Program-made: the position numbers and the translations under genes
NCBI GenBank assembly: GCA_001787535.1
Contig: MFXP01000004.1
Span: 174,652 to 238,651 of the forward strand
Direction of reading: 5' to 3'
From: Candidatus Peribacteria bacterium RIFCSPHIGHO2_01_FULL_51_35
GTDB lineage: Bacteria; Patescibacteriota; Gracilibacteria; Peribacterales; Peribacteraceae
DNA: 64,000 nucleotides
The notes under the pieces: generated by a model
Told to the model about the DNA's origin: nothing
The model's database searches: none
Seen by the model: only the letters and a program-made list of their open reading frames with translations
Shown here: piece by piece, positions 1 through 64,000 of the stretch
Layout of the letters: each line of letters starts with the position of its first letter
Position numbering within the stretch: position 1 is the stretch's first letter

Positions 1-334
1 CTCTACATGCAGCAGGCACCATGCGGAAAATTTCATCGGCGATGATCTTATGTTCTTCGCGAATATCCGGCTGGTCCACCACAGGCAAGAGTGCGCGCGG
101 GCGGGGAGAGGGTGGGACGGGGGCAGCCGTTCGGGCGATTTTGCGGGGTGTTCTGCCCGCCGCCGTGTGGCCGAGGGGCGATCCTTCACTGCTTACGGAT
201 GCTTGAAATGCCGCAGGTTCTCTTGCGAAGAGCATCCGCTCTGGTACGCTATGGGTACCGATGAGAGAGATGCCCAGGAGAGCCACAGGAACGATTTGCC
301 GAGGCTGTAATCTTTTGCTTAAAAAGCAGTACAT
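1..334 (-). CDS. Secreted protein, N-terminal part (runs off the left edge)
   Basis: An open frame on the minus strand starts at the ATG at 334-332 and stays open to base 1, giving about 111 residues of an incomplete protein. It starts with a basic stretch (MYCFLSKRLQPRQ) followed by a hydrophobic run (IVPVALLGISLIG), as in an export signal. A low-complexity Pro/Arg/Ala stretch and a more ordered acidic segment near the edge (DQPDIREEHKIIADEIFRMV) follow. I do not recognise the family. The start faces the methyltransferase gene at 368 across a 33-bp AT-rich divergent promoter. Two plus-strand frames in the same stretch have no supporting signals. Confidence 0.55.
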   Translation of the reverse strand, partial: MYCFLSKRLQPRQIVPVALLGISLIGTHSVPERMLFAREPAAFQASVSSEGSPLGHTAAGRTPRKIARTAAPVPPSPRPRALLPVVDQPDIREEHKIIADEIFRMVPAACR

Positions 335-367
335 AAAAGGAAGTATTTATACTATATTTACTATTAA
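335..367. promoter_or_regulatory. AT-rich divergent promoter
   Basis: The 33 bases between the two divergent start codons are almost pure A/T in an otherwise roughly 50% GC region. They hold -10-like hexamers in both directions: TATACT/TATATT towards the gene at 368, TATAAA towards the gene starting at 334. There is no Shine-Dalgarno sequence on either side, so very short or absent 5' leaders are likely. Confidence 0.5.
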
Positions 368-1816
368 ATGTCAATACCTATCGTAGACCCCCCCGGGAAG
401 GCCTATACGGTTACCATAGAGAAATTGACGCACGGTGGCGCAGGACTTGCCCATATCGATGGAATCCCTGTGTTTGTGCCCGATAGCATTCCCGGACAAC
501 AGGTGGAGATCGTCATTACCAAGAATAAGGAGAGCTACCGGGAAGCCAAAGTGACGAAAGTGCTCCGAAAGGCGAAAGACGAGATCATGCCTCGGTGCTC
601 GCACTTTCATGATTGCGGCGGATGTGTGTGGCAGAACCTGCCGTACGACAAGCAAATCAATTATAAGGAAGACATCGTACGTGAAACGCTGGAGCACCTT
701 ACCCCCGTGGAGGAAGACGTCCGCAAGTCTCTCCCGGGTCGCGTCTTAAAAATCATCCCCAGTCCGCAGCTCTACCACTACCGCAATAAACTCGAAATGA
801 GCTTCGGCTACCAGGCCATGCGGACGGAAGATGTGAACGGACGGCGCATCTACTTCGATGAAAATCCGACCATCGGGTTCCACCAACCCGGTCAATGGTC
901 GACGGTGCTGCCCATTACCGAGTGTCATCTCTATGACGAACAAATAGGCGTGCTCCTTGCAGCCGTGCGTCGTTTCATGGAAGAAACGAGACTCCCCGTG
1001 TTCAACCCCAAAACACAAAAAGGATTGCTTCGCACGTTACTGCTGCGTCGCGGCATCCAAACGGGGGAACAGATGATCTGTTTCATCGTCCATGCGCGCA
1101 AAAAAGAACTCGAACCGCTCTTTCAACACTTCATGCGGCACTTCGGTGGTCGTTCGCACCTCGCATCCCTCCTCATCGTCGAGCACTTGGGAGTCAACGA
1201 CAAGCCGGAGAATCCGAAAATACACACGCTCATCGGCAAACCGACCATTTCCGAACGTCTCTTCGATCTCCAGTTCGAGATCTCGCCGTTCTCTTTTTTC
1301 CAAACGAACACGCTCGGTGCGGAAAAACTCTACCGCGCCATTGCCGATGCAGCGGATCTGTCGCTCCGCGACACCGTGCTGGATGCCTACTGCGGCATGG
1401 GCACCATCGGCCAGTACTTGGCGCGCTTCTGCCAGCGTGTCGTCGGTATAGAGAGCCATCCTTCCGCCATAGAAGATGCACTGAAGAGTGCAGGCAAAAA
1501 TAAGATCAGCAATATCAGCTTCTACAAAGGGCGCACGGAACAAATTTTGAAAGACCAGCTCAAGGCTGGCAGCAAGTACCAGTTCGATGTCATCGTGTTG
1601 GATCCTCCGCGCGCAGGGTTGCATCCGAAAGCATTGGAAGCAGTCATAGAGCATGCACCCAAGAAGATTGTGTATGTATCCTGCAATACAGCAACGCTCG
1701 CACGCGATTTGGGAGGATTCTTAAAGAACGGCTATGAACTTCGCACGGTGCAGCCGGTGGATTTGTTTCCACATACGGCGCACATCGAATCGGTTTCTCT
1801 TCTACAAAAGAAATAG
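368..1816 (+). CDS. rlmD: 23S rRNA (uracil-5-)-methyltransferase, RlmD/RumA-like
   Basis: A 482-residue TrmA/RlmD-family enzyme, expected to transfer methyl from SAM to C5 of a uracil in RNA (U1939 of 23S rRNA for RlmD). Residues 11-67 look like a TRAM RNA-binding domain. A Cys cluster near residue 77 (RCSHFHDCGGC) with a later Cys (TECH) fits the [4Fe-4S] site of RlmD. The SAM motif is LDAYCGMGTIG near residue 340. The catalytic SCNTATLARD loop is near 437 and the HTAHIES base motif is at the C-terminus. Length matches the family. Whether the target is rRNA or tRNA cannot be read from sequence. The gene is followed closely by a perfect palindrome and rlmH. Confidence 0.88.
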   Translation: MSIPIVDPPGKAYTVTIEKLTHGGAGLAHIDGIPVFVPDSIPGQQVEIVITKNKESYREAKVTKVLRKAKDEIMPRCSHFHDCGGCVWQNLPYDKQINYKEDIVRETLEHLTPVEEDVRKSLPGRVLKIIPSPQLYHYRNKLEMSFGYQAMRTEDVNGRRIYFDENPTIGFHQPGQWSTVLPITECHLYDEQIGVLLAAVRRFMEETRLPVFNPKTQKGLLRTLLLRRGIQTGEQMICFIVHARKKELEPLFQHFMRHFGGRSHLASLLIVEHLGVNDKPENPKIHTLIGKPTISERLFDLQFEISPFSFFQTNTLGAEKLYRAIADAADLSLRDTVLDAYCGMGTIGQYLARFCQRVVGIESHPSAIEDALKSAGKNKISNISFYKGRTEQILKDQLKAGSKYQFDVIVLDPPRAGLHPKALEAVIEHAPKKIVYVSCNTATLARDLGGFLKNGYELRTVQPVDLFPHTAHIESVSLLQKK

Positions 1817-1823
1817 ATTGTCC

Positions 1824-1859
1824 GTTTGTAGAGCCGCGACATGTCGCGGCTCTACAAAC
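1824..1859. repeat. 36-bp perfect palindrome (copy 1 of 2)
   Basis: The left arm GTTTGTAGAGCCGCGACA is followed directly by its exact reverse complement. The same 36 bases occur at 63109-63144. It starts 7 bp after the rlmD-like stop and could form a hairpin with a very small loop. It is a dispersed palindrome rather than a classic terminator, because no T-run follows. Confidence 0.9.
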
Positions 1860-1873
1860 CAAATCGAAAGTTC

Positions 1874-2332
1874 ATGCGCATCACACTCCTCTGCATCGGC
1901 AAAGTAAAATCATCATGGATTGCCGAAGGATGCAGGGATTATTCCGAGCGTCTGGAACGTGGACTCGATTTCAAAGTGATGGAGTTGCCGGCAAGCAAAG
2001 AAAAAGATTCTGATCGCCAGAGAGCAGATGAATCGGCGAGATTATTTGCGGCTGCGCAGAAATTCGATGGTGATCTTTGGATCCTCGATGAACGCGGAAA
2101 AGGAATGGCATCCGAAGCATTCGCGAAAGAACTCGGAAAGGCTCGTGATGATGGGAGATCACTTACATTTATTCTTGGTGGAGCGTATGGGCTTACAGAT
2201 GCAGTGCGCTCTGCCGGGAAATTGCTTCGATTATCGGACATGACTCTTCCGCATGAACTCTGCAGAGTACTTTTTTTGGAACAGTTGTATCGAGCGAATG
2301 AAATAATCAGAGGAAGCGGATATCATCATTGA
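1874..2332 (+). CDS. rlmH: 23S rRNA (pseudouridine1915-N3)-methyltransferase RlmH
   Basis: A 152-residue SPOUT-class protein of the YbeA/RlmH family, which methylates pseudouridine 1915 in helix 69 of 23S rRNA, using SAM bound in a trefoil knot. Family marks are the N-terminus MRITLLCIGKVK, the knot signature LTFILGGAYGLTDAV near residues 97-111, and the C-terminal FLEQLYRANEIIRGSGYHH. I chose the ATG at 1874 because the protein then starts at the usual first beta strand; the upstream in-frame ATG lies inside the palindrome at 1824-1859. With the preceding gene it makes a small rRNA-modification pair. Confidence 0.93.
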   Translation: MRITLLCIGKVKSSWIAEGCRDYSERLERGLDFKVMELPASKEKDSDRQRADESARLFAAAQKFDGDLWILDERGKGMASEAFAKELGKARDDGRSLTFILGGAYGLTDAVRSAGKLLRLSDMTLPHELCRVLFLEQLYRANEIIRGSGYHH

Positions 2333-2364
2333 TCCTCGTTTCAACTGGTTCCTTTTGAAGGTAT

Positions 2365-2537
2365 CCACTTTCTTTTGGCGCAAAAGAAAGTGGAGAAAGA
2401 AAACATGCCGCTCTGAAAAATTTCCTGCGCAACAATGGCTCGCTGCGCTAAAAACGCGAACTCGTCCGCCTGCGGGCGGACTCAAACAGCGCGTTTTTTA
2501 CGCTCCGCTCCGCCAAGTTGCGCGACGGAAATTTTTC
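2365..2537. repeat. Nested inverted-repeat element between rlmH and the GIY-YIG gene
   Basis: Three nested or adjacent inversions can be seen. A hairpin lies at 2365-2393 (CCACTTTCTTTT, 5-nt-scale loop, reverse complement). A large palindrome has outer arms at 2414-2432 (GAAAAATTTC then TGCGCAAC) and 2517-2537. Inner arms AAAAACGCG (2450-2458) and CGCGTTTTTT (2490-2499) enclose GTCCGC/GCGGAC. No convincing coding frame covers 2333-2625. The element could terminate transcription from both convergent genes. Confidence 0.7.
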
Positions 2538-2625
2538 AAGGCGGCGAACCCTCTTTTTTTCTTCACCCCCCGCCTGCCCACCGGAGTCCGCAGACGTAGG
2601 TGGGTGGCGCGCCACCCCTCCGGTT

Positions 2626-2871
2626 TCATTTTTCTCGAACGAGGATTTCTTTTTGTGTTTTTTTCCATCGTTTTATTTCCGCTTCTCTTCTCCTCGCATT
2701 TCCCAGAGTTTTAAAAGTTTCTGTGTAAATAATCTTCACCGGACTTCTCGATCGCGTGTACTTGGCACCTTTTCCTGCATTGTGCAGCGCTTCGCGCGCT
2801 GCAGGATCGACACAAGTTCCTGCATAGAGTGAACCATCAGAGCAGCGTGCCAAGTAAAAGTAGTGTTTCAT
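2626..2871 (-). CDS. GIY-YIG domain protein (UPF0213/YhbQ-like)
   Basis: An 81-residue single-domain GIY-YIG protein. It opens with HYFYLARCSDGSLYAGTC (the Y...Y-G core strands) and contains the family segment GKGAKYTRSRSPVKIIYTE and the helix ARRREAEIKRWKK. Small proteins of this family are predicted nucleases with no settled role. Its ATG overlaps the stop of the upstream hydrolase gene (ATGA, 2868-2871), so translation is probably coupled to it. Length is normal for the family. Confidence 0.85.
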   Translation of the reverse strand: MKHYFYLARCSDGSLYAGTCVDPAAREALHNAGKGAKYTRSRSPVKIIYTETFKTLGNARRREAEIKRWKKTQKEILVREK

Positions 2872-3881
2872 TGCGTGGAAGTGAGATGTTCTTTGAAAAA
2901 AGCTGCCGTCTTTTCCATGAAGTCACTCCACTTGGGTCCGTACTCATGTCCTTCGCCTGCATACTCAACATACGTGATGTCTTTCCCAAGCTTTGTGAGC
3001 CGCTGCGACAAATCATCCGACCAATTCTTCGGAACATCTTTATCCTTGTCTCCGTGGAAGAGCAGAACCGGTACTTGGATGTTTTTCAGGAAGGTCTGCG
3101 GTGAAAGTTCCGCCCACAAATCCGGATTTTCTTCTTTGGTGCCAAATGCTTCGCGTGTGCGGTCTCCTTCTTCACGCTTGGAGCGCCAGCGCATGAAGTT
3201 TTCCCAGACATCGGCATGCACCGGGGCATACAGGACTGCGGCATCCACCAGGTCAGGTCTTCCTGTGAGAATGGCCAGCGTCACACCGCCGCCCAATGAG
3301 TGTCCCATCATGCCGATGCGGCTTACATCGATGTTCGGAAGTTTGGCGGCGCGCATGGCAAGGATGGCGTTGGCGCTGTCCATGGAGTATTCCAAATTCC
3401 CATCATACACCTTCTCCGTCATGGGGCTGGGATCCGACGCCGCATGGCCTCGATAGTCCGTATGCAGCACGGCGAATCCTTGGCGCGCCAAGTAATCCTG
3501 TTCACGACGGAGACCTCGGCCGCGCACATACACGCTCGGATCGATAAATCCGTGATTCAAGATCAAAAGCGGGAAAGGTCCCATGCCATTGGGAATATTC
3601 AGGATCCCGCTGATCGTTAGCCCATTGCTTTGGTACGTGATGCCATGGCGCACATAGGCGGCATTCTTCTCGATGACAGTCTCCAGCGTGAGTCCCGTGC
3701 CGCTCAGGCGCATCTTCGCAAAATGCGGAATGCTGAGCGTTGATGGCAGTTGTTCCAACGAAAGACCATCCGTCGCAGCAGGCACGGAAGAGTTTTTCAG
3801 CTCAGCCACCTCCGGTAGAGGTTTGGATACAACACAGCCGAAAAGGCAAAAACAAAGCAGGAAGAATACGGTATGTTGCAT
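2868..3881 (-). CDS. Lipoprotein alpha/beta-hydrolase (dienelactone hydrolase/prolyl oligopeptidase-like)
   Basis: A 337-residue exported hydrolase. The chosen start at 3881 gives a clean lipoprotein signal (MQHTVFFLLCFCLFGC) with lipobox LFGC; the frame stays open upstream but the extra residues spoil the signal. The alpha/beta-hydrolase core shows an oxyanion strand LLILNHGF, the nucleophile elbow GMMGHSLGGG with the catalytic Ser, the acid in LLFHGDKDKDVP and the His in YAGEGHEYG. Family members are esterases or peptidases; the substrate is unknown. It is probably tethered to the outer face of the membrane. Confidence 0.85.
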   Translation of the reverse strand: MQHTVFFLLCFCLFGCVVSKPLPEVAELKNSSVPAATDGLSLEQLPSTLSIPHFAKMRLSGTGLTLETVIEKNAAYVRHGITYQSNGLTISGILNIPNGMGPFPLLILNHGFIDPSVYVRGRGLRREQDYLARQGFAVLHTDYRGHAASDPSPMTEKVYDGNLEYSMDSANAILAMRAAKLPNIDVSRIGMMGHSLGGGVTLAILTGRPDLVDAAVLYAPVHADVWENFMRWRSKREEGDRTREAFGTKEENPDLWAELSPQTFLKNIQVPVLLFHGDKDKDVPKNWSDDLSQRLTKLGKDITYVEYAGEGHEYGPKWSDFMEKTAAFFKEHLTSTQ

Positions 3882-3977
3882 GGCACGATGATGCTCAATG
3901 TTGGCTTGCGGCACAATCATTTCAGGCAGAAGTTCTTTAGAAGTTGCGTTGCAGCTTTCTATTGCTACCATCTGCGT

Positions 3978-4175
3978 ATGGGTACATTTGAAAATGCAAC
4001 ACCGGCAAATGACAATGAATCAATCATCGCAAAGCCCGATTCGCGGAAGCCAGTTGGTGGTACTAAACTTTTGGAGGACAGGCATTCCATTCGTGCTGAG
4101 TGGAGAGCTGCCATGATCGCCTTGGGACGAGACGAAGCACAGGAAAAGCAGAATCAAGAAGCATCGAACTTCTGA
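3978..4175 (+). CDS. Possible small hydrophilic protein
   Basis: A 65-residue frame (MGTFENATPANDNES...) rich in charged residues, not recognised. Support comes from a -10-like TACCAT exactly 6 nt before the ATG, the same leaderless spacing seen at other genes here. Against it, a minus-strand frame starting at 4181 has a signal-peptide-like start (MISEVRCFLILLFLCFV) over the same bases; only one of the two can be real, and neither may be. Confidence 0.25.
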   Translation: MGTFENATPANDNESIIAKPDSRKPVGGTKLLEDRHSIRAEWRAAMIALGRDEAQEKQNQEASNF

Positions 4176-4289
4176 GATCATTTTTGCGTAGGGAATTTGG
4201 TGAACTTTTTGGCTTTTCAGCAACGGAAATCGTGAAAGTTTAGAGCCTCTCATACGTGGAAGAAGATGTACGGTTTTCTTTTCTTCCCC

Positions 4290-5000
4290 ATGAGATTTTT
4301 AGCCCTGCAAACGGACATTCGGCAGCTCAAAAAACAGTTCTTGGTGGAAGGGGAAGAAGAAATCCTCACGACTATGCACCACCCTTTCGTATTCCTCGCG
4401 TCTGCCGTCCGCGACACTTTTTTTCTTCTCTGCTTTGCGGCTTTCTTGGGACTGATTGCCTCGTTCCTTGGAAGCAGTGCGGGAATTATCATTGGTTTTG
4501 TCTTTCTCTTTGGCTTTCTTGTTTATTTCTTTTTCCTGCTTGGTGCATACATCCGTTGGCACTATAATTTTCTGATTGTCACCACGGAGAAGATCGTCAT
4601 TGTGAAGCACCGATCCTTTACATACCACAATGTGAACCCGATTCATCTGGAGGACATTGAACGAACAAAATTTGAGTCGCAATTCTTTGGAATCTGGCGA
4701 TGCGGGACCATTCATATCTTGCTCAAGGAACGGGAAGGCGGCACGACAAGGGTGAACGTCTTGCGGTACATTCCTCAGCCCGATGTTGTGGCGAGTGCCA
4801 TTGAAAATGCCATTGGACTGGCGAAGCAGCGCTCACAAGGGGAATCTGTGGAGCATCAGCTTTCGAAAGTGCAGAAGGTGCAGGAGAAGATTCAAGAGAG
4901 TGTGAAGCATGAATCTTCGTCGAACCCCACAGTGCTGCCGCCGAGCGAGCCGCCGGCGGACGATGCGGTGCGGGGAACAGAAGAGGAAACAGGAGTATGA
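4290..5000 (+). CDS. Membrane protein with bacterial PH-like domain (paralog A)
   Basis: A 236-residue protein with an N-terminal soluble start (MRFLALQTDIRQLKKQF), two adjacent transmembrane segments at roughly residues 48-95, then a PH-like beta domain (WHYNFLIVTTEKIVIVKHRSFTY...LEDIERTKF) and a charged, probably disordered tail. It shares its opening and layout with the protein at 10912 (MRFFALETDTAKIKHSF), and both relate more loosely to the one at 5999. The family resembles YdbS/YdbT-type bPH2 proteins, whose role is unclear. I placed the start at 4290 by alignment to the paralog; an upstream ATG at 4266 is possible. Its stop overlaps the dehydrogenase start (ATGA). Confidence 0.75.
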   Translation: MRFLALQTDIRQLKKQFLVEGEEEILTTMHHPFVFLASAVRDTFFLLCFAAFLGLIASFLGSSAGIIIGFVFLFGFLVYFFFLLGAYIRWHYNFLIVTTEKIVIVKHRSFTYHNVNPIHLEDIERTKFESQFFGIWRCGTIHILLKEREGGTTRVNVLRYIPQPDVVASAIENAIGLAKQRSQGESVEHQLSKVQKVQEKIQESVKHESSSNPTVLPPSEPPADDAVRGTEEETGV

Positions 5001-6007
5001 TCATAACCATGATCAAAGAAAACCGCATTCTCTTTCTGGATGTCGATGACAGCGACAAGCCTCTCGTGCGTCGGCGCTTTCCGCATGCCGTGTTCGGGGA
5101 AGCCGCACTGCATGACAAAGAACTGATTGCGGCATGCAAAGAAGCGGACATTATTTCCTGCTTCCTCACTACGCCGTTCCCGCGTGCAATCCTGAAAAAA
5201 TTGCCGAAGCTGAAACTTCTGTGCACACGTTCCGTCGGGTACGATCATATTGATCTCGAAACATGTCGTGAGCAGGGGATTACAGTGTGCAATGTTCCGG
5301 ATTACGGCTCACACGTCATTGCGGAACATGTGTTTGCGTTGCTGCTGTCCACCTTGCGCTATGTGGGGGAAGGGGACAAGCGCGTGGAAGGCGGCACGTT
5401 CGACTATCACGGACTCAGGGGCATGGCGTTGAAGGGAAAGACCCTTGGCATTGTGGGAACGGGCAAGATCGGAGCAAAAGTGGCGCAGATTGCGCATGGA
5501 TTCGAGATGCGCATACTTGCCACCGATCTCTGCCGTACGATTGAGTTAGAAGAGCGCTTTGGCATCGCCTATGTTTCCTTGGATACGCTTCTACGCGAGA
5601 GCGACATCATCACGCTGCATCTTCCGGCCGGCAAAGAAACGCATCACATGATCAATGCCGCCGCTTTCGACACCATGAAAGACGGTGTGATCTTGGTAAA
5701 CACCGCACGCGGAGCGCTTATCGACTCCGCCGCGCTGCTGGACGCGCTCAAGAGCGGAAAAATCGCCCATGCGCTCTTGGATGTATTGGAACATGAGCAG
5801 AACTTTGCGGAAAACAAGGAACTCATCAGCCACCCTCATGTCGTCACCACGCCGCACATTGCTTTTTATGCTGATGACAGCATGCGGAACATGTACCTGG
5901 ACAGCTTTCTCTCCATCGAGCAGTGGAAGAATGGCCGTGAGCCGGATCATGTCATTCGACCGCAAGCCGTTGTGTGCGATGCGCCGGGAGTTCGCGTTTC
6001 AGCGTGA
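4997..6007 (+). CDS. D-isomer-specific 2-hydroxyacid dehydrogenase
   Basis: A 336-residue NAD-dependent dehydrogenase of the D-lactate/formate/phosphoglycerate dehydrogenase family. The Rossmann motif is GIVGTGKIG near residue 152. The catalytic Arg is in VNTARGALID, the Glu in LLDVLEHE and the His in TTPHIAFYA. The DLETC...TVCNVPDYGSHVIAEHVFALLL region is typical of the D-lactate dehydrogenase branch, which suggests pyruvate/D-lactate interconversion in a fermentative cell, but the substrate is not proven. ATG overlaps the upstream stop, so it is co-translated with the PH-like protein. It converges with the next minus-strand gene with a 9-nt overlap. Confidence 0.88.
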   Translation: MIITMIKENRILFLDVDDSDKPLVRRRFPHAVFGEAALHDKELIAACKEADIISCFLTTPFPRAILKKLPKLKLLCTRSVGYDHIDLETCREQGITVCNVPDYGSHVIAEHVFALLLSTLRYVGEGDKRVEGGTFDYHGLRGMALKGKTLGIVGTGKIGAKVAQIAHGFEMRILATDLCRTIELEERFGIAYVSLDTLLRESDIITLHLPAGKETHHMINAAAFDTMKDGVILVNTARGALIDSAALLDALKSGKIAHALLDVLEHEQNFAENKELISHPHVVTTPHIAFYADDSMRNMYLDSFLSIEQWKNGREPDHVIRPQAVVCDAPGVRVSA

Positions 6008-6487
6008 GAGCATTGCCTTCTGAATGACATGTGCCACCCTGTTCGGGTGCGGCACCAGGGTGATTGTTGCGAGTTTGGATTCGAACACTAGCGTGCCGTA
6101 GTGCAAGAGGTTCTGCAGCAACCCGTGTTTCTGTGCATCTACGGTTTTCATCCTGTCGAAGGATATTTCCAGGATATCCTCCTGAAAAATGAGGCGGAAA
6201 TGTATGCGCATGAGCCTTCGATTCGTGATGATGATGCTGTCCAGCAACTCACTGAGGAGTGACATGAAGAACCAGTGGTGCGTAAACAGGAGCAACGTCA
6301 ATCCTGCAAAGAACGTGAGGTGGGAAAGCCACATGTAGTGGTGCGCGCTTAAGCCTGCGAGCAGGAACAGGAGCAGGGAAATGCCGAAGAGCAGCGTGGC
6401 GAGGATCACCGTTCCCACGTACTTGATCCAGTGCTCGTCGCACAATTGTTCCAGTTGCTCGCCGTGTTCCAGGGAAGAGGAAGGCAT
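5999..6487 (-). CDS. Membrane protein with PH-like domain (paralog B)
   Basis: A 162-residue protein with two transmembrane segments (about residues 24-46 and 54-78) followed by a PH-like module: DSIIITNRRLMRIHFRLIFQEDILEISFDRMKTVDAQ...LLHYGTLVFES. The order and spacing match the other two PH-like proteins in the window. I chose the start at 6487 (MPSSSLEHGEQL), just after the stop of the small membrane-protein gene upstream, with which it is probably co-transcribed. The role is unknown; the PH-like module may sense or bind lipid or protein at the membrane. Confidence 0.7.
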   Translation of the reverse strand: MPSSSLEHGEQLEQLCDEHWIKYVGTVILATLLFGISLLLFLLAGLSAHHYMWLSHLTFFAGLTLLLFTHHWFFMSLLSELLDSIIITNRRLMRIHFRLIFQEDILEISFDRMKTVDAQKHGLLQNLLHYGTLVFESKLATITLVPHPNRVAHVIQKAMLSR

Positions 6488-6488
6488 A

Positions 6489-6755
6489 TCAAAGAATGTG
6501 CGGTTGCCAGACAAAGAGTGTTGTCGTTGCGATGGTGATGCTCACGGTAAGCAGAAAGTACACGGGAAACAGAATGCGTCCCGGATTTTTCCAGGCTGTA
6601 ACGTCACCCAGATCCGCCAGCAGCTTCTTATACCGTCCCGATTGCGCACGGAACAGCTGTCTGTTCACGAGCAGGAGCAGAAGCGATGCGGCTTGCATCA
6701 GGAGGACGAGCGCGAGCGCCGCAAGCATGCCGGGAGAGGAGAGGAGCGAATCCAT
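6489..6755 (-). CDS. Small two-TM membrane protein
   Basis: An 88-residue protein with two hydrophobic helices (about residues 8-31 and 63-83) separated by a basic, amphipathic loop (NRQLFRAQSGRYKKLLADLG). Not recognised. Its stop lies 1 nt before the start of the PH-like gene at 6487, so the two probably work as a pair. Confidence 0.6.
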   Translation of the reverse strand: MDSLLSSPGMLAALALVLLMQAASLLLLLVNRQLFRAQSGRYKKLLADLGDVTAWKNPGRILFPVYFLLTVSITIATTTLFVWQPHIL

Positions 6756-6803
6756 AGAACGGGCGTATGCTTATGGCTCAAGGGCATATGAACTCAGGCA
6801 TAG

Positions 6804-7082
6804 TTAAGGGGACCACCTTTGGCAGTGATTGAGGCATAGAGTGAGGATGAAGCCTGCGAAAAGGCCGCCGAGGTAGCTCACAATCAAGCCAGCAATAAAT
6901 GTGGCGAGATTAAGGCCGATGAATCCTGCATCAAGGAACAGAATACGGAATACATTCATGTGAAATTCCTGCAGGACGGGATTCGTAAGGAGGAAGCCCC
7001 AGAGGAAACAAATCACAAAGCCGAATGCGGCGACCATGCCAACAGCCGGTCCCCAATGTGCAAGGCGGTATTGAGATGACAT
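6804..7082 (-). CDS. DUF5676-like membrane protein
   Basis: A 92-residue protein with two to three hydrophobic segments (GMVAAFGFVICFLWGFLLT; FIAGLIVSYLGGLFAGFIL) and a short C-terminal CLNHCQ. Its size and layout match DUF5676 membrane proteins, which are often found beside copper or heavy-metal genes. It is the last gene of the csoR operon, 24 nt after the DUF2933-like gene. The family assignment is from memory of pattern, not a search. Confidence 0.6.
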   Translation of the reverse strand: MSSQYRLAHWGPAVGMVAAFGFVICFLWGFLLTNPVLQEFHMNVFRILFLDAGFIGLNLATFIAGLIVSYLGGLFAGFILTLCLNHCQRWSP

Positions 7083-7106
7083 AGAAGGAGTGGGAGAAAA
7101 TAAGAA

Positions 7107-7304
7107 TTAATGATGCAAATGCTCTTTATGTTTCGTTTTATGTCTATGGATGCCGTGATCATGGAATACATGCATCAGCGGACAGAGAAGAATGAAGATG
7201 AAAGGTGTGTATGTAAGAACATGCTGCCAATGATACATGAGGGCAAGCACCATGATGCCCGCGAAGAGGAAGTAGAGCCAACTTGGGATATGAAGGGTAT
7301 TCAT
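7107..7304 (-). CDS. DUF2933-like His-rich membrane peptide
   Basis: A 65-residue protein with two short transmembrane helices and a His-rich C-terminus (CPLMHVFHDHGIHRHKTKHKEHLHH). This is the look of DUF2933 proteins, small membrane polypeptides common in metal-resistance operons. The His tail probably binds a soft or borderline metal ion; that is inference. It is fourth in the csoR operon. Confidence 0.65.
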   Translation of the reverse strand: MNTLHIPSWLYFLFAGIMVLALMYHWQHVLTYTPFIFILLCPLMHVFHDHGIHRHKTKHKEHLHH

Positions 7305-7323
7305 GGGTGCAGAGAAAGAGGGG

Positions 7324-8427
7324 TCAGGTAATGGGTATCTGATTGAGCAGCCAGCCCAGCAGAATAACTTGAGGAACGGTTATGAGAGGGAGAAAGAGCG
7401 GAATCTTCCAGGATTTCGTCGTCTCTCGCAGGATGAGGATTTCGGTGTAATCCGTGGAGACTCCCGTCATGAGGAATGCGAAGGAATTTCCTGCGGCTCC
7501 CGCCCGCGTGAGGATATCCGTTGCCACGGGCATCGAACCTTCTGAACACACTTCCAGAACAGTTGCGACGATGATGGTGAGTCCCAGCCCTGCGAGTGTC
7601 GGGCCGAAGAGCGTACCGAACATGTCCGTCGGAATGACCGCCCGCACAAAGGCGGCAAGGACGATGCCGAAGAAGATCCATCGCAGAATGAGGCGCGATT
7701 CGATGATGCCGGTGCGGGTGACTTCCCGGAGCCAGGTTTTGGTGGGACGGAAATTCCACAGTCCATCTCGGATGGCACGCCAGAGGGAATAATTTGGCGG
7801 AATCGAGATTGCGTTGGGGTTCTCGGGAAGGATTTTTCTCCGTACGAGGACATCAAAAATAAGTCCGGTGCTGAGGCCCACAGCCATGCTCAGAAGGACG
7901 AACGCCAGCATCCATTGGAATCCTATGAGCTGCCATAGCAGCAGCGTCAGTACGATGGAATTCCAGGGGCTTGCAATGAGGAATGCAACGACTTGCCCTG
8001 TGCTGGCGCCCCGCTCGTAGAGCTTGCTCCCGACAAACAGAATGCCATGGGAACAGAGATCGAGCAGAACCCCTGCGCCAACGGCGCGCAACATGCCGGA
8101 GAACGTCCCGCCTTTTCCCATCGCAGCAATCACCATTTCACGCGGCATTTGCCCCAGGAGCCCGACGAAGAGCATGCCCAGCAGGAGGCTCCACCAGATG
8201 GTGTGAATGAGTTCCACAACACTCGTGGAGAAGGTCGTCAGCGCGGGTGTTGCAAGAGCAACGGATGGAAGGAGGAAGTATGCCGCATACGTTGCGATGA
8301 GAATCGCGCTTGTGCCCCAGAGCAGATAATCGGCGCGGGCACGAGCGTGTTTTCCATGTGTTGCAGCAGGAGCGTGATCTTTGTGATCACTCTGTTCGGC
8401 CGTAGGAGATGATGGATGGGAGTCCAT
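7324..8427 (-). CDS. Permease (DUF318/YraQ, SO_0444-like), probable copper/zinc efflux
   Basis: A 367-residue polytopic protein of the YraQ/DUF318 permease type with about eight to ten membrane helices. Conserved-looking parts are SHGILFVGSKLYERGASTGQVVAFLIASPWNS and the second-half repeat VLEVCSEGSMPVATDILTRAGAAGNSFAFLMTGVSTDYTEI, giving the two-fold pseudo-symmetry of the family. A His-rich N-terminus precedes the first helix (SDHKDHAPAATHGKHARA). The neighbours, a CsoR repressor and His/Met-rich proteins, point to Cu or related metal export; substrate is inference. Confidence 0.78.
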   Translation of the reverse strand: MDSHPSSPTAEQSDHKDHAPAATHGKHARARADYLLWGTSAILIATYAAYFLLPSVALATPALTTFSTSVVELIHTIWWSLLLGMLFVGLLGQMPREMVIAAMGKGGTFSGMLRAVGAGVLLDLCSHGILFVGSKLYERGASTGQVVAFLIASPWNSIVLTLLLWQLIGFQWMLAFVLLSMAVGLSTGLIFDVLVRRKILPENPNAISIPPNYSLWRAIRDGLWNFRPTKTWLREVTRTGIIESRLILRWIFFGIVLAAFVRAVIPTDMFGTLFGPTLAGLGLTIIVATVLEVCSEGSMPVATDILTRAGAAGNSFAFLMTGVSTDYTEILILRETTKSWKIPLFLPLITVPQVILLGWLLNQIPIT

Positions 8428-8432
8428 GGTGT

Positions 8433-9104
8433 TTACTGGTTATATCCCCAGTTCTGCAGCCACTGTTCCATTCTGTCGATCTCCCGTTGCTGGGCTGTGA
8501 TGATCTCCCGTGCCATGGCTTTAATTTCTTCATGTTTTGCATTCTCCAAAGCCATTTCCGCCATCGCGATGGCTCCTTCATGGTGCGGGATCATTCCTTC
8601 GATGAACGCTGCATCAAACGCATCGCCGGTTTTCCCTTCTAGGCTCGCAGACATGTCGTCCATGGACATCGCCATGGGATCGCCATCTCCATGCCCATCC
8701 ATCATGCCGCCGCTCTTCTTCCCCGTCATGCCTTTCATCATCATGTCCATCATGTCTTCCATTTCTTCATGGTCGTCGCTTTCTTCGTGTTCATCATGCT
8801 CCATCATTTTATCCTTCATCATTTCCATCACGCCTCGCTGCAGCATCATACCTTGGGGAAAGCCCCCGCCGAGGACGCCGATCCACGGCCGTCCGAGGGA
8901 GAGGATCGTAAACAAGCACAGGATTGTTCCTCCAACGATCAAGCCGATGGCCCAATTCTTGAGCTGCACCGGGCTGAATTGCCGGATGGCGAGAACGATG
9001 AGGAAGACGACGCCCACGAAGAAGGCGATCACAGAAAGAATGTGGATTCCCCACAGGGCAATAAAACCTAGGCCTGAGCCGGTGGTGTTGACTATGTCCA
9101 TCAT
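8433..9104 (-). CDS. Membrane-anchored DUF305 protein, Met/His-rich
   Basis: A 223-residue protein. Residues 13-77 hold two transmembrane helices. A Met/Asp/Glu/His-rich stretch follows (MMEHDEHEESDDHEEMEDMMDMMMKG, described in pieces), and the C-terminal third is a DUF305 helical domain (FDAAFIEGMIPHHEGAIAMAEMAL). DUF305 proteins recur in copper and mercury gene clusters. The Met-rich linker would suit Cu(I) binding outside the membrane. It lies 24 nt downstream of csoR and 5 nt before the permease gene. The start could be the ATG at 9104 or 9101. Confidence 0.8.
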   Translation of the reverse strand: MMDIVNTTGSGLGFIALWGIHILSVIAFFVGVVFLIVLAIRQFSPVQLKNWAIGLIVGGTILCLFTILSLGRPWIGVLGGGFPQGMMLQRGVMEMMKDKMMEHDEHEESDDHEEMEDMMDMMMKGMTGKKSGGMMDGHGDGDPMAMSMDDMSASLEGKTGDAFDAAFIEGMIPHHEGAIAMAEMALENAKHEEIKAMAREIITAQQREIDRMEQWLQNWGYNQ

Positions 9105-9128
9105 GGAAAAAGGGGGGAAAGGAAAAAA

Positions 9129-9398
9129 TTATCGGCGCGAGAGACCGATGGTGCGGATAATGTCCGCAATGAACGCGTCGTAATCTTTCTCCGATTTCAT
9201 TTTCTTCTTGGCGCAGGTATGCAAATGGCTTTCCAGCACTTGGCCGCGCGCATGTTTGATGTGTCCTTCCATGGCGAGCAGATTTTCCAATATATGCGTG
9301 CAGTATTCATCTTGCTCGACCATCGAACGGACTTTCTTCGTGAGTCCTTCCAGGCGTTTGAGAGCGTCCAATGATTTGCGTTTATATTCCGGAAGCAT
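9129..9398 (-). CDS. csoR: CsoR-family metal-sensing repressor
   Basis: An 89-residue all-helical repressor of the CsoR/RcnR/FrmR family. The Cu(I) triad of CsoR is visible: Cys in DEYCTHILENLL and a His-x3-Cys pair in SHLHTCA, with the typical KRLxxLxxKVRSMVEQ first helix (here KRLEGLTKKVRSMVEQDEYC). Copper binding should release it from DNA. It is the first gene of the leftward operon to 6804, so it probably represses itself and the transport genes. The start at 9398 is preceded by a C-rich operator-like sequence; the frame is open further upstream but reads the operator. Confidence 0.87.
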   Translation of the reverse strand: MLPEYKRKSLDALKRLEGLTKKVRSMVEQDEYCTHILENLLAMEGHIKHARGQVLESHLHTCAKKKMKSEKDYDAFIADIIRTIGLSRR

Positions 9399-9440
9399 GC
9401 AGGTAGGGGTAGGGGGTATGGGTAGTATCTCCCCGCCCCA
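9399..9440 (-). promoter_or_regulatory. Probable CsoR operator/promoter
   Basis: On the minus strand the 40 bases before csoR contain GATACT (-10-like) and three near-repeats of TACCC (CTACCC, ATACCCCC, CTACCCC). G/C tracts flanked by A/T are typical of CsoR-type operators. The site sits where a repressor would block the operon promoter. Confidence 0.5.
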
Positions 9441-9510
9441 AGAGAAAAGCAAGGGATAAAAAAATAGAGATCCTTGCGGACCCCCATTCTTTTTAGAATT
9501 CGAATTGGAA

Positions 9511-9723
9511 TTATGCAGCAAGCGCTTCTCCTGCAACGACGTTCACAGCCTTGGGTCCCTTGTCGCCTTGCTGAAGATCGAACGAGACAGTCTGTCCGAC
9601 GTCCAACGATTCAAAGTCGCCGTTGGGACATGCGCTGTTGTGAAAGAAGACGTCCGGGGAGCCTTCCATTTTGATAAAGCCGAATCCCTTGTCGGTTTTC
9701 GTTTTGATAGTGCCTGTAGCCAT
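9511..9723 (-). CDS. Cold-shock protein (CspA family)
   Basis: A 70-residue single-OB-fold protein. RNP1 is KGFGFIKMEG and RNP2 is DVFFHNSA. It binds single-stranded RNA/DNA and acts as an RNA chaperone. The start at 9723 gives the usual family N-terminus MATGTIKTKTDKGFGFI. No -10 box lies close to the start and more than 80 nt separate it from the next gene, consistent with the long leader often found on csp mRNAs. Confidence 0.93.
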   Translation of the reverse strand: MATGTIKTKTDKGFGFIKMEGSPDVFFHNSACPNGDFESLDVGQTVSFDLQQGDKGPKAVNVVAGEALAA

Positions 9724-9826
9724 GGGTAAAAAAAGAAAGAAATAGAGGCGGCAAGAGGAGTTGTTGTCTGACTGGCTCAACTGACCTGCAGCGACAGTAC
9801 TCCTTTGCGGGGCAATAGCTATCATT

Positions 9827-10150
9827 ATGCAAAGAAAGTGCGCAGATTCATTGCTCTTAAGCCATTTTGGACGTATAAGGAGAGGCCGCACACGCCTCTT
9901 TCCCCCTTTTCTCATTAACTACGCCAAGTCCAAAAGTTGTCTCGTCGATGGCTGTAAAGGGCGCACATACGGCAAAACATACTGCGTGAAACACTTCAAA
10001 CAATATCCCGTCACCATCACCGCCCAGGCGCGGCTTTTGATGAAATCCGATTGCCACGGCGCCGCGTGCGTGAGCGGCGAAAAACATGATTACGGTTCGC
10101 AGTACTGTGCCGCGTGCAAGCAAGCGTGCCAGTGGAAGAAGGGGGGATGA
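9827..10150 (+). CDS. Small Cys/His-rich, probable zinc-binding protein
   Basis: A 107-residue basic protein. The C-terminal 75 residues carry two Cys/His clusters: CLVDGCKGRTYGKTYCVKHF and CHGAACVSGEKHDYGSQYCAACKQAC, each with the spacing of a small zinc knuckle. The first 30 residues are less ordered and the true start may lie later. Not recognised as a named family. It is divergent from the cold-shock gene, so nucleic-acid binding would be a reasonable guess but is unproven. Confidence 0.55.
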   Translation: MQRKCADSLLLSHFGRIRRGRTRLFPPFLINYAKSKSCLVDGCKGRTYGKTYCVKHFKQYPVTITAQARLLMKSDCHGAACVSGEKHDYGSQYCAACKQACQWKKGG

Positions 10151-10202
10151 TCCTTCAGCTGAAGAAAAGGACTTCCCGCGAAGCGAACGGTCGATTTTTT
10201 TA

Positions 10203-10715
10203 TTATTCCGTAATGGAAAAGGAATCCAAGATCGCATTCGCAATCAATCCTGCATCGCTATTCTCCGTTGCCTGAACATAAAAGTACCGGTCAGGCGTTT
10301 CGATGCAGAGTGCATGGCGCGTTCCTCCGGCATCACCGCCTTCTTCACCCGGTCCACGGTATCCCGTGTAGTCACCCACGCTCACTTCCTTCACGGCAAC
10401 CGGTTCGCTTGCTCTCTGTGCAAAATCATCTTCGCACGTGGCGAAGCCTTCCTGTGCAGGGTCCTTCGGGAGATGAATCTCCAGATAATACTGTCCCGGC
10501 TGGAGGCCCAGTACATCATCATAGTCGGTGTAATTTTGGAGACGGATATATCCCTCTTCTTCCTGAACGGTCGTCTCCGGGGGATGCTTCACGGAAAATC
10601 CGTACGTCTCGTTGGTGTACATCTCCCAATCTTCAAACCTCTTTTCTGTTGGCACATGCGCGGTGCATGCAACGAGCAGAGTGAGAAGGCCAAGAAGAGA
10701 AAAGCGGAACTGCAT
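10203..10715 (-). CDS. Lipoprotein with PsbP-like fold pattern
   Basis: A 170-residue lipoprotein: signal MQFRFSLLGLLTLLVAC with lipobox LVAC. The body contains YTNETYGFSVKHPPETTVQEEEGYIRLQNY, the Tyr-Gly-Phe-Ser-hydrophobic-x-His/Tyr-Pro motif common in PsbP-like and related surface lipoproteins, and ends in ANAILDSFSITE. Two internal Cys (CEDD, CIET) may pair. Function unknown. A -10-like TACCAT lies 8 nt before the start. It is followed downstream by the opposite-strand zinc-knuckle gene. Confidence 0.7.
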   Translation of the reverse strand: MQFRFSLLGLLTLLVACTAHVPTEKRFEDWEMYTNETYGFSVKHPPETTVQEEEGYIRLQNYTDYDDVLGLQPGQYYLEIHLPKDPAQEGFATCEDDFAQRASEPVAVKEVSVGDYTGYRGPGEEGGDAGGTRHALCIETPDRYFYVQATENSDAGLIANAILDSFSITE

Positions 10716-10741
10716 AGATCTTGATGGTAGTTATGAGGAAT

Positions 10742-10816
10742 TGGCAGCCTCACGGGGAATCGAACCCCGATTACGGGAATGAGAATCCCGTGTCCTAACC
10801 GTTAGACGATGAGGCC
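10742..10816 (-). tRNA. tRNA-Glu (CTC), CCA encoded
   Basis: On the minus strand the sequence folds as a cloverleaf: acceptor GGCCTCA pairs with TGAGGCT, D-arm GTCTAACGGTTAGGAC, anticodon stem ACGGGA/TCCCGT with loop TTCTCAT giving anticodon CTC, T-arm CGGGGTTCGATTCCCCG, then G and CCA. CTC reads GAG (Glu). The body is nearly the same as tRNA-Glu(TTC) at 48501, supporting the assignment. Confidence 0.95.
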
Positions 10817-10899
10817 AAATGATCTCACGCAGAAACTGCGAGGAGTGCAGTATACGAGAAGCCAGCGCCAGATCAAACCATCTAGAAGTGTTCTTGCTG

Positions 10900-10911
10900 T
10901 ATAATAATTCC
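10900..10911 (+). promoter_or_regulatory. -10 box of a leaderless promoter
   Basis: A perfect TATAAT (10900-10905) is followed by exactly six bases (AATTCC) and then the ATG at 10912. Transcription would start at or next to the start codon. Confidence 0.7.
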
Positions 10912-11487
10912 ATGCGTTTCTTCGCACTCGAAACAGACACGGCAAAAATAAAGCACTCATTCCTCTCCGCGGACGAGCAGGAAGTGATGACGGTGTACTT
11001 CCACGGGTTTCGTTTCTTTATGATTTTTGCGCGCGACGCATTCTTAACAGCACTGCTTATTTCCTTGGGCATCGGACTCGGTTACATAAGCATTCCGGTA
11101 CTCTGGATTGTGTTCCCCGGCAGTCTGGTCTGGCTGTTCTTCATTTTTATTCCGTTGCTCAAAGCATATTTGGATTGGCGCTTCGATTTTATCCTTCTCA
11201 CGACGGACAAATTGATCGTTGTGGATCAGTCCTCGCTCTTTCACAGAAAAGTGACACCAATGAACCTGGAAAACTTCGCGAGTGTCAGCGTGGACACGCA
11301 GTTTTGGAATTTATTCCCCTTTGGAGAGCTGCAGTTCAGTTTGAAAGAGGGGACGGGAGAAGCGGTCAAACTCAAATATGTGCCGAATGTGGAAGAAGTC
11401 GCTTCGCGCATTTCCGATTGCATCACCATGTTTCAAAGGCGCAAAGATCTGCGGCGTTATGGTGGAGGAGAAGAGGATGCCGGATAA
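10912..11487 (+). CDS. Membrane protein with PH-like domain (paralog C)
   Basis: A 191-residue paralog of the protein at 4290. It has the same opening (MRFFALETDTAKIKHSFLSADEQEVMTVY), two transmembrane helices around residues 40-82, and a PH-like module with FDFILLTTDKLIVVDQSSLFHRKVTPMNLENFASVSVDTQFW. A charged C-terminus follows. The start is fixed both by the paralog and by the leaderless TATAAT 6 nt upstream; an earlier in-frame ATG at 10819 would place translation through the promoter. Role unknown. Confidence 0.78.
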   Translation: MRFFALETDTAKIKHSFLSADEQEVMTVYFHGFRFFMIFARDAFLTALLISLGIGLGYISIPVLWIVFPGSLVWLFFIFIPLLKAYLDWRFDFILLTTDKLIVVDQSSLFHRKVTPMNLENFASVSVDTQFWNLFPFGELQFSLKEGTGEAVKLKYVPNVEEVASRISDCITMFQRRKDLRRYGGGEEDAG

Positions 11488-11520
11488 AGAATAGTTGGCA
11501 CTATCTCTTTGTTTCTTAGT

Positions 11521-11642
11521 AACCCTCTCTCTGTCTCTCTCCCTACAGGGAGAGAGGACGTCATTGTGATTCTTTCGTAAATGTATGAAAGCAGAGAAAT
11601 GACGTCCCCTCCCTCTTAAGGGGGAGGGACAGGGAGAGGGTT
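11521..11642. repeat. GA/CT-rich palindromic element, copy 1
   Basis: Two arms, 11521-11565 and 11597-11642, each form a C/T-rich to G/A-rich hairpin (CTCTCCCT..AGGGAGAG; CCCTCCC..GGGGGAGGG). The whole is framed by AACCCTCTC and GAGAGGGTT. The arms meet at GGACGTCATT and AATGACGTCC. Related copies at 27514 and 40110 have the same two arms in the opposite order. It lies between two convergent genes, so it may also stop transcription. Confidence 0.85.
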
Positions 11643-11673
11643 GAAAAAAACAGAGAATAATCTCAGACAGTTC

Positions 11674-13101
11674 TCAATATGCTTTAGCGAATAATGCCCA
11701 CTCTTTTGCAGCGTCTCCGGACACCAGATCTTTCTTTCCTTTTGCTTTGGAGGCATCACCCAGCAAGCGAATGGTGGCTTTGGTCTTGTCCTTGATGGCA
11801 TTCGCGGTCTTGAGCGTGCCGTCCCACGGAGCCCAGACGAAACCACCATCGGCGTCGATCACTTTTTGGAGCGCATCGTACGAATCGGCTTCCGTCGTGT
11901 GATCCTCCATGTATTTTTTCGCCTGTTCGTAGAGGGAATCCTGAATTTCATCGAGAATCGTCTGCATCGAGTCCTTTGTGCACGATGCCATCGCTACGCT
12001 CTGCTTCTCTCCGGTGTCACGCCGACACAGCATCACAGCTTTTTTCTCCAGATCCTTGGGTCCCAACTCTATGCGCACCGGCACGCCCTTCACTTCCCAT
12101 TCATTGAACTTAAAGCCGGGGGATTTCTCGTCACGATCATCCAGTTTCACGCGAAGATCACCCAGGGAAGTTACGAGTTTCTTGGCCGCCGCGAGCACGT
12201 TCTTCTTTTCCTCATCGGTTTTATAGATCGGCACGATCACCACCTGAATCGGCGCGATCTTCGGAGGCAAGCGCAGGCCTTTCTCATCGCCGTGCACCAC
12301 GATCAACGTTCCAATGATGCGCGTACTCAGTCCCCAGCTGGTCATCCACGGCAGCGTTGCCTTGCCCGCTTCATTCAGGAAGCTCACACCGTACGCCTGT
12401 GAAAATCCTTGTCCCAAATTATGCGACGTTCCCGCCTGGATGGCTTTGCCGTCTTTCGCGAGTGCTTCGGTCGAAAGCGTATACAGCGCGCCGGCGAATT
12501 TCTCGTGTTCGGGTTTGCGTCCGCTCATCACGGGGATCGCGAGCATCTCGCGATCAAAATCGGCGTACATCTGCAGTGCGCCCTCCACCATCGCATCCGC
12601 TTCTTCTTTGGTCGCATGACACGTGTGTCCTTCCTGCCAGAGAAATTCCAGCGTTCGTAAGAATGGCCGCGTGCGCATTTCCCACCGGACGACGTTCGCC
12701 CACTGATTGATCTTCAGCGGCAGATCGCGGTGACTCTGAATCCATTTGGCAAAGGTTGCATAGATGATCGTCTCGCTCGTGGGGCGGATGTACAGCTTCT
12801 CCGTAAGTTCTTTGCCGCCACCGTGCGTGACGACTGCGCACTCCGGCGCGAATCCTTCCACATGGTCCTTCTCTTTTGCAATGATGGATTCCGGGATCAA
12901 GAGTGGGAAGTAGGCATTCTCCACTCCCTGTTCTTTGATCCGCCGGTTTAGATCAAATTGAATCGCTTCCCACAGTGCGTAGCCGTATGGCTTAAAAATG
13001 ATGCAGCCTTTTACGTCCGCATGCTCCGCAAGCCCCGCCTCGGCAATCACGTCCAAGTACCATTGGGGAAAATCTTTGGTTTGATCGGCAATCTTTTGCA
13101 T
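11674..13101 (-). CDS. proS: Prolyl-tRNA synthetase, short (archaeal/eukaryote-like) type
   Basis: A 475-residue class IIa aminoacyl-tRNA synthetase that charges tRNA-Pro. The N-terminus DFPQWYLDVIAEAGLAEHADVKGCIIFKPYGYALWEAIQ and the motif region WGLSTRIIGTLIVVHGDEKGLRLPPKIAPIQVVIVPI (GLRLPP is diagnostic) identify it. At this length it lacks the INS editing domain of the common bacterial form and belongs to the type shared with archaea and some bacteria. A TATACT lies 6 nt before the ATG at 13101, so the mRNA is probably leaderless. Confidence 0.95.
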   Translation of the reverse strand: MQKIADQTKDFPQWYLDVIAEAGLAEHADVKGCIIFKPYGYALWEAIQFDLNRRIKEQGVENAYFPLLIPESIIAKEKDHVEGFAPECAVVTHGGGKELTEKLYIRPTSETIIYATFAKWIQSHRDLPLKINQWANVVRWEMRTRPFLRTLEFLWQEGHTCHATKEEADAMVEGALQMYADFDREMLAIPVMSGRKPEHEKFAGALYTLSTEALAKDGKAIQAGTSHNLGQGFSQAYGVSFLNEAGKATLPWMTSWGLSTRIIGTLIVVHGDEKGLRLPPKIAPIQVVIVPIYKTDEEKKNVLAAAKKLVTSLGDLRVKLDDRDEKSPGFKFNEWEVKGVPVRIELGPKDLEKKAVMLCRRDTGEKQSVAMASCTKDSMQTILDEIQDSLYEQAKKYMEDHTTEADSYDALQKVIDADGGFVWAPWDGTLKTANAIKDKTKATIRLLGDASKAKGKKDLVSGDAAKEWALFAKAY

Positions 13102-13146
13102 AAAGAGAGTATAAAGGGAGGATGGCAGTGAGGGCTAGGCTTAACG

Positions 13147-13220
13147 AATGACCAATGACCATAGACCAATGACCAATCTTCTGGCTTTTTTGGTCAGTGG
13201 TCATTGTGTCATTGGTCATT
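13147..13220. repeat. Inverted repeat built of the word AATGACC
   Basis: The left arm 13147-13176 reads AATGACC-AATGACC-ATAGACC-AATGACC-AA; the right arm 13190-13220 is its approximate reverse complement (TTGGTCAGTGGTCATTGTG...TTGGTCATT). It lies between the divergent proS and VIT1-like genes and reaches to the -10 box of the latter. It is one of several short-word repeats in this window. Confidence 0.85.
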
Positions 13221-13232
13221 TACTATGATCCT

Positions 13233-13976
13233 ATGTCATCCGACATCAAGGAAAGGCTCGCCAAACATCGGGAGTCTGAGCTCCACGGCCACAAGCTGGG
13301 TCCGTACATCCAGGACATCGTCTACGGCGGACACGATGGCATCATTACAACCTTCGCCGTTGTAGCCGGAACCGCAGGCGCCGATCTGCCGCACTACATC
13401 GTGATCATTCTGGGTTTCGCCAATCTTTTTGCCGATGCCGTCTCCATGGGTGCGGGTGCGTTTCTCTCCCTCAAATCCGAACTGGACCATTACTTCCGAC
13501 TAAAGAAGGAGGAACTCCAGGAGATCGAAGCGATTCCGGATTTGGAACGAGAAGAAGTCCGCGAAGCATACGAAGCGAAAGGATTTCGTGGCAGCGATCT
13601 GGATCGTGTAGTCGATGTCATTACTTCCAACAAAGAAGTCTGGGCGGAAACCATGATGTTGGAGGAGCACGGCCTCACAAAACAAGCATCGGCGAATCCG
13701 CTGTCGCACGGCATCATGACGTTTGTGGGATTCGTTCTCTTCGGCATCGTTCCGTTGTTTCCATACCTCTTCGGCATACAAAGCGATCAGCGTTTTCCCG
13801 TTGCCATTGCAGGAACATTCGCAGCGCTTGCCCTCCTTGGTGTGACGCGAAGTTTCGTCACACGTGAACGTCTTATCCGTGGTGCACTCGAAATCGTCGC
13901 CATCGGTGCTCTCACCGCGACCGTGGCATACGGAATCGGAGTGATGCTGAAAGGGCTTGTGGGTGTTGCGTTCTAA
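13233..13976 (+). CDS. VIT1/CCC1-family iron/manganese transporter
   Basis: A 247-residue membrane protein of the VIT1/CCC1 family, which moves Fe2+/Mn2+ out of the cytosol. Marks are GPYIQDIVYGGHDGIITTFAVVAGTAGA at TM1, GFANLFADAVSMGAGAFLSLKSE at TM2, a charged helical metal-binding region (residues 83-140), and three C-terminal helices. Start at 13233 is 6 nt after a -10-like TACTAT. Other roles for bacterial members are little known, so the metal is inferred. Confidence 0.88.
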   Translation: MSSDIKERLAKHRESELHGHKLGPYIQDIVYGGHDGIITTFAVVAGTAGADLPHYIVIILGFANLFADAVSMGAGAFLSLKSELDHYFRLKKEELQEIEAIPDLEREEVREAYEAKGFRGSDLDRVVDVITSNKEVWAETMMLEEHGLTKQASANPLSHGIMTFVGFVLFGIVPLFPYLFGIQSDQRFPVAIAGTFAALALLGVTRSFVTRERLIRGALEIVAIGALTATVAYGIGVMLKGLVGVAF

Positions 13977-13982
13977 GAGACT

Positions 13983-16900
13983 TTAGAGCAAAGGTTTTTC
14001 TCCTTTATTGATGGCATCCAACGCTTCCAGGAGTTTATTGAACTTGGCTGCTCCGCCCGCTCCGGGCAGACCGCGATCCACAATCTGCAATGTGGAAGGA
14101 TCCACCGCGTGTTCCAAGTTGCTGTCCCCGAGCGTGGCCATCCACTTGCCTTTCGCACGATTGAACGTGATGAAGAGATACTTTTTGTCTTTGGTCTCGA
14201 AAGCAGTTGCCATGCCCCCGAGCACTCCTCCGCCCAAAAATGCTGCCAAAGCGTACGGGATGCCAAAACGTTTTGTGTAGTGAGTGCCGTGGTAGTGCGC
14301 TCCGATGCGGCTCATGAGTTTTTCGCCTTCTTCTATGCGCGCTTTGTATTTTTCCGGCATTGCCTCCGCACTGGTATCCACGAACTTGTAGCCGAGGCGC
14401 CCCTTCGTTTCCTTTGGCATGTTGTCCCACACGCCTTGCGGGCTGTCTGCTAGGAAACGCTCGATGTCCGCTTTTGCTTTGGTCATGGCTATCTCGAACT
14501 GGTAGCTTCCTGCTTCATTCGGCTCATCGGCATTTGCCATGATCTCAGTAACCATCGCACCGCTGGATTGCTTCGCTATCTCCTGCATGCGTTCCGCTGC
14601 ATAGAGGCGCATGACCGTCAGCGCGTTGCCGTCCGGTCCCCAGGCGAAGTTGTCGTCTTCCTGGCATTGCACACAGAAGTTGACGTATGCATGTTGCGTC
14701 GTGGACATCAAACTTCCTGTAACAGCATTCTCCAATGGCTTTTGCATGGATGCACGGTTCGCTTTGTCCTGCATGGCGACTTGAATAAGCATGGTCGCGT
14801 ACAAACCGGTGATCTGTTCCTGCTGCAGGAAATTGCCGTATTCCTTCGCTTGGATTTTCACATCTTTCTCATCCAGGATCTTGCGGATAGCTGCAGCACG
14901 TTTTTGTGATGCAGGATTTGCAGCATCCGCGATCAGTTGTTTGTACTCTGCTTCCAACTGAGGGCGATTCTTTGCCAACTGTCCGGCATGTTCCGCCCCC
15001 TCCAGGATATCGATGATATGGCCGCTGGAACGGGTGGCATGTGCCGCATCTTCTCTAAACGCCATGAAGAAGCTGACTTTGGCTTCAACATATCTTTTTA
15101 GTGCTTCTTGATACGGTTTCATTTCTGTTTTATTCGGCTTTCTCGTTGTGCCGTTCGCTTCTTGCATCTCCGTAGGGATTGTCACTGTTGTCGTGTGCAT
15201 AATGATCCCCCGGATTTTATTCTCATCAGCGGCTTGAATTTTTGCCAAGAGAGCGTCCGTGTCTTTCTTCAACTGACCCGAGGCAAAGCGTTCCCCGTGT
15301 TTACCCAACGGAGCAAAAGGGCCAAGCACCCTTTGCCACTTCATTAGATCCTGGTCAAATGATTTATTATCCATCAGTTTCCATGCACCCCCCCATATTT
15401 CCCTCAGGTCAAACGAGCGAACATTTGTGAGCAGTGCCACGAGATCATATTCCTTTGCCCAATCTTCCGGCGTCCGTGCAAAATCTGTATCCAGTTGGTG
15501 CGCCGCATATTCGCCGCTGATAGCAACGCCTATCGGAAGAGTTGCAAGCACTACCGGCCATGCAACCGTTGTTCCGACCCCTGCGAGTATGAATAGGCCT
15601 GCAACGCCACTTACACCACCAACGCCAAGTTGTGCTCCCAAATAATAATATTCTTGTTCTTTCATCCGGATGATCTCTTCACTGACTCCTCTTTTTTTGC
15701 ACTCTTCGATATCTTTTGCTTTATCCATGATCTCCACCACTGTTCCGTAAATGACCAAAGCATCTATAGCAACGGGTGCAACGCGTCCGGCAACTTTCAG
15801 TGTGCTCATAATCTTAGAAACCTTGGAGGCATTACCCACTGTCTTGAGGACGACAGGTGCTCCTCCTTTTTCCAGATCCGTGAGAAGGCGCAGAGATCCC
15901 TGTTCCGTCCCCAAGAGTTTGCTGACAAATTCCACATCGGGGGCATTGGCGACTGTTTTTAATTCCATCAAGACAGCTTTGGCATCTCCTGCTTTTTCAA
16001 GATTCTGTGTCAGAACTGTGACGAGAGCAGGGGATTCTTCCAAAAGTTTTCCGAGTCGTACGTCTGCAGTGGCAGCTTCCATAATCACTTCCGCTTTGGA
16101 AGAAGTCTTGAGGGCTTCCGCCAATTTTGCGCTGACAGTTCCTTCTGTTGCCAATTTACCGGCTACATTGCTCTCTATAGCAGCTCCTTTTGCTTTGTTC
16201 GAAACCTGTGACACAGCGGAATTGGTTGCAGGAGATCCTGCCGATGCTTGCGGAGCTTGCGTTGCAGCTTGAGCGCCTTGCTGTGCAGCCTGCTGCTGTT
16301 TAGGCAATGGGGGAGGAGTTTTTTGCTTAGGCGGAAGCTGTGGCGGGGGAGTAACAAGTGGAGGAGTTTGATTCAGAGCTTTCAGAGCATTTTTTGCTTG
16401 ATCGATAACCGTTTGCGCAATGCCCGCCTGTAAAAGCTTCGCTTCCTGCACGCCGGCTTTCAGTAGATCCAATACACTTACGCCCGCTTTGATTAAATCA
16501 TCGATTTTAGCGCCGGCAGCAACAAGATCATCAACGGTTGCTCCGGCTTTCAAAAGACCATCTACGGGTGCATGTGCTTTCAGTAAAATCCCTAGATCTG
16601 CACCGAGAGCAATAAGCTCATCAAGCTTTGCTCCTGCCATATATAAGCCACCCACATCCGCCCCCGCATCAAACAAAGTTTTTGCGTCACTGTAATTCAG
16701 CGCAAGCTGGTAATAGAATATTTTTTTATTTACACCCTTTTTTGCAAAAGCTTTATACCAATGGAACAATTTCCCTTCTCTTATATTCTTGGGTATATCG
16801 AGAAATTCAAAATCTTTGACCCTTTCACCTATTAATTTTTGAAGCTTAGCGCGTACTTCTATTCGCCAAATTTCAGGGTCTGGCCCCAACAATTTTGCAT

Positions 16901-19379
16901 CCACGGCTTGTCCTATTTGTTTCAAAATTGCTGGATCTTTTGTTGTTTCCACAAGGTATGCCCAGTCAGCCTTGATCCCCGCGTGATAGAGCGCGTTATT
17001 TACTTGTCTCCCATGTATTAAACCGAATTTTCTTACCATTTGTATTTCCTTGCTGGCTAACCACATGCTTCGAATAGCGGTGTATTGCGAAGCTCCGGGG
17101 ACAACATTCATCGCAATTCGCAGCCCGCGCCCCTTCCACAGCGGTCCGCCTCCAATTGCGAGCCTCTTGAGGTGAGCAACAGCGCCAGTACCGATGGAAG
17201 TGAGAGCGCAGGTGAGGGTCGCGGTTGTAAGATTGGCACCCCACTCCGTCCAGTCGTCGGATTTTCTCATGTCACTGGGAAGGATGCCTCCCGCACCTAT
17301 GGCATCGCCGTAGCCCAAGGCATCGAAAGCCAGATCAACGGGAACCATGAAATATTTTAATGGATTTCGCCAATCCTCGACGACATAGAGGAAATTTCCC
17401 AAGACCATGCCCACAGCACCTCCGCCCCATTTTTCCATGCCTTTTTGTTCCCTTTCTCTCATTTGTTCCAATGCATTCCACAGGAGATATGTAGCAAAGT
17501 GTTCGTTGTGTTGCAGCTTTTGAGATATTTCCTTTAGTGTTTTCTTGTCTTTTATGGAAGGATCGACGCAAAGATCAAATGCTTCCGGCATGTCTTTGGT
17601 TTGCCAGCGAACTTTGCCATTGCTCCGAGTCAGAGCAATGCCAAGATCCGCGAGAGCTTTTTCCAAATCATTCAGCAAATCAGGTGCTTTGTCTGAATTG
17701 TTATTATCTGTACAGCGTGCGGTGATGAATGCAATGCCGAATTCTTCCAGTAATTTCAAAGCCCGTTCGCACTTCAAGCCGATTTTATTTCGCAACTCTT
17801 CGCTGGTTTCTGCAGAGCGTAATTGGATATCAAGGTAGTGTCGCAACGAATCCATGGAACCTTCATTGTTATTTTGTATGATTTCTTCCTCTGTAAGCCC
17901 AAAAGCATTCGGAAGAGTTTCTTTCAATTCATCGAATAAGCTCTGTGCTTGTGTTTTTACCCATGCACCAAAATCTTCTGCGATTGGACCCAGTTTGCGA
18001 ACCTGCTCCTGAAGTGCGTTGAATACAGACGCGACCAGATCCTTGGATCCGCGCGCTATTTCTTTGTTGCCAAAGCATGCAGAAGACAACTCATATAAAT
18101 TTTGCGGCAACCGCACCGTGTCTTTCGTTGCTTTGAGCGCAAGAATTGTGCTTCCCATCGCGAAGATGGAGAGGAAGGGATGTTTGATTCCGAATCTTGT
18201 CATGGCCGCCGCCAGCCTCACAGCCTTTTCCGTGGTCGAGAGGGAAGCTTTCAGAATGTCATCAAGCACTCCCAGTTTTGCAGCGAGCATAGAACCGACC
18301 AACACATGGAAGGCATGGTTTTCCAGCAATTGCCCCAATTCCAAGATTGCAGTCCCAACGTCCTTCTCATAGTTTTGCAATGCCTCGGATGCGGCAATAT
18401 ATCGGATGCCGGTGTCCGGATCCATTTCTCCTTGGTGTATTTCTTCCATTTCTCCCATGAACTGTTCCACTAAGTGCATGTTCTGTTCTCCCGCCTTCAC
18501 GCCGAAAATCTCTTCGATCTCGGCACGGGCATCCTTGCCTTTCTTCTTGTAGGAATTTTCCGCCTTCTTGTACTGCTCTTCCGAGATTCCGTATTTTTCT
18601 CCTTTGCCTTTGGCAAGTCCTGGGATATTTTCTTTGCCCCATTTTGCAATAGAGTTCACTTTTTTGTTGAGGTTTTCGATCAAATTTCCGTACAATTCAA
18701 ACCGCAACATATAGTGGTGTCCGTAATACGCAGCAGTCCCGATACCTGCAGCTGCAAGGCCGACGACGGGAATCCAAAATATCCAATTTCGAACGCCCCA
18801 TGTATGTTTGACTCCCGACTGTTGGTTATCCGGTTTTTTGCCACGGAACCAATTCCAGAGGCGGCGCGCGCCCACAGCCAATATGATTCCACCGCCGGTG
18901 AGCAAGGACAGTGTCGCTATTTGTGTGTTCGACCACTTACGAGGATCAAATGTGTTCGGGAAAAATATGCTTTCCTTCTTTTCCGATGTTTCACTCGTTT
19001 CCGTTCCCTGCTCTTTCTTCTCAAGCCATCTTCGTGGGTCATACCATTTTCTTTCAGGTGTGGATGCAGAGGTAACTTCCGATTTTTCCGGTGTTGCCGA
19101 TGCCGTGGCAATGCGATTGCGAAGATGGTCGAGGTTGGTCTTGATATGAAGTTCCTCCTGCACCTCTATTTTTTTCGTTTTCAATTCTTTTGCTGCTTGC
19201 TCCAAAATATTCGACCGCTGATCGGCCGGCAGTTGATCCAAATAATCCGTTGCAAGACGGACATCGCTTTGTTTCAGTCTTTCTGAAAGAGCTTCCACTT
19301 TATCGGAAAATACTTCTACCTTTGGAACCTTGAATAAGAGTCTGTGTTCGCCGAATTCAGAAAGGTGCATGCGTTTCAT
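13983..19379 (-). CDS. Giant 1798-residue membrane protein with decapeptide repeats
   Basis: Not recognised. Seen in order: a helical, charged N-terminus (1-130); two transmembrane helices (about 155-176 and 195-220); further hydrophobic helices near 355, 410, 660 and 730; a tandem 10-residue repeat at about 897-990 of the form AGAxVDDLVx (for example AGATVDDLVA, AGAKIDDLIK, AGVSVLDLLK); a Pro/Gln/Ala linker (about 997-1056); two Gly-rich hydrophobic helices at about 1255-1300; long helical regions; and a Gly-rich hydrophobic stretch near 1700. It is the last and largest gene of a four-gene operon and overlaps the preceding stop (ATGA). The mix of membrane helices and long helical arms suggests a large scaffold or translocation-like machine at the membrane, but nothing proves that. 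Confidence 0.85.
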   Translation of the reverse strand: MKRMHLSEFGEHRLLFKVPKVEVFSDKVEALSERLKQSDVRLATDYLDQLPADQRSNILEQAAKELKTKKIEVQEELHIKTNLDHLRNRIATASATPEKSEVTSASTPERKWYDPRRWLEKKEQGTETSETSEKKESIFFPNTFDPRKWSNTQIATLSLLTGGGIILAVGARRLWNWFRGKKPDNQQSGVKHTWGVRNWIFWIPVVGLAAAGIGTAAYYGHHYMLRFELYGNLIENLNKKVNSIAKWGKENIPGLAKGKGEKYGISEEQYKKAENSYKKKGKDARAEIEEIFGVKAGEQNMHLVEQFMGEMEEIHQGEMDPDTGIRYIAASEALQNYEKDVGTAILELGQLLENHAFHVLVGSMLAAKLGVLDDILKASLSTTEKAVRLAAAMTRFGIKHPFLSIFAMGSTILALKATKDTVRLPQNLYELSSACFGNKEIARGSKDLVASVFNALQEQVRKLGPIAEDFGAWVKTQAQSLFDELKETLPNAFGLTEEEIIQNNNEGSMDSLRHYLDIQLRSAETSEELRNKIGLKCERALKLLEEFGIAFITARCTDNNNSDKAPDLLNDLEKALADLGIALTRSNGKVRWQTKDMPEAFDLCVDPSIKDKKTLKEISQKLQHNEHFATYLLWNALEQMREREQKGMEKWGGGAVGMVLGNFLYVVEDWRNPLKYFMVPVDLAFDALGYGDAIGAGGILPSDMRKSDDWTEWGANLTTATLTCALTSIGTGAVAHLKRLAIGGGPLWKGRGLRIAMNVVPGASQYTAIRSMWLASKEIQMVRKFGLIHGRQVNNALYHAGIKADWAYLVETTKDPAILKQIGQAVDAKLLGPDPEIWRIEVRAKLQKLIGERVKDFEFLDIPKNIREGKLFHWYKAFAKKGVNKKIFYYQLALNYSDAKTLFDAGADVGGLYMAGAKLDELIALGADLGILLKAHAPVDGLLKAGATVDDLVAAGAKIDDLIKAGVSVLDLLKAGVQEAKLLQAGIAQTVIDQAKNALKALNQTPPLVTPPPQLPPKQKTPPPLPKQQQAAQQGAQAATQAPQASAGSPATNSAVSQVSNKAKGAAIESNVAGKLATEGTVSAKLAEALKTSSKAEVIMEAATADVRLGKLLEESPALVTVLTQNLEKAGDAKAVLMELKTVANAPDVEFVSKLLGTEQGSLRLLTDLEKGGAPVVLKTVGNASKVSKIMSTLKVAGRVAPVAIDALVIYGTVVEIMDKAKDIEECKKRGVSEEIIRMKEQEYYYLGAQLGVGGVSGVAGLFILAGVGTTVAWPVVLATLPIGVAISGEYAAHQLDTDFARTPEDWAKEYDLVALLTNVRSFDLREIWGGAWKLMDNKSFDQDLMKWQRVLGPFAPLGKHGERFASGQLKKDTDALLAKIQAADENKIRGIIMHTTTVTIPTEMQEANGTTRKPNKTEMKPYQEALKRYVEAKVSFFMAFREDAAHATRSSGHIIDILEGAEHAGQLAKNRPQLEAEYKQLIADAANPASQKRAAAIRKILDEKDVKIQAKEYGNFLQQEQITGLYATMLIQVAMQDKANRASMQKPLENAVTGSLMSTTQHAYVNFCVQCQEDDNFAWGPDGNALTVMRLYAAERMQEIAKQSSGAMVTEIMANADEPNEAGSYQFEIAMTKAKADIERFLADSPQGVWDNMPKETKGRLGYKFVDTSAEAMPEKYKARIEEGEKLMSRIGAHYHGTHYTKRFGIPYALAAFLGGGVLGGMATAFETKDKKYLFITFNRAKGKWMATLGDSNLEHAVDPSTLQIVDRGLPGAGGAAKFNKLLEALDAINKGEKPLL

Positions 19380-19729
19380 TTTCCCTGGAGGGAGCGGAGG
19401 AGATTTTCGATGCTCAAAAACACAGATCGAGCCCCTGTACCCACTGCACCCGTCACATGGACTACTGCTTTGCCTGCTCTTTTGGCTCCGGATTCCAATG
19501 CTGCGCTCAAGGGTTCAGCCAATGACGTGATGCCATCCACTGTCCCCGCAGCAATCGCTCCCACTGTCTCGGCTGCAGCAGTTGTATACTCAGACACTTT
19601 GTATGCCAGACGAGCACTTTTGCTTTCGTACATGACACGTTTGAGTTTGTCTCGCGTTCCATTGCCACTGACCAGGGAATCCTGGAATTCGACGTCATGC
19701 CGGGAGATTTTTTCTTTGTGTTTGGTCAT
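19376..19729 (-). CDS. Small helical protein of the giant-protein operon
   Basis: A 117-residue protein, not recognised. The first half is charged (MTKHKEKISRHDVEFQDSLV); the second half is Ala/Gly/Ser-rich and amphipathic (TTAAAETVGAIAAGTVDGITSLAEPLSAALESGAKRAGKAVVHVTGAVGTGARSV, in pieces), as in membrane-surface helices. ATGA overlaps couple it on both sides (19726-19729 and 19376-19379), so it is made in step with the giant protein and the 440-residue protein. Confidence 0.75.
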   Translation of the reverse strand: MTKHKEKISRHDVEFQDSLVSGNGTRDKLKRVMYESKSARLAYKVSEYTTAAAETVGAIAAGTVDGITSLAEPLSAALESGAKRAGKAVVHVTGAVGTGARSVFLSIENLLRSLQGK

Positions 19730-21048
19730 AGGATTGTGCTTATCGGTTTAAGTGCGAGTTTGTATGGTGTGTCACCATCTTTCACCTCAAATGGAATCTC
19801 CTTTTTGGCTTCTATGTTTCCCACGATGCCTTTCACAACATCAGGTGAGAGCGTTTGAGACATTTCTTTATCGCTGCCGATCAACTTATCGATGAATAAT
19901 GTGAATGCGATTGATTGGTCAGGTTTTACCTCTATTTTTTTGACGGCAAAATTAGCGAAAAGACTCGATGCACCTTCCAATTGTAAACGCCACGGTTGGT
20001 TGTTAATGAGGAAAGATCCGTCAGCCCGCACTTCAAAGGTATACGGTTTGCCATTCACTTCGATTCGATTGGGAGCAGTGGCAGGTGCCACATTGGGAGC
20101 AACAGGAACGGCTGCAGGAGCATTCGGCACTGTCGGTGCAGCGTAGACAACTCCTGGAGCTGCATTGATCGGTGTCGGTTGGCCGGGAACTGCAACAGTG
20201 GCCGCAGGGGCGACGGGTGCGCTGACGACCGCCTGGTCCAGAGGGAAGATCTCTTCCATGGTTTTTGGCAAGTTGTTTGTCACAGCTTTTCTTGTGACTT
20301 CCATCATGACACGGTCCATGACAAATGTGCGTGCGCTGGATTTTGCGTTCATGCCGGCAATGTATTTTTGCCGCCATATTGCCCATACTTCAGGCTTCCA
20401 TGTGACGGAGAGATTTTTGAACTGGGCATTTGCCCTTAATTTCCCAATTGCTTCATTGAATCCATCTTCCGCATCCATATCGATAAGCGCTTCGCGGGCT
20501 TGTTCCACCGTGCTTCCAAACAGGGGAGCGAGCGCTCCTCCCACCAGAGGAATGGAAAGAATCCATTTATCAATGCCCATGAGCATTCCGTAGTACAGCC
20601 GCTGTCCCATGCGAGCGAGGTATTCTCCCGTGCCGTTTGCCGTTCCCATAAAATCTTTTGCCCACTTGGGCATCGTGAATTTCTCAAACAACCCGCCAAG
20701 GAATCCGGTCGCCTTTCCGGCCGTATCCTGCACGGCTTCCTGCGTATTTTTAGTAAATTCTTCCACACTCTTTGTCAGTTCGGGAAATCTTTCGATCAGG
20801 TTTTTTTTGATTTCTTCGTACTTGTCGTTCAGCTGCTTGCGCACATCCACGGCCGCATTCTTTCTGTCCGCTTCTCTCGTTCGGAAAATATCCGTGAGCT
20901 TTTGGATGAGCGTTCGTGCTTGCGTTTCGTCATCATGATCCAGATTCAACACCTCGGCTGCCAAGGATTTCAATTCAGCCGCCTCATCCTTTACGGGGGC
21001 GGATTCTTTGTACGCCGGAGTTTTTTCGAGTGAATTGTCGATAGCCAT
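19726..21048 (-). CDS. Modular protein of the giant-protein operon (B)
   Basis: A 440-residue protein, not recognised. Residues 1-130 are charged and coiled-coil-like; 130-200 hold a hydrophobic, Gly-rich segment (YYGMLMGIDKWILSIPLVGGALAPLFGS); a helical part follows; then a Pro/Ala/Val linker (about 265-325); and a C-terminal beta-rich domain (IEVNGKPYTFEVRADGSFLINNQPW). The layout repeats that of the upstream gene at 21127, suggesting an old duplication. The start at 21048 avoids an unlikely upstream extension. Confidence 0.78.
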   Translation of the reverse strand: MAIDNSLEKTPAYKESAPVKDEAAELKSLAAEVLNLDHDDETQARTLIQKLTDIFRTREADRKNAAVDVRKQLNDKYEEIKKNLIERFPELTKSVEEFTKNTQEAVQDTAGKATGFLGGLFEKFTMPKWAKDFMGTANGTGEYLARMGQRLYYGMLMGIDKWILSIPLVGGALAPLFGSTVEQAREALIDMDAEDGFNEAIGKLRANAQFKNLSVTWKPEVWAIWRQKYIAGMNAKSSARTFVMDRVMMEVTRKAVTNNLPKTMEEIFPLDQAVVSAPVAPAATVAVPGQPTPINAAPGVVYAAPTVPNAPAAVPVAPNVAPATAPNRIEVNGKPYTFEVRADGSFLINNQPWRLQLEGASSLFANFAVKKIEVKPDQSIAFTLFIDKLIGSDKEMSQTLSPDVVKGIVGNIEAKKEIPFEVKDGDTPYKLALKPISTIL

Positions 21049-21126
21049 GTTTGTGTGTGAATTTCTAATAATTATACCATAAAAATGGCCTTTCCCCAAG
21101 GCTGGTTTTTGGCTTCCTTCCAAGGA

Positions 21127-22164
21127 TTATTCGACTTTTTTCAGCCTCAATTTCTCGAAGCCCGCAACAGGCGTATCCGGCGCAGTTTTGAGAGCATCTT
21201 GTGCATCAAAAATATCTTTGAATTTTATCATGTAGTTTACTTTGCCATCGGGGACAATTTGCAGTTTCACTTCCTCCGGCTTTTCGCCGGATGCCGTGAG
21301 GGTCATATCGACAATCGTTCCATCTGCGTATGCCAATGCATATTTGTTGCCATCGATCACAAGAGAATTTTTGTCTCCATTGCGAGACAGTTCCACCTGC
21401 TTCTCTCCGATTTTCAATTTTAACGGCACATCGGTAATGGCATTCGGCTTGTCTTTTGCCATGCCCGGCACTCCCAAGAGGGCAGGGGCTGCGGTCGGTG
21501 CAGCGGCAGGAGCCGTTGCCGTCGGTTCTTTGGAGACAACGGTATCGAAGTATTTTTGGCTCGCATCCGCCAAATCCTTCCATGTGTAGTCCTTCTTATT
21601 CTTGTCCATGCCGATGGCATTGTCGACCATCTGTTCAAATTCATAGACGCTTCCACGGCGTGTTTGAATGGCATTTGCAATGCGATTCATTTCGACAAGA
21701 TGCGGTTCGGTATCTTTTTGCACTGCGTCCGGGTCATTCGCTTTCACTCCTTCCCCGAGTTTGAGAGTCAATCCCTTCTCCTGTAACAGCTTGTCAGTGT
21801 ACGCAATCTGCGCGCCGGGTTTTTTTGCAATGTCGAGGAGAAAACCGTTGAGGAGCGGATTTGGGAGCATGGCAGCCACCTTTTTCAGCATGCCCGAGCC
21901 GAATTGTTCCAAACGAGACGATAATTTTGCAAAAAATGTCTCCAGACTTTTCATGGCCTTCTCCAGTCCATCCATCATTTTGTCTCCTTTCTCGTTCGCG
22001 GCTTTTTGAACACCACGCATTGCATCATTTGCGTGCTCGGTTGCTTTCTCACCTTCATTCTTCTCTTCTATTTCGCGTTTCATCTCCGCTTGCACATCCT
22101 TCGGCGCTTCCGATGCGGGCGGCGAAGAATTCTGCTCGGTTTTTGCTTCCGGTACTTCTCCCAT
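21127..22164 (-). CDS. Modular protein of the giant-protein operon (A, first gene)
   Basis: A 345-residue protein, not recognised. It starts with a charged, Lys/Glu-rich region (KREIEEKNEGEKATEHAND), has a helix-rich middle with a short hydrophobic stretch (AAMLPNPLLNGFLLDIAKKPG), a Pro/Ala linker (TATAPAAAPTAAPALLG) and a C-terminal beta domain (VPLKLKIGEKQVELSRNGDKNSLVIDGNKYALAYADGT) similar in pattern to the downstream protein. A TATAAT lies about 20 nt before the start at 22164, giving a short leader for the whole operon. Confidence 0.78.
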   Translation of the reverse strand: MGEVPEAKTEQNSSPPASEAPKDVQAEMKREIEEKNEGEKATEHANDAMRGVQKAANEKGDKMMDGLEKAMKSLETFFAKLSSRLEQFGSGMLKKVAAMLPNPLLNGFLLDIAKKPGAQIAYTDKLLQEKGLTLKLGEGVKANDPDAVQKDTEPHLVEMNRIANAIQTRRGSVYEFEQMVDNAIGMDKNKKDYTWKDLADASQKYFDTVVSKEPTATAPAAAPTAAPALLGVPGMAKDKPNAITDVPLKLKIGEKQVELSRNGDKNSLVIDGNKYALAYADGTIVDMTLTASGEKPEEVKLQIVPDGKVNYMIKFKDIFDAQDALKTAPDTPVAGFEKLRLKKVE

Positions 22165-22271
22165 AAGATCGATATTGGTATTGGTTTTATTATACCAGAA
22201 AAATGATTTGGATGGAACCCTCGTGTGAAGGAGAAATTTTTGTGTTAGGCTGGGGATATTCCTCCTATTCC

Positions 22272-22613
22272 ATGAACATTCTCCACTTCGAAAAAGGTCT
22301 CTACTACACCGATCTTGAACTGCCGATGCTTGCAAAGAAGATCGGGCGTTTGGCTCGTTACTGCGAACGTTTGAAAGATGCAGCATCGCTCATCCGCGTG
22401 GAAACGGAACGCCGAAACACCGAGAAGAGAAACGATCAAATCAAAGTGACCATCACCGTGGATCTTCCGCGTAAGCAATTGCGCTCGGAATCACGACGTG
22501 CGAGACCGCTGGATGCCATCGACCGTTGCGTGGACAAGCTTGAGCCGCAGATTAAGAAATATAAGGAATTGCATACGGCCAAAGGGCGCTCTCGGAAACA
22601 GAAACTTCGGTAA
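22272..22613 (+). CDS. Ribosome hibernation factor HPF/YfiA-like protein
   Basis: A 113-residue protein of the S30AE type. The N-terminal pattern MNILHFEKGLYYTDLELPMLAKKIGRLARYCERLKDAASLIRVETERR matches the strand-helix-strand start of HPF, and KVTITVDLPRKQLRSES...LDAIDRCVDKLEPQIKKYKE matches the second half. These proteins bind the 30S decoding region and silence idle ribosomes. The start at 22272 fits the family; the longer upstream frame does not. It is short, without the dimerising tail of long HPF. Confidence 0.75.
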   Translation: MNILHFEKGLYYTDLELPMLAKKIGRLARYCERLKDAASLIRVETERRNTEKRNDQIKVTITVDLPRKQLRSESRRARPLDAIDRCVDKLEPQIKKYKELHTAKGRSRKQKLR

Positions 22614-22634
22614 AAATGTGGTATAATGCTCCTG

Positions 22635-23036
22635 ATGAGCAACGCACCGCCCAACATGCCGCCGCTGGATCAGCAGGAGAATGAGCAAACACCCGCAACG
22701 GTGTGGTCTCGGCTTAGCGATGGCATAGGGTATCTTGGCGGAAGGATCGCTTCTTTGTTTCGTGAGGATCGCGAAATTGCCGCACTGCTGACGCCGGAGT
22801 TCAAAGAAAATTTTAGGCGTGAATTTAACCGCATGATGGAGGAGCGCCGCTCTGGAGTGGCAGCAAGTGTGTCCTTCTCCGAGCATGTTCGTGTAAGAGG
22901 ATATGAAACTGAATATCGCATATTCGATGCCCTCATAAAGGATTCTGGCATTGATCGCTTGCCCGCACAAAAGGCTTCTGTTGCACGATTAATTCTCATG
23001 AGACATTGCTGTTTGTGCGGAACGAATGAACTGTAG
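22635..23036 (+). CDS. Small protein of unknown function
   Basis: A 133-residue, mostly helical soluble protein (MSNAPPNMPPLDQQENEQTP...) ending in LILMRHCCLCGTNEL. Not recognised. The middle (EDREIAALLTPEFKENFRREFNRMMEERR) is strongly amphipathic. TATAAT at 22622-22627 lies 7 nt before this ATG, a leaderless arrangement, which is why I prefer this start to the ATG that overlaps the -10 box. Confidence 0.65.
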   Translation: MSNAPPNMPPLDQQENEQTPATVWSRLSDGIGYLGGRIASLFREDREIAALLTPEFKENFRREFNRMMEERRSGVAASVSFSEHVRVRGYETEYRIFDALIKDSGIDRLPAQKASVARLILMRHCCLCGTNEL

Positions 23037-23078
23037 ATGAGTTCTTATGGATTTTGAGGTAGAATGCCCTGCAATCCT

Positions 23079-24602
23079 ATGAGATTCACTGCAGCGTGCC
23101 TTGGCTTGCTTGCGCTCCTCATCCCGGCGGCTCTTTTTGCGCAGGAAGGAGCGAATGTTCCTGTGCCCACCTCGTTTGATCTGCAAGCAGTGATCACGGG
23201 ACCGGAGGACATCGCAGTCGGTCGCACGATTATTTTAGATGCATCTGCAAGTAAAGTGACGGGAGAGAACTTGCAATACCGTTGGTATATAGGGGATTCC
23301 TTCCAGCCCATCAGCAGGACGCTGGAAGCCGTCTACACGCCGGAGAAGATCGGGCCGCTCGTGTTTCGTTTGGTCATCCATTCCACCGTGAACGGCGAAG
23401 CGCGGGAATCCGAAACACGCCATGCGGTGGTCGTCTATGAACGAAAGATCGTGCTGGTGGCGGACAGCACGGTGACGGAAGAAAAATTGATGTTGCATGT
23501 TGAATCCGCCACCGCGGCCGGCGTGCACTTGCAAGTACTGCGCCCTGTGGAAGATCCCGGTGCTCTCGGCACGGAGGAAGCTATCTTTCGGCTTCTGTCC
23601 GAGAAAAACACGTCCTTTGCCGGAGCAGAAGCGACGGTGATTTGGACGGACAGCATCGGAGGATTGCAGGCACTGATGCGCGCAGCGGAAGAAAACGAGG
23701 CGCTCCTCAGCACGCTCCGGAATCAAACCATCATTCTCATTACGGGCAGAAACTTAAACACCCTAGCCCGCACGGCCCGCGGTCCTTTTTCCGTCGTGCG
23801 ACCGAAGCAAATCATCGTCACGCGAAAAGAAGCGCTGAACTCGCTCTTTGGCACGGCGAACATGGAGGAATTTTTTGATCAAGTACGTCAGCGTGACATC
23901 GACAGTGTTCTTGTGGATGCCGCGACGGCCGCGCTTCGACCATGGAATCTGCTCTCATCCCTCGTGAATTACATGCTGACCCATGGCATCTCCAGCCAGA
24001 CGGTCATTCTGCTGCTGGTGCTTCCCGTCATTGCGACGGTGCTGGCGTTCACGAAACAAGTCATCGGCATCACGACATTCGGACTCTTCGCACCCTCCAT
24101 TATCACGCTCAGCTTCCTTGTCCTTGGTTGGTGGGTGGGTGTTTTGTTTCTTCTCTTCATCCTCACCACCGGCTACCTGACGCGTGCGTTCATGCGCCGT
24201 TGGCGGCTTCTGTACATTCCCAAAGTCGCCATCATCCTCACGGTCGTGAGTATCACGCTCCTCCTGCTCTTGGGACTCGGCGCATTCTTCGGCATCGCAC
24301 TGTCGCGGGACACGGTGTTCGTGCTCCTCATCATGTCCACGCTCGCAGAGAGTTTTCTCAATCTCAAAACGGAAGAAGGATGGTACACGGCAGTGCTCGA
24401 AGTGGGGGAAACCATCGTCGTGGCGCTGGTGTGCGTCTTCTTCATCCAGTGGCCTTCCTTCCAATCCATGCTTCTGGCCTACCCGGAGCTTGTGCTTTTT
24501 ACGATCATCTTGAACATCGTCATCGGACGCTGGACGGGACTGCGACTGATGGAATATTTTCGTTTTCGCGAAGTGTTTCGTCATTTACAAGAGGAGGAAT
24601 AA
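23079..24602 (+). CDS. 7TM protein of the inactive-transglutaminase-7TM type with PKD-like domain
   Basis: A 507-residue membrane protein. A signal peptide (MRFTAACLGLLALLIPAALFAQ) is followed by a PKD-like beta domain (FDLQAVITGPEDIAVGRTIILDASAS...YRWYIGD), a middle soluble region (about 120-290), and seven hydrophobic helices from about residue 298, including the family segment VIGITTFGLFAPSIITLSFLVLGW. In other bacteria, such 7TM proteins lie next to RimK-like ATP-grasp ligases; here that ligase follows at 25037 after an S23 gene. Function unknown, probably in peptide tagging or processing at the membrane. Confidence 0.8.
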   Translation: MRFTAACLGLLALLIPAALFAQEGANVPVPTSFDLQAVITGPEDIAVGRTIILDASASKVTGENLQYRWYIGDSFQPISRTLEAVYTPEKIGPLVFRLVIHSTVNGEARESETRHAVVVYERKIVLVADSTVTEEKLMLHVESATAAGVHLQVLRPVEDPGALGTEEAIFRLLSEKNTSFAGAEATVIWTDSIGGLQALMRAAEENEALLSTLRNQTIILITGRNLNTLARTARGPFSVVRPKQIIVTRKEALNSLFGTANMEEFFDQVRQRDIDSVLVDAATAALRPWNLLSSLVNYMLTHGISSQTVILLLVLPVIATVLAFTKQVIGITTFGLFAPSIITLSFLVLGWWVGVLFLLFILTTGYLTRAFMRRWRLLYIPKVAIILTVVSITLLLLLGLGAFFGIALSRDTVFVLLIMSTLAESFLNLKTEEGWYTAVLEVGETIVVALVCVFFIQWPSFQSMLLAYPELVLFTIILNIVIGRWTGLRLMEYFRFREVFRHLQEEE

Positions 24603-25032
24603 AGGGTTAGGGATGGGGTTGGGGTTAGGATTTCATTTTCTTTCTCTCCTATGGATTCATTCACAGATCTGGAAGCGTGGAAAAAAGGAATGGAACTTGT
24701 GAAAGAAATTTATAGTCTTTCTCAATCGTTTCCCAAATCTGAACAATTTGGAATAACATCTCAAATTCGAAGATCGTCCACGGGCATATTGGCCAATATT
24801 GCAGAAGGATTCAGTCGATCCGGATCTGCCGACAAGGCGTACAAATATACAATCGCTCGTGGTGAAAATTCCGAGACATGTGCTTTCCTCCATATCGTGA
24901 TTGAACTCGAATACATCACCGTCGATCATGCTACGAAAGCGTTTGAATTGTCCTCGCATGTTGGCCGTCTTTTGTCCGGTCTCATACAAACATATTCAAA
25001 ACTTCCCAACCCCAACCCTAGCCCTAACCCCT
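24603..25032. mobile_element. S23 gene framed by inverted GGGTTAGG-word repeats
   Basis: The left arm 24603-24629 (GGGTTAGGGATGGGGTTGGG and on) and the right arm 25005-25032 are inverted copies with about three mismatches in 26 bp. They enclose a single S23-type gene. The unit sits between two genes that are normally adjacent (7TM protein and RimK-like ligase), which suggests insertion. Mobility is inferred. Confidence 0.55.
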
Positions 25033-25037
25033 CGTAA
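24651..25037 (+). CDS. S23-type four-helix-bundle protein (copy 1)
   Basis: A 128-residue protein of the four-helix-bundle family first known from 23S rRNA intervening sequences (S23/IVP, related to the Avd accessory protein of diversity-generating retroelements). Family marks: FTDLEAWKKGMELVKEIYSL, FGITSQIRRSSTGILANIAEGFSRSG, KYTIARGENSE. Its last residues (NPNPSPNPS) are encoded by the right inverted repeat. The stop TAA shares its last A with the ATG of the next gene. Role unknown; it may bind RNA or DNA. Confidence 0.88.
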   Translation: MDSFTDLEAWKKGMELVKEIYSLSQSFPKSEQFGITSQIRRSSTGILANIAEGFSRSGSADKAYKYTIARGENSETCAFLHIVIELEYITVDHATKAFELSSHVGRLLSGLIQTYSKLPNPNPSPNPS

Positions 25038-27424
25038 TGTTTCCCTTCCTCTCTCATCGCGGTGTCCTCGGCTTGAATGCGCGCAATTTGCTCTACATCA
25101 AGCCATTTAATCCACGCAAGGCCGTTGCCTTTGCCGATGATAAATTGAAGACGAAAGCGTACCTTGCGGCGCGCGGTATCCCCGTCGCGAAGATCTACGG
25201 AAAGATCGAGTCTCGAAAACAACTCAAGAGTTTTGACTTTTCTTCGCTTCCGGATGAGTGCGTGCTCAAACCGAACTACGGTTCGGGTGGCGAAGGCATT
25301 TTGATCCTCAAAGGCAGGAAAGATGGCAGGTTTTTGGAACAGGGCAAGCGTCCCATCTCGGAAGAAGCGCTCCGAGAACACATCGAAGACATTTTAGACG
25401 GCAAATTTTCCGTGAACGGGCGAACGGATACCGCCTTCTTCGAAAAAATCCTGGTCTCGGACCCCGCCTTTGCGCCGTTCCGCCCCAGCGGTCTTCCCGA
25501 TGTGCGCATCGTTGTGTTCAACCTCGTTCCCGTCATGGCGATGCTCCGCGTCCCGACGGCCGAAAGTCGCGGCAAAGCGAATGTGCACCTGGGGGGCATC
25601 GGCATTGGCATCGACATTGCCAAAGGCATCACCACCCATGCCACGCAATACAACCGCATCGTAATGGAAATGCCGAACGGCGCCTCGCCGGCGGGTGTCG
25701 AAATTCCACATTGGGAAGAGCTTCTGCTCATCGCTTCGCGCATCCAGCAGATCACGAACATAGGTTACTTGGCCGTGGATCTGACGATCGATGTCGAACA
25801 GGGGCCGGTGCTCTTGGAAGTGAATGCGCGTGCGGGTCTCATGCTGCAAGTTGCGAACCTGGCTCCGCTTCGTGCCCGGCTCGAGCGCGTTTCCGGACTC
25901 CGTGTGAGCTCACCCGAAAAAGCAGTGCGCATCTCTCAAGATTTGTTTGGAGAAAAAGTGGGGAAGAAGAAGCGCGATGTTGCCGCAGCGGAACGTCCCG
26001 TTCTTGGCACGCATGAAATCATCACGATTGCCGGTGATGGCGTGAATGTGGAAGTAATGAGTATGGTGGATCCCGGACAGGAACGGACGGTGTTCTCGCC
26101 CGCATTGATTGAGGAATTGGTGCCTGTGGGAGCGGCAGAAATGAAAGATCGAATGGAAAACACATATCTCGTGAAGTTTTCGCTCCAGGGAAAGAAGATC
26201 CAAACTGTCGTGCAGGAAGGCGAGACCCCCGAGGATTTTCGCGCCGTCATTGGGCGACGCGATCTCATGGGCTTTCTCATCGACCCGTCCAAGGAAAAAG
26301 AGGAGTCGCGTTCCAGCGTAACCGTCAAAGAAGATGCGCGCGCAGTCGATCGGTTGCTCTCGCAAGGGGACAGGATGCTGATGCTCCTGAAATACCTCAA
26401 ACCTGTGAATCTCTCAGAGGAGAGAGTGAAACTGCGTGCCCATCACAATTACAATCCGACCTTTACGTATCGTGAACTCCCGGAAGATGTGCGAGAAATG
26501 GAGCAGCGACTTTCGGCAGTCTCCCCGGAAGATTCACCACTGGGAGTTTTGCAGGAAAAGAAACGTCGGGAACTCCTTATGCGCATTTCTCTCCTCCAAT
26601 CACGGGGAGATGCCATCCGTTTCACACAGGCATCCTCCGCACTCTTCGGTGCACCCAGCGCTGCGTTGCAGGCGCATGCTGCAGCTTTCCTGGCCACGCA
26701 AGCCGCTTGTGATCTCCCTGCGGCGGAAGGCAAGATCTTTTCTGAGGAAGATGCCGCACCCTTCTTCATCGAAGCATTGGAGACGCATGGCATGCACGAT
26801 TGGCAGGTGGCGGTGCGACCCACCGTCATTGCAGATTGCACCGTGGGAAATAAGCGTGTGTACCTGAGGGCAGGTGCCACGTTTACTGCAGCCCGCATCT
26901 CCGCACTCATTGCACACGAGATCGAAACCCATGCACTGACACAGGAGAACGGTACACATCAACCCTTTGAGCTCTTCCGCTACGGATGTGCCAACTATCT
27001 GGAAACGCAGGAAGGACTGGCCGTCTTCAATCAAAACAGAGTGCTCTCGCCGTACCATGAGAAGTGCTACGCACCTGCCCGCAATGTTCTCTCCGTTGCC
27101 TTTGCGCTCAGCCACACCTTCGCAGACACGCGTTTATTCTTGGAAGAATTCTGCGGCTACCGTCCCGAGCGTGCACTCACCATCGCTCTCAAATTAAAAC
27201 GAGGACTGGGTGATACGGCGGAACCCGGTTGTTTCACCAAAGATCTCGTGTACTTCCGTGGACTGCAGGCAGTAGAACATTTCGTGCATGCAGGAGGAGA
27301 TCTCCGTCGACTCTACGTGGGCAAAATCGCTATCGAAGATTTGGCACTGGTAGAACAAGTGCCGGGAATGAAGAAACCGGTCGTGCTGCCGGAGTACTTG
27401 CAGGGGGAGAAGAAAAAGGATTGA
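25037..27424 (+). CDS. Triple fusion: RimK-like ATP-grasp ligase, retropepsin-like domain, DUF1704 (QEGLA) metalloprotease
   Basis: A 795-residue protein with three modules. Residues 1-310 are an alpha-L-glutamate-ligase-like ATP-grasp domain (GLNARNLLYIKPFNPRKAV, ADDKLKTKAYLAARGIP, LKPNYGSGGEGI, LLEVNARAGLMLQ). Residues about 325-420 resemble RimB-type retropepsin-like proteins (SMVDPGQERTVFS in place of DTG; VIGRRDLMGFLIDPS). Residues about 440-795 are DUF1704: zinc motif HEIETHAL near 628 and QEGLA near 658. In other bacteria these are separate neighbouring genes along with the 7TM protein, so the fusion supports one shared pathway, perhaps adding and removing glutamate or other residues on a peptide or protein. 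The start is the ATG overlapping the S23 stop. Confidence 0.82.
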   Translation: MFPFLSHRGVLGLNARNLLYIKPFNPRKAVAFADDKLKTKAYLAARGIPVAKIYGKIESRKQLKSFDFSSLPDECVLKPNYGSGGEGILILKGRKDGRFLEQGKRPISEEALREHIEDILDGKFSVNGRTDTAFFEKILVSDPAFAPFRPSGLPDVRIVVFNLVPVMAMLRVPTAESRGKANVHLGGIGIGIDIAKGITTHATQYNRIVMEMPNGASPAGVEIPHWEELLLIASRIQQITNIGYLAVDLTIDVEQGPVLLEVNARAGLMLQVANLAPLRARLERVSGLRVSSPEKAVRISQDLFGEKVGKKKRDVAAAERPVLGTHEIITIAGDGVNVEVMSMVDPGQERTVFSPALIEELVPVGAAEMKDRMENTYLVKFSLQGKKIQTVVQEGETPEDFRAVIGRRDLMGFLIDPSKEKEESRSSVTVKEDARAVDRLLSQGDRMLMLLKYLKPVNLSEERVKLRAHHNYNPTFTYRELPEDVREMEQRLSAVSPEDSPLGVLQEKKRRELLMRISLLQSRGDAIRFTQASSALFGAPSAALQAHAAAFLATQAACDLPAAEGKIFSEEDAAPFFIEALETHGMHDWQVAVRPTVIADCTVGNKRVYLRAGATFTAARISALIAHEIETHALTQENGTHQPFELFRYGCANYLETQEGLAVFNQNRVLSPYHEKCYAPARNVLSVAFALSHTFADTRLFLEEFCGYRPERALTIALKLKRGLGDTAEPGCFTKDLVYFRGLQAVEHFVHAGGDLRRLYVGKIAIEDLALVEQVPGMKKPVVLPEYLQGEKKKD

Positions 27425-27513
27425 TTCCTTGCGGACGTTGATACTTTCATTGTGTTTGGCGATTTTGTTCTTTCGTGCGATTTTTAAGATTGCATCAAGC
27501 TGTACATAATAAT

Positions 27514-27616
27514 AATGGCGTCCTCTCTCCCTGTAGGGAGGGAGACAGAGAGAGGGTTTTCAATAAATTTATCTAAACCCTCTCCCTGTCCCTCCCCCTT
27601 GGAGGGGGAGGGAACG
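27514..27616. repeat. GA/CT-rich palindromic element, copy 2
   Basis: Starts AATGGCGTCC, then a CTCTCCCT/AGGGAGGGAG hairpin, GAGAGAGGGTT, the loop TTCAATAAATTTATCTAAA, ACCCTCTCCC, and a CCTCCCCC/GGGGGAGG hairpin, ending GGAACGCGATT. It is closely related to the copy at 40110. The rest of the 27425-27664 gap shows no gene. It lies between convergent genes. Confidence 0.88.
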
Positions 27617-27664
27617 CGATTAAAGTATCACTTTAGTTTTTGCTTCATTGAGATGATTAGATTC

Positions 27665-28675
27665 TCAGAATGCATTCTCCCACTCCACTTGCGTCAGTGA
27701 AGGAATCACCGTCAACCATGTTTGACCTCGTGCAAGGGTCAAAGAATCACCGTCCAGTGTTTTGAAGGTGAACCATTTGTCCAAATTGTTCCTTTCCCAG
27801 CGGGCACGTTCCACTGTTCCTCCGCGGAAGAGGAGAGCATTGCCTCTGCCGATCAATGGGATCGAAAGACGACCGTACTCACCGATGGATTCAATGGGAA
27901 TTTCCAGAATGAGCACATTCATCGGTTTCGCAGCACTCATGGTGATGCCGTTTTCGCGGATGTATCCTTGTGAGAACACATCGTGCGTGTAGCGCGTGTT
28001 GTGTGCGGGATTTCTATAGTCGATGTAAATGGTGAGCGCACCCGAACGACTCTGCATACCGCCCGTGTCGTACGGCGGCCAGCGAATGTTGGCAGTGCCG
28101 GCTTTTTTGACGAGTGTCAGTGCATCGGCATGATCAATGAAAAGATTGTGCGGTGCGGGAATGCCATCGTCGCGCACGAATTCCTTGGGAAGACCGAGTC
28201 CGTTGATGGCTGCGATGCCAGCGGATCCCGCTCTCTCAAACGCTTCCGGACTGCCTCCCGCATGCAGAATCGGCGTTTTCCACGGCAGGATGGTATCGAC
28301 AAAATACGGTCGCAGGGAGCGCACGGGACCGAGCAACGCCGGGACATTGGCCGTATCGAACGTCAGGAGGAAACGCGTTATGAATCCTTCCACAGGATAC
28401 TCCTGAATGAGCAGCGCCTCCGCCAGACCTTGGTGATACGGGCGCGCATCCTCGTGGTTTTCGACGATCAGCGAGAAGAGACTGCGCTCGCGCGTGCCCA
28501 CGGGCAGCAGGTTCAGGCGCGAGAGCACATCGCTGATGTTTCTTCCTCTCAGCCCCACATACCCCGATGCGTCCTCCGAACGATTGGCTTCGGTGGCAGC
28601 GGATAGCAGAAGAGCACCCGTGGCACACACGAAGACGATGCACATTCCTGCGAAGAGACGGGACGGAAATCGCAT
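27665..28675 (-). CDS. DUF3048 (YerB-like) exported protein
   Basis: A 336-residue protein with an N-terminal membrane or signal segment (MRFPSRLFAGMCIVFVCATGALLLS) followed by the two-part DUF3048 body: SLIVENHEDARPYHQGLAEALLIQEYPVEGFITRFLLTFD, LLGPVRSLRPYFVD and the C-terminal WTFKTLDGDSLTLARGQTWLTVIPS-like region. Family members are exported and their role is unknown. The start at 28675 leaves 13 nt to the stop of rplY upstream, so they are probably one transcript. A longer frame reaching upstream overlaps rplY and is rejected. Confidence 0.85.
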   Translation of the reverse strand: MRFPSRLFAGMCIVFVCATGALLLSAATEANRSEDASGYVGLRGRNISDVLSRLNLLPVGTRERSLFSLIVENHEDARPYHQGLAEALLIQEYPVEGFITRFLLTFDTANVPALLGPVRSLRPYFVDTILPWKTPILHAGGSPEAFERAGSAGIAAINGLGLPKEFVRDDGIPAPHNLFIDHADALTLVKKAGTANIRWPPYDTGGMQSRSGALTIYIDYRNPAHNTRYTHDVFSQGYIRENGITMSAAKPMNVLILEIPIESIGEYGRLSIPLIGRGNALLFRGGTVERARWERNNLDKWFTFKTLDGDSLTLARGQTWLTVIPSLTQVEWENAF

Positions 28676-28688
28676 GATGAGAGGTGAA

Positions 28689-29411
28689 TTATTTCTTGCC
28701 TGCCTTTTTCTCTTCCACTTTCGCTTCTTTGGCCGGTGCACCGGCACCCTCCGGATTTCCGGGGATGACACCTCCTGCCTTCGGTGGCTCACCTTCGGTA
28801 GCCGCTGCTGCTGCAGCAACTTCTTCCGCAGTCGGTGTGGGCGGTGCAATCTCTTCCACGGCGCGCGGTTCTTGAACGATGGCAAGCACCATGTCCTTGG
28901 CATCCATCACTGTGACACCTTTGGGCACCGTGAGATCGGCGACCGTTACGGAATCGTGGAACGCCACGAGCTTCGCAATGTTCACGGGAAGATCGTGCGG
29001 CAGATCTCCCGGCAGGGAGCGGACGCGTACATGGTGGTGTGATGCGACAAAGATCGCTCCAAGTTCCTTGCACGCAGGCGCTTCGCCTTCGAAACGCACG
29101 GGCACTTCCGCCTCGATCTCTTTCTTCATGTTTACGGCGTAGAAATCCACGTGGATCTCCCGTCCGGAAACGGGATGAAAACTCACGGCCTTGAACAGCA
29201 CCGGGAGCGTCTTTCCATCAATATCCAGCTCCACAAGCGTGCTTTCCCCGGCCTTGGCAAATGCCTTATGGAGAGGAACAAGATCGCACTGAATGGCCAT
29301 GTTCTTCACTTCATTGCCGTAGACAATGCACGGCACCGCACCGGCCTTACGCACATGCTTGGCGGAAACCTTGTCGGGGATTGCCTTTCCTTTGAGGGTT
29401 ATCTTGTCCAT
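28689..29411 (-). CDS. rplY: Ribosomal protein bL25, long (CTC) form
   Basis: A 240-residue bL25 protein that binds 5S rRNA in the large subunit. The N-terminal L25 domain (ITLKGKAIPDKVSAKHVRKAGAVPCIVYGNEVKN) is followed by the C-terminal TL5/CTC beta domain (VPVRFEGEAPACKELGAIFVASHHHVRVRSLPGDLP) and a long Ala/Glu/Pro-rich acidic-basic tail ending KKAGKK. The tail is low-complexity and unlikely to be part of the fold. The start at 29411 is the standard family start. Confidence 0.92.
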   Translation of the reverse strand: MDKITLKGKAIPDKVSAKHVRKAGAVPCIVYGNEVKNMAIQCDLVPLHKAFAKAGESTLVELDIDGKTLPVLFKAVSFHPVSGREIHVDFYAVNMKKEIEAEVPVRFEGEAPACKELGAIFVASHHHVRVRSLPGDLPHDLPVNIAKLVAFHDSVTVADLTVPKGVTVMDAKDMVLAIVQEPRAVEEIAPPTPTAEEVAAAAAATEGEPPKAGGVIPGNPEGAGAPAKEAKVEEKKAGKK

Positions 29412-29494
29412 AAGAGAGACCAGAGAGTACGGTAAACGGCGAAACAGGTCAATACAACGAATGTTGGCATGATGTACCGCACAGATTGATTCTT

Positions 29495-29530
29495 TTGTAG
29501 AGACGCCCCGCATATGCGGGGTCCCTACAA
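29495..29530. repeat. 36-bp imperfect palindrome of the GTAGAG family
   Basis: The left arm TTGTAGAGACGCCCCGCA meets its near-perfect reverse complement (TATGCGGGGTCCCTACAA). The ends TTGTAG/CTACAA match those of the 36-bp palindromes at 1824 and 63109, but the core differs. It lies between the tandem glycosyltransferase and rplY genes, 8 bp after the glycosyltransferase stop (both on the minus strand). Confidence 0.85.
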
Positions 29531-29537
29531 CGATGGA

Positions 29538-30359
29538 TCACATTCGAGGCAAAGGCATTCCTCGCCACTTCCAAAAATACCTGCACGCACTGGCAATATG
29601 GGCTCTGCCGGTTTTTCTCAGGAGCATCGAAAAAGCATTCATTTCACTCAGCCTCCGTTTCCTGTCCACCGCCACAGCACTTGGGAAGTAGACGACACGC
29701 TTGCCTTGTTCCCAGCAGGTGCGGCACAGATCTATGTCTTCGAAGAAGAGGAAGTATCGGGGATCAAACCCTCCGATTTGTTGCACAAAATCGCGCCGCA
29801 TGAGCAAACACCCTCCCACCACCCAATCGGCGTCACGTTCCTCATCAATCGATTGATCGAGCTGCAGGTACTTTTTGAGACGATGCGGAAAAAGCGATCG
29901 TAAAAACGTGCGTTTGATGAGGACATCCCACGGACCGGGGAACGATCGCACCGAATGGCGCACGGTGCCGTCATCATGGATCAATTTGGGTGCAAGGATC
30001 CCAATACTCGGATCACTCTGCATTTTATTGATCATCTTTTCGAGCGCGTCGGGTTTGAGTTTCTTATCCGGATTATTGATGAGGATGTATGTGCCGTGTG
30101 CATGCGCAATGCCCAGGCCATAGCCTTGTCCGAAGCCTCGATTCATCGATGATTCCAAAATCCGCACATCAGCGAATCCTTGTAATCGAGCGTGCAGAAT
30201 TCCGATGGAGTCATCATCCGAATGATTATCCACAACCAAGATCTCCATCGAGTGTTTCATGGTCTGTGCTTTCAACGCTCGCACACACTCCACTGCGGAA
30301 AGTCCGGAGCGGAAGTTTAAGATGATTGCCGTGACGAGGGGATGAGGGGAATCCGACAT
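29538..30359 (-). CDS. Family 2 glycosyltransferase (rhamnosyltransferase-like)
   Basis: A 273-residue GT-A enzyme. TAIILNFRSGLSAVECVRAL is the nucleotide-sugar-binding start, ILVVDNHSDDDS the first Asp motif, YILINNPDKKLKPDALEKM the variant DxD region, and WVVGGCLLMRRDFVQQIGGFDPRYFLFFEDIDLCRTCWEQG the acceptor-side signature with the ED motif. Closest in pattern to WbbL-type rhamnosyltransferases of cell-surface polysaccharides. TATACT lies 8 nt before the start at 30359. Donor and acceptor are unknown. Confidence 0.88.
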   Translation of the reverse strand: MSDSPHPLVTAIILNFRSGLSAVECVRALKAQTMKHSMEILVVDNHSDDDSIGILHARLQGFADVRILESSMNRGFGQGYGLGIAHAHGTYILINNPDKKLKPDALEKMINKMQSDPSIGILAPKLIHDDGTVRHSVRSFPGPWDVLIKRTFLRSLFPHRLKKYLQLDQSIDEERDADWVVGGCLLMRRDFVQQIGGFDPRYFLFFEDIDLCRTCWEQGKRVVYFPSAVAVDRKRRLSEMNAFSMLLRKTGRAHIASACRYFWKWRGMPLPRM

Positions 30360-30434
30360 GTGCGAGAAGTATACCTTTGCACACAGCAAAAACCCCTTGT
30401 CTAGAGCACAGCGCACTATGCCCTACGCGGGTAC

Positions 30435-30468
30435 TTGACAATATAAATTTTAGTTTTAACATAACACC
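30435..30468 (+). promoter_or_regulatory. Leaderless promoter, full -35/-10
   Basis: TTGACA (30435-30440), a 16-nt spacer, TAACAT (30457-30462), then AACACC and the ATG at 30469. Both boxes and the 6-nt distance to the start codon make this one of the clearest leaderless promoters in the window. Confidence 0.75.
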
Positions 30469-31497
30469 ATGACTGAAAATCTTATTCCGCAAGGCGAACA
30501 GGAAAGGCCGCAAACTGAAGGCCAGATGGCGAAAGCACTTCTTGCGGAAACTTTACTCGCGAAAGGCAATTACTTTCGTGCATTTCTGTACTATGAAGAG
30601 GCTGGTGTTCATCTTGATACTAGCACCCTGCTGAAACTTGCTAAGGGACTGGAGAGAGATGGCATGGAACGTCATGCAAAAATAATCGCAAGAATTTATT
30701 GTACATTGGACGATCAGAAAAATCTCAAGAGATGTGCTGAGGCTGCGCGTAAGTTTAAATACTATGACACCGCTATTGAGGCCTATCTGGGAATGAAATC
30801 TCCGCTCTCTCCCGATGAAGTTGAGGAATTTGCTCAGGAAGCTTTACAGAGAGATCCTAGCGTAATAAGGGGAGTGAAAAAGCTCTATGAACACTTGGGA
30901 GTCCAAGTCCCTGAAGATGTGTGGTTGGATTGGGGAAACAAAATTTGGACGAGAGTTCTAGGTCGAAAAGATCACTATGATAAGTACTTTTACGGCTCCC
31001 CTTACAGAGAAGAGCTACAAGGTGCTGCATACGCATTTCATCTAGGAGGCAACAGAGAGAAAATGATGGAGTGCATTGATTACGCTATCAAGAACAATGA
31101 GCCATGGATTGGCTACAAGATTTGTAAAGAAGTTGGTGGAGAGGGAACAAGAGAGCGAATGGAGGAAATCGCAAGGAAGGCTTTGGAAGTAAATGATAAT
31201 TTTAGCAGTACTCGACTCGAGAGCGCGCTAAACGCCTTTAGCGAACTCGGCATCCCACCTCCCAAGAAGGACGTACTTCGACTTGCAAAGAAACTTGGTA
31301 AAGAAGCAGGCAAGATTCAGACAGATCTAAAATTACAGATACGTGCCTACGAAGTTGTCGGGGCAGCGGACGAACTTCAAACGCTCGCTGAAAAATTGAT
31401 CGATAAAGACGATAATGGCGCTGCACTTCAAGTTCTCCAAAGTGTTGCGCGCTTGCAGTTGAAAGCGATCTTAGAAGAGAGACGTGAAGAGCAATAA
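30469..31497 (+). CDS. TPR-like helical repeat protein
   Basis: A 342-residue, almost wholly helical protein. Repeated helix pairs look like TPR or SEL1-like units (for example ALLAETLLAKGNYFRAFLYYEEAGV, AAYAFHLGGNREKMMECIDYAIKNNEPWIGYKI, AALQVLQSVARLQLK). No signal peptide or membrane segment, so probably cytoplasmic. TPR proteins act as interaction scaffolds; no partner is suggested by the neighbours. Its A/T-richer codons differ slightly from the flanking genes. It stands alone with its own strong promoter. Confidence 0.75.
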   Translation: MTENLIPQGEQERPQTEGQMAKALLAETLLAKGNYFRAFLYYEEAGVHLDTSTLLKLAKGLERDGMERHAKIIARIYCTLDDQKNLKRCAEAARKFKYYDTAIEAYLGMKSPLSPDEVEEFAQEALQRDPSVIRGVKKLYEHLGVQVPEDVWLDWGNKIWTRVLGRKDHYDKYFYGSPYREELQGAAYAFHLGGNREKMMECIDYAIKNNEPWIGYKICKEVGGEGTRERMEEIARKALEVNDNFSSTRLESALNAFSELGIPPPKKDVLRLAKKLGKEAGKIQTDLKLQIRAYEVVGAADELQTLAEKLIDKDDNGAALQVLQSVARLQLKAILEERREEQ

Positions 31498-31783
31498 AAG
31501 GACATTCCATCCTGTTGCCGTGCTCACCTCCATCTGGTGGTTAACAGAGTGGGAGCGCACCACTTGCCCCAAACGCCTTTGGAGGTTCACACGTTCCCAA
31601 TGCAATCTCTTTGCTGCACTGGGTCGTTTGATATGCGAGGGGAGAGAAGGCTGCTGATTGATTGTTTCCATTGCCTCAGCTTAAGGAGTATTTCGGCTCC
31701 GCAGCACTTGCATCTTATCATAAAAATGCAATAATTATATTAGTTGGCAACCAGCCCCCTGTTCTTTTATAAGGAGAAGTAAG

Positions 31784-32065
31784 ATGAACAAGCTAAAGTT
31801 AAATCTCGTTATCTGGCGAGACGGCGGTGGGAGTTTGGAGTTTCACTTTTGTGAACCAGGGGAAGACTCAGAGGCTCCAAAAGATTATGAAGTGGTCCAC
31901 TGCGCTCCCGTGGAATTTGACCATCAGATTCTGCAAGATGCGTTCGAGACGCTCGTACATCTTGACCGCAAGGTTGTCCAAGGGAATGAGATCGAATCAC
32001 CATTCATGGAGGTATTGCTCACCATGGTTGAGGCAGGCTATAAAGCTGCTCTCAAAAGTGAGTAG
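31784..32065 (+). CDS. Small acidic protein of unknown function
   Basis: A 93-residue protein (MNKLKLNLVIWRDGGGSLEFHF...), not recognised. It has a clear Shine-Dalgarno (AAGGAGA, 7 nt before ATG), which is unusual in this window, and its own terminator at 32083. The pattern of strands then a C-terminal helix (FMEVLLTMVEAGYKAAL) suggests a small alpha/beta fold. The 286 bases upstream (31498-31783) hold a TTGCAT...TAATTATAT promoter-like stretch and no other convincing gene. Confidence 0.65.
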   Translation: MNKLKLNLVIWRDGGGSLEFHFCEPGEDSEAPKDYEVVHCAPVEFDHQILQDAFETLVHLDRKVVQGNEIESPFMEVLLTMVEAGYKAALKSE

Positions 32066-32082
32066 CCTCTGCCAACAAAAAA

Positions 32083-32118
32083 GCCTCCATGTCAGGGATG
32101 ACAATGGAGGCATTTTAT
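32083..32118. terminator. Intrinsic terminator between convergent genes
   Basis: GCCTCCAT (32083-32090), a 13-nt loop, ATGGAGGC (32104-32111), then TTTTATT. AAAAAA precedes the stem, so it can work in both directions for the small acidic-protein gene and for hppA. Confidence 0.9.
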
Positions 32119-32127
32119 TATTGGCAA

Positions 32128-34242
32128 TTACATAAAGAGTGCCGCCAACGCTAGCGTCAACGTCGAGAACAATTTGATCAACACGTGCAAGCTTGGGCCG
32201 GCCGTGTCCTTGAACGGATCGCCAACGGTGTCGCCCGTAACGGCAGCCTGGTGTGCAGGACTCCTCTTGCCGCCGTGGTGTCCGGTTTCGATGAATTTCT
32301 TTGCATTGTCCCATGCGCCGCCGGCGTTATTCATGTAGGCAGCCAAGAGCACGCCGGTGATGGTGCCGACCATCAAGAGACCGGCGACTGCTTCTGCGCG
32401 GAAGATGAGACCAACGACGATCGGTGAGGCAACAGCCACGATGCCCGGGAGGATCATTTCTTTCAGAGCTGCTTTCGTGGCGATGTCCACGGCAGCGGCG
32501 TAGTCCGGTAACTCCGTTCCTGCCATGATTCCTTTCTTCTCGCGGAATTGTTTGCGGACTTCCTCCACAATCACGCCTGCGGCGCGGCCGACGGCGCGGA
32601 TGGTGAGAGACGTGAAGAAGAAGACGACCATGGCGCCCAAGAATGCGCCTACGAAGACTTCCACTTTCGCCAAGTCCACGACGGTCATATGCACTTCTTC
32701 CAAGAATGCGGAGAAAAGAAGGAAGGCGGCCAGAGCGGCGGAGCCGACGGCGTAGCCTTTTGTCAGTGCTTTTGTCGTGTTGCCTGCGGAGTCCAATTCA
32801 TCTGTCACCACGCGCATCTCCTCCGGTGCTTTGCTCATTTCCACGATGCCTCCGGCGTTGTCTGTGATCGGTCCGAACATATCCATAGCAAGGACGTAGC
32901 CGACGACCGCAAGCATTCCCATGGTGGCAACGGCTGTGCCGTAGAGGCCGCCCGTGGGCAGACCCGTTTGTTCACCGAACCAGTAGGAAAGGAAGAGTGC
33001 AGTACATACCGTCAGCACCGAGAGTCCCGTGGACTCCATACCAATGGCCGTGCCCGAGATGATGTTCGTTGCATGTCCCGTCGTGCTGGCCTGTGCAATT
33101 GCTTGGACAGGGCGGTGCTGTTTGCCTGTGTAGTAATCCGTGATGTATACGAATGCGATGCTGGTGAGTACACCTGTGACTCCTGCGAAGAAGTACCAGA
33201 CGGCAGAGTTCGTTAGACTTACGTTCATAATGGCAGCCAATGTGGATGCATGCTGTTGATCCGTAAGCATCAGCGCGGAGCAGATGTAGAGAGCCGCAGT
33301 CGTGAGGATGGCCGTCACCCAGAAGCCGCGTGTCATTGCTTTCATGGGAGCTTCGCCTTTCTTTGCCTTTACCGAGTACACACCAATGATGGCTGCAACC
33401 AAACCGATGGCGCGCAGCACCAAGGGGAAGAGGATTCCTTTGAGGCCGAAGACGGGGTAGAGGGCAACACCCAAGACCATCGCTCCGATGTTTTCTGCAG
33501 AGATGGATTCAAAAAGATCCGCACCGCGACCTGCGCAGTCACCGACGTTGTCACCAACCAAGTCGGCAATGACGGCGGGGTTTCTTGGATCATCCTCCGG
33601 AATGCCTGCTTCGATCTTTCCAACGAGATCCGCACCGACATCCGCAGCCTTTGTGTAGATGCCTCCTCCCAACTGTGCGAAGAGGGCCACAAAGCTGGCT
33701 CCGAATCCGTAACCGACGATGAGGGAAGGAATCTGATCCGGTGTGAGATCAAAACCGACGCGGTACAGCAGGTAGAGTCCGCTGATGCCAAGCAGCGAGA
33801 GTGCCGTGATGACGATCGCAGACACCGTGCCGCCACGCAGAGCCATCTGCAAAGCGGCATTCAGTCCTTTGTCCGCAACACCGGCGGTCTTCAAGTTCGC
33901 TTTGGTGGCAACAACCATGCTCACGATGCCGGCAAGTCCGGAGAGCAATGCTCCCAGCAGGAACGATCCTCCCACTTCCATGCCCCGCGTCCAGCCTTCT
34001 TCTCCACCCGTCAGTCCGTAGACCACGGTGATGCCCACGCCGACCACCAGCGACAGGATGGCAATGGTGCGGTACTGGCGGCGGATGAATGCGCGCGCAC
34101 CCGTAGCGATGGCGGCTGCCACTTTTTGCATGGCGGCGGTGCCATCACCTGCGGAGGTGACGCCTTTCCAAAAAACAAGACTGTAGAAGAGTCCTGCGAT
34201 CGCGATGACCGGTGCCAGGAGCTCGAGTGAAAGTGTACTCAT
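32128..34242 (-). CDS. hppA: Membrane-bound proton-pumping pyrophosphatase
   Basis: A 704-residue membrane pyrophosphatase that couples hydrolysis of PPi to H+ (or Na+) pumping. About 16 transmembrane helices. The substrate motifs are present: [51 protein letters not shown] (in pieces) and the C-terminal [12 protein letters not shown]. The segment [12 protein letters not shown] has Lys where K+-dependent enzymes have Ala, which points to the K+-independent subclass and therefore H+ pumping. In a small fermentative genome it would recover energy from biosynthetic PPi. Confidence 0.96.
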
Positions 34243-34353
34243 AGAAAAAGTGAGGAGAGAACGGGCAAGTATGACATTGCCAAAGTGCGCTTGAGCCTAC
34301 GGAAAAGCCTCCAAAAAGGCAAGGCAGGCACAAAGGCGTTGTATGATGCAGAT

Positions 34354-36690
34354 ATGAAGGCGGAAAACTCAGTCACAGACATGTTGGCCAAGAGAATCAA
34401 AGAAACACCTGCGGCACCCGGCATTTACCGCTGGTTGGGCATTGAAGGAACCGTCCTCTACGTCGGAAAGGCCAAGAATATCCGCAATCGTCTCCGCAGT
34501 TACCTCCAGAAAGGGGACAAAGGTCCGTGGAAGGCAGCACTCCTGCGGCAAGTGAAGGATTTTGATGTCACCGTGACGACAAACGAACTCGAGGCACTGG
34601 TCTTGGAGACAAACCTCATCAAAAAACTGCGTCCGAAATACAACGTCCTCATGAAGGATGATAAAAATTACGTGTATGTCCGCGTGGCCTGGCAGGATCC
34701 GTACCCTTCCGTAGATGTCGTCCGTCGTATGGAGGGAAACGGCGCCAAATATTTCGGTCCATATTTAAGCGCCTGGGAAACCAGGAAACATTTGGATCTC
34801 CTCAACCTCCTCTTTCCGTATCAGGCGTGTCAAAAATCCTTGGATCTTCTGAATCGATCATCTGGAGGCTCCGCGCCTGGCACGGCGGTCGCGACCGCCG
34901 TGCCGTGTCTCGGGCACCAGATCGGCAAGTGTTGCGGACTTTGCGTCGGTGCAATCACACAAGAAGAGTATCGATCGCATATCGAACAGATCATGCGGTT
35001 CTTCAAAGGAGATCATGAACCCGTGAAGGAACGCATTCGAATTCTGATGCAGGAAGCAGCCACTGCGAAGAAATTCGAGCGTGCAGCCGGCCTCCGCGAT
35101 CATCTGCAGATGGTGGAGAAGCTCGAAGAAAAACAACTCGTCTCCGATCCCACGGCGGGGGATGCCGACTTCATCGGCATTGCGCTCCTCTCCGGCCGTG
35201 CGCATGTCATAGTCCTCCTCCAGCGCGATGGCAAAGTCATCGGCGAGACGCATCTCTCTTTGGCAGGCCAAGCGGAGAATGTTTCCGATGTGTTGGAACA
35301 ATTTCTGCCGCAATTCTACGAACAAACTGAAGATATTCCGGATATCGTTTTTATTTCGGAAGAATTTACCGAGCGCGATCTGTTGGAAGCGTATCTTTCG
35401 TTGAAAAAAGAAAAGAAAGTGCGCGTCATCATCCCGGAGCGTGGAAAGAAATCACACTTGCTGGAACTGGCGCAGAAGAATGCACTCGCGAAAGCAAAAC
35501 AGGGGGAAGCCAAGTGGGAAGCGAATGCCAGAAATACGATGGAAGCGTTATCTATGTTGCAGCAGATTTTGAATCTGCCGGCCACTCCCGAGCGAATCGA
35601 GTGCTATGACATCTCCCACCTGGGCGGCACCGAAACCGTCGGCAGCATGATTGTCTTCCGCGATGCCAAACCTGTGCGCGACCATTATCGTGCGTTTGCA
35701 TTGCGCGATATAGAAGAAGGCGAAGTGGATGATTATAAATCTTTAAAAGAAGTTCTAACGCGACGACTCAAGTACTTGGGCATCAGCATCAAAGAAGAGG
35801 AAAAAGAATGGAACAAAAAGGGGATGAAATTTGGACGAGCCCGCGCGAAGGAAATCGAAGTCATTCAAAAGATTTTAGAAGAGAATCAGATGGGCGCAGT
35901 GGATCTCAAATCCAAGGATTTTTTGGTCGGACGCAAAGAAAAAGAGATCCTCGCCTGTGCCCGGCTCTACAAACATCCCGGCACTATTTTGGAGATCAAA
36001 TCCGTGTGGGTGCACGATTCGTTGCGTGGCAATAAACTAGGACATTTCCTCGTGCGAAAATTGCTCAAGACTGTGAAAAAAGGAAAAGTGTACGTGTGCA
36101 TCAATCCCGATCTGCACGAATATTATGCAGAGACCGGCTTCCGTCATGTCCTTACGCCGCCTGCTCTGCTTCAGGAAAAAATGAATGAGTTCCATACGGA
36201 GAATCCGAACTCTCCCGTGCCTATGGCCATGGTCCACGACACTATTCAGAACAAAATCGACCCTTCCTTCACGGTGGCACCCGATCTCATCGTCATAGAC
36301 GGTGGCAAAGGACAACTTTCCAGCGTCATGGAGATTGTGCAGAAGTCAGATCTCTCCATTCCCGTCATCGGACTCGCGAAGAGGGAAGAAGATGTCTTCG
36401 TACCCGGCGTGCCGGCACCCATCGCGTTCCCGAAAGATTCTCCTGCCAAGTTTTTATTGATGCGCATGCGGGACGAAGCGCACCGGTTTGCAAACCGTCT
36501 CCGTGAAACACGCGGCAAAAAGCGTGCCGTGCACTCGGCATTGGATGAAATCAGCGGCATTGGGCCGCAGACGAAGCGGGAACTCCTGGAACGCTTTGGT
36601 TCCGTCACGAGTATTAAAGAAGCTTCTGATGAAGAGCTGGCAACCGTGCTCACCGAGGGGCAGCTCCGGGAACTAAGAGCCAACTTATAG
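34354..36690 (+). CDS. uvrC: Excinuclease ABC subunit C with an inserted GNAT-like domain
   Basis: A 778-residue UvrC, longer than the usual ~600. In order: GIY-YIG nuclease (from residue 20, APGIYRWLG...VLYVGKAKNIRNRLRSY), Cys cluster (KCCGLC), UVR motif near 221, RNase H-like nuclease (CYDISHLGGTETVGSM near 418 and PDLIVIDGGKGQLSSV near 643), HhH2 (ISGIGPQTKRELLERFG near 733). Between EVLTRRLKYL (about 475) and PDLIVID lies an extra ~150 residues resembling a GNAT acetyltransferase (GAVDLKSKDFLVG, LEIKSVWVHDSLRGNKLGHFLVRKLL, YYAETGFRHVL). I chose the start at 34354: TATGAT lies exactly 6 nt upstream, and the upstream extension reads through the promoter. Confidence 0.93.
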   Translation: MKAENSVTDMLAKRIKETPAAPGIYRWLGIEGTVLYVGKAKNIRNRLRSYLQKGDKGPWKAALLRQVKDFDVTVTTNELEALVLETNLIKKLRPKYNVLMKDDKNYVYVRVAWQDPYPSVDVVRRMEGNGAKYFGPYLSAWETRKHLDLLNLLFPYQACQKSLDLLNRSSGGSAPGTAVATAVPCLGHQIGKCCGLCVGAITQEEYRSHIEQIMRFFKGDHEPVKERIRILMQEAATAKKFERAAGLRDHLQMVEKLEEKQLVSDPTAGDADFIGIALLSGRAHVIVLLQRDGKVIGETHLSLAGQAENVSDVLEQFLPQFYEQTEDIPDIVFISEEFTERDLLEAYLSLKKEKKVRVIIPERGKKSHLLELAQKNALAKAKQGEAKWEANARNTMEALSMLQQILNLPATPERIECYDISHLGGTETVGSMIVFRDAKPVRDHYRAFALRDIEEGEVDDYKSLKEVLTRRLKYLGISIKEEEKEWNKKGMKFGRARAKEIEVIQKILEENQMGAVDLKSKDFLVGRKEKEILACARLYKHPGTILEIKSVWVHDSLRGNKLGHFLVRKLLKTVKKGKVYVCINPDLHEYYAETGFRHVLTPPALLQEKMNEFHTENPNSPVPMAMVHDTIQNKIDPSFTVAPDLIVIDGGKGQLSSVMEIVQKSDLSIPVIGLAKREEDVFVPGVPAPIAFPKDSPAKFLLMRMRDEAHRFANRLRETRGKKRAVHSALDEISGIGPQTKRELLERFGSVTSIKEASDEELATVLTEGQLRELRANL
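34879..34904. repeat. 26-bp perfect palindrome inside uvrC
   Basis: The arm GGCACGGCGGTCG is followed at once by its reverse complement. It encodes GTAVATAV in an insertion just before the conserved CLGHQIGKCCGLC segment of UvrC. Its G/C-rich arm is unlike the surrounding codons and like the other palindromes of this genome. Confidence 0.88.
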
Positions 36691-36694
36691 AAGA

Positions 36695-36761
36695 AGTGCC
36701 AAGTTCGATGTGCCATGTGCCAAGTATTTCCTTGGCACTTCGCCCCTGGCACTTGGCACTT
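36695..36761. repeat. Inverted repeat built of the word TGCCAAGT
   Basis: Direct copies AGTGCCAAGT, GTGCCATGTGCCAAGT are followed by inverted copies CTTGGCACTT and CTGGCACTTGGCACT. It lies directly after the uvrC stop and could fold into a long hairpin. Confidence 0.85.
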
Positions 36762-36837
36762 TCTCGAAAGCAAGCAATCTTCTTTGCACTCCGCTTGCGT
36801 TTCACTATACTTAGAATCCTCTTTCCCTCTCCTTCGT

Positions 36838-37218
36838 ATGAAAAAAGTTTCTTTGCTTCTCGGTGCTCTTGGCGGAGCGCTCGGCGGTTACCTGCTCAGC
36901 AATTCCAAACTCCGTGCCAGTTTGAGCGAAGCGAAAGATCCGGAGGAAGCGGCGAAGATGCTTGGCAAACACTTGCAGCAGGACGGTAAAAAATTAGCGA
37001 AGGATGTGCAAGCCTTCATCGAGAGCAAAGAAGTGCAGGCGAACCTTGCGAAGGCGAAGAAATTTGCCGTCAAACAAGCAAGTGAAGCACGGAAACAAGT
37101 GGAAAGCTTCATGAAACAGGGGCAAGCGGCTGCCACGAAATCTGCAAAGAAAGGTGCGAAGTCCTTGAAGAAAGCCGTGGGAAAAGCACAGGGTTTTTCG
37201 TCGGAGAATATTCGGTAG
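36838..37218 (+). CDS. YtxH-like membrane-anchored, Lys/Ala-rich protein
   Basis: A 126-residue protein with an N-terminal hydrophobic helix (MKKVSLLLGALGGALGGYLLS) and a long Lys/Ala/Glu-rich helical region ending in a basic, histone-like tail (ATKSAKKGAKSLKKAVGKAQG). The Gly-rich helix followed by charged helix matches YtxH-type envelope stress proteins. The first 60 nt of the frame upstream read the TGCCAAGT repeat, so I start at 36838. A hairpin of CCTCAGAGAG/CTCTCTGAGG lies 30 nt downstream. Confidence 0.7.
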   Translation: MKKVSLLLGALGGALGGYLLSNSKLRASLSEAKDPEEAAKMLGKHLQQDGKKLAKDVQAFIESKEVQANLAKAKKFAVKQASEARKQVESFMKQGQAAATKSAKKGAKSLKKAVGKAQGFSSENIR

Positions 37219-37454
37219 TCATTACAAAAACTACCTCAGAGAGTTTGTGATCGGGATGATGAATAAATAATTCCCGCTCTCTGAGGCGTTTAATAGAACT
37301 CGATTGAGTTCCATTGCTGGGCATTATCTTCATCTTGAGTTTCTTTGCAAGGGATCCGGCGAGATCTTTAAATTTTTGCTCTTGCTCTTGAGCTAAAAAT
37401 GAGTAGCATACAGGCGGGCTCCTCGCGATAAGAACGAAAGATCGCACCCCCTGA

Positions 37455-39164
<1,710 letters not shown>

Positions 39165-39167
39165 TTT

Positions 39168-39556
39168 TTGACAATTGAAAAAAGAAGCTTACAGTCTGCG
39201 TACCCCCGTTCTTTCAGAATGTTTGGACTTGAAGAGGCAGCAACCAGAAACCTTGAAGAGGCACGAGCACCCATACACCAAGGGTCGCTCACATTCAGGT
39301 AAATTGGTGTACAACGCCTTACAGGACAACAGGAGACAATCACATATGATTGCTCGATCCTTTTTGTCAGCTCGTTCGAATTCCACCAAGAAGTAGCGCA
39401 GCCGACGCTCGGTGAAACTGACGATCTAATCGTCCCTATATAAGGAGATCTTCCAATGATCTAGTATCGCCTCCTCGATCATCCGGCTTGCCGGGAGGAG
39501 GCTAATCGCAGTGGCAGAAAGAAGGGGTAAATGGAGCTATGATCGCTCCATTTTTT
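39168..39556 (+). ncRNA. Candidate structured RNA or leader between pyrG and the S23-like gene
   Basis: TTGACA (39168-39173), 16 nt, TACAGT (39190-39195) form a promoter. A G/C hairpin GCCTCCTC...GAGGAGGC lies at about 39470-39502 and a terminator ATGGAGC/GCTCCAT with T-run at 39530-39556. The ~350-nt unit holds no convincing long frame, but contains two tiny ones with Shine-Dalgarno sequences: a 16-codon MIARSFLSARSNSTKK at 39347 (AGGAGA upstream) and a two-codon M-I-stop at 39454. I could not match it to tmRNA, RNase P, SRP or 6S RNA by eye. Confidence 0.4.
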
Positions 39557-39558
39557 AG
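39530..39558 (+). terminator. Intrinsic terminator
   Basis: AATGGAGC, a 7-nt loop (TATGATC), GCTCCATT, then TTTT. It ends the candidate RNA and precedes the S23-like gene, which therefore needs its own start signal or readthrough. Confidence 0.85.
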
Positions 39559-39678
39559 GTGTTCTTTTTGAAGATAGAACCTCTTTTTTGTTTTACCACA
39601 GCGGAAAAGAAGCAGGATCATCAAACATCCATTCAAGAATCTGCTGACCCCTTAGGCAAGGGAAGCCAAGCTGGAGCC

Positions 39679-40089
39679 ATGCCTACTCTCTCCACACCAC
39701 CGGCGAAATATTCCAAAACAAAATACAACCTGGAAGGGCGAACATTCCATTTTGCCCAGAATGTGCGGCTCTTTACGGAAAAATTTCCGAAACAGTATTG
39801 GCGCCGCAATGACTTGCAGCAGCTCATACGCGCTGCAGGTTCTGTCGCAGCCAATTACATCGAGGCGAATGAATCCATGGGCAAGAAAGATTTTCGGCTG
39901 CGCTTGCGGATTTGTTTGAAGGAAGCCAAGGAAAGCCGGCTCTGGCTTGGGCTTCTTTCCGGACTCAGCGAACGCCTGGAGGAAGAGCGCAAAGCGTTGC
40001 TGGATGAATCGTATCAGCTTGTTCGCATTTTCAATGCGGGGGTTCGGACATTACGCACGAAGGAAAAGGCGGTCGCAAGTGTTGCTTAA
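39679..40089 (+). CDS. S23-like four-helix-bundle protein (divergent copy)
   Basis: A 136-residue protein of the second S23 subtype (TIGR02436-like): YNLEGRTFHFAQNVRLFTEKFPKQYWRRNDLQQLIRAAGSVAANYIEANESMGKKDFRLRLRICLKEAKESRLWLGLL. The start at 39679 is before the first conserved helix; the frame is open 120 nt further up. Unlike the other two S23 genes it is not framed by a clear inverted pair, but a GA-rich palindromic element begins 20 nt after its stop. Confidence 0.82.
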   Translation: MPTLSTPPAKYSKTKYNLEGRTFHFAQNVRLFTEKFPKQYWRRNDLQQLIRAAGSVAANYIEANESMGKKDFRLRLRICLKEAKESRLWLGLLSGLSERLEEERKALLDESYQLVRIFNAGVRTLRTKEKAVASVA

Positions 40090-40109
40090 TCTTACTTACG
40101 TTCGATAAC

Positions 40110-40216
40110 AATGGCGTTCCCTCCCCCTCAAGGGGGAGGGACAGGGAGAGGGTTTCAAATAAATTTGTCTAAACCCTCTCTCTGCCTCTCTCCCTAAAGG
40201 GAGAGAGGACGTCATT
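40110..40216. repeat. GA/CT-rich palindromic element, copy 3
   Basis: AATGGCGTTCC, CCTCCCCC/GGGGGAGG hairpin, GGGAGAGGGTT, loop TTCAAATAAATTTGTCTAAA, ACCCTCTCTC, CTCTCCCT/AGGGAGAG hairpin, GGACGTCATT. The outer ends (AATGRCGTYCC and GGACGTCATT) are inverted repeats, like a small MITE. The loop differs from copy 2 by only a few bases. Confidence 0.88.
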
Positions 40217-40282
40217 GATCCGTTCGTTGAGCCGTCGGACACGACTCGTAGCACCTTCTTTTCTTGTGATACTCTGTCCACC

Positions 40283-41017
40283 ATGTCGATTCTTCGTATT
40301 TCTCATCTTTCTCTGAGTCTGGGAGGCCAGCAGATTCTTGATGGGATCAATTTCAATGTAGAAGAAGGAGAAGTCATTGGAGTGATCGGTCCCAATGGCA
40401 GTGGCAAGACTACATTATTCAATGTTCTTTCCGGATTTCTAAAACCTTCGCATGGAACTATTCATTTTTGTGACAAAGACATTACGAGTTATTCTGCTTC
40501 CGAAAGAGCCAGACTTGGCATTGGTCGTGTTTTTCAGAACTTTGGCATTTTCCGTGATATGACTTTGGAAGAAAATGTTCTTGTGGCTTTGGAAGCACTT
40601 CCCAAAGAACGGCGGAAAGCACTGGGAAATATAAAAGAAGTCGTGAAAGGAACATTGGCTATGGTTGGACTTTCACAATTTGCCAAACGAAAAGCAGGTT
40701 CGCTGAGTGGCGGACAAATGCGGTTGCTCGAAATTGCACGAACTCTGAAAGCAGAGAAACAACTCTTCTTATTGGATGAACCGACTGCCGGAGTCAGTCC
40801 CAAAATGACGAGTCAGATTGCGGATTTGATTTCCGAACTGAAGCGAGAGAAGAAGACCGTGCTCATTGTGGAACATGATCTGCCGTTCATTTCCAAAATT
40901 TGCGATCGCGTCATTGTGTTGGATGTCGGGAAGATTGTTCTCACGGGAAAGCCGCAGGAAGTCAAACAATCCAAGGAATTGCAAGAAATATACTTTGGAG
41001 CCAATCCTGCGGATTAG
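40283..41017 (+). CDS. livG: Branched-chain amino-acid ABC transporter, ATP-binding protein (LivG-type)
   Basis: A 244-residue ABC ATPase. Walker A GPNGSGKTT near residue 36, signature LSGGQMRLLEIART, Walker B LFLLDEPTAGVSP, switch His in VEHDLPFI. The RVFQNFGIFRDMTLEENVLVAL segment and C-terminal length fit the LivG/BraF branch. It energises uptake of amino acids or similar small molecules with the LivK/H/M partners that follow. A second ATPase (LivF) is not in the window, so this one may work as a homodimer or with a partner elsewhere. Confidence 0.9.
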   Translation: MSILRISHLSLSLGGQQILDGINFNVEEGEVIGVIGPNGSGKTTLFNVLSGFLKPSHGTIHFCDKDITSYSASERARLGIGRVFQNFGIFRDMTLEENVLVALEALPKERRKALGNIKEVVKGTLAMVGLSQFAKRKAGSLSGGQMRLLEIARTLKAEKQLFLLDEPTAGVSPKMTSQIADLISELKREKKTVLIVEHDLPFISKICDRVIVLDVGKIVLTGKPQEVKQSKELQEIYFGANPAD

Positions 41018-41144
41018 GGTTGGGGTTGGGGATAGGGTTGGGACTGCAGCGGGAAGAGATTATTCGTTGTTCGCCAAGAACACGGCATTGCATTTGTGCA
41101 ATAGTTTTTCCATACTGTGTCCCAACCTCTTTCCCCCTTTTCGT

Positions 41145-42251
41145 ATGAAGAGACTTCTCGCTTGTACTTCGTTTCTCGCAGTTGCCCTCACGGCTTGCCA
41201 GCCTGCGAACAGCGATGTCATTAAAATCGGTTTCATTGGTCCTCTCACCGGTGATGCAGCCGCCTATGGCGTGGATACTCTCAATGGGGTGCAATTAAAA
41301 GTGGAGGAGATCAATGCCTCCGGTGGTATCGATGGAAAAAAGATCCAATTGGTTCCGGAAGATTCCAAATGCAATGGTTCCGATGCAGCAACAGCTACGC
41401 AGAAACTTACGGGTGTAGATCACGTTGTCGCCATTGTCGGAGGATCCTGCTCCAGCGAGACCTTGGCAGCCGCTCCTATCGTAGAAGCAACAAAAACTCC
41501 CCTCATGTCGCCTCTCAGCAGCAGTCCGGATCTCACCGAGGCAGGGGAATACGTCTTCCGCGATTATCCGTCCGATGCACTGAAGACCAAAGCCATGGCT
41601 GCCTACTTCAAGGCGGAAGGGTTCACGAACGTTGCGGTGATTACGGAAAACACTGACTTTGCCCAGGGTTTCCGCCAATCGCTGGCAAAGGATTTCGGTA
41701 CGTTTGTTTTTGATGAAGTGGTGGAGCCGGGAACGAAAGACTTCCGTTCCTTGGTGACGCGTTTGAAGAGTGCGGAGTTCGATGTTTTCGTTGCCAACGG
41801 TCAATCGCCGGCAACCATTTCTGCAATGGTCGTGCAACTTCGCGAGCAAGGTCTTACACAGTTGGCAATCACGCACGATGCCGGGCAGGCGGAGGAAACC
41901 ATCACCATCGGCGGAGACGGCGTGGAGAACCTCCAGGCCATCAATGTCCCTTCCTTGGGTGAGGAGACGGCATTCGGAAAGAATCTGGTGGAAAAGCACG
42001 GTAAGCCGCGCGGAGCCATTGCTTTTGCAGGCCATGCCTACGATGCAGTGGGTGTGCTTGCACAGGCCATAGACGAAGTGGGCACGGACGGCGCAGCCAT
42101 CCAGAAATATTTGAATGATCTGACGTCGTACAAAGGAGTCGTCGGAGATTTCTCCTTCGATGATAACGGCGATGTCGTCGGCATCAATTACAAATTGATA
42201 GAAGTCCAGGACGGCAAATGGGTGGAGCTGCGGGATGCTCCGGTGCAATAA
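41145..42251 (+). CDS. livK: ABC transporter substrate-binding lipoprotein (LivK-type)
   Basis: A 368-residue lipoprotein: signal MKRLLACTSFLAVALTAC with lipobox LTAC. The body has the type-1 periplasmic-binding fold of LivK/leucine-binding proteins: IKIGFIGPLTGDAAAYGVDTLNGVQLKVEEINASGGIDGKKI, PLMSPLSSSPDLTEAGEYVFRDYPSD, GHAYDAVGVLAQAIDEVG. As the cell is probably without an outer membrane or with an unusual envelope, it would sit outside the cytoplasmic membrane. Ligand unknown, likely an amino acid. A single-arm GGGTTGGGG word run (41013-41046) lies in the 127-bp gap before it. Confidence 0.92.
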   Translation: MKRLLACTSFLAVALTACQPANSDVIKIGFIGPLTGDAAAYGVDTLNGVQLKVEEINASGGIDGKKIQLVPEDSKCNGSDAATATQKLTGVDHVVAIVGGSCSSETLAAAPIVEATKTPLMSPLSSSPDLTEAGEYVFRDYPSDALKTKAMAAYFKAEGFTNVAVITENTDFAQGFRQSLAKDFGTFVFDEVVEPGTKDFRSLVTRLKSAEFDVFVANGQSPATISAMVVQLREQGLTQLAITHDAGQAEETITIGGDGVENLQAINVPSLGEETAFGKNLVEKHGKPRGAIAFAGHAYDAVGVLAQAIDEVGTDGAAIQKYLNDLTSYKGVVGDFSFDDNGDVVGINYKLIEVQDGKWVELRDAPVQ

Positions 42252-42269
42252 GTCTCGGCATTCTCGAAC

Positions 42270-42302
42270 CCGTGGGATCGGTCTCGGTCTCACGGTTTTT
42301 TG
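42270..42302 (+). terminator. Intrinsic terminator after livK
   Basis: CCGTGGGA, loop TCGGTCTCGG, TCTCACGG (one G-T pair), then TTTTTTG. It may act as an attenuator that makes more LivK than permease, a common arrangement, since livH follows on the same strand. Confidence 0.75.
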
Positions 42303-42310
42303 TTTATGTT

Positions 42311-42341
42311 CGTAGAGACGCGCGATTCGCGCGTCTCTACG
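42311..42341. repeat. 31-bp palindrome of the GTAGAG family
   Basis: The left arm CGTAGAGACGCGCGA runs into its reverse complement TCGCGCGTCTCTACG with a 1-nt centre. Ends match the other GTAGAG palindromes. It lies between livK and livH. Confidence 0.88.
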
Positions 42342-42390
42342 GACGCATGATCAATATTTCAAAACTCTGATATTCCAGTATTCTTTCTGT

Positions 42391-43269
42391 ATGCAGCTGC
42401 TCGTAAACGCTCTCATCGCCGGGTCTTTAGCCGCTCTTATTGCAGGAGGTCTTGCTGTGGTCTATGGGGTGCTTGGTGTTTTCAATCTTGCCCTGGGACA
42501 ATTGGCATTGATTGGCGGATATACCACGTGGTGGTTGTATCAAGTGCTCCACCTGCCGCTTGGTCTCAGTATTATTCTTGGACTGGCGTGCGGAGCGCTT
42601 GTCACTTGGGTGACATTCGAAATAGCTGTGCGTCCGTTCTTCAAGCATCACAGATTTTTGCCACTGGTGACGACCATTGCGTGGAGCATGATTCTGGACG
42701 GACTGATTCTGCTTGTTTTTGAAGAACGTCCTCGCAGCATTCTTCCGGGACTCAAGCATATCTACGAATTTTCGGGCATTCGCATCAGCCTGGAACAAGG
42801 ACTGCTGATCTTGGCGACGCTCGTCATTCTCTTGTCGTTTGCGTATGTCTTCCACAGAACATCCTTGGGACGCCGTATCCGTGCCGTGGTGCAGCATGAA
42901 CATGCTGCGCTTAGCTTGGGTGTTCCTGCAGGACTGTTGCACGGATTCCTCTTCGTCCTTAGCGGCGTGTTTGCCGCAGCCGGAGGCATCTTCATCGGTA
43001 TCGATCAAAGTCTTACGCCCACGTTGGCATTTCCGCTCACCATCAAAGCGTATGCGGCCATCATTGCCGGCGGCAAAGGCAACCTGTGGGGTGCCATTCT
43101 TTTTGCGTACGTCATCGCATTGCTGGAACAGCTGCTGGTCGGTGTGCACTGGTTCGGCGCGTTTTATGTTCCTGCGGGGTACCAGCAAACGGTCGCGCTT
43201 CTGTTCATCATCGTTATTTTGCTTATAAAGCCCGCAGGATTTTTTGGCAATTCTTCCCGCACCGCATAA
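42391..43269 (+). CDS. livH: Branched-chain amino-acid ABC transporter permease (LivH-type)
   Basis: A 292-residue permease with about eight membrane helices. GLAVVYGVLGVFNLALGQLALIGGYTTWW near the start and YAAIIAGGKGNLWGAILFAYVIALLEQLLVG near the C-terminus (the ATPase-contact region) are typical of LivH. The ATG at 42391 follows a short AT stretch without Shine-Dalgarno. Three bases separate it from livM. Confidence 0.92.
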   Translation: MQLLVNALIAGSLAALIAGGLAVVYGVLGVFNLALGQLALIGGYTTWWLYQVLHLPLGLSIILGLACGALVTWVTFEIAVRPFFKHHRFLPLVTTIAWSMILDGLILLVFEERPRSILPGLKHIYEFSGIRISLEQGLLILATLVILLSFAYVFHRTSLGRRIRAVVQHEHAALSLGVPAGLLHGFLFVLSGVFAAAGGIFIGIDQSLTPTLAFPLTIKAYAAIIAGGKGNLWGAILFAYVIALLEQLLVGVHWFGAFYVPAGYQQTVALLFIIVILLIKPAGFFGNSSRTA

Positions 43270-43272
43270 CCC

Positions 43273-44127
43273 ATGACATTTCTTCTCCACGTCATCGCCA
43301 TTACGGCAATGAGCGCGCCTCATATCCTGGGATATAATCTTATCTTGGGAAAAGGGAAGATTCTGCACTTCGGACCGCTGGGGACATCCATCATTGCAAG
43401 CTATGTCACGTTTCTGGTCACCATGACTTTTTCGAACTATTTTCTCGGACTCCTTGCGGGGCTGGTTGCCGTTGTTGCGGTTTCTTCTCTCTTTGCATGG
43501 ATAAGCTTTCGCATGGAGCCAGATGGCTTTGGTGTGATGTCCATTGCCATGCATTTGTCGTTCTTGGCCGTTGTTCTGAACTGGCATTCTGTCACGCGCG
43601 GCGCACTGGGCATTCCCCGTGTTCCTCGATTTCCTTTTCTGGAAACGCCGGCTGATTTTGCTCTGTTTGCCGTCGTCATAGTCGTTCTTTGGATCGCTTT
43701 TCTCTGGGTGCTGGATCGCGGATCCTACGGGCGCAAGCTTGCGGCGCTTTCGGAGCAGGAATGGCAGGCAAAATCCCTCGGCATAGACCGTCGCACGGTG
43801 CACTGGGTTGCATTCGTAGTCGTCGGTCTTGGAGCACTGCTCACCAATATTCAATTTCATCAGTATATATTTCTGGTGCATCCCAATGATTTCAATTTTG
43901 CGTACTTGATTTTCATGATCATGGTTGTGGTTGCCGGAAAACCGGGAAGTATTTTTGGATGCGTGCTTTCACTCATTCTGCTCTCCTTTTTACGCGAAGG
44001 AATTCGTTTTCTGCCGTTGGATGCGGATGTCCTGGGACCGCTGCGGTTGATCATTTTTGGAGTTATTCTTTTAGGAGTCGTTTATTGGCGCAGAGATGTG
44101 TTGTTTCCGAAACCGAGAAGCATCTGA
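43273..44127 (+). CDS. livM: Branched-chain amino-acid ABC transporter permease (LivM-type)
   Basis: A 284-residue permease partner of LivH. It begins MTFLLHVIAITAMSAPHILGYNLILGKGKILHFGPLGTSIIASYVTFL and contains the ATPase-contact segment SEQEWQAKSLGIDRRTVHWVAFVVVGLGALLTNI, followed by the C-terminal YLIFMIMVVVAGKPGSIFGCVLSLILL. It starts three bases after livH and is surely co-transcribed. Shorter than many LivM proteins. Confidence 0.9.
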   Translation: MTFLLHVIAITAMSAPHILGYNLILGKGKILHFGPLGTSIIASYVTFLVTMTFSNYFLGLLAGLVAVVAVSSLFAWISFRMEPDGFGVMSIAMHLSFLAVVLNWHSVTRGALGIPRVPRFPFLETPADFALFAVVIVVLWIAFLWVLDRGSYGRKLAALSEQEWQAKSLGIDRRTVHWVAFVVVGLGALLTNIQFHQYIFLVHPNDFNFAYLIFMIMVVVAGKPGSIFGCVLSLILLSFLREGIRFLPLDADVLGPLRLIIFGVILLGVVYWRRDVLFPKPRSI

Positions 44128-44140
44128 GCGATCAATAGAC

Positions 44141-44199
44141 TCAAAAGGAGCAGGCATGCTTGCCTGCGATACGCGGCCAGGTATGGCCGCTCCTTTTGA
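44141..44199. repeat. Cruciform-like nested palindrome before pyrD
   Basis: The outer arms TCAAAAGGAGC and GCTCCTTTTGA enclose two smaller palindromes, GCAGGCATGCTTGCCTGC and GCGGCCAGGTATGGCCGC. The three-stem layout differs from the simple hairpins elsewhere. It ends a few bases before the pyrD -10 box (TACACT, 8 nt before the ATG). Confidence 0.88.
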
Positions 44200-44218
44200 T
44201 GGTGTACACTTTCCTTCG

Positions 44219-45190
44219 ATGAATCTCACTCAGACCATCCTTGGGGTTGAATTCTCCAACCCAACTGTTCTTGCATCAGGAATCATGGGAATCACTGCTT
44301 CCAGTTGGAAATTGTGTGCCAAAAACGGAGCAGGGGGCATCACAACCAAGTCTCTCTGGCTCAAAGAACACAAAGGGCATGCAAATCCCACGATCATTTC
44401 CACGGATCATTGGACACTGAACGCCGTGGGCGTGCCGGATGCAGGACCGGAGAAAGCAAAAGAAGAAATCGGGAGTTTTATGAAGGGCAAGCCTGTGCCG
44501 CTGATCGCAAACATCATCGCGGAATCAGTCGAAAACTTCGCGAAGACTGCGGAAGCTATCTTGCCGCTCAAACCCGACTTCCTAGAAGTGAATATCAGCT
44601 GCCCAAACGTGGAAGATGAATTTGGACGGCCTTTTGCGTGCTCCGCACCGGATGCAGCTGCCGTCACAAAAGCAGTGAAGGCTGTCAGTGGTAAAACGCC
44701 TGTCTTCATCAAGCTTTCCCCAAACGTGGATAATATCGGTGTCATTGCAATCGCATGTGCAAAAGCAGGAGCGGATGGATTTACTGCCATCAACACGGTC
44801 GGTCCCGGCATGGCGATCGACCTGAAAAGCCGCATGCCGATTCTTGCGAACAAAGTGGGAGGACTCAGCGGTCCCGGTATCAAGCCTATTGCCGTGAAGT
44901 GCATTGCAGATGTGTACGCTGCAACCGAAGGCAAACTTCCCATCATCGGCACAGGCGGCGTCTACACCGGCGAAGATGCCATCGAACTGATGCTTGCCGG
45001 AGCCTCGCTCATCGGCATTGGCACCGCAGTCGGCGACCGCAATGTGGATGTCTTTAAGAAGATCTGTGAAGAGATGCAGCTTTGGTGCACGAACGAAGGA
45101 GTGGAAAACGTTTCCGATCTTGTCGGAGCCATGCATCAGGAGCTGAAGAAGCGTGGACTCAAGGGTGTGAGGAAAGTGTCTGTATCTTAA
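44219..45190 (+). CDS. pyrD: Dihydroorotate dehydrogenase, class 1B catalytic subunit
   Basis: A 323-residue FMN enzyme that oxidises dihydroorotate to orotate. FMN and substrate motifs: NPTVLASGIMG near the start, EVNISCPNV with the catalytic Cys of class 1, VFIKLSPNV, GGLSGPGIKPIAVKCI, IIGTGGVYTGEDAIELMLAGAS. Class 1B works with the FAD/2Fe-2S protein PyrK and NAD+; pyrK follows at 45636, separated only by an S23 gene. I chose the ATG at 44219, the usual family start; the upstream frame reads through the palindrome. Confidence 0.95.
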   Translation: MNLTQTILGVEFSNPTVLASGIMGITASSWKLCAKNGAGGITTKSLWLKEHKGHANPTIISTDHWTLNAVGVPDAGPEKAKEEIGSFMKGKPVPLIANIIAESVENFAKTAEAILPLKPDFLEVNISCPNVEDEFGRPFACSAPDAAAVTKAVKAVSGKTPVFIKLSPNVDNIGVIAIACAKAGADGFTAINTVGPGMAIDLKSRMPILANKVGGLSGPGIKPIAVKCIADVYAATEGKLPIIGTGGVYTGEDAIELMLAGASLIGIGTAVGDRNVDVFKKICEEMQLWCTNEGVENVSDLVGAMHQELKKRGLKGVRKVSVS

Positions 45191-45192
45191 GA

Positions 45193-45628
45193 GGAGACTG
45201 GAGATTCGAGATTGGAATATTGGGAAAGGCGGCATACACTTTTCCTATGAAATCTTTTGAGGATCTAGATGCGTGGAAGGTTGCAATGGATCTCGTGGAA
45301 GAGATATATGCAATCACTCGTACGTTTCCAAAAGAAGAAGTGTTTGGTCTCACTTCTCAAGTGCGCCGTGCTTCCACAAGCATTGTTGCAAATATTGCCG
45401 AAGGATTTTGCCGACATACATATGCCGATAAAGCAAACAGATACGTTATAGCTCGTGGTGAGTCCGGAGAGGTAAAAACGTATCTGTTAGTGGCTCTTCG
45501 ATTGAAAATCGTTCCCTCTGATCAACTGAAGCGCGCATTCGAACTTGTAGAACGCACTGGTAAATTACTATCCGGACTGATTAAATCCACAAGAAATCTA
45601 TAGTCCCAATCTCGAATCTCCAGTCTCC
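45193..45628. mobile_element. S23 gene framed by a perfect 23-bp inverted repeat
   Basis: 45193-45215 (GGAGACTGGAGATTCGAGAT plus TGG) and 45606-45628 are exact inverted copies. They enclose one S23 gene and start just after the pyrD stop, ending 7 bp before pyrK. The layout is the same as at 24603-25032 but with a different word family. This looks like an insertion into the pyrD-pyrK operon; no target duplication could be seen. Confidence 0.65.
45247..45603 (+). CDS. S23-type four-helix-bundle protein (copy 2)
   Basis: A 118-residue paralog of the protein at 24651: FEDLDAWKVAMDLVEEIYAITRTFP, FGLTSQVRRASTSIVANIAEGFCRHTYADKANRYVIARGESGEVKTYL. Its own -10 box TACACT lies exactly 6 nt before the ATG, so it carries its own leaderless promoter inside the framed unit. 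The upstream frame extends into pyrD and is ignored. Function unknown. Confidence 0.9.
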   Translation: MKSFEDLDAWKVAMDLVEEIYAITRTFPKEEVFGLTSQVRRASTSIVANIAEGFCRHTYADKANRYVIARGESGEVKTYLLVALRLKIVPSDQLKRAFELVERTGKLLSGLIKSTRNL

Positions 45629-45635
45629 AATCTCT

Positions 45636-46508
45636 ATGCCCATTCCACTCCAATCTCGGCTCCCCAAAACTTTTAGGATCAAAGCCATCAAGCAAGAGAC
45701 GGAAATGGTGCGTACATTCACGTTCGATGGATCTCTCGGCGCGAAACCCGGGCAATTTGTCATGGTTTGGCTTCCCGGAGTCGACGAAGTGCCCATGAGC
45801 GTGGCAGAAGATGACGGCGCTGTGACAAAAATCACGTTCTTCGCCGTCGGTGGCATGACGGAGGAACTTGCCAAGAGCAAAGTGGGGGACTTGGTCGGAC
45901 TCCGCGGACCGTTCGGAACCTTCTACGAGTGGAAACCCGGCGAACACATCGTCCTCGTAGCAGGCGGCTACGGCGCTGCACCCATGTATTTCGTCGCCAA
46001 AGAATCCGTGGAGCACGGCTGCACGATGGAAGTGATTGTCGGAGCGCGCGGCAAAGAGCATCTTCTGTACTTGGAAGAACTGGAATCTCTGCCGCATGTT
46101 TCGCTCCACGTAGCGACCAATGATGGCTCTGTCGGACACAAAGGATTCAACACCGAAGTGCTCGAGAAATTATTAGAGGCCTGCAATAGTTCGGTAGGTA
46201 AGGGAGGTAAGGTAAGTAAGGGAGGGAAGAAAAATGAGATCGATCCGATCACCTCTGTCTTCGCATGCGGACCTGAGATGATGCTCAAGCGCGTGTCGGA
46301 GATCACGGCACAGTACAAAGTTCCATCGCAGCTTTCCCTTGAGCGCTATATGAAATGCGGCTACGGACTCTGTGGCAATTGCGTGGTCGATCCGCTGGGC
46401 ATCCGCCTGTGTACGGAAGGTCCCGTCGTCAAAAACGACCAATGTGTAAAGATCGAAGAGTTCGGCAAATACCACCGGGATGCGTTGGGGAAGAAACACG
46501 AATTTTAG
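45636..46508 (+). CDS. pyrK: Dihydroorotate dehydrogenase electron-transfer subunit
   Basis: A 290-residue ferredoxin-reductase-like protein that passes electrons from PyrD to NAD+. FAD part: KPGQFVMVWLPGVDEVPMSVAE; NAD part: IVLVAGGYGAAPMYFVAKE and FACGPEMMLKRV; C-terminal [2Fe-2S] site CGYGLCGNCVVDPLGIRLC. A short low-complexity insertion (about residues 188-202, VGKGGKVSKGGKK) is encoded by a GGTAAGG word repeat at 46193-46230, which looks like an in-frame expansion. It converges with nothing and is followed by a terminator-like hairpin. Confidence 0.92.
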   Translation: MPIPLQSRLPKTFRIKAIKQETEMVRTFTFDGSLGAKPGQFVMVWLPGVDEVPMSVAEDDGAVTKITFFAVGGMTEELAKSKVGDLVGLRGPFGTFYEWKPGEHIVLVAGGYGAAPMYFVAKESVEHGCTMEVIVGARGKEHLLYLEELESLPHVSLHVATNDGSVGHKGFNTEVLEKLLEACNSSVGKGGKVSKGGKKNEIDPITSVFACGPEMMLKRVSEITAQYKVPSQLSLERYMKCGYGLCGNCVVDPLGIRLCTEGPVVKNDQCVKIEEFGKYHRDALGKKHEF

Positions 46509-46533
46509 GTTTCCACTTTTTTTCGCGCGTATG

Positions 46534-46842
46534 AAACAAAACCGTCGTCCTTTTGAGGGGAGCGGCGGTGTTTGTTTTGATCACCGAGTGATAGAGACAG
46601 TGAAGTCAGGTATCAACGATGACCACTACAGTATAGCAAACTTTACATCATTATTCAATAGGCTTTTTCATGAACTACAAACGAATATTTAAATAATGCG
46701 CGAAGACCGGCTATGCCGGACTGGAGCGCAACCTCTTAAGGGAAGGGTGGGTCCATGGGAGGGACACCGTAGGTGGTCCTCCCATGCTTAAAAACAAAAC
46801 CGCCTACCTTTTGATTGGTGGACGGTGTTTGTTTTGATCACC
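46534..46842. repeat. Two direct copies of a bidirectional-terminator-like hairpin with a stem-loop between
   Basis: 46534-46584 and 46792-46842 are ~51-bp direct copies of AAACAAAACCG...CGGTGTTTGTTTTGATCACC, each a hairpin with A-rich and T-rich flanks. After each comes a related stretch ACTAC...TATAGCAAA. Between them at 46754-46786 is a strong hairpin (CATGGGAGG...CCTCCCATG). No gene is seen in 46509-46900. It isolates pyrK from the CIRCE-controlled unit. Confidence 0.75.
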
Positions 46843-46914
46843 CTTTGTACGATTGCTCGACACATTGGATGACTACTATATTATAGCAAATTTTATACTT
46901 TTTGCAATATCCAA

Positions 46915-46941
46915 TTAGCACTCATCTATAGAGAGTGCTAG
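46915..46941 (+). promoter_or_regulatory. CIRCE operator (HrcA binding site)
   Basis: TTAGCACTC (46915-46923), nine bases, GAGTGCTAG (46933-46941). The consensus is TTAGCACTC-N9-GAGTGCTAA, so 17 of 18 positions match. The right half overlaps the -35 box of the promoter at 46939, so HrcA would block transcription until heat shock. Confidence 0.93.
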
Positions 46942-46966
46942 ACAGCGGTCTTACGCTGTGTATACT
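46939..46966 (+). promoter_or_regulatory. Promoter of the Gly/Cys microprotein gene
   Basis: TAGACA (46939-46944), a 16-nt spacer and TATACT (46961-46966). It starts inside the CIRCE right half and lies about 28 nt before the ATG at 46995. Confidence 0.8.
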
Positions 46967-46994
46967 CAATACGTTATTTCTTTACCCACAATAT

Positions 46995-47045
46995 ATGTTT
47001 GGTGGTGGTTCCGGCGGAGGATGTGGAGGTTCCTGCGGTTGCTAA
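46995..47045 (+). CDS. 16-residue Gly/Cys microprotein under CIRCE control
   Basis: The frame encodes MFGGGSGGGCGGSCGC and then TAA. Three Cys (positions 10, 14, 16) and ten Gly leave little fold; metal or metal-cluster binding or a modified peptide is possible. The unit is complete: CIRCE operator, promoter, short leader, this frame and an intrinsic terminator, with nothing else coding on the ~130-nt transcript. The transcript could instead be a regulatory RNA that happens to hold this frame. No Shine-Dalgarno is present. Not recognised. Confidence 0.55.
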   Translation: MFGGGSGGGCGGSCGC

Positions 47046-47073
47046 TCGCAGGGAGCCATTTCTCTCCCCTAAG

Positions 47074-47110
47074 AAAGGTGTTCCGCGATGCGGGACGCCT
47101 TTTCTTTCGT
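47074..47110 (+). terminator. Intrinsic terminator of the microprotein unit
   Basis: AAAGG-GTTCCGC, loop GAT, GCGGGAC-CCTTT with one bulge, then TTCTTTCG. It ends the CIRCE-controlled transcript about 30 nt after the stop codon. Confidence 0.85.
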
Positions 47111-47138
47111 GTCATGTCGGATCAATTCGCGATTCCAA

Positions 47139-47813
47139 TCACTTATTTTTCTGAGAGCCGTACGTTCCAGGTGAAATCAGGACGATGATGCGGAGGAGCA
47201 GTGCGGCGGCGATGATGATCGCAGCCACGAGGCTGATGGGCAGCAATCTTCCCGGCCACGTTGCAGGCTTCAACCATCCTTCCAAGCCCATCGTAATCAC
47301 ATGAAGCAGTACGAGTGTGAGGCCAGCATATCCCAGCCGCTGCACGAACTGCCATTGATCCACTTTCAGCGAAGCCGCGATGGAAGGCAGAGATGTGAGA
47401 GCGACTGCCGTGAAGATCAGAAGCGAAAATATGCCAAACACCATCGACAATTCTCCGGTCACATTCAGCGTTCCATCGGCCAGGAAAAATTTTGGATAGT
47501 TGGCGGGCGTGAAGAGCAGGAGCGACATCAACCCGTGGACGGCGCCCAGGCCGAAGCCGAGCAGCCCGAAGAATTTTCGTGCCGGCAGCAGAGGAACCAT
47601 CGTTTGCGGCCAAAAGCGCGCGAGAGGCCCAAGCATGTACGACAGCGCTATGAACGCCACGGATGCCAATGCTATGGCTTTGTTGGAAATGAACAGGGGA
47701 AAGTGCTCCCATGCCACGCCTTTGATGATGTTGTATCGGATTGCCGCATAGAGAAATGTGCCCGCCAGCACCGTTACGGTGATTGTTTGCTGTGTACGTT
47801 GGAAAAGCGGCAT
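47139..47813 (-). CDS. Ferric-reductase-like transmembrane protein (MsrQ-like)
   Basis: A 224-residue protein with six or seven membrane helices in the ferric reductase-like transmembrane layout. Candidate haem ligands are His in LGFGLGAVHGLMSLLLF and in AGLTLVLLHVITMGLEGW. It starts MPLFQRTQQTITVTVLAGTFLY. Such proteins pass electrons across the membrane, as MsrQ does for a periplasmic methionine sulfoxide reductase; no MsrP partner is in the window. Function is inferred from topology only. Confidence 0.65.
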   Translation of the reverse strand: MPLFQRTQQTITVTVLAGTFLYAAIRYNIIKGVAWEHFPLFISNKAIALASVAFIALSYMLGPLARFWPQTMVPLLPARKFFGLLGFGLGAVHGLMSLLLFTPANYPKFFLADGTLNVTGELSMVFGIFSLLIFTAVALTSLPSIAASLKVDQWQFVQRLGYAGLTLVLLHVITMGLEGWLKPATWPGRLLPISLVAAIIIAAALLLRIIVLISPGTYGSQKNK

Positions 47814-47895
47814 GTCTCTAACTGTAGCAGAGGGTGATGTTATCGGCGAACTCGAGTTTGCCTACGAAGAATCACATAAAACGGCTTTACCGCCC

Positions 47896-48297
47896 TTATT
47901 TCCTGCGTTTCGGGATAATCTCCATCCAGTAGAGTTGTCGAATGTGGATCTTGGGTTGCCTCACTCCTGCACGAACGGGGACAGGACGTTCATTGCGAAT
48001 CACCAAGAGTGCATGGAACAGGAATCCGATGAAGACAAGAATGCTGCCGATTGCCAGATCGCGCGCAGCACTTTTTATGGGCTTTTCCGGAAGTGCGGCG
48101 GAATGTCCTTCGGCTGCAATCAATTTTGCCTCGCCTGAAATACTTTCAATGACGCTGGAACCCTGTCCAGAGGACCGTGCGAAGATCACAGTGTGCGATG
48201 CAGAAGTGAGCATCAGAATCCCCGCGACAAGAAAGCTCACCGTCGTATAGTGCAGACCGGCTGAAAGGTGATCGTTTTTGGCGTGTGTTTTTGACAT
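47896..48297 (-). CDS. Small two-TM membrane protein
   Basis: A 133-residue protein: a hydrophobic helix at about 20-40 (TTVSFLVAGILMLTSASHTVIF), an exposed loop (IESISGEAKLIAAEGHSAAL), a second helix at about 82-98 (LAIGSILVFIGFLFHALLVI) and a basic tail. Not recognised. TATAAT lies 11 nt before the start at 48297. It may go with the ferric-reductase-like gene 83 bases downstream on the same strand. Confidence 0.55.
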   Translation of the reverse strand: MSKTHAKNDHLSAGLHYTTVSFLVAGILMLTSASHTVIFARSSGQGSSVIESISGEAKLIAAEGHSAALPEKPIKSAARDLAIGSILVFIGFLFHALLVIRNERPVPVRAGVRQPKIHIRQLYWMEIIPKRRK

Positions 48298-48382
48298 ATT
48301 AATAAACTATTATACTCTATTTTCTGTGGAGAAACAAATGTTCTTCGTTATACTAGCGCCGCTCTTTCAATAACCATCGCGA

Positions 48383-48494
48383 AGCCCCGCACTTGTTGCG
48401 GGGCTGGTGCGATTCCTCTCAGGGAAAAGGGGTGTCCATGAGGGGAAAAACCGTAGTTCAACAAGCTCACCACAAGTAGGTTTTGCCCCTCATG
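48383..48494. repeat. Two palindromes before tRNA-Glu(TTC)
   Basis: 48383-48405 is a hairpin AGCCCCGCA/TGCGGGGCT. 48437-48494 has arms CATGAGGGG...AAAACC and GGTTTTGCCCCTCATG around TAGTTCAACAAGCTCACC. The loop resembles GGTTCGACTCACTCACCACAAG in the palindrome at 63157, so the two share a core with different arms. Confidence 0.8.
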
Positions 48495-48500
48495 AAATGT

Positions 48501-48575
48501 GGCCCCATCGTCTAACGGTTAGGACAGCGGGTTTTCAATCCGCTAACGGGAGTTCGATTCTCCCTGGGGCTGCCA
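48501..48575 (+). tRNA. tRNA-Glu (TTC), CCA encoded
   Basis: Acceptor GGCCCCA/TGGGGCT (first pair G-T), D-arm GTCTAACGGTTAGGAC, anticodon stem GCGGG/TCCGC with loop TTTTCAA giving TTC, T-arm GGGAGTTCGATTCTCCC, G, CCA. TTC reads GAA/GAG. The recombinase gene on the other strand ends inside it, at 48535, so this tRNA looks like the attachment site of the island to its right. Confidence 0.95.
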
Positions 48576-50097
48576 ACTTGTTTGGAGCAGATGCAACTTC
48601 CTCCATTGCCTTGTACACAAGCGAAATCTCCGGGGTTCGCTTATTCTCGAGCGAGTCGTAGTGGATTCCGACCGGAAAGATGAGCGTCTGCAGCCGGTCT
48701 TGGTCTTCCACGGGCGACTTCAACCACAGTTCGCTTGCGTGCTTCATGTAGTAACTGCAGTAGTTCAGCACCATCTCCGCGTCATATTCCTCAATTTCAC
48801 GCTCATTGCGTTCGCTCGTGATCGCCTTGAGCTGCCGGTCTGCCGTATCGAATTCAATCTGCAGACTCTCGAGGAGTGATGGGCTACCTGTAGCAGATTT
48901 CATGAGATCGATGATCTTTTTCTTTTCCTCGCGCAGCTCCACCACCTTTTTGCTCAATTCGATGTTCTCCCGATTCAGCTCCTGATAGGTGTTGCTCCAC
49001 ACATCCATCACAATCTCGTTGAAGAGCGCGAGGAGCTCATCGGTCGGCTTCACCTTTTGTACGTACCGCAGGAATTTCTTTTGCGCGTCTTTCGGTTTCA
49101 CGCGGAAGCCGCAGGTCTTGTTCGAGCAGTCATAGTAACCGTAGAGCTGTCCCAGCTTTCCCCGAGATGCACCGCCGCGCGCCGGTGTCCCGCATCTTGG
49201 ACATCGAAGGAACCGGCGCAATGGAAAATCCGAATTGAGTCTGTGTCGTCGTTTGCGAAGAGGTGTTGTAGATTTCTTTTCACCATCGATCACGCGCTGC
49301 AGGGTATGCCATTCATCCGAAGTGATCGCGCCTTTCCACTTAGCGTTAATCAATCTGTTCTCTGTCCATTTTTCCCGGTTCATGCCGCCATAGACCGGGC
49401 TTCGGCATATTTTGTGCCAGCTCTGCGCCGTCATGGGCTTGCCGGTTTTTGTTCGCAGTCCTTTCTTTGCAAGTTCGCGGACGAGCGTCGCGGGTACAGC
49501 ACCGGCTAATTGTTTCCGCAGACCGTAGCAAAGTAGCTCCCATTGTTTCTCATCGAGTGTCGGAGCGAGGCAAGGGCGCTTCCCCTGCGGTGTATCCACC
49601 CGCATGTTCCGGAAGCCTGTGGGAGCGGCACGGCACCAGTACCCCTGCTTGGTCATCTCAACCTCCGAGGAGATCGTGCGCTCGACACGGACGCGGTTCT
49701 CCAAACGTGCGAAGACAGCGAGCAGCCCCTCCATTGCCTCGCCACTCGGAGTGCCATCGATGCGCTCGCTTGCTGATTCAAGACGGATTCCCACCTTCGC
49801 CAGCATCGATTTAAGCTGGAAGTATTCATGGACGCCGCCACGAGAGAAGCGATCTACTTTCCAGATGATAACAACTTGGACAGCGCCTTTCTGCCGGATC
49901 ACCCACTCGAGCACTTCGATATACGTGTGCCGCTCTTCCACCTTTGATGCCGTTTCTGCCACCTCGAATTCCCGGACGATCTTGTAACCCTTTTCGGCGG
50001 CGTATTTTCTGTTTTGCTCCCGTTGATTCGGGATGCTCTCCCCCTCCAATTGTCGCTTCGAGGAGACCCGGAGGATAGAGACGGCATTATTCTGCAT
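48535..50097 (-). CDS. Large serine recombinase
   Basis: A 520-residue site-specific recombinase. The N-terminal resolvase fold begins AVSILRVSSKRQLEGESIPNQREQNRKYAAEKGYKIV with the catalytic Ser in RVSS, followed by WKVDRFSRGG and the C-terminal zinc ribbon (FLRCPRCGTPARGG...YYDCSNKTCGF) and coiled coil (residues ~360-430). I chose MQNNAVSIL at 50097, the standard family start; MARYNPD at 50166 would overlap the upstream small gene. The last 14 residues (KLAAPGRIELPLAD) are read from the complement of the tRNA 3' half, so the gene's end depends on integration into the tRNA. Confidence 0.9.
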   Translation of the reverse strand: MQNNAVSILRVSSKRQLEGESIPNQREQNRKYAAEKGYKIVREFEVAETASKVEERHTYIEVLEWVIRQKGAVQVVIIWKVDRFSRGGVHEYFQLKSMLAKVGIRLESASERIDGTPSGEAMEGLLAVFARLENRVRVERTISSEVEMTKQGYWCRAAPTGFRNMRVDTPQGKRPCLAPTLDEKQWELLCYGLRKQLAGAVPATLVRELAKKGLRTKTGKPMTAQSWHKICRSPVYGGMNREKWTENRLINAKWKGAITSDEWHTLQRVIDGEKKSTTPLRKRRHRLNSDFPLRRFLRCPRCGTPARGGASRGKLGQLYGYYDCSNKTCGFRVKPKDAQKKFLRYVQKVKPTDELLALFNEIVMDVWSNTYQELNRENIELSKKVVELREEKKKIIDLMKSATGSPSLLESLQIEFDTADRQLKAITSERNEREIEEYDAEMVLNYCSYYMKHASELWLKSPVEDQDRLQTLIFPVGIHYDSLENKRTPEISLVYKAMEEVASAPNKLAAPGRIELPLAD

Positions 50098-50146
50098 ATC
50101 GCCAACACATTGCTCGTCTTGGCGGATTTTGCAACGTCTGTAGACG

Positions 50147-50320
50147 TCAGGGTTGTACCTTGCCATGGGGAGGGGTGGGGAATTTGTCTGGATGCTCGCG
50201 GACATAGGAATCAACGAGCAGTGTTGCGAAGCTGTAGAGCGTGTCTCGAATTTGCGTGACGTCGTCTTCCGACATGGACGGTTGTTTCAGTACCCGGCGG
50301 CAGCGTTCTATGCTCAACAT
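50147..50320 (-). CDS. Small recombinase-associated protein
   Basis: A 57-residue helical protein, MLSIERCRRVLKQPSMSEDDVTQIRDTLYSFATLLVDSYVREHPDKF and a short tail. This ERCRRVL...IRDTLYSFA pattern is common in small proteins encoded directly before serine recombinases in related genomes (from memory). It is 49 nt before the recombinase start and on the same strand. Function unknown; it may be a recombination-direction or immunity factor. Confidence 0.65.
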   Translation of the reverse strand: MLSIERCRRVLKQPSMSEDDVTQIRDTLYSFATLLVDSYVREHPDKFPTPPHGKVQP

Positions 50321-50533
50321 GAATGCTGCGCAGCCTATGTTCTACCCATAGTTTTCCGCAATAGTAAGCCATCCGTGCTATATCGTTTTGTTGGGTTTTG
50401 TCGGGAATTAACATTTGCTAAAGATAGAAATTTGTATCGTGAAATGATCGTGCCGATGGGTATTGGTCATGAAAAATCTAGCGCATCAAAATGCAGCAAA
50501 ACCATTCAAAATCAGACAATCCGATCTAGTCGA

Positions 50534-50746
50534 TCACCGCCCTCTCTTGATGCGCGGATCTTTCTTCGCGCGCTTCTGCCGGTCTGCCTTGAATGCCATC
50601 ACATCACTCTCGAGGAACACCTTACCCGCCGTCGTGTCCTGACAGCGCAACTGTCCTTTGCGGATGAATTCTTCGATTCGTGACCGCGATACGCCAAGGA
50701 TGCGTATCACGTCGCCCATGCTGAGGATTTTGGGGAATTGCTCCAT
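50534..50746 (-). CDS. Excisionase-like helix-turn-helix protein
   Basis: A 70-residue winged-helix protein with a MerR/excisionase-type HTH: MGDVIRILGVSRSRIEEFIRKGQLRCQDTTAGKVFLESDVMAFKADRQKR. Such proteins direct recombinases (recombination directionality factors) or act as small regulators. Position upstream of the recombinase supports the first. The 213-bp gap between it and the small protein holds no convincing gene. Confidence 0.8.
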   Translation of the reverse strand: MEQFPKILSMGDVIRILGVSRSRIEEFIRKGQLRCQDTTAGKVFLESDVMAFKADRQKRAKKDPRIKRGR

Positions 50747-50871
50747 AGAAAAAGTCGAACTTTACTTGACTGTTTAGGCTATGGCGTTTGTAGCTGTTCA
50801 GGTAGTGACGACACGGTTACTTGCTAAGTTCACAGTATCGGCTAGGATTGCCAATAATTTCCTCGCTCCGC

Positions 50872-51639
50872 ATGACCGACAATAAATCCACCCCCCGTTC
50901 CGGCATCGTCGCTCGCTTCGCATCGTGGGCGTTCGGTATCACCTTCCTGCTCGCCGCGCTCGGGCTCATGGGCAAGAACGTCGTTACCGCGTTCTGGCTG
51001 CTCGCATGCGGTTTGTTACTCCTCCCGCCCAGCTCACGGCAGATAGCGAAGCGGCTGAACCGGTCGATTCCCCGGTGGCTGAGCATCACGGCGGCCGTCG
51101 TAGGCTGTTTTGCCCTCATCGCCATCGCAGAGCCTTCTGCCCCACAGCAAGTGCAGCGCGTGACTGACGCCGTCGCGCCAGTCGAGCAGCCAGCGCCTCC
51201 GGCCACGCCAGTGAGCGAGGAGGATCATCTGAGGCAGATCGTCTCCGACATACTCAAAGGCAATACCAACATGAGCAAGCCGCGTCTCCGGAAGGTGGAC
51301 GTCGTGAAACAGGCCGCCGGGGGATGGGGCGTCTTCACCGAGTTCAACGGCGGCGACAATCTCACCGCGAACATGCGGAAGGGCGATATCGAGTCGAAGA
51401 TGGCGGAGGTATATATCGCGCTCTATACGAGCGGCAAGGACGTGCAGACCGCCACGGTCGCCGCGTACTTCCCGCTTGTCGATCGGTATGGCAACGAGAG
51501 CGAAGGCGTCGTGCTCAAGACCTCGCTAAGCAGGGCGGAGGCGGGGAAGGTGAATTGGGATGCCGATAACACGATGCTCCGGAGCAGTATCATCCCCGAC
51601 GTCTGGACGACGACGCTCGTGCATCCGGAGTTCCGCTAA
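50872..51639 (+). CDS. Membrane protein of the island, unknown function
   Basis: A 255-residue protein with two membrane helices near the N-terminus (FASWAFGITFLLAALGLMG; AVVGCFALIAIA), a Pro-rich linker (EPSAPQQVQRVTDAVAPVEQPAPPATP, in pieces), and a ~140-residue extracytoplasmic or cytoplasmic alpha/beta domain (LRKVDVVKQAAGGWGVFTEFNGGDNLTANMRKGDIESKMAEVYIALY). Not recognised. Its stop overlaps that of the opposite-strand gene at 51636. Confidence 0.6.
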   Translation: MTDNKSTPRSGIVARFASWAFGITFLLAALGLMGKNVVTAFWLLACGLLLLPPSSRQIAKRLNRSIPRWLSITAAVVGCFALIAIAEPSAPQQVQRVTDAVAPVEQPAPPATPVSEEDHLRQIVSDILKGNTNMSKPRLRKVDVVKQAAGGWGVFTEFNGGDNLTANMRKGDIESKMAEVYIALYTSGKDVQTATVAAYFPLVDRYGNESEGVVLKTSLSRAEAGKVNWDADNTMLRSSIIPDVWTTTLVHPEFR

Positions 51640-52004
51640 TAGGTTTCTTCCGGATGGATGAAGGCGCTCTTGGGCTCGAAGCCGAGTGTGATGTTCGTGT
51701 GATTTGGTTTCTTCGGCGGGTTGCGGCCGAACCGATCCCGCGCCACGCGCTCCAGCCACCATGCGTCCGCTTGCCAGTATCCGTCCCGTCCCGCTTTATC
51801 GATACGCATGAGCCGAACGCTAATCGCCTTCGCCCGTGCCTTTTTTATAGACTCAGATAACTCAGGTTTCGTCCGGAGCCATTTGTAGTACGTTTCTTCA
51901 CTGATGCCCACGACCATACATGCTTCTACAGCATAAGTTCCCGCTTCGATGAGGCGGATGATCTGTTCAACGAGCTCGGGGGTGTATTTGGAGGTGCGGG
52001 GCAT
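51636..52004 (-). CDS. HTH protein resembling a phage terminase small subunit or transposase HTH
   Basis: A 122-residue protein with an N-terminal HTH (KYTPELVEQIIRLIEAGTYAVEACMVVGISEETYYKWLRTKPEL) like that of terminase small subunits, followed by a basic helix and short tail (GRNPPKKPNHTNITLGFEPKSAFI). No large terminase subunit lies nearby, so it may be a relic or a regulator. Probably binds DNA. Confidence 0.7.
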   Translation of the reverse strand: MPRTSKYTPELVEQIIRLIEAGTYAVEACMVVGISEETYYKWLRTKPELSESIKKARAKAISVRLMRIDKAGRDGYWQADAWWLERVARDRFGRNPPKKPNHTNITLGFEPKSAFIHPEETY

Positions 52005-52028
52005 GAATGTAGTATAGCCAGCTCGAGT

Positions 52029-52925
52029 TCAGAACCTCTTTTCATCGTATAAATAAGCCATAATGCTCGTTCCCACATTTTCAAGGACTTCTTTCGATTG
52101 ATTGTGTAACTGCACCAGCGTCTGCAGATAGCTCATGTTATTCCCACACACAAATCTCTCCGCCTGTTCGATGATGGCAATACCCACCTTGAGACAGAAA
52201 CCATGTTCGGGATTTCTACTTGGATAGAAAACATTGCTGATGATGGTTCTCCCTGCCGAGACCGGGAAGACAAATTCGTTCAGAATATCGCCGAAGTCTG
52301 ACACCTCCTGCCGTCGCAGGATTGGATCGTCTCCGGTGATGTTGAAACCGGGATCCTGATACAGGAATTTCCAATGCTGGGCACTTTCATAGCTGGATTT
52401 CTTGTGAAATGGCGCAAAGGAGATTCCCATCTTGTAAGCCTTGTCCATTCCGTCGAAGTTCGAGATTTCTTTCATCATCTCATTGGAGATTGGCTCACCG
52501 GTTTCGCTGTGCCGGATGTTGAAAAAGGAACTGCGGAAGCCGTGCTTTTCTATGAGATCTTTTCCCTGCCGATCGCGAGCTGGCACGCGCCAGTGAAGAT
52601 GAGCAAGACATAACATCATGCCCCATCTTTCATCGAGATCGAGTGGTGGTGGAGCTGTGTGCTTCGATTCGATGATCTTTTTGAGGAGCGGAGCCATGAG
52701 ACTGTCGTATTCTGAATACAGACCCTCAAAAATGTCTTTCCTCTCTCCTGTCATAGGAGATTGGATGGAATTTCGATGTTTCTCCTGAAACACGTCCTCC
52801 GTTCCTTTCGTCGAGAAAAATTTCCTCTCTTTTTTGTCATAGACATGCAGATATCCGTCGGAATCTAGGAATCCCTTGAGATAACATTGGGGCAGATAAT
52901 GGTGTCGTACAGACATGCTTGGCAT
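52029..52925 (-). CDS. DUF4238 protein
   Basis: A 298-residue protein. The signature SVRHHYLPQCYLKGFLDSDGYLHVYDKKERKFF with the HxYLPQxYLKxF motif identifies DUF4238, found often on defence islands and mobile elements; no activity is established. A -10-like TACAAT lies 7 nt before the ATG at 52925, a leaderless arrangement; an ATG 9 nt further up is possible. Divergent from the membrane-protein gene at 52984 with a 58-bp gap holding both promoters. Confidence 0.85.
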   Translation of the reverse strand: MPSMSVRHHYLPQCYLKGFLDSDGYLHVYDKKERKFFSTKGTEDVFQEKHRNSIQSPMTGERKDIFEGLYSEYDSLMAPLLKKIIESKHTAPPPLDLDERWGMMLCLAHLHWRVPARDRQGKDLIEKHGFRSSFFNIRHSETGEPISNEMMKEISNFDGMDKAYKMGISFAPFHKKSSYESAQHWKFLYQDPGFNITGDDPILRRQEVSDFGDILNEFVFPVSAGRTIISNVFYPSRNPEHGFCLKVGIAIIEQAERFVCGNNMSYLQTLVQLHNQSKEVLENVGTSIMAYLYDEKRF

Positions 52926-52983
52926 CGACCTCATTGTATCGCACTTGTGATACGTAGGATTTAGTGCGTGCTATACTCAACCG

Positions 52984-53736
52984 GTGAGCCTCGAAGACAC
53001 GCTGACCAACATGGGCTTGAGTCGCATAGCGCACGAGATCGGCATGACGAAGATCGCAATCGATTCCTTGACGAGGGAACTGCACTTTCAACGAACAATG
53101 GCAGATCTGCAGAAGCCTGATGACTTCATGAAAAAGGCCGAGGAATCCGATGCTCTCATCCGCGAGAATTTCCGGGAGTGGCGGGACTACTTGTACAAAT
53201 ACATCCTCGTCATGACGACGATCACCGGCTTTTTCGCCACGCTGATTAGCGCAAATTGGACGCGCGTCGTGCCCGACTTGGATATGGTCTTCATCGCGTT
53301 CATTCTGATTGGCTGCTCTATTGCCGTGGGTTTGATTGCGATATTCGCCACGATCTACATTGAGAAGAAGATCATCGATGCGCGCGTCATCTTCGCGCTC
53401 GGCGGGAAAAATCGGGGCGAGCGAGTGAATCCCGTCGATGCCATACGCATAGACTGCGATGAATACATCGCTGAGAACGCAGCCAAGCTCGAGACCGAGA
53501 CGGATCCAAAAGAGATCGAGTGGCTGAACATACGGATCAAGGCGGATAAGCGCGTCTCGCGTCTCATGAAGTACGTCGCGGCACCGGCAGGTTGGTACGA
53601 ATACGTCAGGACAGGAACGACTGCATTGATGGTCGTTTTTTCATTCGCCGGGATCGTTGTGCTAATGCGTGAGTTCCTCGTTCATTCATTTGAACCATCT
53701 GTTAGCGAGACAACAATATCGTCTCCAATGGAATGA
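52984..53736 (+). CDS. Coiled-coil membrane protein of the island (GTG start)
   Basis: A 250-residue protein with a helical N-terminal part (DTLTNMGLSRIAHEIGMTKIAIDSLTRELHFQRTMADLQ), two membrane helices (about 74-90 and 100-125), a cytoplasmic loop, and a third hydrophobic helix near the C-terminus (TGTTALMVVFSFAGIVVLM). Not recognised. GTG is the start: TATACT (52972-52977) sits exactly 6 nt before it, one of the clean leaderless sites. Confidence 0.7.
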   Translation: MSLEDTLTNMGLSRIAHEIGMTKIAIDSLTRELHFQRTMADLQKPDDFMKKAEESDALIRENFREWRDYLYKYILVMTTITGFFATLISANWTRVVPDLDMVFIAFILIGCSIAVGLIAIFATIYIEKKIIDARVIFALGGKNRGERVNPVDAIRIDCDEYIAENAAKLETETDPKEIEWLNIRIKADKRVSRLMKYVAAPAGWYEYVRTGTTALMVVFSFAGIVVLMREFLVHSFEPSVSETTISSPME

Positions 53737-53896
53737 GCGTCCCCTGAAACACCCCCAAAGCGCGGTGCCGGGATCCGACAGGCTATCAACCCTCCAGAGC
53801 GTGGTTCCGATCGTTCACAGCCCTAACAGCGGGGCACACGGGCTGAGGTAAATTGCAGATTGGCGAGAGGAGGTGCAGAATTCGCGCTAAACCAGC

Positions 53897-53919
53897 GGGG
53901 AGGGGGCGAACCCCTCCCC
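53897..53919. terminator. Strong hairpin, possible terminator
   Basis: GGGGAGGGG, loop GCGAA, CCCCTCCCC. It lies 11 bp past the stop of the Cas2/VapD-like gene (minus strand). There is no T-run, so it may be only a structure. 53737-53896 holds nothing else recognisable. Confidence 0.4.
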
Positions 53920-53929
53920 AGAATTCCAA

Positions 53930-54187
53930 TCACTTCTTGAGGAAATCCCACGCTGCCTGATCCAGCCAGCCGTCCCGGTTGCTGTTGATCTCGCAGACGA
54001 GCAGCCGGTCGTTCTTATCGATGTGTGGCAGAAGGTACTTGCTGATCTCTGCTGCCGAGGACGTGGATTTGATGAGCCACGCGGACTTGAGGACGCCGTA
54101 CCATGTGAATTTCTTGATGGCTCCGATGAGCCCGTCATAGTTCTGTCCTGTCTTGTTGAGGTCGTAGGTGACCAAGTAGTTGGCCAT
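53930..54187 (-). CDS. Cas2/VapD-like small protein (SinR-annotated family)
   Basis: An 85-residue protein with the opening MANYLVTYDLNKTGQNYDGLIGAIKKFTWYGVLKSAWLIKSTSSAAEISKYLLPHIDKNDRLLVCEINSNRDGW. The YLVTYDL first strand and LLVCEI later strand match the ferredoxin-like fold of Cas2 and VapD, which includes RNases and DNA-binding adaptors. No CRISPR array or other cas gene lies in the window, so a stand-alone or toxin-like role is more likely. It is often annotated SinR-like; that name carries little function. Confidence 0.7.
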   Translation of the reverse strand: MANYLVTYDLNKTGQNYDGLIGAIKKFTWYGVLKSAWLIKSTSSAAEISKYLLPHIDKNDRLLVCEINSNRDGWLDQAAWDFLKK

Positions 54188-54299
54188 GGTGAACAAAGAA
54201 GAAAAAAATAGAAATGCAGAGAGGTGCGAGGTGCACTTGGTGGAGCCCGTGCCTTGTGGTGTTGATAATCAACTGCAACTCTCATGGCAAATAAAAAAG

Positions 54300-55058
54300 T
54301 TAGAGGAGGGAAAGTTGGACGCGCTCAATGGGGTTACGGTGACTGAAGTGCTGCCGTCCGTCCGGGAGCACTTCGCAATATAGGATCTCCAGCTCCTTCA
54401 GCCGGTACCCCATTGCCTGAGCCGACACTTCGCATCTCTCTGCACAGGATCGAACGAGCAGCGGCAGCTCCGCGTCTTCGGCGGTGCGAATGTTCATGCT
54501 CTCGGCGAGTTCATGTACCAGCTCAGGCGGCATGAGGATGGCAGCGGCAAAACCGTTCACAGCCCTCTCGACGGCCTGTGTATCGAAGTCGCGGAAGAAC
54601 GCAGCGAGCTTTTCGAGGGCGCACTGGGACAGTTGCCGGAGGTTTGGGAGCGATGGTAGTGCCATCCCGTGCCGGGTGCGGTAGAAACCCGCTTCCACTG
54701 CCTCATCGTCTGTCAGTGTAAATAATGGGCACTGCGTATCGTTTGCCTCCTTCCGAAGGTAGAGCTGCCAGTGTCCTAGCTCATGGCCAATGGAGAAATG
54801 TCCTTGCCCGGCATTGTTCGCATACGCCTTCTCATCGACGACAATTAGGCGCTTCGCCGGAATGATCTTGGCGAGTCGTTGCATCATCGGATTTCCGTCA
54901 TCTACGCTGTCAAAAAGCACCTGTAGTCCGCAGTACTCGGCAAGAGCAATCGGATCCATAGGGAGCTGGAACCGCTCCGGGTGCTCTGCTTTGTATGCCC
55001 GTAGAAGCTCGGCGGCCTTCTGATTGATCGTCTCACGACGGTAGCCGTGGTAGCTCAT
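54300..55058 (-). CDS. ImmA/IrrE-family metallopeptidase
   Basis: A 252-residue protein with the zinc motif GHELGHW (HExxH) near residue 95 and a long helical C-terminal region (RAVNGFAAAILMPPELVHELAES is the family's second conserved block). ImmA peptidases cleave repressors of the partner XRE type. Its ATG overlaps the stop of the XRE gene (ATGA, 55055-55058), so the two are co-translated and form a switch pair of the ICE type. No target beyond the partner is known. Confidence 0.88.
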   Translation of the reverse strand: MSYHGYRRETINQKAAELLRAYKAEHPERFQLPMDPIALAEYCGLQVLFDSVDDGNPMMQRLAKIIPAKRLIVVDEKAYANNAGQGHFSIGHELGHWQLYLRKEANDTQCPLFTLTDDEAVEAGFYRTRHGMALPSLPNLRQLSQCALEKLAAFFRDFDTQAVERAVNGFAAAILMPPELVHELAESMNIRTAEDAELPLLVRSCAERCEVSAQAMGYRLKELEILYCEVLPDGRQHFSHRNPIERVQLSLL

Positions 55059-55420
55059 GGATTCTGTTTGGGGAGGTGATCGAGCAGTGCTTCCCACTGT
55101 TTCTCTGTCAGCCCTTGCTTGGGGATGGCGCGGAAGAACTCCGTCGCCTTTTTTTTGCCCGTCGCTTCGTCAACGATGTGTTGCGGCATTTTCCCGGCGA
55201 GAAGTTGCATCGTTGCTAGGTCGCCATCAAGAGCACGTGCGATCTTTTGGAGGTTATCCAGTGAAACGCTGTATTCCTTCCCATCCGGACTGACGAGCTT
55301 GTCGTTCTCGATCTTGCTCAGGTAAGTGAAATCCATGTCCACCTTCTTTGCCACATCCCGGAGAGTAAATCCCTTTTTCTGCCGGAGGCCGTTGATGTAG
55401 GAACCGAGAGATTGCTGCAT
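55055..55420 (-). CDS. XRE-family transcriptional regulator (ImmR-like)
   Basis: A 121-residue repressor with an N-terminal HTH_3 (MQQSLGSYINGLRQKKGFTLRDVAKKVDMDFTYLSKIENDK). TATACT lies exactly 6 nt before the ATG at 55420, so it is probably leaderless; the frame reads as M-S-M upstream only because a GTG sits inside the promoter. It and the ImmA-like peptidase form an island control pair, probably repressing the island's mobility or its toxic genes. Confidence 0.9.
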   Translation of the reverse strand: MQQSLGSYINGLRQKKGFTLRDVAKKVDMDFTYLSKIENDKLVSPDGKEYSVSLDNLQKIARALDGDLATMQLLAGKMPQHIVDEATGKKKATEFFRAIPKQGLTEKQWEALLDHLPKQNP

Positions 55421-55492
55421 GGACACAGTATAGCGAAGTTGCAGATGAAAATCAACATCAAATCCCTCACGTCGATTCTGTTATCCCGTTTT

Positions 55493-58342
55493 CTAGGGGA
55501 GAGTGACTGCATCATCCGTTACGAACGCTGCCTTGTCCTTGGTGGATGGAGGCAAGCCCGGTGCCGTTATCTTCTCTCCCTTCGCCTCCTTCGCCGCGAG
55601 CTTCTGATTGAGTTTGAGCAGGAAACCGAGCACGTCATCATCGTCTTTCATGCCGTATGCGGCGCGCACGGCAGCGTCGAGCGCGAGGTGTGCTGATCGA
55701 ATGGGATTATTGCCATGCACGTCCAGTGTGCGATAGATGTCCCGGAAGGTGCTTCCATCCTTCATGAGCTCCTGTCGTAGCGTGCGCAGCGCGACCGCCG
55801 TTTCTGCGATTTTCTTCGCCTGACTTTCACTCGGATTCTGAGGCCATGGGAAGCTATCGAAGACGGTATCGGAGGTGTATCGGAAATCGCCTTTTATCGT
55901 TGAGCAGCGCGCAACGAACCATTGCCAATGCACATCCGATTGCAGGATGCCGAACGAAAAGTCATCCTCCAATGCAAATATCTGAAGAGCATCGCCCGGG
56001 TTGATCGAGGGGTGCACGAACTCAAAAATTGGCCGCTTTGTATGTCGTGCGCAAACGATATAACGGGAGAGTCCATGGATCTTGCCGAGCATTTCCAATC
56101 TGCCTCTCCAGTGCTTCCACCATGTGTTGAAGTGAGTCTGCCGGGGACCAATGTTCTTTCCTGTTTTCGTTCGTTCCTCTTCCGCTTTTTCTTTCATCAC
56201 GGGCATCACATTTGCCTCAAGATGTTTGTAGGCCGCGCCATACCGCATGGCACTGACGATGTCATCGATGTTGTTGAGGTCGATGATGTACCGCGAAGGC
56301 TTGCCGCCAGTCTTCCCGAGCAAATCCGCGCCGATGAGATACGGGTGAAGTACCTCTTGTGACGCCGGATCTTGCAGGATCCCCTTGTCTTCCTCTGGAT
56401 CGAGCAGAAATCCTTCGTGCCCGTGGGTTTGCCCTTGGTAGCAAACCTCCGAGTTCGCGTTCGCATTCAGGCTGATCGCTCGGCTCACATCGAGGTTGGG
56501 TGACAGCGACGAATTGATCAGGTCGAGTTCGTGGATTTCCCACGGGCTATTTTTACTGTCGCCAAGCTGCATAAAGAGCTTCTTTGTGCCTTTCTGTTCG
56601 CCCTTGATCCAGTTCACGATCGAAACGTGAACAACGGCGTCGCCGCTCCACACCTGCGAGGAGACCGCTTCGGTGATCGTTCCTCCGTTTGCAAGGATGT
56701 AATCGAGGCTCGCTTCGCGAGATTCGTTCTGTCGGATGGTATTCGTACCGACCAGCCCGGCACGACAATTCTTCGATAAATGATCATGCGCCAAGCGGAA
56801 CCAATAGACGCAGTAGTCCGACATTTTCGGCACCTCTGGAAATTGCTCGTAGAGCTTTTTTACATATTCATGGCCGTGTTCCTGAATCAGTCTTTTTGCC
56901 CCGAGATAGGGAGGATTGCCAACGATCGCTTCCGCCTCCGGCCATTCCGAAAACAGCGCATCCGCGCAGAGGATATTCTTGTCGAGGTTCTCCAGCGGCA
57001 GCGCCGCGTCCATCTCCAAGCCCAGCCCCATTTGATCGGCATCGAGCAGCTGCTTCGATTCCTCGATAGCGAGTTCTTTCGCCAGCATGAGCGTCACCTT
57101 CGCGAGCTCGACCGCGAAGGCATTGTTGTCGATGCCGTAAAACTGCTTCGTGCTGACAAGCGACATCGTTCCAGCCTCCCGCTTCGCTTTATCGCCGTAC
57201 TCTGTGTGGATCTTGCGGAGTAGTTCGATCTCGATGTGCTTCAGTTCCCGGTAAGCGACGTAGAGGAAGTTCCCGCTCCCGCATGCCGGATCCAGCACCC
57301 GGAAATTCAGCAGTTCCCCGCGCAGCGCCGTGAGCTCTTTCAGCGTTTTTGCTTTCTCGATCTTTTCCTGCCACGGGCGGGTGATCGTGGGCACGACGAT
57401 CTTCATGATGTCGGCTTCAGTGGTGTAGTGCGCGCCGAAGGCGTGACGCTCCTTCGCGTCCATGCTCGCCTCGAAGAGCGAGCCGAAGATGACCGGCTGC
57501 ACTTTGCTCCAATCCTCCTTCACGGCTTCCTGAAGCGCCTCAAGCTCGACTTTGTCCAGCTCCACCGGCTCGACAACGGCGAAGATGCCGCCGTTGAAGT
57601 ACGGGACACCCTCGTAGCGCCCGGCGCGCGCCGGTGCGGACGTGTTCATCTGCCGGAAGAGCCCTCCGATGAGATCGTAGGTGCTCTGCCCCTCAATGCA
57701 GTCCCGGATGATCTGCGAGAAGAGACCGGCAGGTAGAAGCGCCGCATCCTCCGCGAACATTGCGATCACACATTGCAGCGTGAAGCGCTGGGCAACCTCG
57801 CGCTTTTCCCCGCGCCCGACGAGCGAGTTGAACAGCCATGCTACTTTGTCAGCGGCCTCGCGTGTGACGGCAACGCGGTCATTCCCGAAGAGCGGCTTGC
57901 GCGCGTCCGGGAAGAGGAAGTTGAGAGCGGTGTATCGTTTTGGCAGTTCCTCGAGCGCGATGCGGTCAACCGGTTCCTCCAGCTGTGCGTCGAAGTCGTA
58001 GATCCAGAATTCATCGAAATTACACAGCACCACATATCGGGGGCGATTCGGAACGAGGTTGAGCCAGTAATCAAATGCCTGACGATAGTGGCGCTGCAAA
58101 TTCTCGCCCCGGCTTTTCATCTCGAGCAACATGCGCGGCTTCCATACGAGGTCGGCGAACTTCGTGTTTCCGTCCTTTCCTTTCAACCGTTCCTCTAGCG
58201 TTGCCCCTGCAGCCTTGTAGCCGTCATGCCCGAATGCGTTGAACAAGCGCTCGCAAAAAACCTGCGCTTCTCCTTTCTCATCGCCCCGGAGGGTGCCGAC
58301 GTAATCCACAAAGCCTTGGATGTTTTGAGCTGTCGAATCCAT
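55493..58342 (-). CDS. MmeI-like combined restriction-modification enzyme (Type IIL/IIG)
   Basis: A 949-residue single-chain enzyme. The N-terminal PD-(D/E)xK nuclease signature appears in KFADLVWKPRMLLEMKSRGENL (D...ExK). The methyltransferase core has motif I VLDPACGSGNFLYVAYRELK and motif IV VGNPPYLGAKRLI. The C-terminal half is the target-recognition region (WWKHWRGRLEMLGKIHGLSRYIVCARHTKRP). Length and order match MmeI, which methylates one strand of its site and cuts at a distance. The chosen start at 58342 has a TACACT 8 nt upstream; the extra TTG-led residues beyond it read the promoter. Recognition sequence is not predictable by eye. Confidence 0.87.
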   Translation of the reverse strand: MDSTAQNIQGFVDYVGTLRGDEKGEAQVFCERLFNAFGHDGYKAAGATLEERLKGKDGNTKFADLVWKPRMLLEMKSRGENLQRHYRQAFDYWLNLVPNRPRYVVLCNFDEFWIYDFDAQLEEPVDRIALEELPKRYTALNFLFPDARKPLFGNDRVAVTREAADKVAWLFNSLVGRGEKREVAQRFTLQCVIAMFAEDAALLPAGLFSQIIRDCIEGQSTYDLIGGLFRQMNTSAPARAGRYEGVPYFNGGIFAVVEPVELDKVELEALQEAVKEDWSKVQPVIFGSLFEASMDAKERHAFGAHYTTEADIMKIVVPTITRPWQEKIEKAKTLKELTALRGELLNFRVLDPACGSGNFLYVAYRELKHIEIELLRKIHTEYGDKAKREAGTMSLVSTKQFYGIDNNAFAVELAKVTLMLAKELAIEESKQLLDADQMGLGLEMDAALPLENLDKNILCADALFSEWPEAEAIVGNPPYLGAKRLIQEHGHEYVKKLYEQFPEVPKMSDYCVYWFRLAHDHLSKNCRAGLVGTNTIRQNESREASLDYILANGGTITEAVSSQVWSGDAVVHVSIVNWIKGEQKGTKKLFMQLGDSKNSPWEIHELDLINSSLSPNLDVSRAISLNANANSEVCYQGQTHGHEGFLLDPEEDKGILQDPASQEVLHPYLIGADLLGKTGGKPSRYIIDLNNIDDIVSAMRYGAAYKHLEANVMPVMKEKAEEERTKTGKNIGPRQTHFNTWWKHWRGRLEMLGKIHGLSRYIVCARHTKRPIFEFVHPSINPGDALQIFALEDDFSFGILQSDVHWQWFVARCSTIKGDFRYTSDTVFDSFPWPQNPSESQAKKIAETAVALRTLRQELMKDGSTFRDIYRTLDVHGNNPIRSAHLALDAAVRAAYGMKDDDDVLGFLLKLNQKLAAKEAKGEKITAPGLPPSTKDKAAFVTDDAVTLP

Positions 58343-58427
58343 TTTCCCCAAGTGTATCAATTTGTTTGGTATTAGACGATATTATCTGATAATGGTGTGC
58401 TTTGGTGATTGTTAATTCTATGTTCGT

Positions 58428-58649
58428 CTAAGCGAAGGCAAAGGCGTTCGGCTTTGCTTCGCCGAGATGCTGCAGAGCTGGAATGTCGCGGAGTACCAAA
58501 TACCAATCGATCATGGTCTCAATGACGGGGTTCTTCCTAACGATGTCACGGGCTGCCACGTAAGCGTAGAGAGATTTACCTCGGCAGCACAGGTTACTTC
58601 TTCGCCTTCTTCTGATACTCGTAGGTTTTATATTGACTTGGCAAGACAT
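58428..58649 (-). CDS. Possible gene remnant at the island edge
   Basis: A 73-residue frame from an ATG at 58649. The first 25 residues are Arg/Ser/Cys-rich and unlikely to fold; the C-terminal half (KSLYAYVAARDIVRKNPVIETMIDWYLVLRDIPALQHLGEAKPNAFAF) looks like a helical fragment of a larger protein. It lies where the accessory island ends. No start signals. Confidence 0.25.
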   Translation of the reverse strand: MSCQVNIKPTSIRRRRRSNLCCRGKSLYAYVAARDIVRKNPVIETMIDWYLVLRDIPALQHLGEAKPNAFAFA

Positions 58650-58730
58650 GATTTCAATTTGCAGTGCATTGCGTTAAGAACAAAAAAAGTATACGAATGA
58701 GGAAATTTTTATCTCCTCACAGACAACGTT

Positions 58731-59993
58731 ATGAAAAAAACTCTCGGGACGTGGCAGATTGCGGGAATCGCAGTCGGCGTCGCACTTGTCGTCACTGTGC
58801 TCACATCTCCTCTTGGGAACTTCTCCGCTCAAATAGGAGGATTGCCTCTCATGCAAATGATGACCTTGCCGTTTGGCGGTGGAACATCATCGGCTTCCTA
58901 TCAATTTGTGCTGTGCAAAAACAGAACGCAAGGAACGTTTGTTTGCAAAGCAAGTTGCGATCTCTCGTTTCAAGATCCCGTACCACCGGAAGAGGTATTT
59001 GAAGATTTTATGGCATGCGATACGGCATCGACACAGCTCAATACTCAAGCGTGGTTCCAGTGCACCAGCGGCGGAGTGGCTTTCTGCAAGCAAGGCGGAT
59101 GCGCTCCGAATGCAAATCCATTGTATGGAGCAACCGGAAGTTATGACGATCAATCGATCTGTAGCGAAATGTTGCCTACCGTCTATTTCGTCTGCAAAAA
59201 TACCACCACCAATCAAGCCACATGCAGACCATATGGTTGTATCGATGATGCGGAAATAAAACATGAGCCCATGCCGAACGGAGTGAATGATGAAGAATAC
59301 TGCAACAATGTTGCGAACAGCATCAACAGCGGCCTCTACTATCTCTGTGCAACGGAAGAGGTACCAGGTGTTTCTTCGCTGGGGTGTTACCCGGGTGCTT
59401 GTCCGGAGATGCAAGAACCTTTGGAAGGAGGATTCCTGCAGTTCAGCGATTGCGAAGTGCATTTGCCGCCTCCGGCGGAAGAACAAAGCTCTTCCGTGAG
59501 TACGACAACCACAGACCAAACAACGTCCGCAAGTACAGGAGATTTCACTCTTTGCAGGACAAATGGGATTTCTCATTGCACATCACTTGGTCAAGCGTGT
59601 GAACGTCCAATGCAATTGAATCTTACCTTTGCACAATGCACAATATTGGCAAATCAAGCGAACTCAGGTGAAATGGCTGCACAGGAAGTGCTCAATGCCC
59701 AACCCGCACAAGTCGCTTGCAGCACAGTGGCCGACTGCTACAACGCAATGGGTACGACGGAAACCCCTTCTACTCTCGTCGGAATGAATTATCGTCTGGA
59801 TGCAGGCAAGAAAGTTACGAAATTCTGTCAGCGGCCGACATGCAGTCTAGTGGTCGGAGAACAAACATACTGTATGTTCAATGAACCGTTTGGAAGAAAG
59901 TATTGTACCACTTCTTGTTCGCCTTATACGGAAGGCACACCTCCTGTTGTGATCAACTCCATTCGATACCAGTGTAATTCCCCAGGATTTTAA
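58731..59993 (+). CDS. Secreted Cys-rich repeat protein
   Basis: A 420-residue exported protein. An N-terminal membrane or signal helix (WQIAGIAVGVALVVTVLTSP) leads into about five to six units of ~50-60 residues with the pattern (F/Y)xxC...C...C (for example YFVCKNTTTNQATCRPYGC, YYLCATEEVPGVSSLGCYPGAC, FTLCRTNGISHCTSLGQAC). More than 30 Cys suggest disulfides outside the membrane. A Ser/Thr-rich linker (SSSVSTTTTDQTTSASTG) splits the units. Not recognised; an adhesin- or surface-type role fits the envelope-rich neighbourhood. Confidence 0.78.
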   Translation: MKKTLGTWQIAGIAVGVALVVTVLTSPLGNFSAQIGGLPLMQMMTLPFGGGTSSASYQFVLCKNRTQGTFVCKASCDLSFQDPVPPEEVFEDFMACDTASTQLNTQAWFQCTSGGVAFCKQGGCAPNANPLYGATGSYDDQSICSEMLPTVYFVCKNTTTNQATCRPYGCIDDAEIKHEPMPNGVNDEEYCNNVANSINSGLYYLCATEEVPGVSSLGCYPGACPEMQEPLEGGFLQFSDCEVHLPPPAEEQSSSVSTTTTDQTTSASTGDFTLCRTNGISHCTSLGQACERPMQLNLTFAQCTILANQANSGEMAAQEVLNAQPAQVACSTVADCYNAMGTTETPSTLVGMNYRLDAGKKVTKFCQRPTCSLVVGEQTYCMFNEPFGRKYCTTSCSPYTEGTPPVVINSIRYQCNSPGF

Positions 59994-60007
59994 AACATTC
60001 TAAGCAG

Positions 60008-60044
60008 AAAAGCCGCCCGAGTGCATCGAGGGCGGCTTTTTTTT
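60008..60044. terminator. Intrinsic terminator between convergent genes
   Basis: AGCCGCCC (60011-60018), 11-nt loop, GGGCGGCT (60030-60037), then a run of eight T. An A-run on the other side makes it bidirectional for the Cys-rich gene and the SLH-CuA gene. Confidence 0.92.
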
Positions 60045-60061
60045 ATATCCTTTGCGAAGGC

Positions 60062-61093
60062 TCAAACCTCCTGAATCACAATCGACCCGAACATATTTCC
60101 ATGACCGCTGCCGCACGGAATGCTGCAGAAGAAGGCGAAGGTTCCGGCAGTGGCAGTGTTCAGATCAAATGTTTGCGACGAACCCGGTGACACGGTCTTG
60201 TCGATGCCGAGCGAAGGGGAAGAGAATCCGTGCGTGCCGTTGCCGCCCTTGAGCCTGATCTGCACCTTCTCTCCTTTCTTCACCGTGATGGTGGAGGGTG
60301 AGAAGGAGAACGTCGTGACGTCGATCTCGATGGTGCGCGTCTGTGCAGGAGGTGGCGTAGGGGCGGGAGGTGGGGGAGTGGGAGCGGGAGGCGGAGGCGT
60401 TGGTGCAGGCGGCGGTGGAGGAGGCGGTGGAGGAGGCTGAGCGGGCGGAGTCACTACCGGCGGCGGAACCGTTCCTTCCCATTGCAGGTCGGAGTTCAAC
60501 ATCCTGTAGATGGCAATGGCAACGGCGCCACGCGTCAGCGGTTGCTCGGGTTTCAAGAACGAGCCGCGTCCGGGGAAGAGATCATACTTTTGCGCAGCGC
60601 CCGCATAGCGTGCGAACCATGCATCCTGCGGGACATCGCCGTAGGAGAAAGGTCCGCTCTCAGCAGCGCCGAAGGCGATCGTAATCATCTTTGCGAACTC
60701 GGCGGTATTGATGCCCTTGTCCGGCTTGAAGGATTTATCCGGATAGCCACTGATGATGTTGTACTTCGCCGCGGACATCACAAAGCTCGTGTACCACGCA
60801 CCTTCCAAGACATCGGTGAAGCGGCCGTTGTTCGGCTCATCGTAAATTTCCAGTCGTGCGGCTAAGAGCAGCATCTTCGCGGCCTGCGCACGGTTCACGG
60901 GATTGCCGGGCTTGAATGTTCCATCGGGAAACCCTCCCACCACGCCGCGTTCATACAAATCCAACGCGGCTTTTCCTTCCAACGTTGCGGGATCAATGTC
61001 CGGAAACGGATTATTGGCGCGCGTGAGCAGCGGCAACAGCAGCGTGCTCGCGAGCATCGCGGCGGCTATTAAAGAAAAGCGGGTACGAAGCAT
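60062..61093 (-). CDS. S-layer-homology protein with a C-terminal CuA-type cupredoxin
   Basis: A 343-residue exported protein. Signal (MLRTRFSLIAAAMLASTLLLPLLTRA), three SLH repeats (residues ~30-205; for example FPDGTFKPGNPVNRAQAAKMLLLAA, YPDKSFKPDKGINTAEFAKMITIAF, PGRGSFLKPEQPLTRGAVAIAIYRM), a Pro-rich linker, and a cupredoxin domain. Its ligands are His in GNGTHGFSS and the C-x3-C-x3-H-x2-M cluster CSIPCGSGHGNM, the CuA pattern of cytochrome oxidase subunit II and nitrous oxide reductase. SLH repeats anchor it to the cell wall; the cupredoxin would bind copper, possibly two ions. No oxidase genes lie in the window. Confidence 0.88.
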   Translation of the reverse strand: MLRTRFSLIAAAMLASTLLLPLLTRANNPFPDIDPATLEGKAALDLYERGVVGGFPDGTFKPGNPVNRAQAAKMLLLAARLEIYDEPNNGRFTDVLEGAWYTSFVMSAAKYNIISGYPDKSFKPDKGINTAEFAKMITIAFGAAESGPFSYGDVPQDAWFARYAGAAQKYDLFPGRGSFLKPEQPLTRGAVAIAIYRMLNSDLQWEGTVPPPVVTPPAQPPPPPPPPPPAPTPPPPAPTPPPPAPTPPPAQTRTIEIDVTTFSFSPSTITVKKGEKVQIRLKGGNGTHGFSSPSLGIDKTVSPGSSQTFDLNTATAGTFAFFCSIPCGSGHGNMFGSIVIQEV

Positions 61094-61144
61094 AGTGGCA
61101 AAAGCGTAGCAGGAGGATCTTCGAAAGCAATGTGTCGTCACATG

Positions 61145-61242
61145 GTTACATTGTCATACGGCTACATTGTCGGCAAAGTATGTGAAAAAGATGAGATGAC
61201 AGAAAACTTCAGCATCGCTTGCGAACAATATGACAATGTAAC
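61145..61242. repeat. 14-bp perfect inverted repeat between divergent SLH genes
   Basis: GTTACATTGTCATA (61145-61158) and TATGACAATGTAAC (61229-61242) are exact inverted copies about 70 bp apart; a related GGCTACATTGTC follows the left one. They lie in the 284-bp gap between the SLH-CuA gene (minus) and the large SLH gene (plus), where a shared regulator could bind. No gene is seen in this gap. Confidence 0.7.
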
Positions 61243-61377
61243 TTTGTGACAATTTTCGCGAAGGGAATCGCATCTAATGGACACAGGATGCGGGAAATGT
61301 ACAAGAAAATAGACAATGGACTGTAAGAATTTCCTGTGGCGGGAGTCATACATACCGACTTCTTTCCCACCAACCCT

Positions 61378-63090
61378 ATGAAAACACTTTTTTCTGCACT
61401 GACGGTGCTTGCGACCGTGATAACGGGGACTGTCCCCGCGTCTCTTGCACAGGCAACAGTCCGTTTCTCCGATGTTCCCGCGGGGAGTTTTTACGAAGAT
61501 GCGGTCAATGATTTCCTGGATCGCGGATTTTTGGATTCCGAGCAGTCGGCGTTTCGTCCCAATGATGATGCGCTGCGATCCGAGATGACAAAATTGATCG
61601 TGGACATCAACGGAGGTGTCCTTGGTGACATGCCGTCGCGTCCCAGTTTTGACGATGTGCACACGGGTGCTTGGTACTATGAATACTTTGAAGAAGCGGC
61701 GGATCGCGGCTGGGTGCGTGGCGATGGCAATTGTTACGGAGTGCATCCGTGCACGGCTCGTCCGCGCAACACCATCTTGCGTGCGGAAACCGCCGCAATG
61801 ATCATCCGCGTTTTTGAACTCACGGAAACGGACGCCGCTCCAAGGTTTAGCGACGTGCCTGCGGGTTCCTGGTACGACGACTACATGCAAATCGCACGCG
61901 ATCATTGCATCATTCGCGGCGACACCGGCAATGTCCGGGGACGACCGCTCTCACCCATCAATCGCGCCGAAATGATCGTGATGTTGAACCGCGCGTACCG
62001 TGGCACAGAATATGACAATGGCTGTGAAGATGCAGAGACTGTGGGCAACATTTCTCTTATCGACCAACTCTCTGCAAGGAGTCTTCGCGTGGATTTCGAC
62101 ACGAATTTGAACATGGATAGCGCAGAAAACGCCGATAATTACGTGGTGTCTCTTTCCGGACAGATCGCTGTGATCGACGCACGTTTGATTGATGATAATT
62201 CCGTTGAACTGACACTGGAAAGCGATCTGGAGGAGGGAAGAAACTATCGTTTGAGCACGAGTCTGGAGACGGAGAATGGTCTCACGTTCCGTGACTCGCG
62301 TCTCTTCATCGCAGAGGAGACTGTCATGGCAGATGCTGGCATCTCCGCGCTCATTCCGCTTTCGTCCACACAACTCCGCGTCGATTTCACGCACAATCTG
62401 CATGCGCGAACGGCGGAAGAAGATGCTCGGTACACGCTTTCTCGCGGTGTCGGCATTGTTTCCGCACGTCTTCGTGCCGGCAGCACACGCAGCATTCTCT
62501 TAACGCTGGATGAGCCGCTGCAACACGGTCTGAGCTATGTGTTGACTCTTGATCTCGTCACTTCCGATGATGATTCTTTCCATGACGAAGAAACATTCGT
62601 CTTCAACCGCTTGTCTGCATCCGGCGGCATCCTCACGGTGTCCACAACAACAAGCGGCATCGATCCCACCATTGCCCCGGGCACGCGCCGTCCCGTCTTC
62701 GATCTGCGTATGACCGCCTCCTGCGATGAAGACGTGGTGATCGAAGACCTCACCATTCGCCACATCGGCTCCGGCAGCCACGCCGGCTCCGGTACGTTTG
62801 CGGGGCTCCTTTCTTTGGAAATGCAAACAGAGGATGCGGGCGCGCATCCGCGTGTCACGACTCCTTCCAATGACAATGATGTCTTTGTCACGCTCTTCTT
62901 CGATCGTCCGCTCATTGTTCGTGCGTGCCAGGAGGAACAGGTGACGGTGCTTGCGGACTTTGCAACAACGGGCACGGGCAACACCATTCACAACTTCTCG
63001 GTGGAAACAGCCGGTCAAATTGATTCCAACGCCCGCCAAGTGCGCGGAACGTTCCCCGTCAAGAGCTTGGAGATTCAGGTGAGCAGGTAA
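61378..63090 (+). CDS. S-layer-homology surface protein
   Basis: A 570-residue exported protein: signal (MKTLFSALTVLATVITGTVPASLAQA), three SLH repeats (residues ~27-220; VRFSDVPAGSFYEDAVNDFLDRGFLDS, FDDVHTGAWYYEYFEEAADRGWVRGDG, FSDVPAGSWYDDYMQIARDHCIIRGDTG), then two or three bacterial Ig-like or SbsC-type beta domains (for example LIDQLSARSLRVDFDTNLNMDSAENADNYVV; ALIPLSSTQLRVDFTHNLHARTAEEDARYTL) and a C-terminal beta region. A likely S-layer or surface-coat protein. Two Cys pairs appear (DNGC/CYGVHPC). It is opposite the SLH-CuA gene. Confidence 0.88.
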   Translation: MKTLFSALTVLATVITGTVPASLAQATVRFSDVPAGSFYEDAVNDFLDRGFLDSEQSAFRPNDDALRSEMTKLIVDINGGVLGDMPSRPSFDDVHTGAWYYEYFEEAADRGWVRGDGNCYGVHPCTARPRNTILRAETAAMIIRVFELTETDAAPRFSDVPAGSWYDDYMQIARDHCIIRGDTGNVRGRPLSPINRAEMIVMLNRAYRGTEYDNGCEDAETVGNISLIDQLSARSLRVDFDTNLNMDSAENADNYVVSLSGQIAVIDARLIDDNSVELTLESDLEEGRNYRLSTSLETENGLTFRDSRLFIAEETVMADAGISALIPLSSTQLRVDFTHNLHARTAEEDARYTLSRGVGIVSARLRAGSTRSILLTLDEPLQHGLSYVLTLDLVTSDDDSFHDEETFVFNRLSASGGILTVSTTTSGIDPTIAPGTRRPVFDLRMTASCDEDVVIEDLTIRHIGSGSHAGSGTFAGLLSLEMQTEDAGAHPRVTTPSNDNDVFVTLFFDRPLIVRACQEEQVTVLADFATTGTGNTIHNFSVETAGQIDSNARQVRGTFPVKSLEIQVSR

Positions 63091-63108
63091 TTCTTTGATT
63101 GTACGTTT

Positions 63109-63144
63109 GTTTGTAGAGCCGCGACATGTCGCGGCTCTACAAAC
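63109..63144. repeat. 36-bp perfect palindrome (copy 2 of 2)
   Basis: Identical to the palindrome at 1824-1859, 61 kb away, again right after a stop codon (18 bp past the SLH gene). Arm GTTTGTAGAGCCGCGACA and its exact reverse complement. Confidence 0.95.
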
Positions 63145-63156
63145 GTCGATCATTCG

Positions 63157-63210
63157 TTGTAGGGGCATGGCGTGGTTCGACTCACTCACCACAAGCGCCA
63201 GCCCCTACAA
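63157..63210. repeat. 54-bp palindrome with CTCACCACAAG core
   Basis: Arms TTGTAGGGGC-GGCG and CGCC-GCCCCTACAA enclose GGTTCGACTCACTCACCACAA. The loop matches the palindrome at 48437 in sequence, while the arms are closer to the GTAGAG family. Confidence 0.85.
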
Positions 63211-63249
63211 TTGATCATATGTTGGTGTTTTTCCTGTACGCTATGACTC

Positions 63250-63789
63250 ATGCTGTGGATGGTGGATGTCTCCATCGTGTTGATATTCCTATTCGTCTGT
63301 GTCTTCCTGGTGACAGGCATTGCGCAGATATTTTTTCGCACACCCTTCGTGCGCACGCAGGCTGCCGTTGCCCGCGCCATGGTCGAACTCGCAGAACTCA
63401 AAGGCAAAGAGACGGTCGTCGACATTGGCGCAGGGGATGCAGCCATTCTTCTTGCGGCGGAACGTTCGTGTCCCAAGATTCGGGCACGTGGCTACGAAAT
63501 TGGCCTTGGGATTTGGATGATGGGGAAGCTCCGCACTCTTCTCACTCGAAGCAACGTGAAACTCTTATGGCGTGACGGCCTCAAAGCGAGTGTGCGGGAC
63601 GCAGATGTGGTCTTTTTGTACCTTGGATCCAACATGATGAAAGAATGTGCCGCTAAATTTGATCAGGAGTTGAAAAAAGGAACGAGAGTTGTTTCCAACA
63701 CGTTTCGTTTTCACGATCGAAAACCGTCGGCGCAAGAAATCGTTTCCACATGGACAGGCAAGAAGAAGATTTATTTGTATAAGTGGTAG
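63250..63789 (+). CDS. Membrane-anchored SAM-dependent methyltransferase (FAM173/aKMT-like)
   Basis: A 179-residue protein: one N-terminal membrane helix (VSIVLIFLFVCVFLVTGIAQIFF) followed by a class I methyltransferase fold (ETVVDIGAGDAAILLAAERS is motif I, RARGYEIGLGIW motif II, DADVVFLYLGSNMM motif IV). This layout is that of the FAM173/archaeal lysine methyltransferase group, which trimethylates Lys in membrane or ribosomal proteins. Substrate unknown. A -10-like TACGCT lies 7 nt before the ATG. Confidence 0.82.
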   Translation: MLWMVDVSIVLIFLFVCVFLVTGIAQIFFRTPFVRTQAAVARAMVELAELKGKETVVDIGAGDAAILLAAERSCPKIRARGYEIGLGIWMMGKLRTLLTRSNVKLLWRDGLKASVRDADVVFLYLGSNMMKECAAKFDQELKKGTRVVSNTFRFHDRKPSAQEIVSTWTGKKKIYLYKW

Positions 63790-63931
63790 GGATCGAGTTA
63801 CTGCAGCGGAAAATCGTCCTTTAACACGCTCAGGGTGAATGATGTTCCATTTCCAAGAGCAACCATGATGGCAAAAGCTGTTCCGTTTGTATGATCGACT
63901 GTATTCTCTCTGCACTTCTTCACGCATAACC

Positions 63932-64000
63932 ATGAATTTGAAAAAGATGTGGGACAGGCTGGAATCCAATCAAAAGTACGTGTGGTGGATGCTGGCAGCT
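63932..64000 (+). CDS. Protein start, cut by the right edge
   Basis: An ATG at 63932 opens a frame that stays open for 23 codons (MNLKKMWDRLESNQKYVWWMLAA) to the end of the window. A charged start runs into a hydrophobic stretch, so it is probably a membrane protein. Nothing more can be said. 63790-63931 shows no gene. Confidence 0.4.
   Translation, partial: MNLKKMWDRLESNQKYVWWMLAA

Follow-up and report, generated by a model that had tools for sequence, protein, structure and literature searches.

Downstream of pyrD and pyrK, the window (the whole 64-kb stretch of DNA that was analysed) holds a short transcription unit composed of a predicted CIRCE operator, a promoter, a pyrimidine leader, a 16-codon gene and a terminator (Table 1). 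The true start of pyrD probably lies within the ORF given. A sequence-only reading of this DNA had described a near-perfect CIRCE overlapping the −35 box of a good promoter, with MFGGGSGGGCGGSCGC as the sole coding content before a clear terminator, and both points were borne out. The CIRCE inverted repeat TTAGCACTC-N9-GAGTGCTAA is matched at the promoter at 17 of 18 positions: the site reads TTAGCACTC-ATCTATAGA-GAGTGCTAG, with a 9-nt spacer and a single mismatch. It is the only site with three mismatches or fewer in the window, none being found in 100 window shuffles, and genome-wide a single further site, 5′ of hrcA, has an intact core. The −35 and −10 hexamers are separated by 16 nt and match 10 of 12 consensus positions. 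Steric block of the promoter by CIRCE-bound HrcA is the established mechanism of this regulator, and the overlap of the operator with the −35 box implies that HrcA bound here would repress in the same way.

The frame running from ATG 46995 to TAA 47045 is the only coding-like one between promoter and terminator. A longer mechanical ORF (46958-47188) overlaps the gene; its start lies 5′ of where transcription probably begins, and it gave no indication of being conserved. Folding of the RNA 46973-47115 beat that of 200 shuffles (z −4.2), the terminator hairpin being one of its two main stems. By sequence comparison, the stretch 46915-47103 forms a self-contained unit with one gene and belongs, by motif, to the predicted HrcA (heat-shock) regulon. 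The next gene in the window 3′ of the unit (47139-47813) is on the minus strand; also near the unit, a 559-aa ORF on the minus strand (48535-50214) resembles a serine recombinase. Paired terminator-like hairpins upstream had been thought to isolate the unit. They turned out to lie in a stretch of about 110 bp that is duplicated locally (46534-46645 and 46792-46895). The duplicated stretch occurs nowhere else in the genome and lies outside the conserved unit; the proposed isolation is incidental.

Table 1. Features of the unit and of the genes upstream of it in the window
Feature	Coordinates	Strand	Basis or remark
pyrD, dihydroorotate dehydrogenase	44096..45190	+	Pfam DHO_dh 1.3e-70
pyrK, dihydroorotate dehydrogenase electron-transfer subunit	45636..46508	+	Pfam DHODB_Fe-S_bind, NAD_binding_1
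CIRCE operator (predicted HrcA site)	46915..46941	+	17/18 positions; same position in 35 family genomes
−35 hexamer TAGACA	46939..46944	+	overlaps right CIRCE arm
−10 hexamer TATACT	46961..46966	+	28 nt between hexamer end and ATG
Pyrimidine leader TTTCTTTACCC	46977..46987	+	without Shine-Dalgarno
Microprotein gene MFGGGSGGGCGGSCGC, 16 codons + TAA	46995..47045	+	family-wide frame, composition, third-position changes
Intrinsic terminator GAAAGGTGTTCCGC-GAT-GCGGGACGCCTTTT then CTTTC	47073..47103	+	hairpin prediction

Distribution of the unit and evidence for coding

We scanned 74 genomes of the family Candidatus Peribacteraceae for a CIRCE followed by an ATG and a Cys-Gly codon pair. This pattern matched 26, and wider patterns matched more. 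After inspection of the DNA, the full architecture was recognized in 34 units from 33 genomes, and reading the DNA 3′ of pyrK added G030 and G071, giving 36 copies in 35 genomes from 18 genera. Each unit consists of CIRCE, a −10 box, a pyrimidine leader without Shine-Dalgarno sequence, an ATG, a Gly/Cys frame of 9-29 aa, a stop and a terminator. The check on relatives that the sequence-only reading had proposed was thereby carried out with a positive outcome: their CIRCE is followed, within about 60 nt, by an ATG and a Gly/Cys frame of fewer than 30 codons. In nearly all members TAGACA or TTGCGA/TTGAGA overlaps the CIRCE, with a promoter spacing of 15-18 nt, and the distance from the −10 box to the ATG is 24-35 nt in 34 of 34 units. 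The last 20 nt of the leaders are on average 86% pyrimidine, with a motif resembling Shine-Dalgarno in none of 34 units. Of 47 members, 44 have a hairpin resembling a terminator 3′ of the stop, compared with 9% of shuffled sequences. The family, class and 380-genome phylum-sample searches yielded no match to the reversed control pattern.

The reading frame is distinguished by composition and by substitution pattern. Translated in frame, the family peptides contain 44% Gly and 24% Cys (68% together), while in the other two frames each residue makes up only 0-3% (1-3% together), and 29 stops interrupt one of these frames. In DNA alignments of ten disjoint within-genus pairs, picked by hand and summed, differences at codon positions 1, 2 and 3 numbered 45, 34 and 80, a surplus at third positions such as a coding frame should show. 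Low-complexity peptide alignments can shift, so that pairs picked by peptide identity constitute weaker evidence than these within-genus DNA alignments. The cleanest pair, G081/G083, differs at three third positions without any effect on the amino-acid sequence, whereas outside the frame its leader differs at 15 of 46 positions and its terminator region at 17 of 69. Relatives retaining the CIRCE next to a broken frame, which the earlier reading had raised as an argument against a gene, were not found among the units. Taken on the DNA evidence, the reading of 46995-47045 as a real gene is supported and upheld. No groEL or hrcA remnant, the other case raised, was seen at the unit. A groEL/hrcA relic is rejected because hrcA, dnaK, groES and clpC stand elsewhere in the genomes, many with a CIRCE of their own.

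The peptide extends further than its operator. A Gly/Cys or Cys-tailed peptide was found in 47 genomes out of the 74 in the family, representing 24 of 40 genera, and it stands near pyrK wherever the contig covers that region. Besides the 35 genomes with the CIRCE unit, these 47 include 11 in which the peptide lies beyond pyrK without CIRCE and one (G076) in which the CIRCE is decayed. The pair pyrD-pyrK, on the same strand, is usually just 5′ of the unit, and pyrK adjoins it in most members. Similarity clusters of mechanical ORFs gave pyrD, pyrK and liv transport genes as recurrent neighbours; in these clusters no metal-transport gene was recognized near the units. Similar frames away from pyrK in G002, G094 and G017 are weaker members. 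Mapped onto a PyrK tree, the CIRCE state appears in each of the two deep groups and takes 10 changes to explain, compared with a shuffled mean of 18.8. This spread and change count are compatible with CIRCE control being old and lost several times, possibly with gains as well.

Two departures from the usual arrangement were observed. Acidic variants, MWFDDEDEAEEVTEEVVETTESSEDADCGCC and MDYSSLFDDGDGCGCGSAHGDDSAAPAAEEATEEASE, are found at L320 (G007) and L360/L368 (G094, G017), and are tied to the Gly/Cys members through N-terminal FDD and CGC motifs. Contig G096:C35 (L185) carries a locally duplicated pair of microprotein units, one at 69314 and the other some 3.9 kb away at 73175, where it adjoins a partial pyrK copy.

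Outside the family, 279 genomes of the same class gave seven pattern matches and no convincing unit, as judged from the matched stretches alone; some of the seven resemble dnaK or zinc-ribbon starts. In the 380-genome phylum sample, matches occurred in family members only. A GTDB scan with one genome per species returned at least 117 matching stretches. Once the matches listed were translated, the Gly/Cys microproteins among them all came from Peribacteria; what remained were groES, hrcA and further ordinary genes, or frames that arose by chance. Absence of the unit outside Candidatus Peribacteraceae is therefore supported among the matches listed, but not completely.

The predicted HrcA regulon and an alternative palindrome

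CIRCE/HrcA is familiar from textbooks as a switch for chaperones. Of the 74 family genomes, 68 encode HrcA, and in the window genome it was identified by PF01628 (G000:C18:4972-5373, 3.6e-19) with its own CIRCE upstream. CIRCE also precedes hrcA, dnaK, groES, clpC, clpB and hsp20 in family genomes. Since the same operator stands before these classical heat-shock genes, the microprotein is predicted by motif to belong to the HrcA regulon of Peribacteraceae as an ordinary member. It resembles the known regulon (groESL, dnaK, hrcA, clp genes) in its operator, in the overlap with the promoter and in the presence of HrcA and classical targets in the same genomes; it differs in that known targets are chaperones, proteases or regulators, whereas here the product would be a Gly/Cys peptide of 9-29 aa. 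The titles and abstracts of the literature searched contained no CIRCE/HrcA target of this kind, nothing relevant that links CIRCE to small cysteine-rich proteins or HrcA to metallothionein, and no earlier description of the microprotein family.

Two further observations concern this regulon. At G096:C35:25305 (L187) a CIRCE lies 5′ of an Hsp20-like gene. The genes dnaK, groES, clpC, clpB and the microprotein gene all have short pyrimidine-rich leaders directly before the ATG, without Shine-Dalgarno sequence, which is an unusual initiation context common to heat-shock genes of the family.

In five genomes (G004, G085, G086, G019 and G079; L338-L342), the peptide gene 3′ of pyrK carries, between −35 and −10 and in the place of CIRCE, the palindrome TTAGTTYAGTNCTAAACTA. 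The 20-bp palindrome TTAGTTTAGTACTAAACTAA occurs there with one or two mismatches and in one copy per genome, and its carriers form two distinct groups on the PyrK tree. Neither CIRCE nor this palindrome accompanies the peptide 3′ of pyrK in G069, G021, G033, G091, G089 and G007. We take the palindrome of the five CIRCE-less genomes to resemble the DtxR consensus, and control by DtxR was proposed on that likeness. A search for DtxR-family proteins (PF01325) found none in G004, G085 and G086 and a single weak match below the cut-off each in G019 and G079, and the proposal was set aside since no DtxR-family protein scored above the cut-off in these genomes. The motif TTAGTTTAGTACTAAACTAA was absent from the titles and abstracts of the literature on Patescibacteria LexA.

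Peptide composition and candidate functions

The peptides contain few hydrophobic and few charged residues; F/W/Y account for about 5%. A CC, CxC or CxxC motif is present in 45 of 47, and Cys residues are concentrated in the C-terminal half (138 versus 41). Cys number and spacing vary between members, so that composition is conserved and individual residues are not. Variants that bear His and are rich in CxC exist, and MSDGHCNCLGGGRCNCKKCNCS and MGNGGTCGCGSNKCAACGGCLTCGTCTCGTKK, the latter away from pyrK, look like metallothionein. Comparison with Pfam, NCBIfam and PDB sequences gave no match of weight and no metallothionein, these being very short queries of low sensitivity.

Our preferred interpretation, which we regard as probable, is that this unit of the predicted HrcA regulon encodes a very short metallothionein-like buffer of metals or thiols, made when HrcA leaves its operator. 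HrcA on CIRCE would cover the −35 box and keep transcription off. Once proteins misfold and HrcA is inactivated, an mRNA of about 130 nt would be made for the 16-aa Gly/Cys peptide. On its flexible Gly chain, Cys thiolates in CC, CxC and CxxC arrangements would coordinate ions of soft metals (Cu, Zn, Cd or the like), namely those freed or turned harmful in proteotoxic stress, and the peptide may additionally serve as a thiol reductant. The operator, promoter, frame and terminator, their conservation and the motif-based place in the regulon can be read from the sequence comparison; HrcA binding, induction by heat, translation and a metal or thiol function are what we infer for the unit. Among the functional options put forward by the sequence-only reading, a metal buffer appears the best.

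The proposed buffer can be compared with several known systems. The bacterial metallothioneins SmtA, PmtA and MymT, of about 50-80 aa, are likewise small and Cys-rich; the microproteins are shorter and have no metallothionein match in Pfam or NCBIfam. PmtA is described as a stress protein (PMC11237414). Short fungal copper metallothioneins such as those of Neurospora crassa and Agaricus (26 residues, 7 Cys; PMC4755600) are of comparable size, are likewise very rich in Cys, and have CxC pairs with small residues in between. They differ from the microproteins, in which Cys number and spacing are unfixed, CC is frequent, length goes down to 9 residues and no homology is measurable. Metallothionein families with fixed Cys patterns likewise contrast with the microproteins. 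As for regulation, the yeast metallothionein gene CUP1 is activated by heat shock factor, a general heat-shock regulator (Silar 1991, as listed in PMC1929147). This offers an analogy of circuit only, between a eukaryotic activator and the bacterial repressor HrcA, with unrelated sequences.

The count of only 2-3 Cys in 21 of 47 peptides argues against a metal cluster, being few unless several peptides share one. Metallothioneins are moreover poor in aromatics, against an F/W/Y share of about 5% here, and the lack of a recognized metal-transport gene in the neighbouring ORF clusters also counts against a metal function. The low Cys count in some members and the drifting Cys spacing make a simple thiol peptide the strongest competing explanation, although we consider it rather unlikely. 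Such a ribosomally made redox buffer or reductant would replace glutathione-like small thiols and protect in heat or oxidative stress, metal binding being secondary. Variable Cys number and spacing in a loose Gly background is more in keeping with a thiol pool than with a fixed site for metal, and heat-shock control agrees with it; the nearly universal CC, CxC and CxxC pairs, however, are typical metal ligands, and the His-bearing, CxC-rich variants also speak for metal binding. A factor of the chaperone system, binding DnaK, GroEL or HrcA and tuning for example the recovery of HrcA, would account for the operator held in common with hrcA, dnaK, groES, clpC and clpB. We judge it improbable: the peptides offer no constant sequence as a binding motif, and they persist in 12 genomes in which CIRCE is lost or decayed.

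Marginally less credible still is a RiPP precursor whose Cys/Gly core would undergo cross-linking or cyclisation by the products of genes at other loci. RiPP precursors often have short, variable Cys/Ser/Gly cores, but here Gly/Cys begins at the first residues without a leader peptide, and no recurrent modifying enzyme was noted among the ORF clusters beside the units, where enzymes elsewhere in the genome would escape notice. The terminator directly 3′ of the short frame could also suggest a heat-induced small RNA or an attenuation leader, its frame being incidental or merely sensing Cys/Gly-tRNA. The third-position excess, the frame-specific composition and the in-frame length changes make this very improbable, as do terminators that differ in sequence while the character of the peptide stays the same. 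Relatives with a broken frame but a conserved RNA structure were not seen, and in the window the opposite orientation of the next gene leaves nothing to attenuate. A lone 16-codon frame would be unremarkable, and chance next to a relic CIRCE might produce one; this explanation, to which we give next to no credence, is refuted by the recurrence of the peptide across the family together with its frame-specific composition.

A broader reading, which we hold to be as likely as not, is that encoded metal/thiol peptides of 9-29 aa are a permanent branch of the heat-shock regulon of ultra-small bacteria and a bacterial counterpart of heat-shock-controlled metallothionein. Selection would then act on Cys/Gly composition rather than on residue order, and some genera would have placed the peptides under one or more other operators. 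Should the peptides bind metal, they would rank with the shortest metal-binding peptides known. Annotation likely misses them, as they fall below the usual gene-calling limits. The heat-shock switch of Peribacteraceae appears, from its predicted operators, to serve both chaperones and a tiny Gly/Cys peptide that may grab metals. A conserved non-chaperone target of CIRCE/HrcA would show further needs of reduced cells when their proteins misfold.
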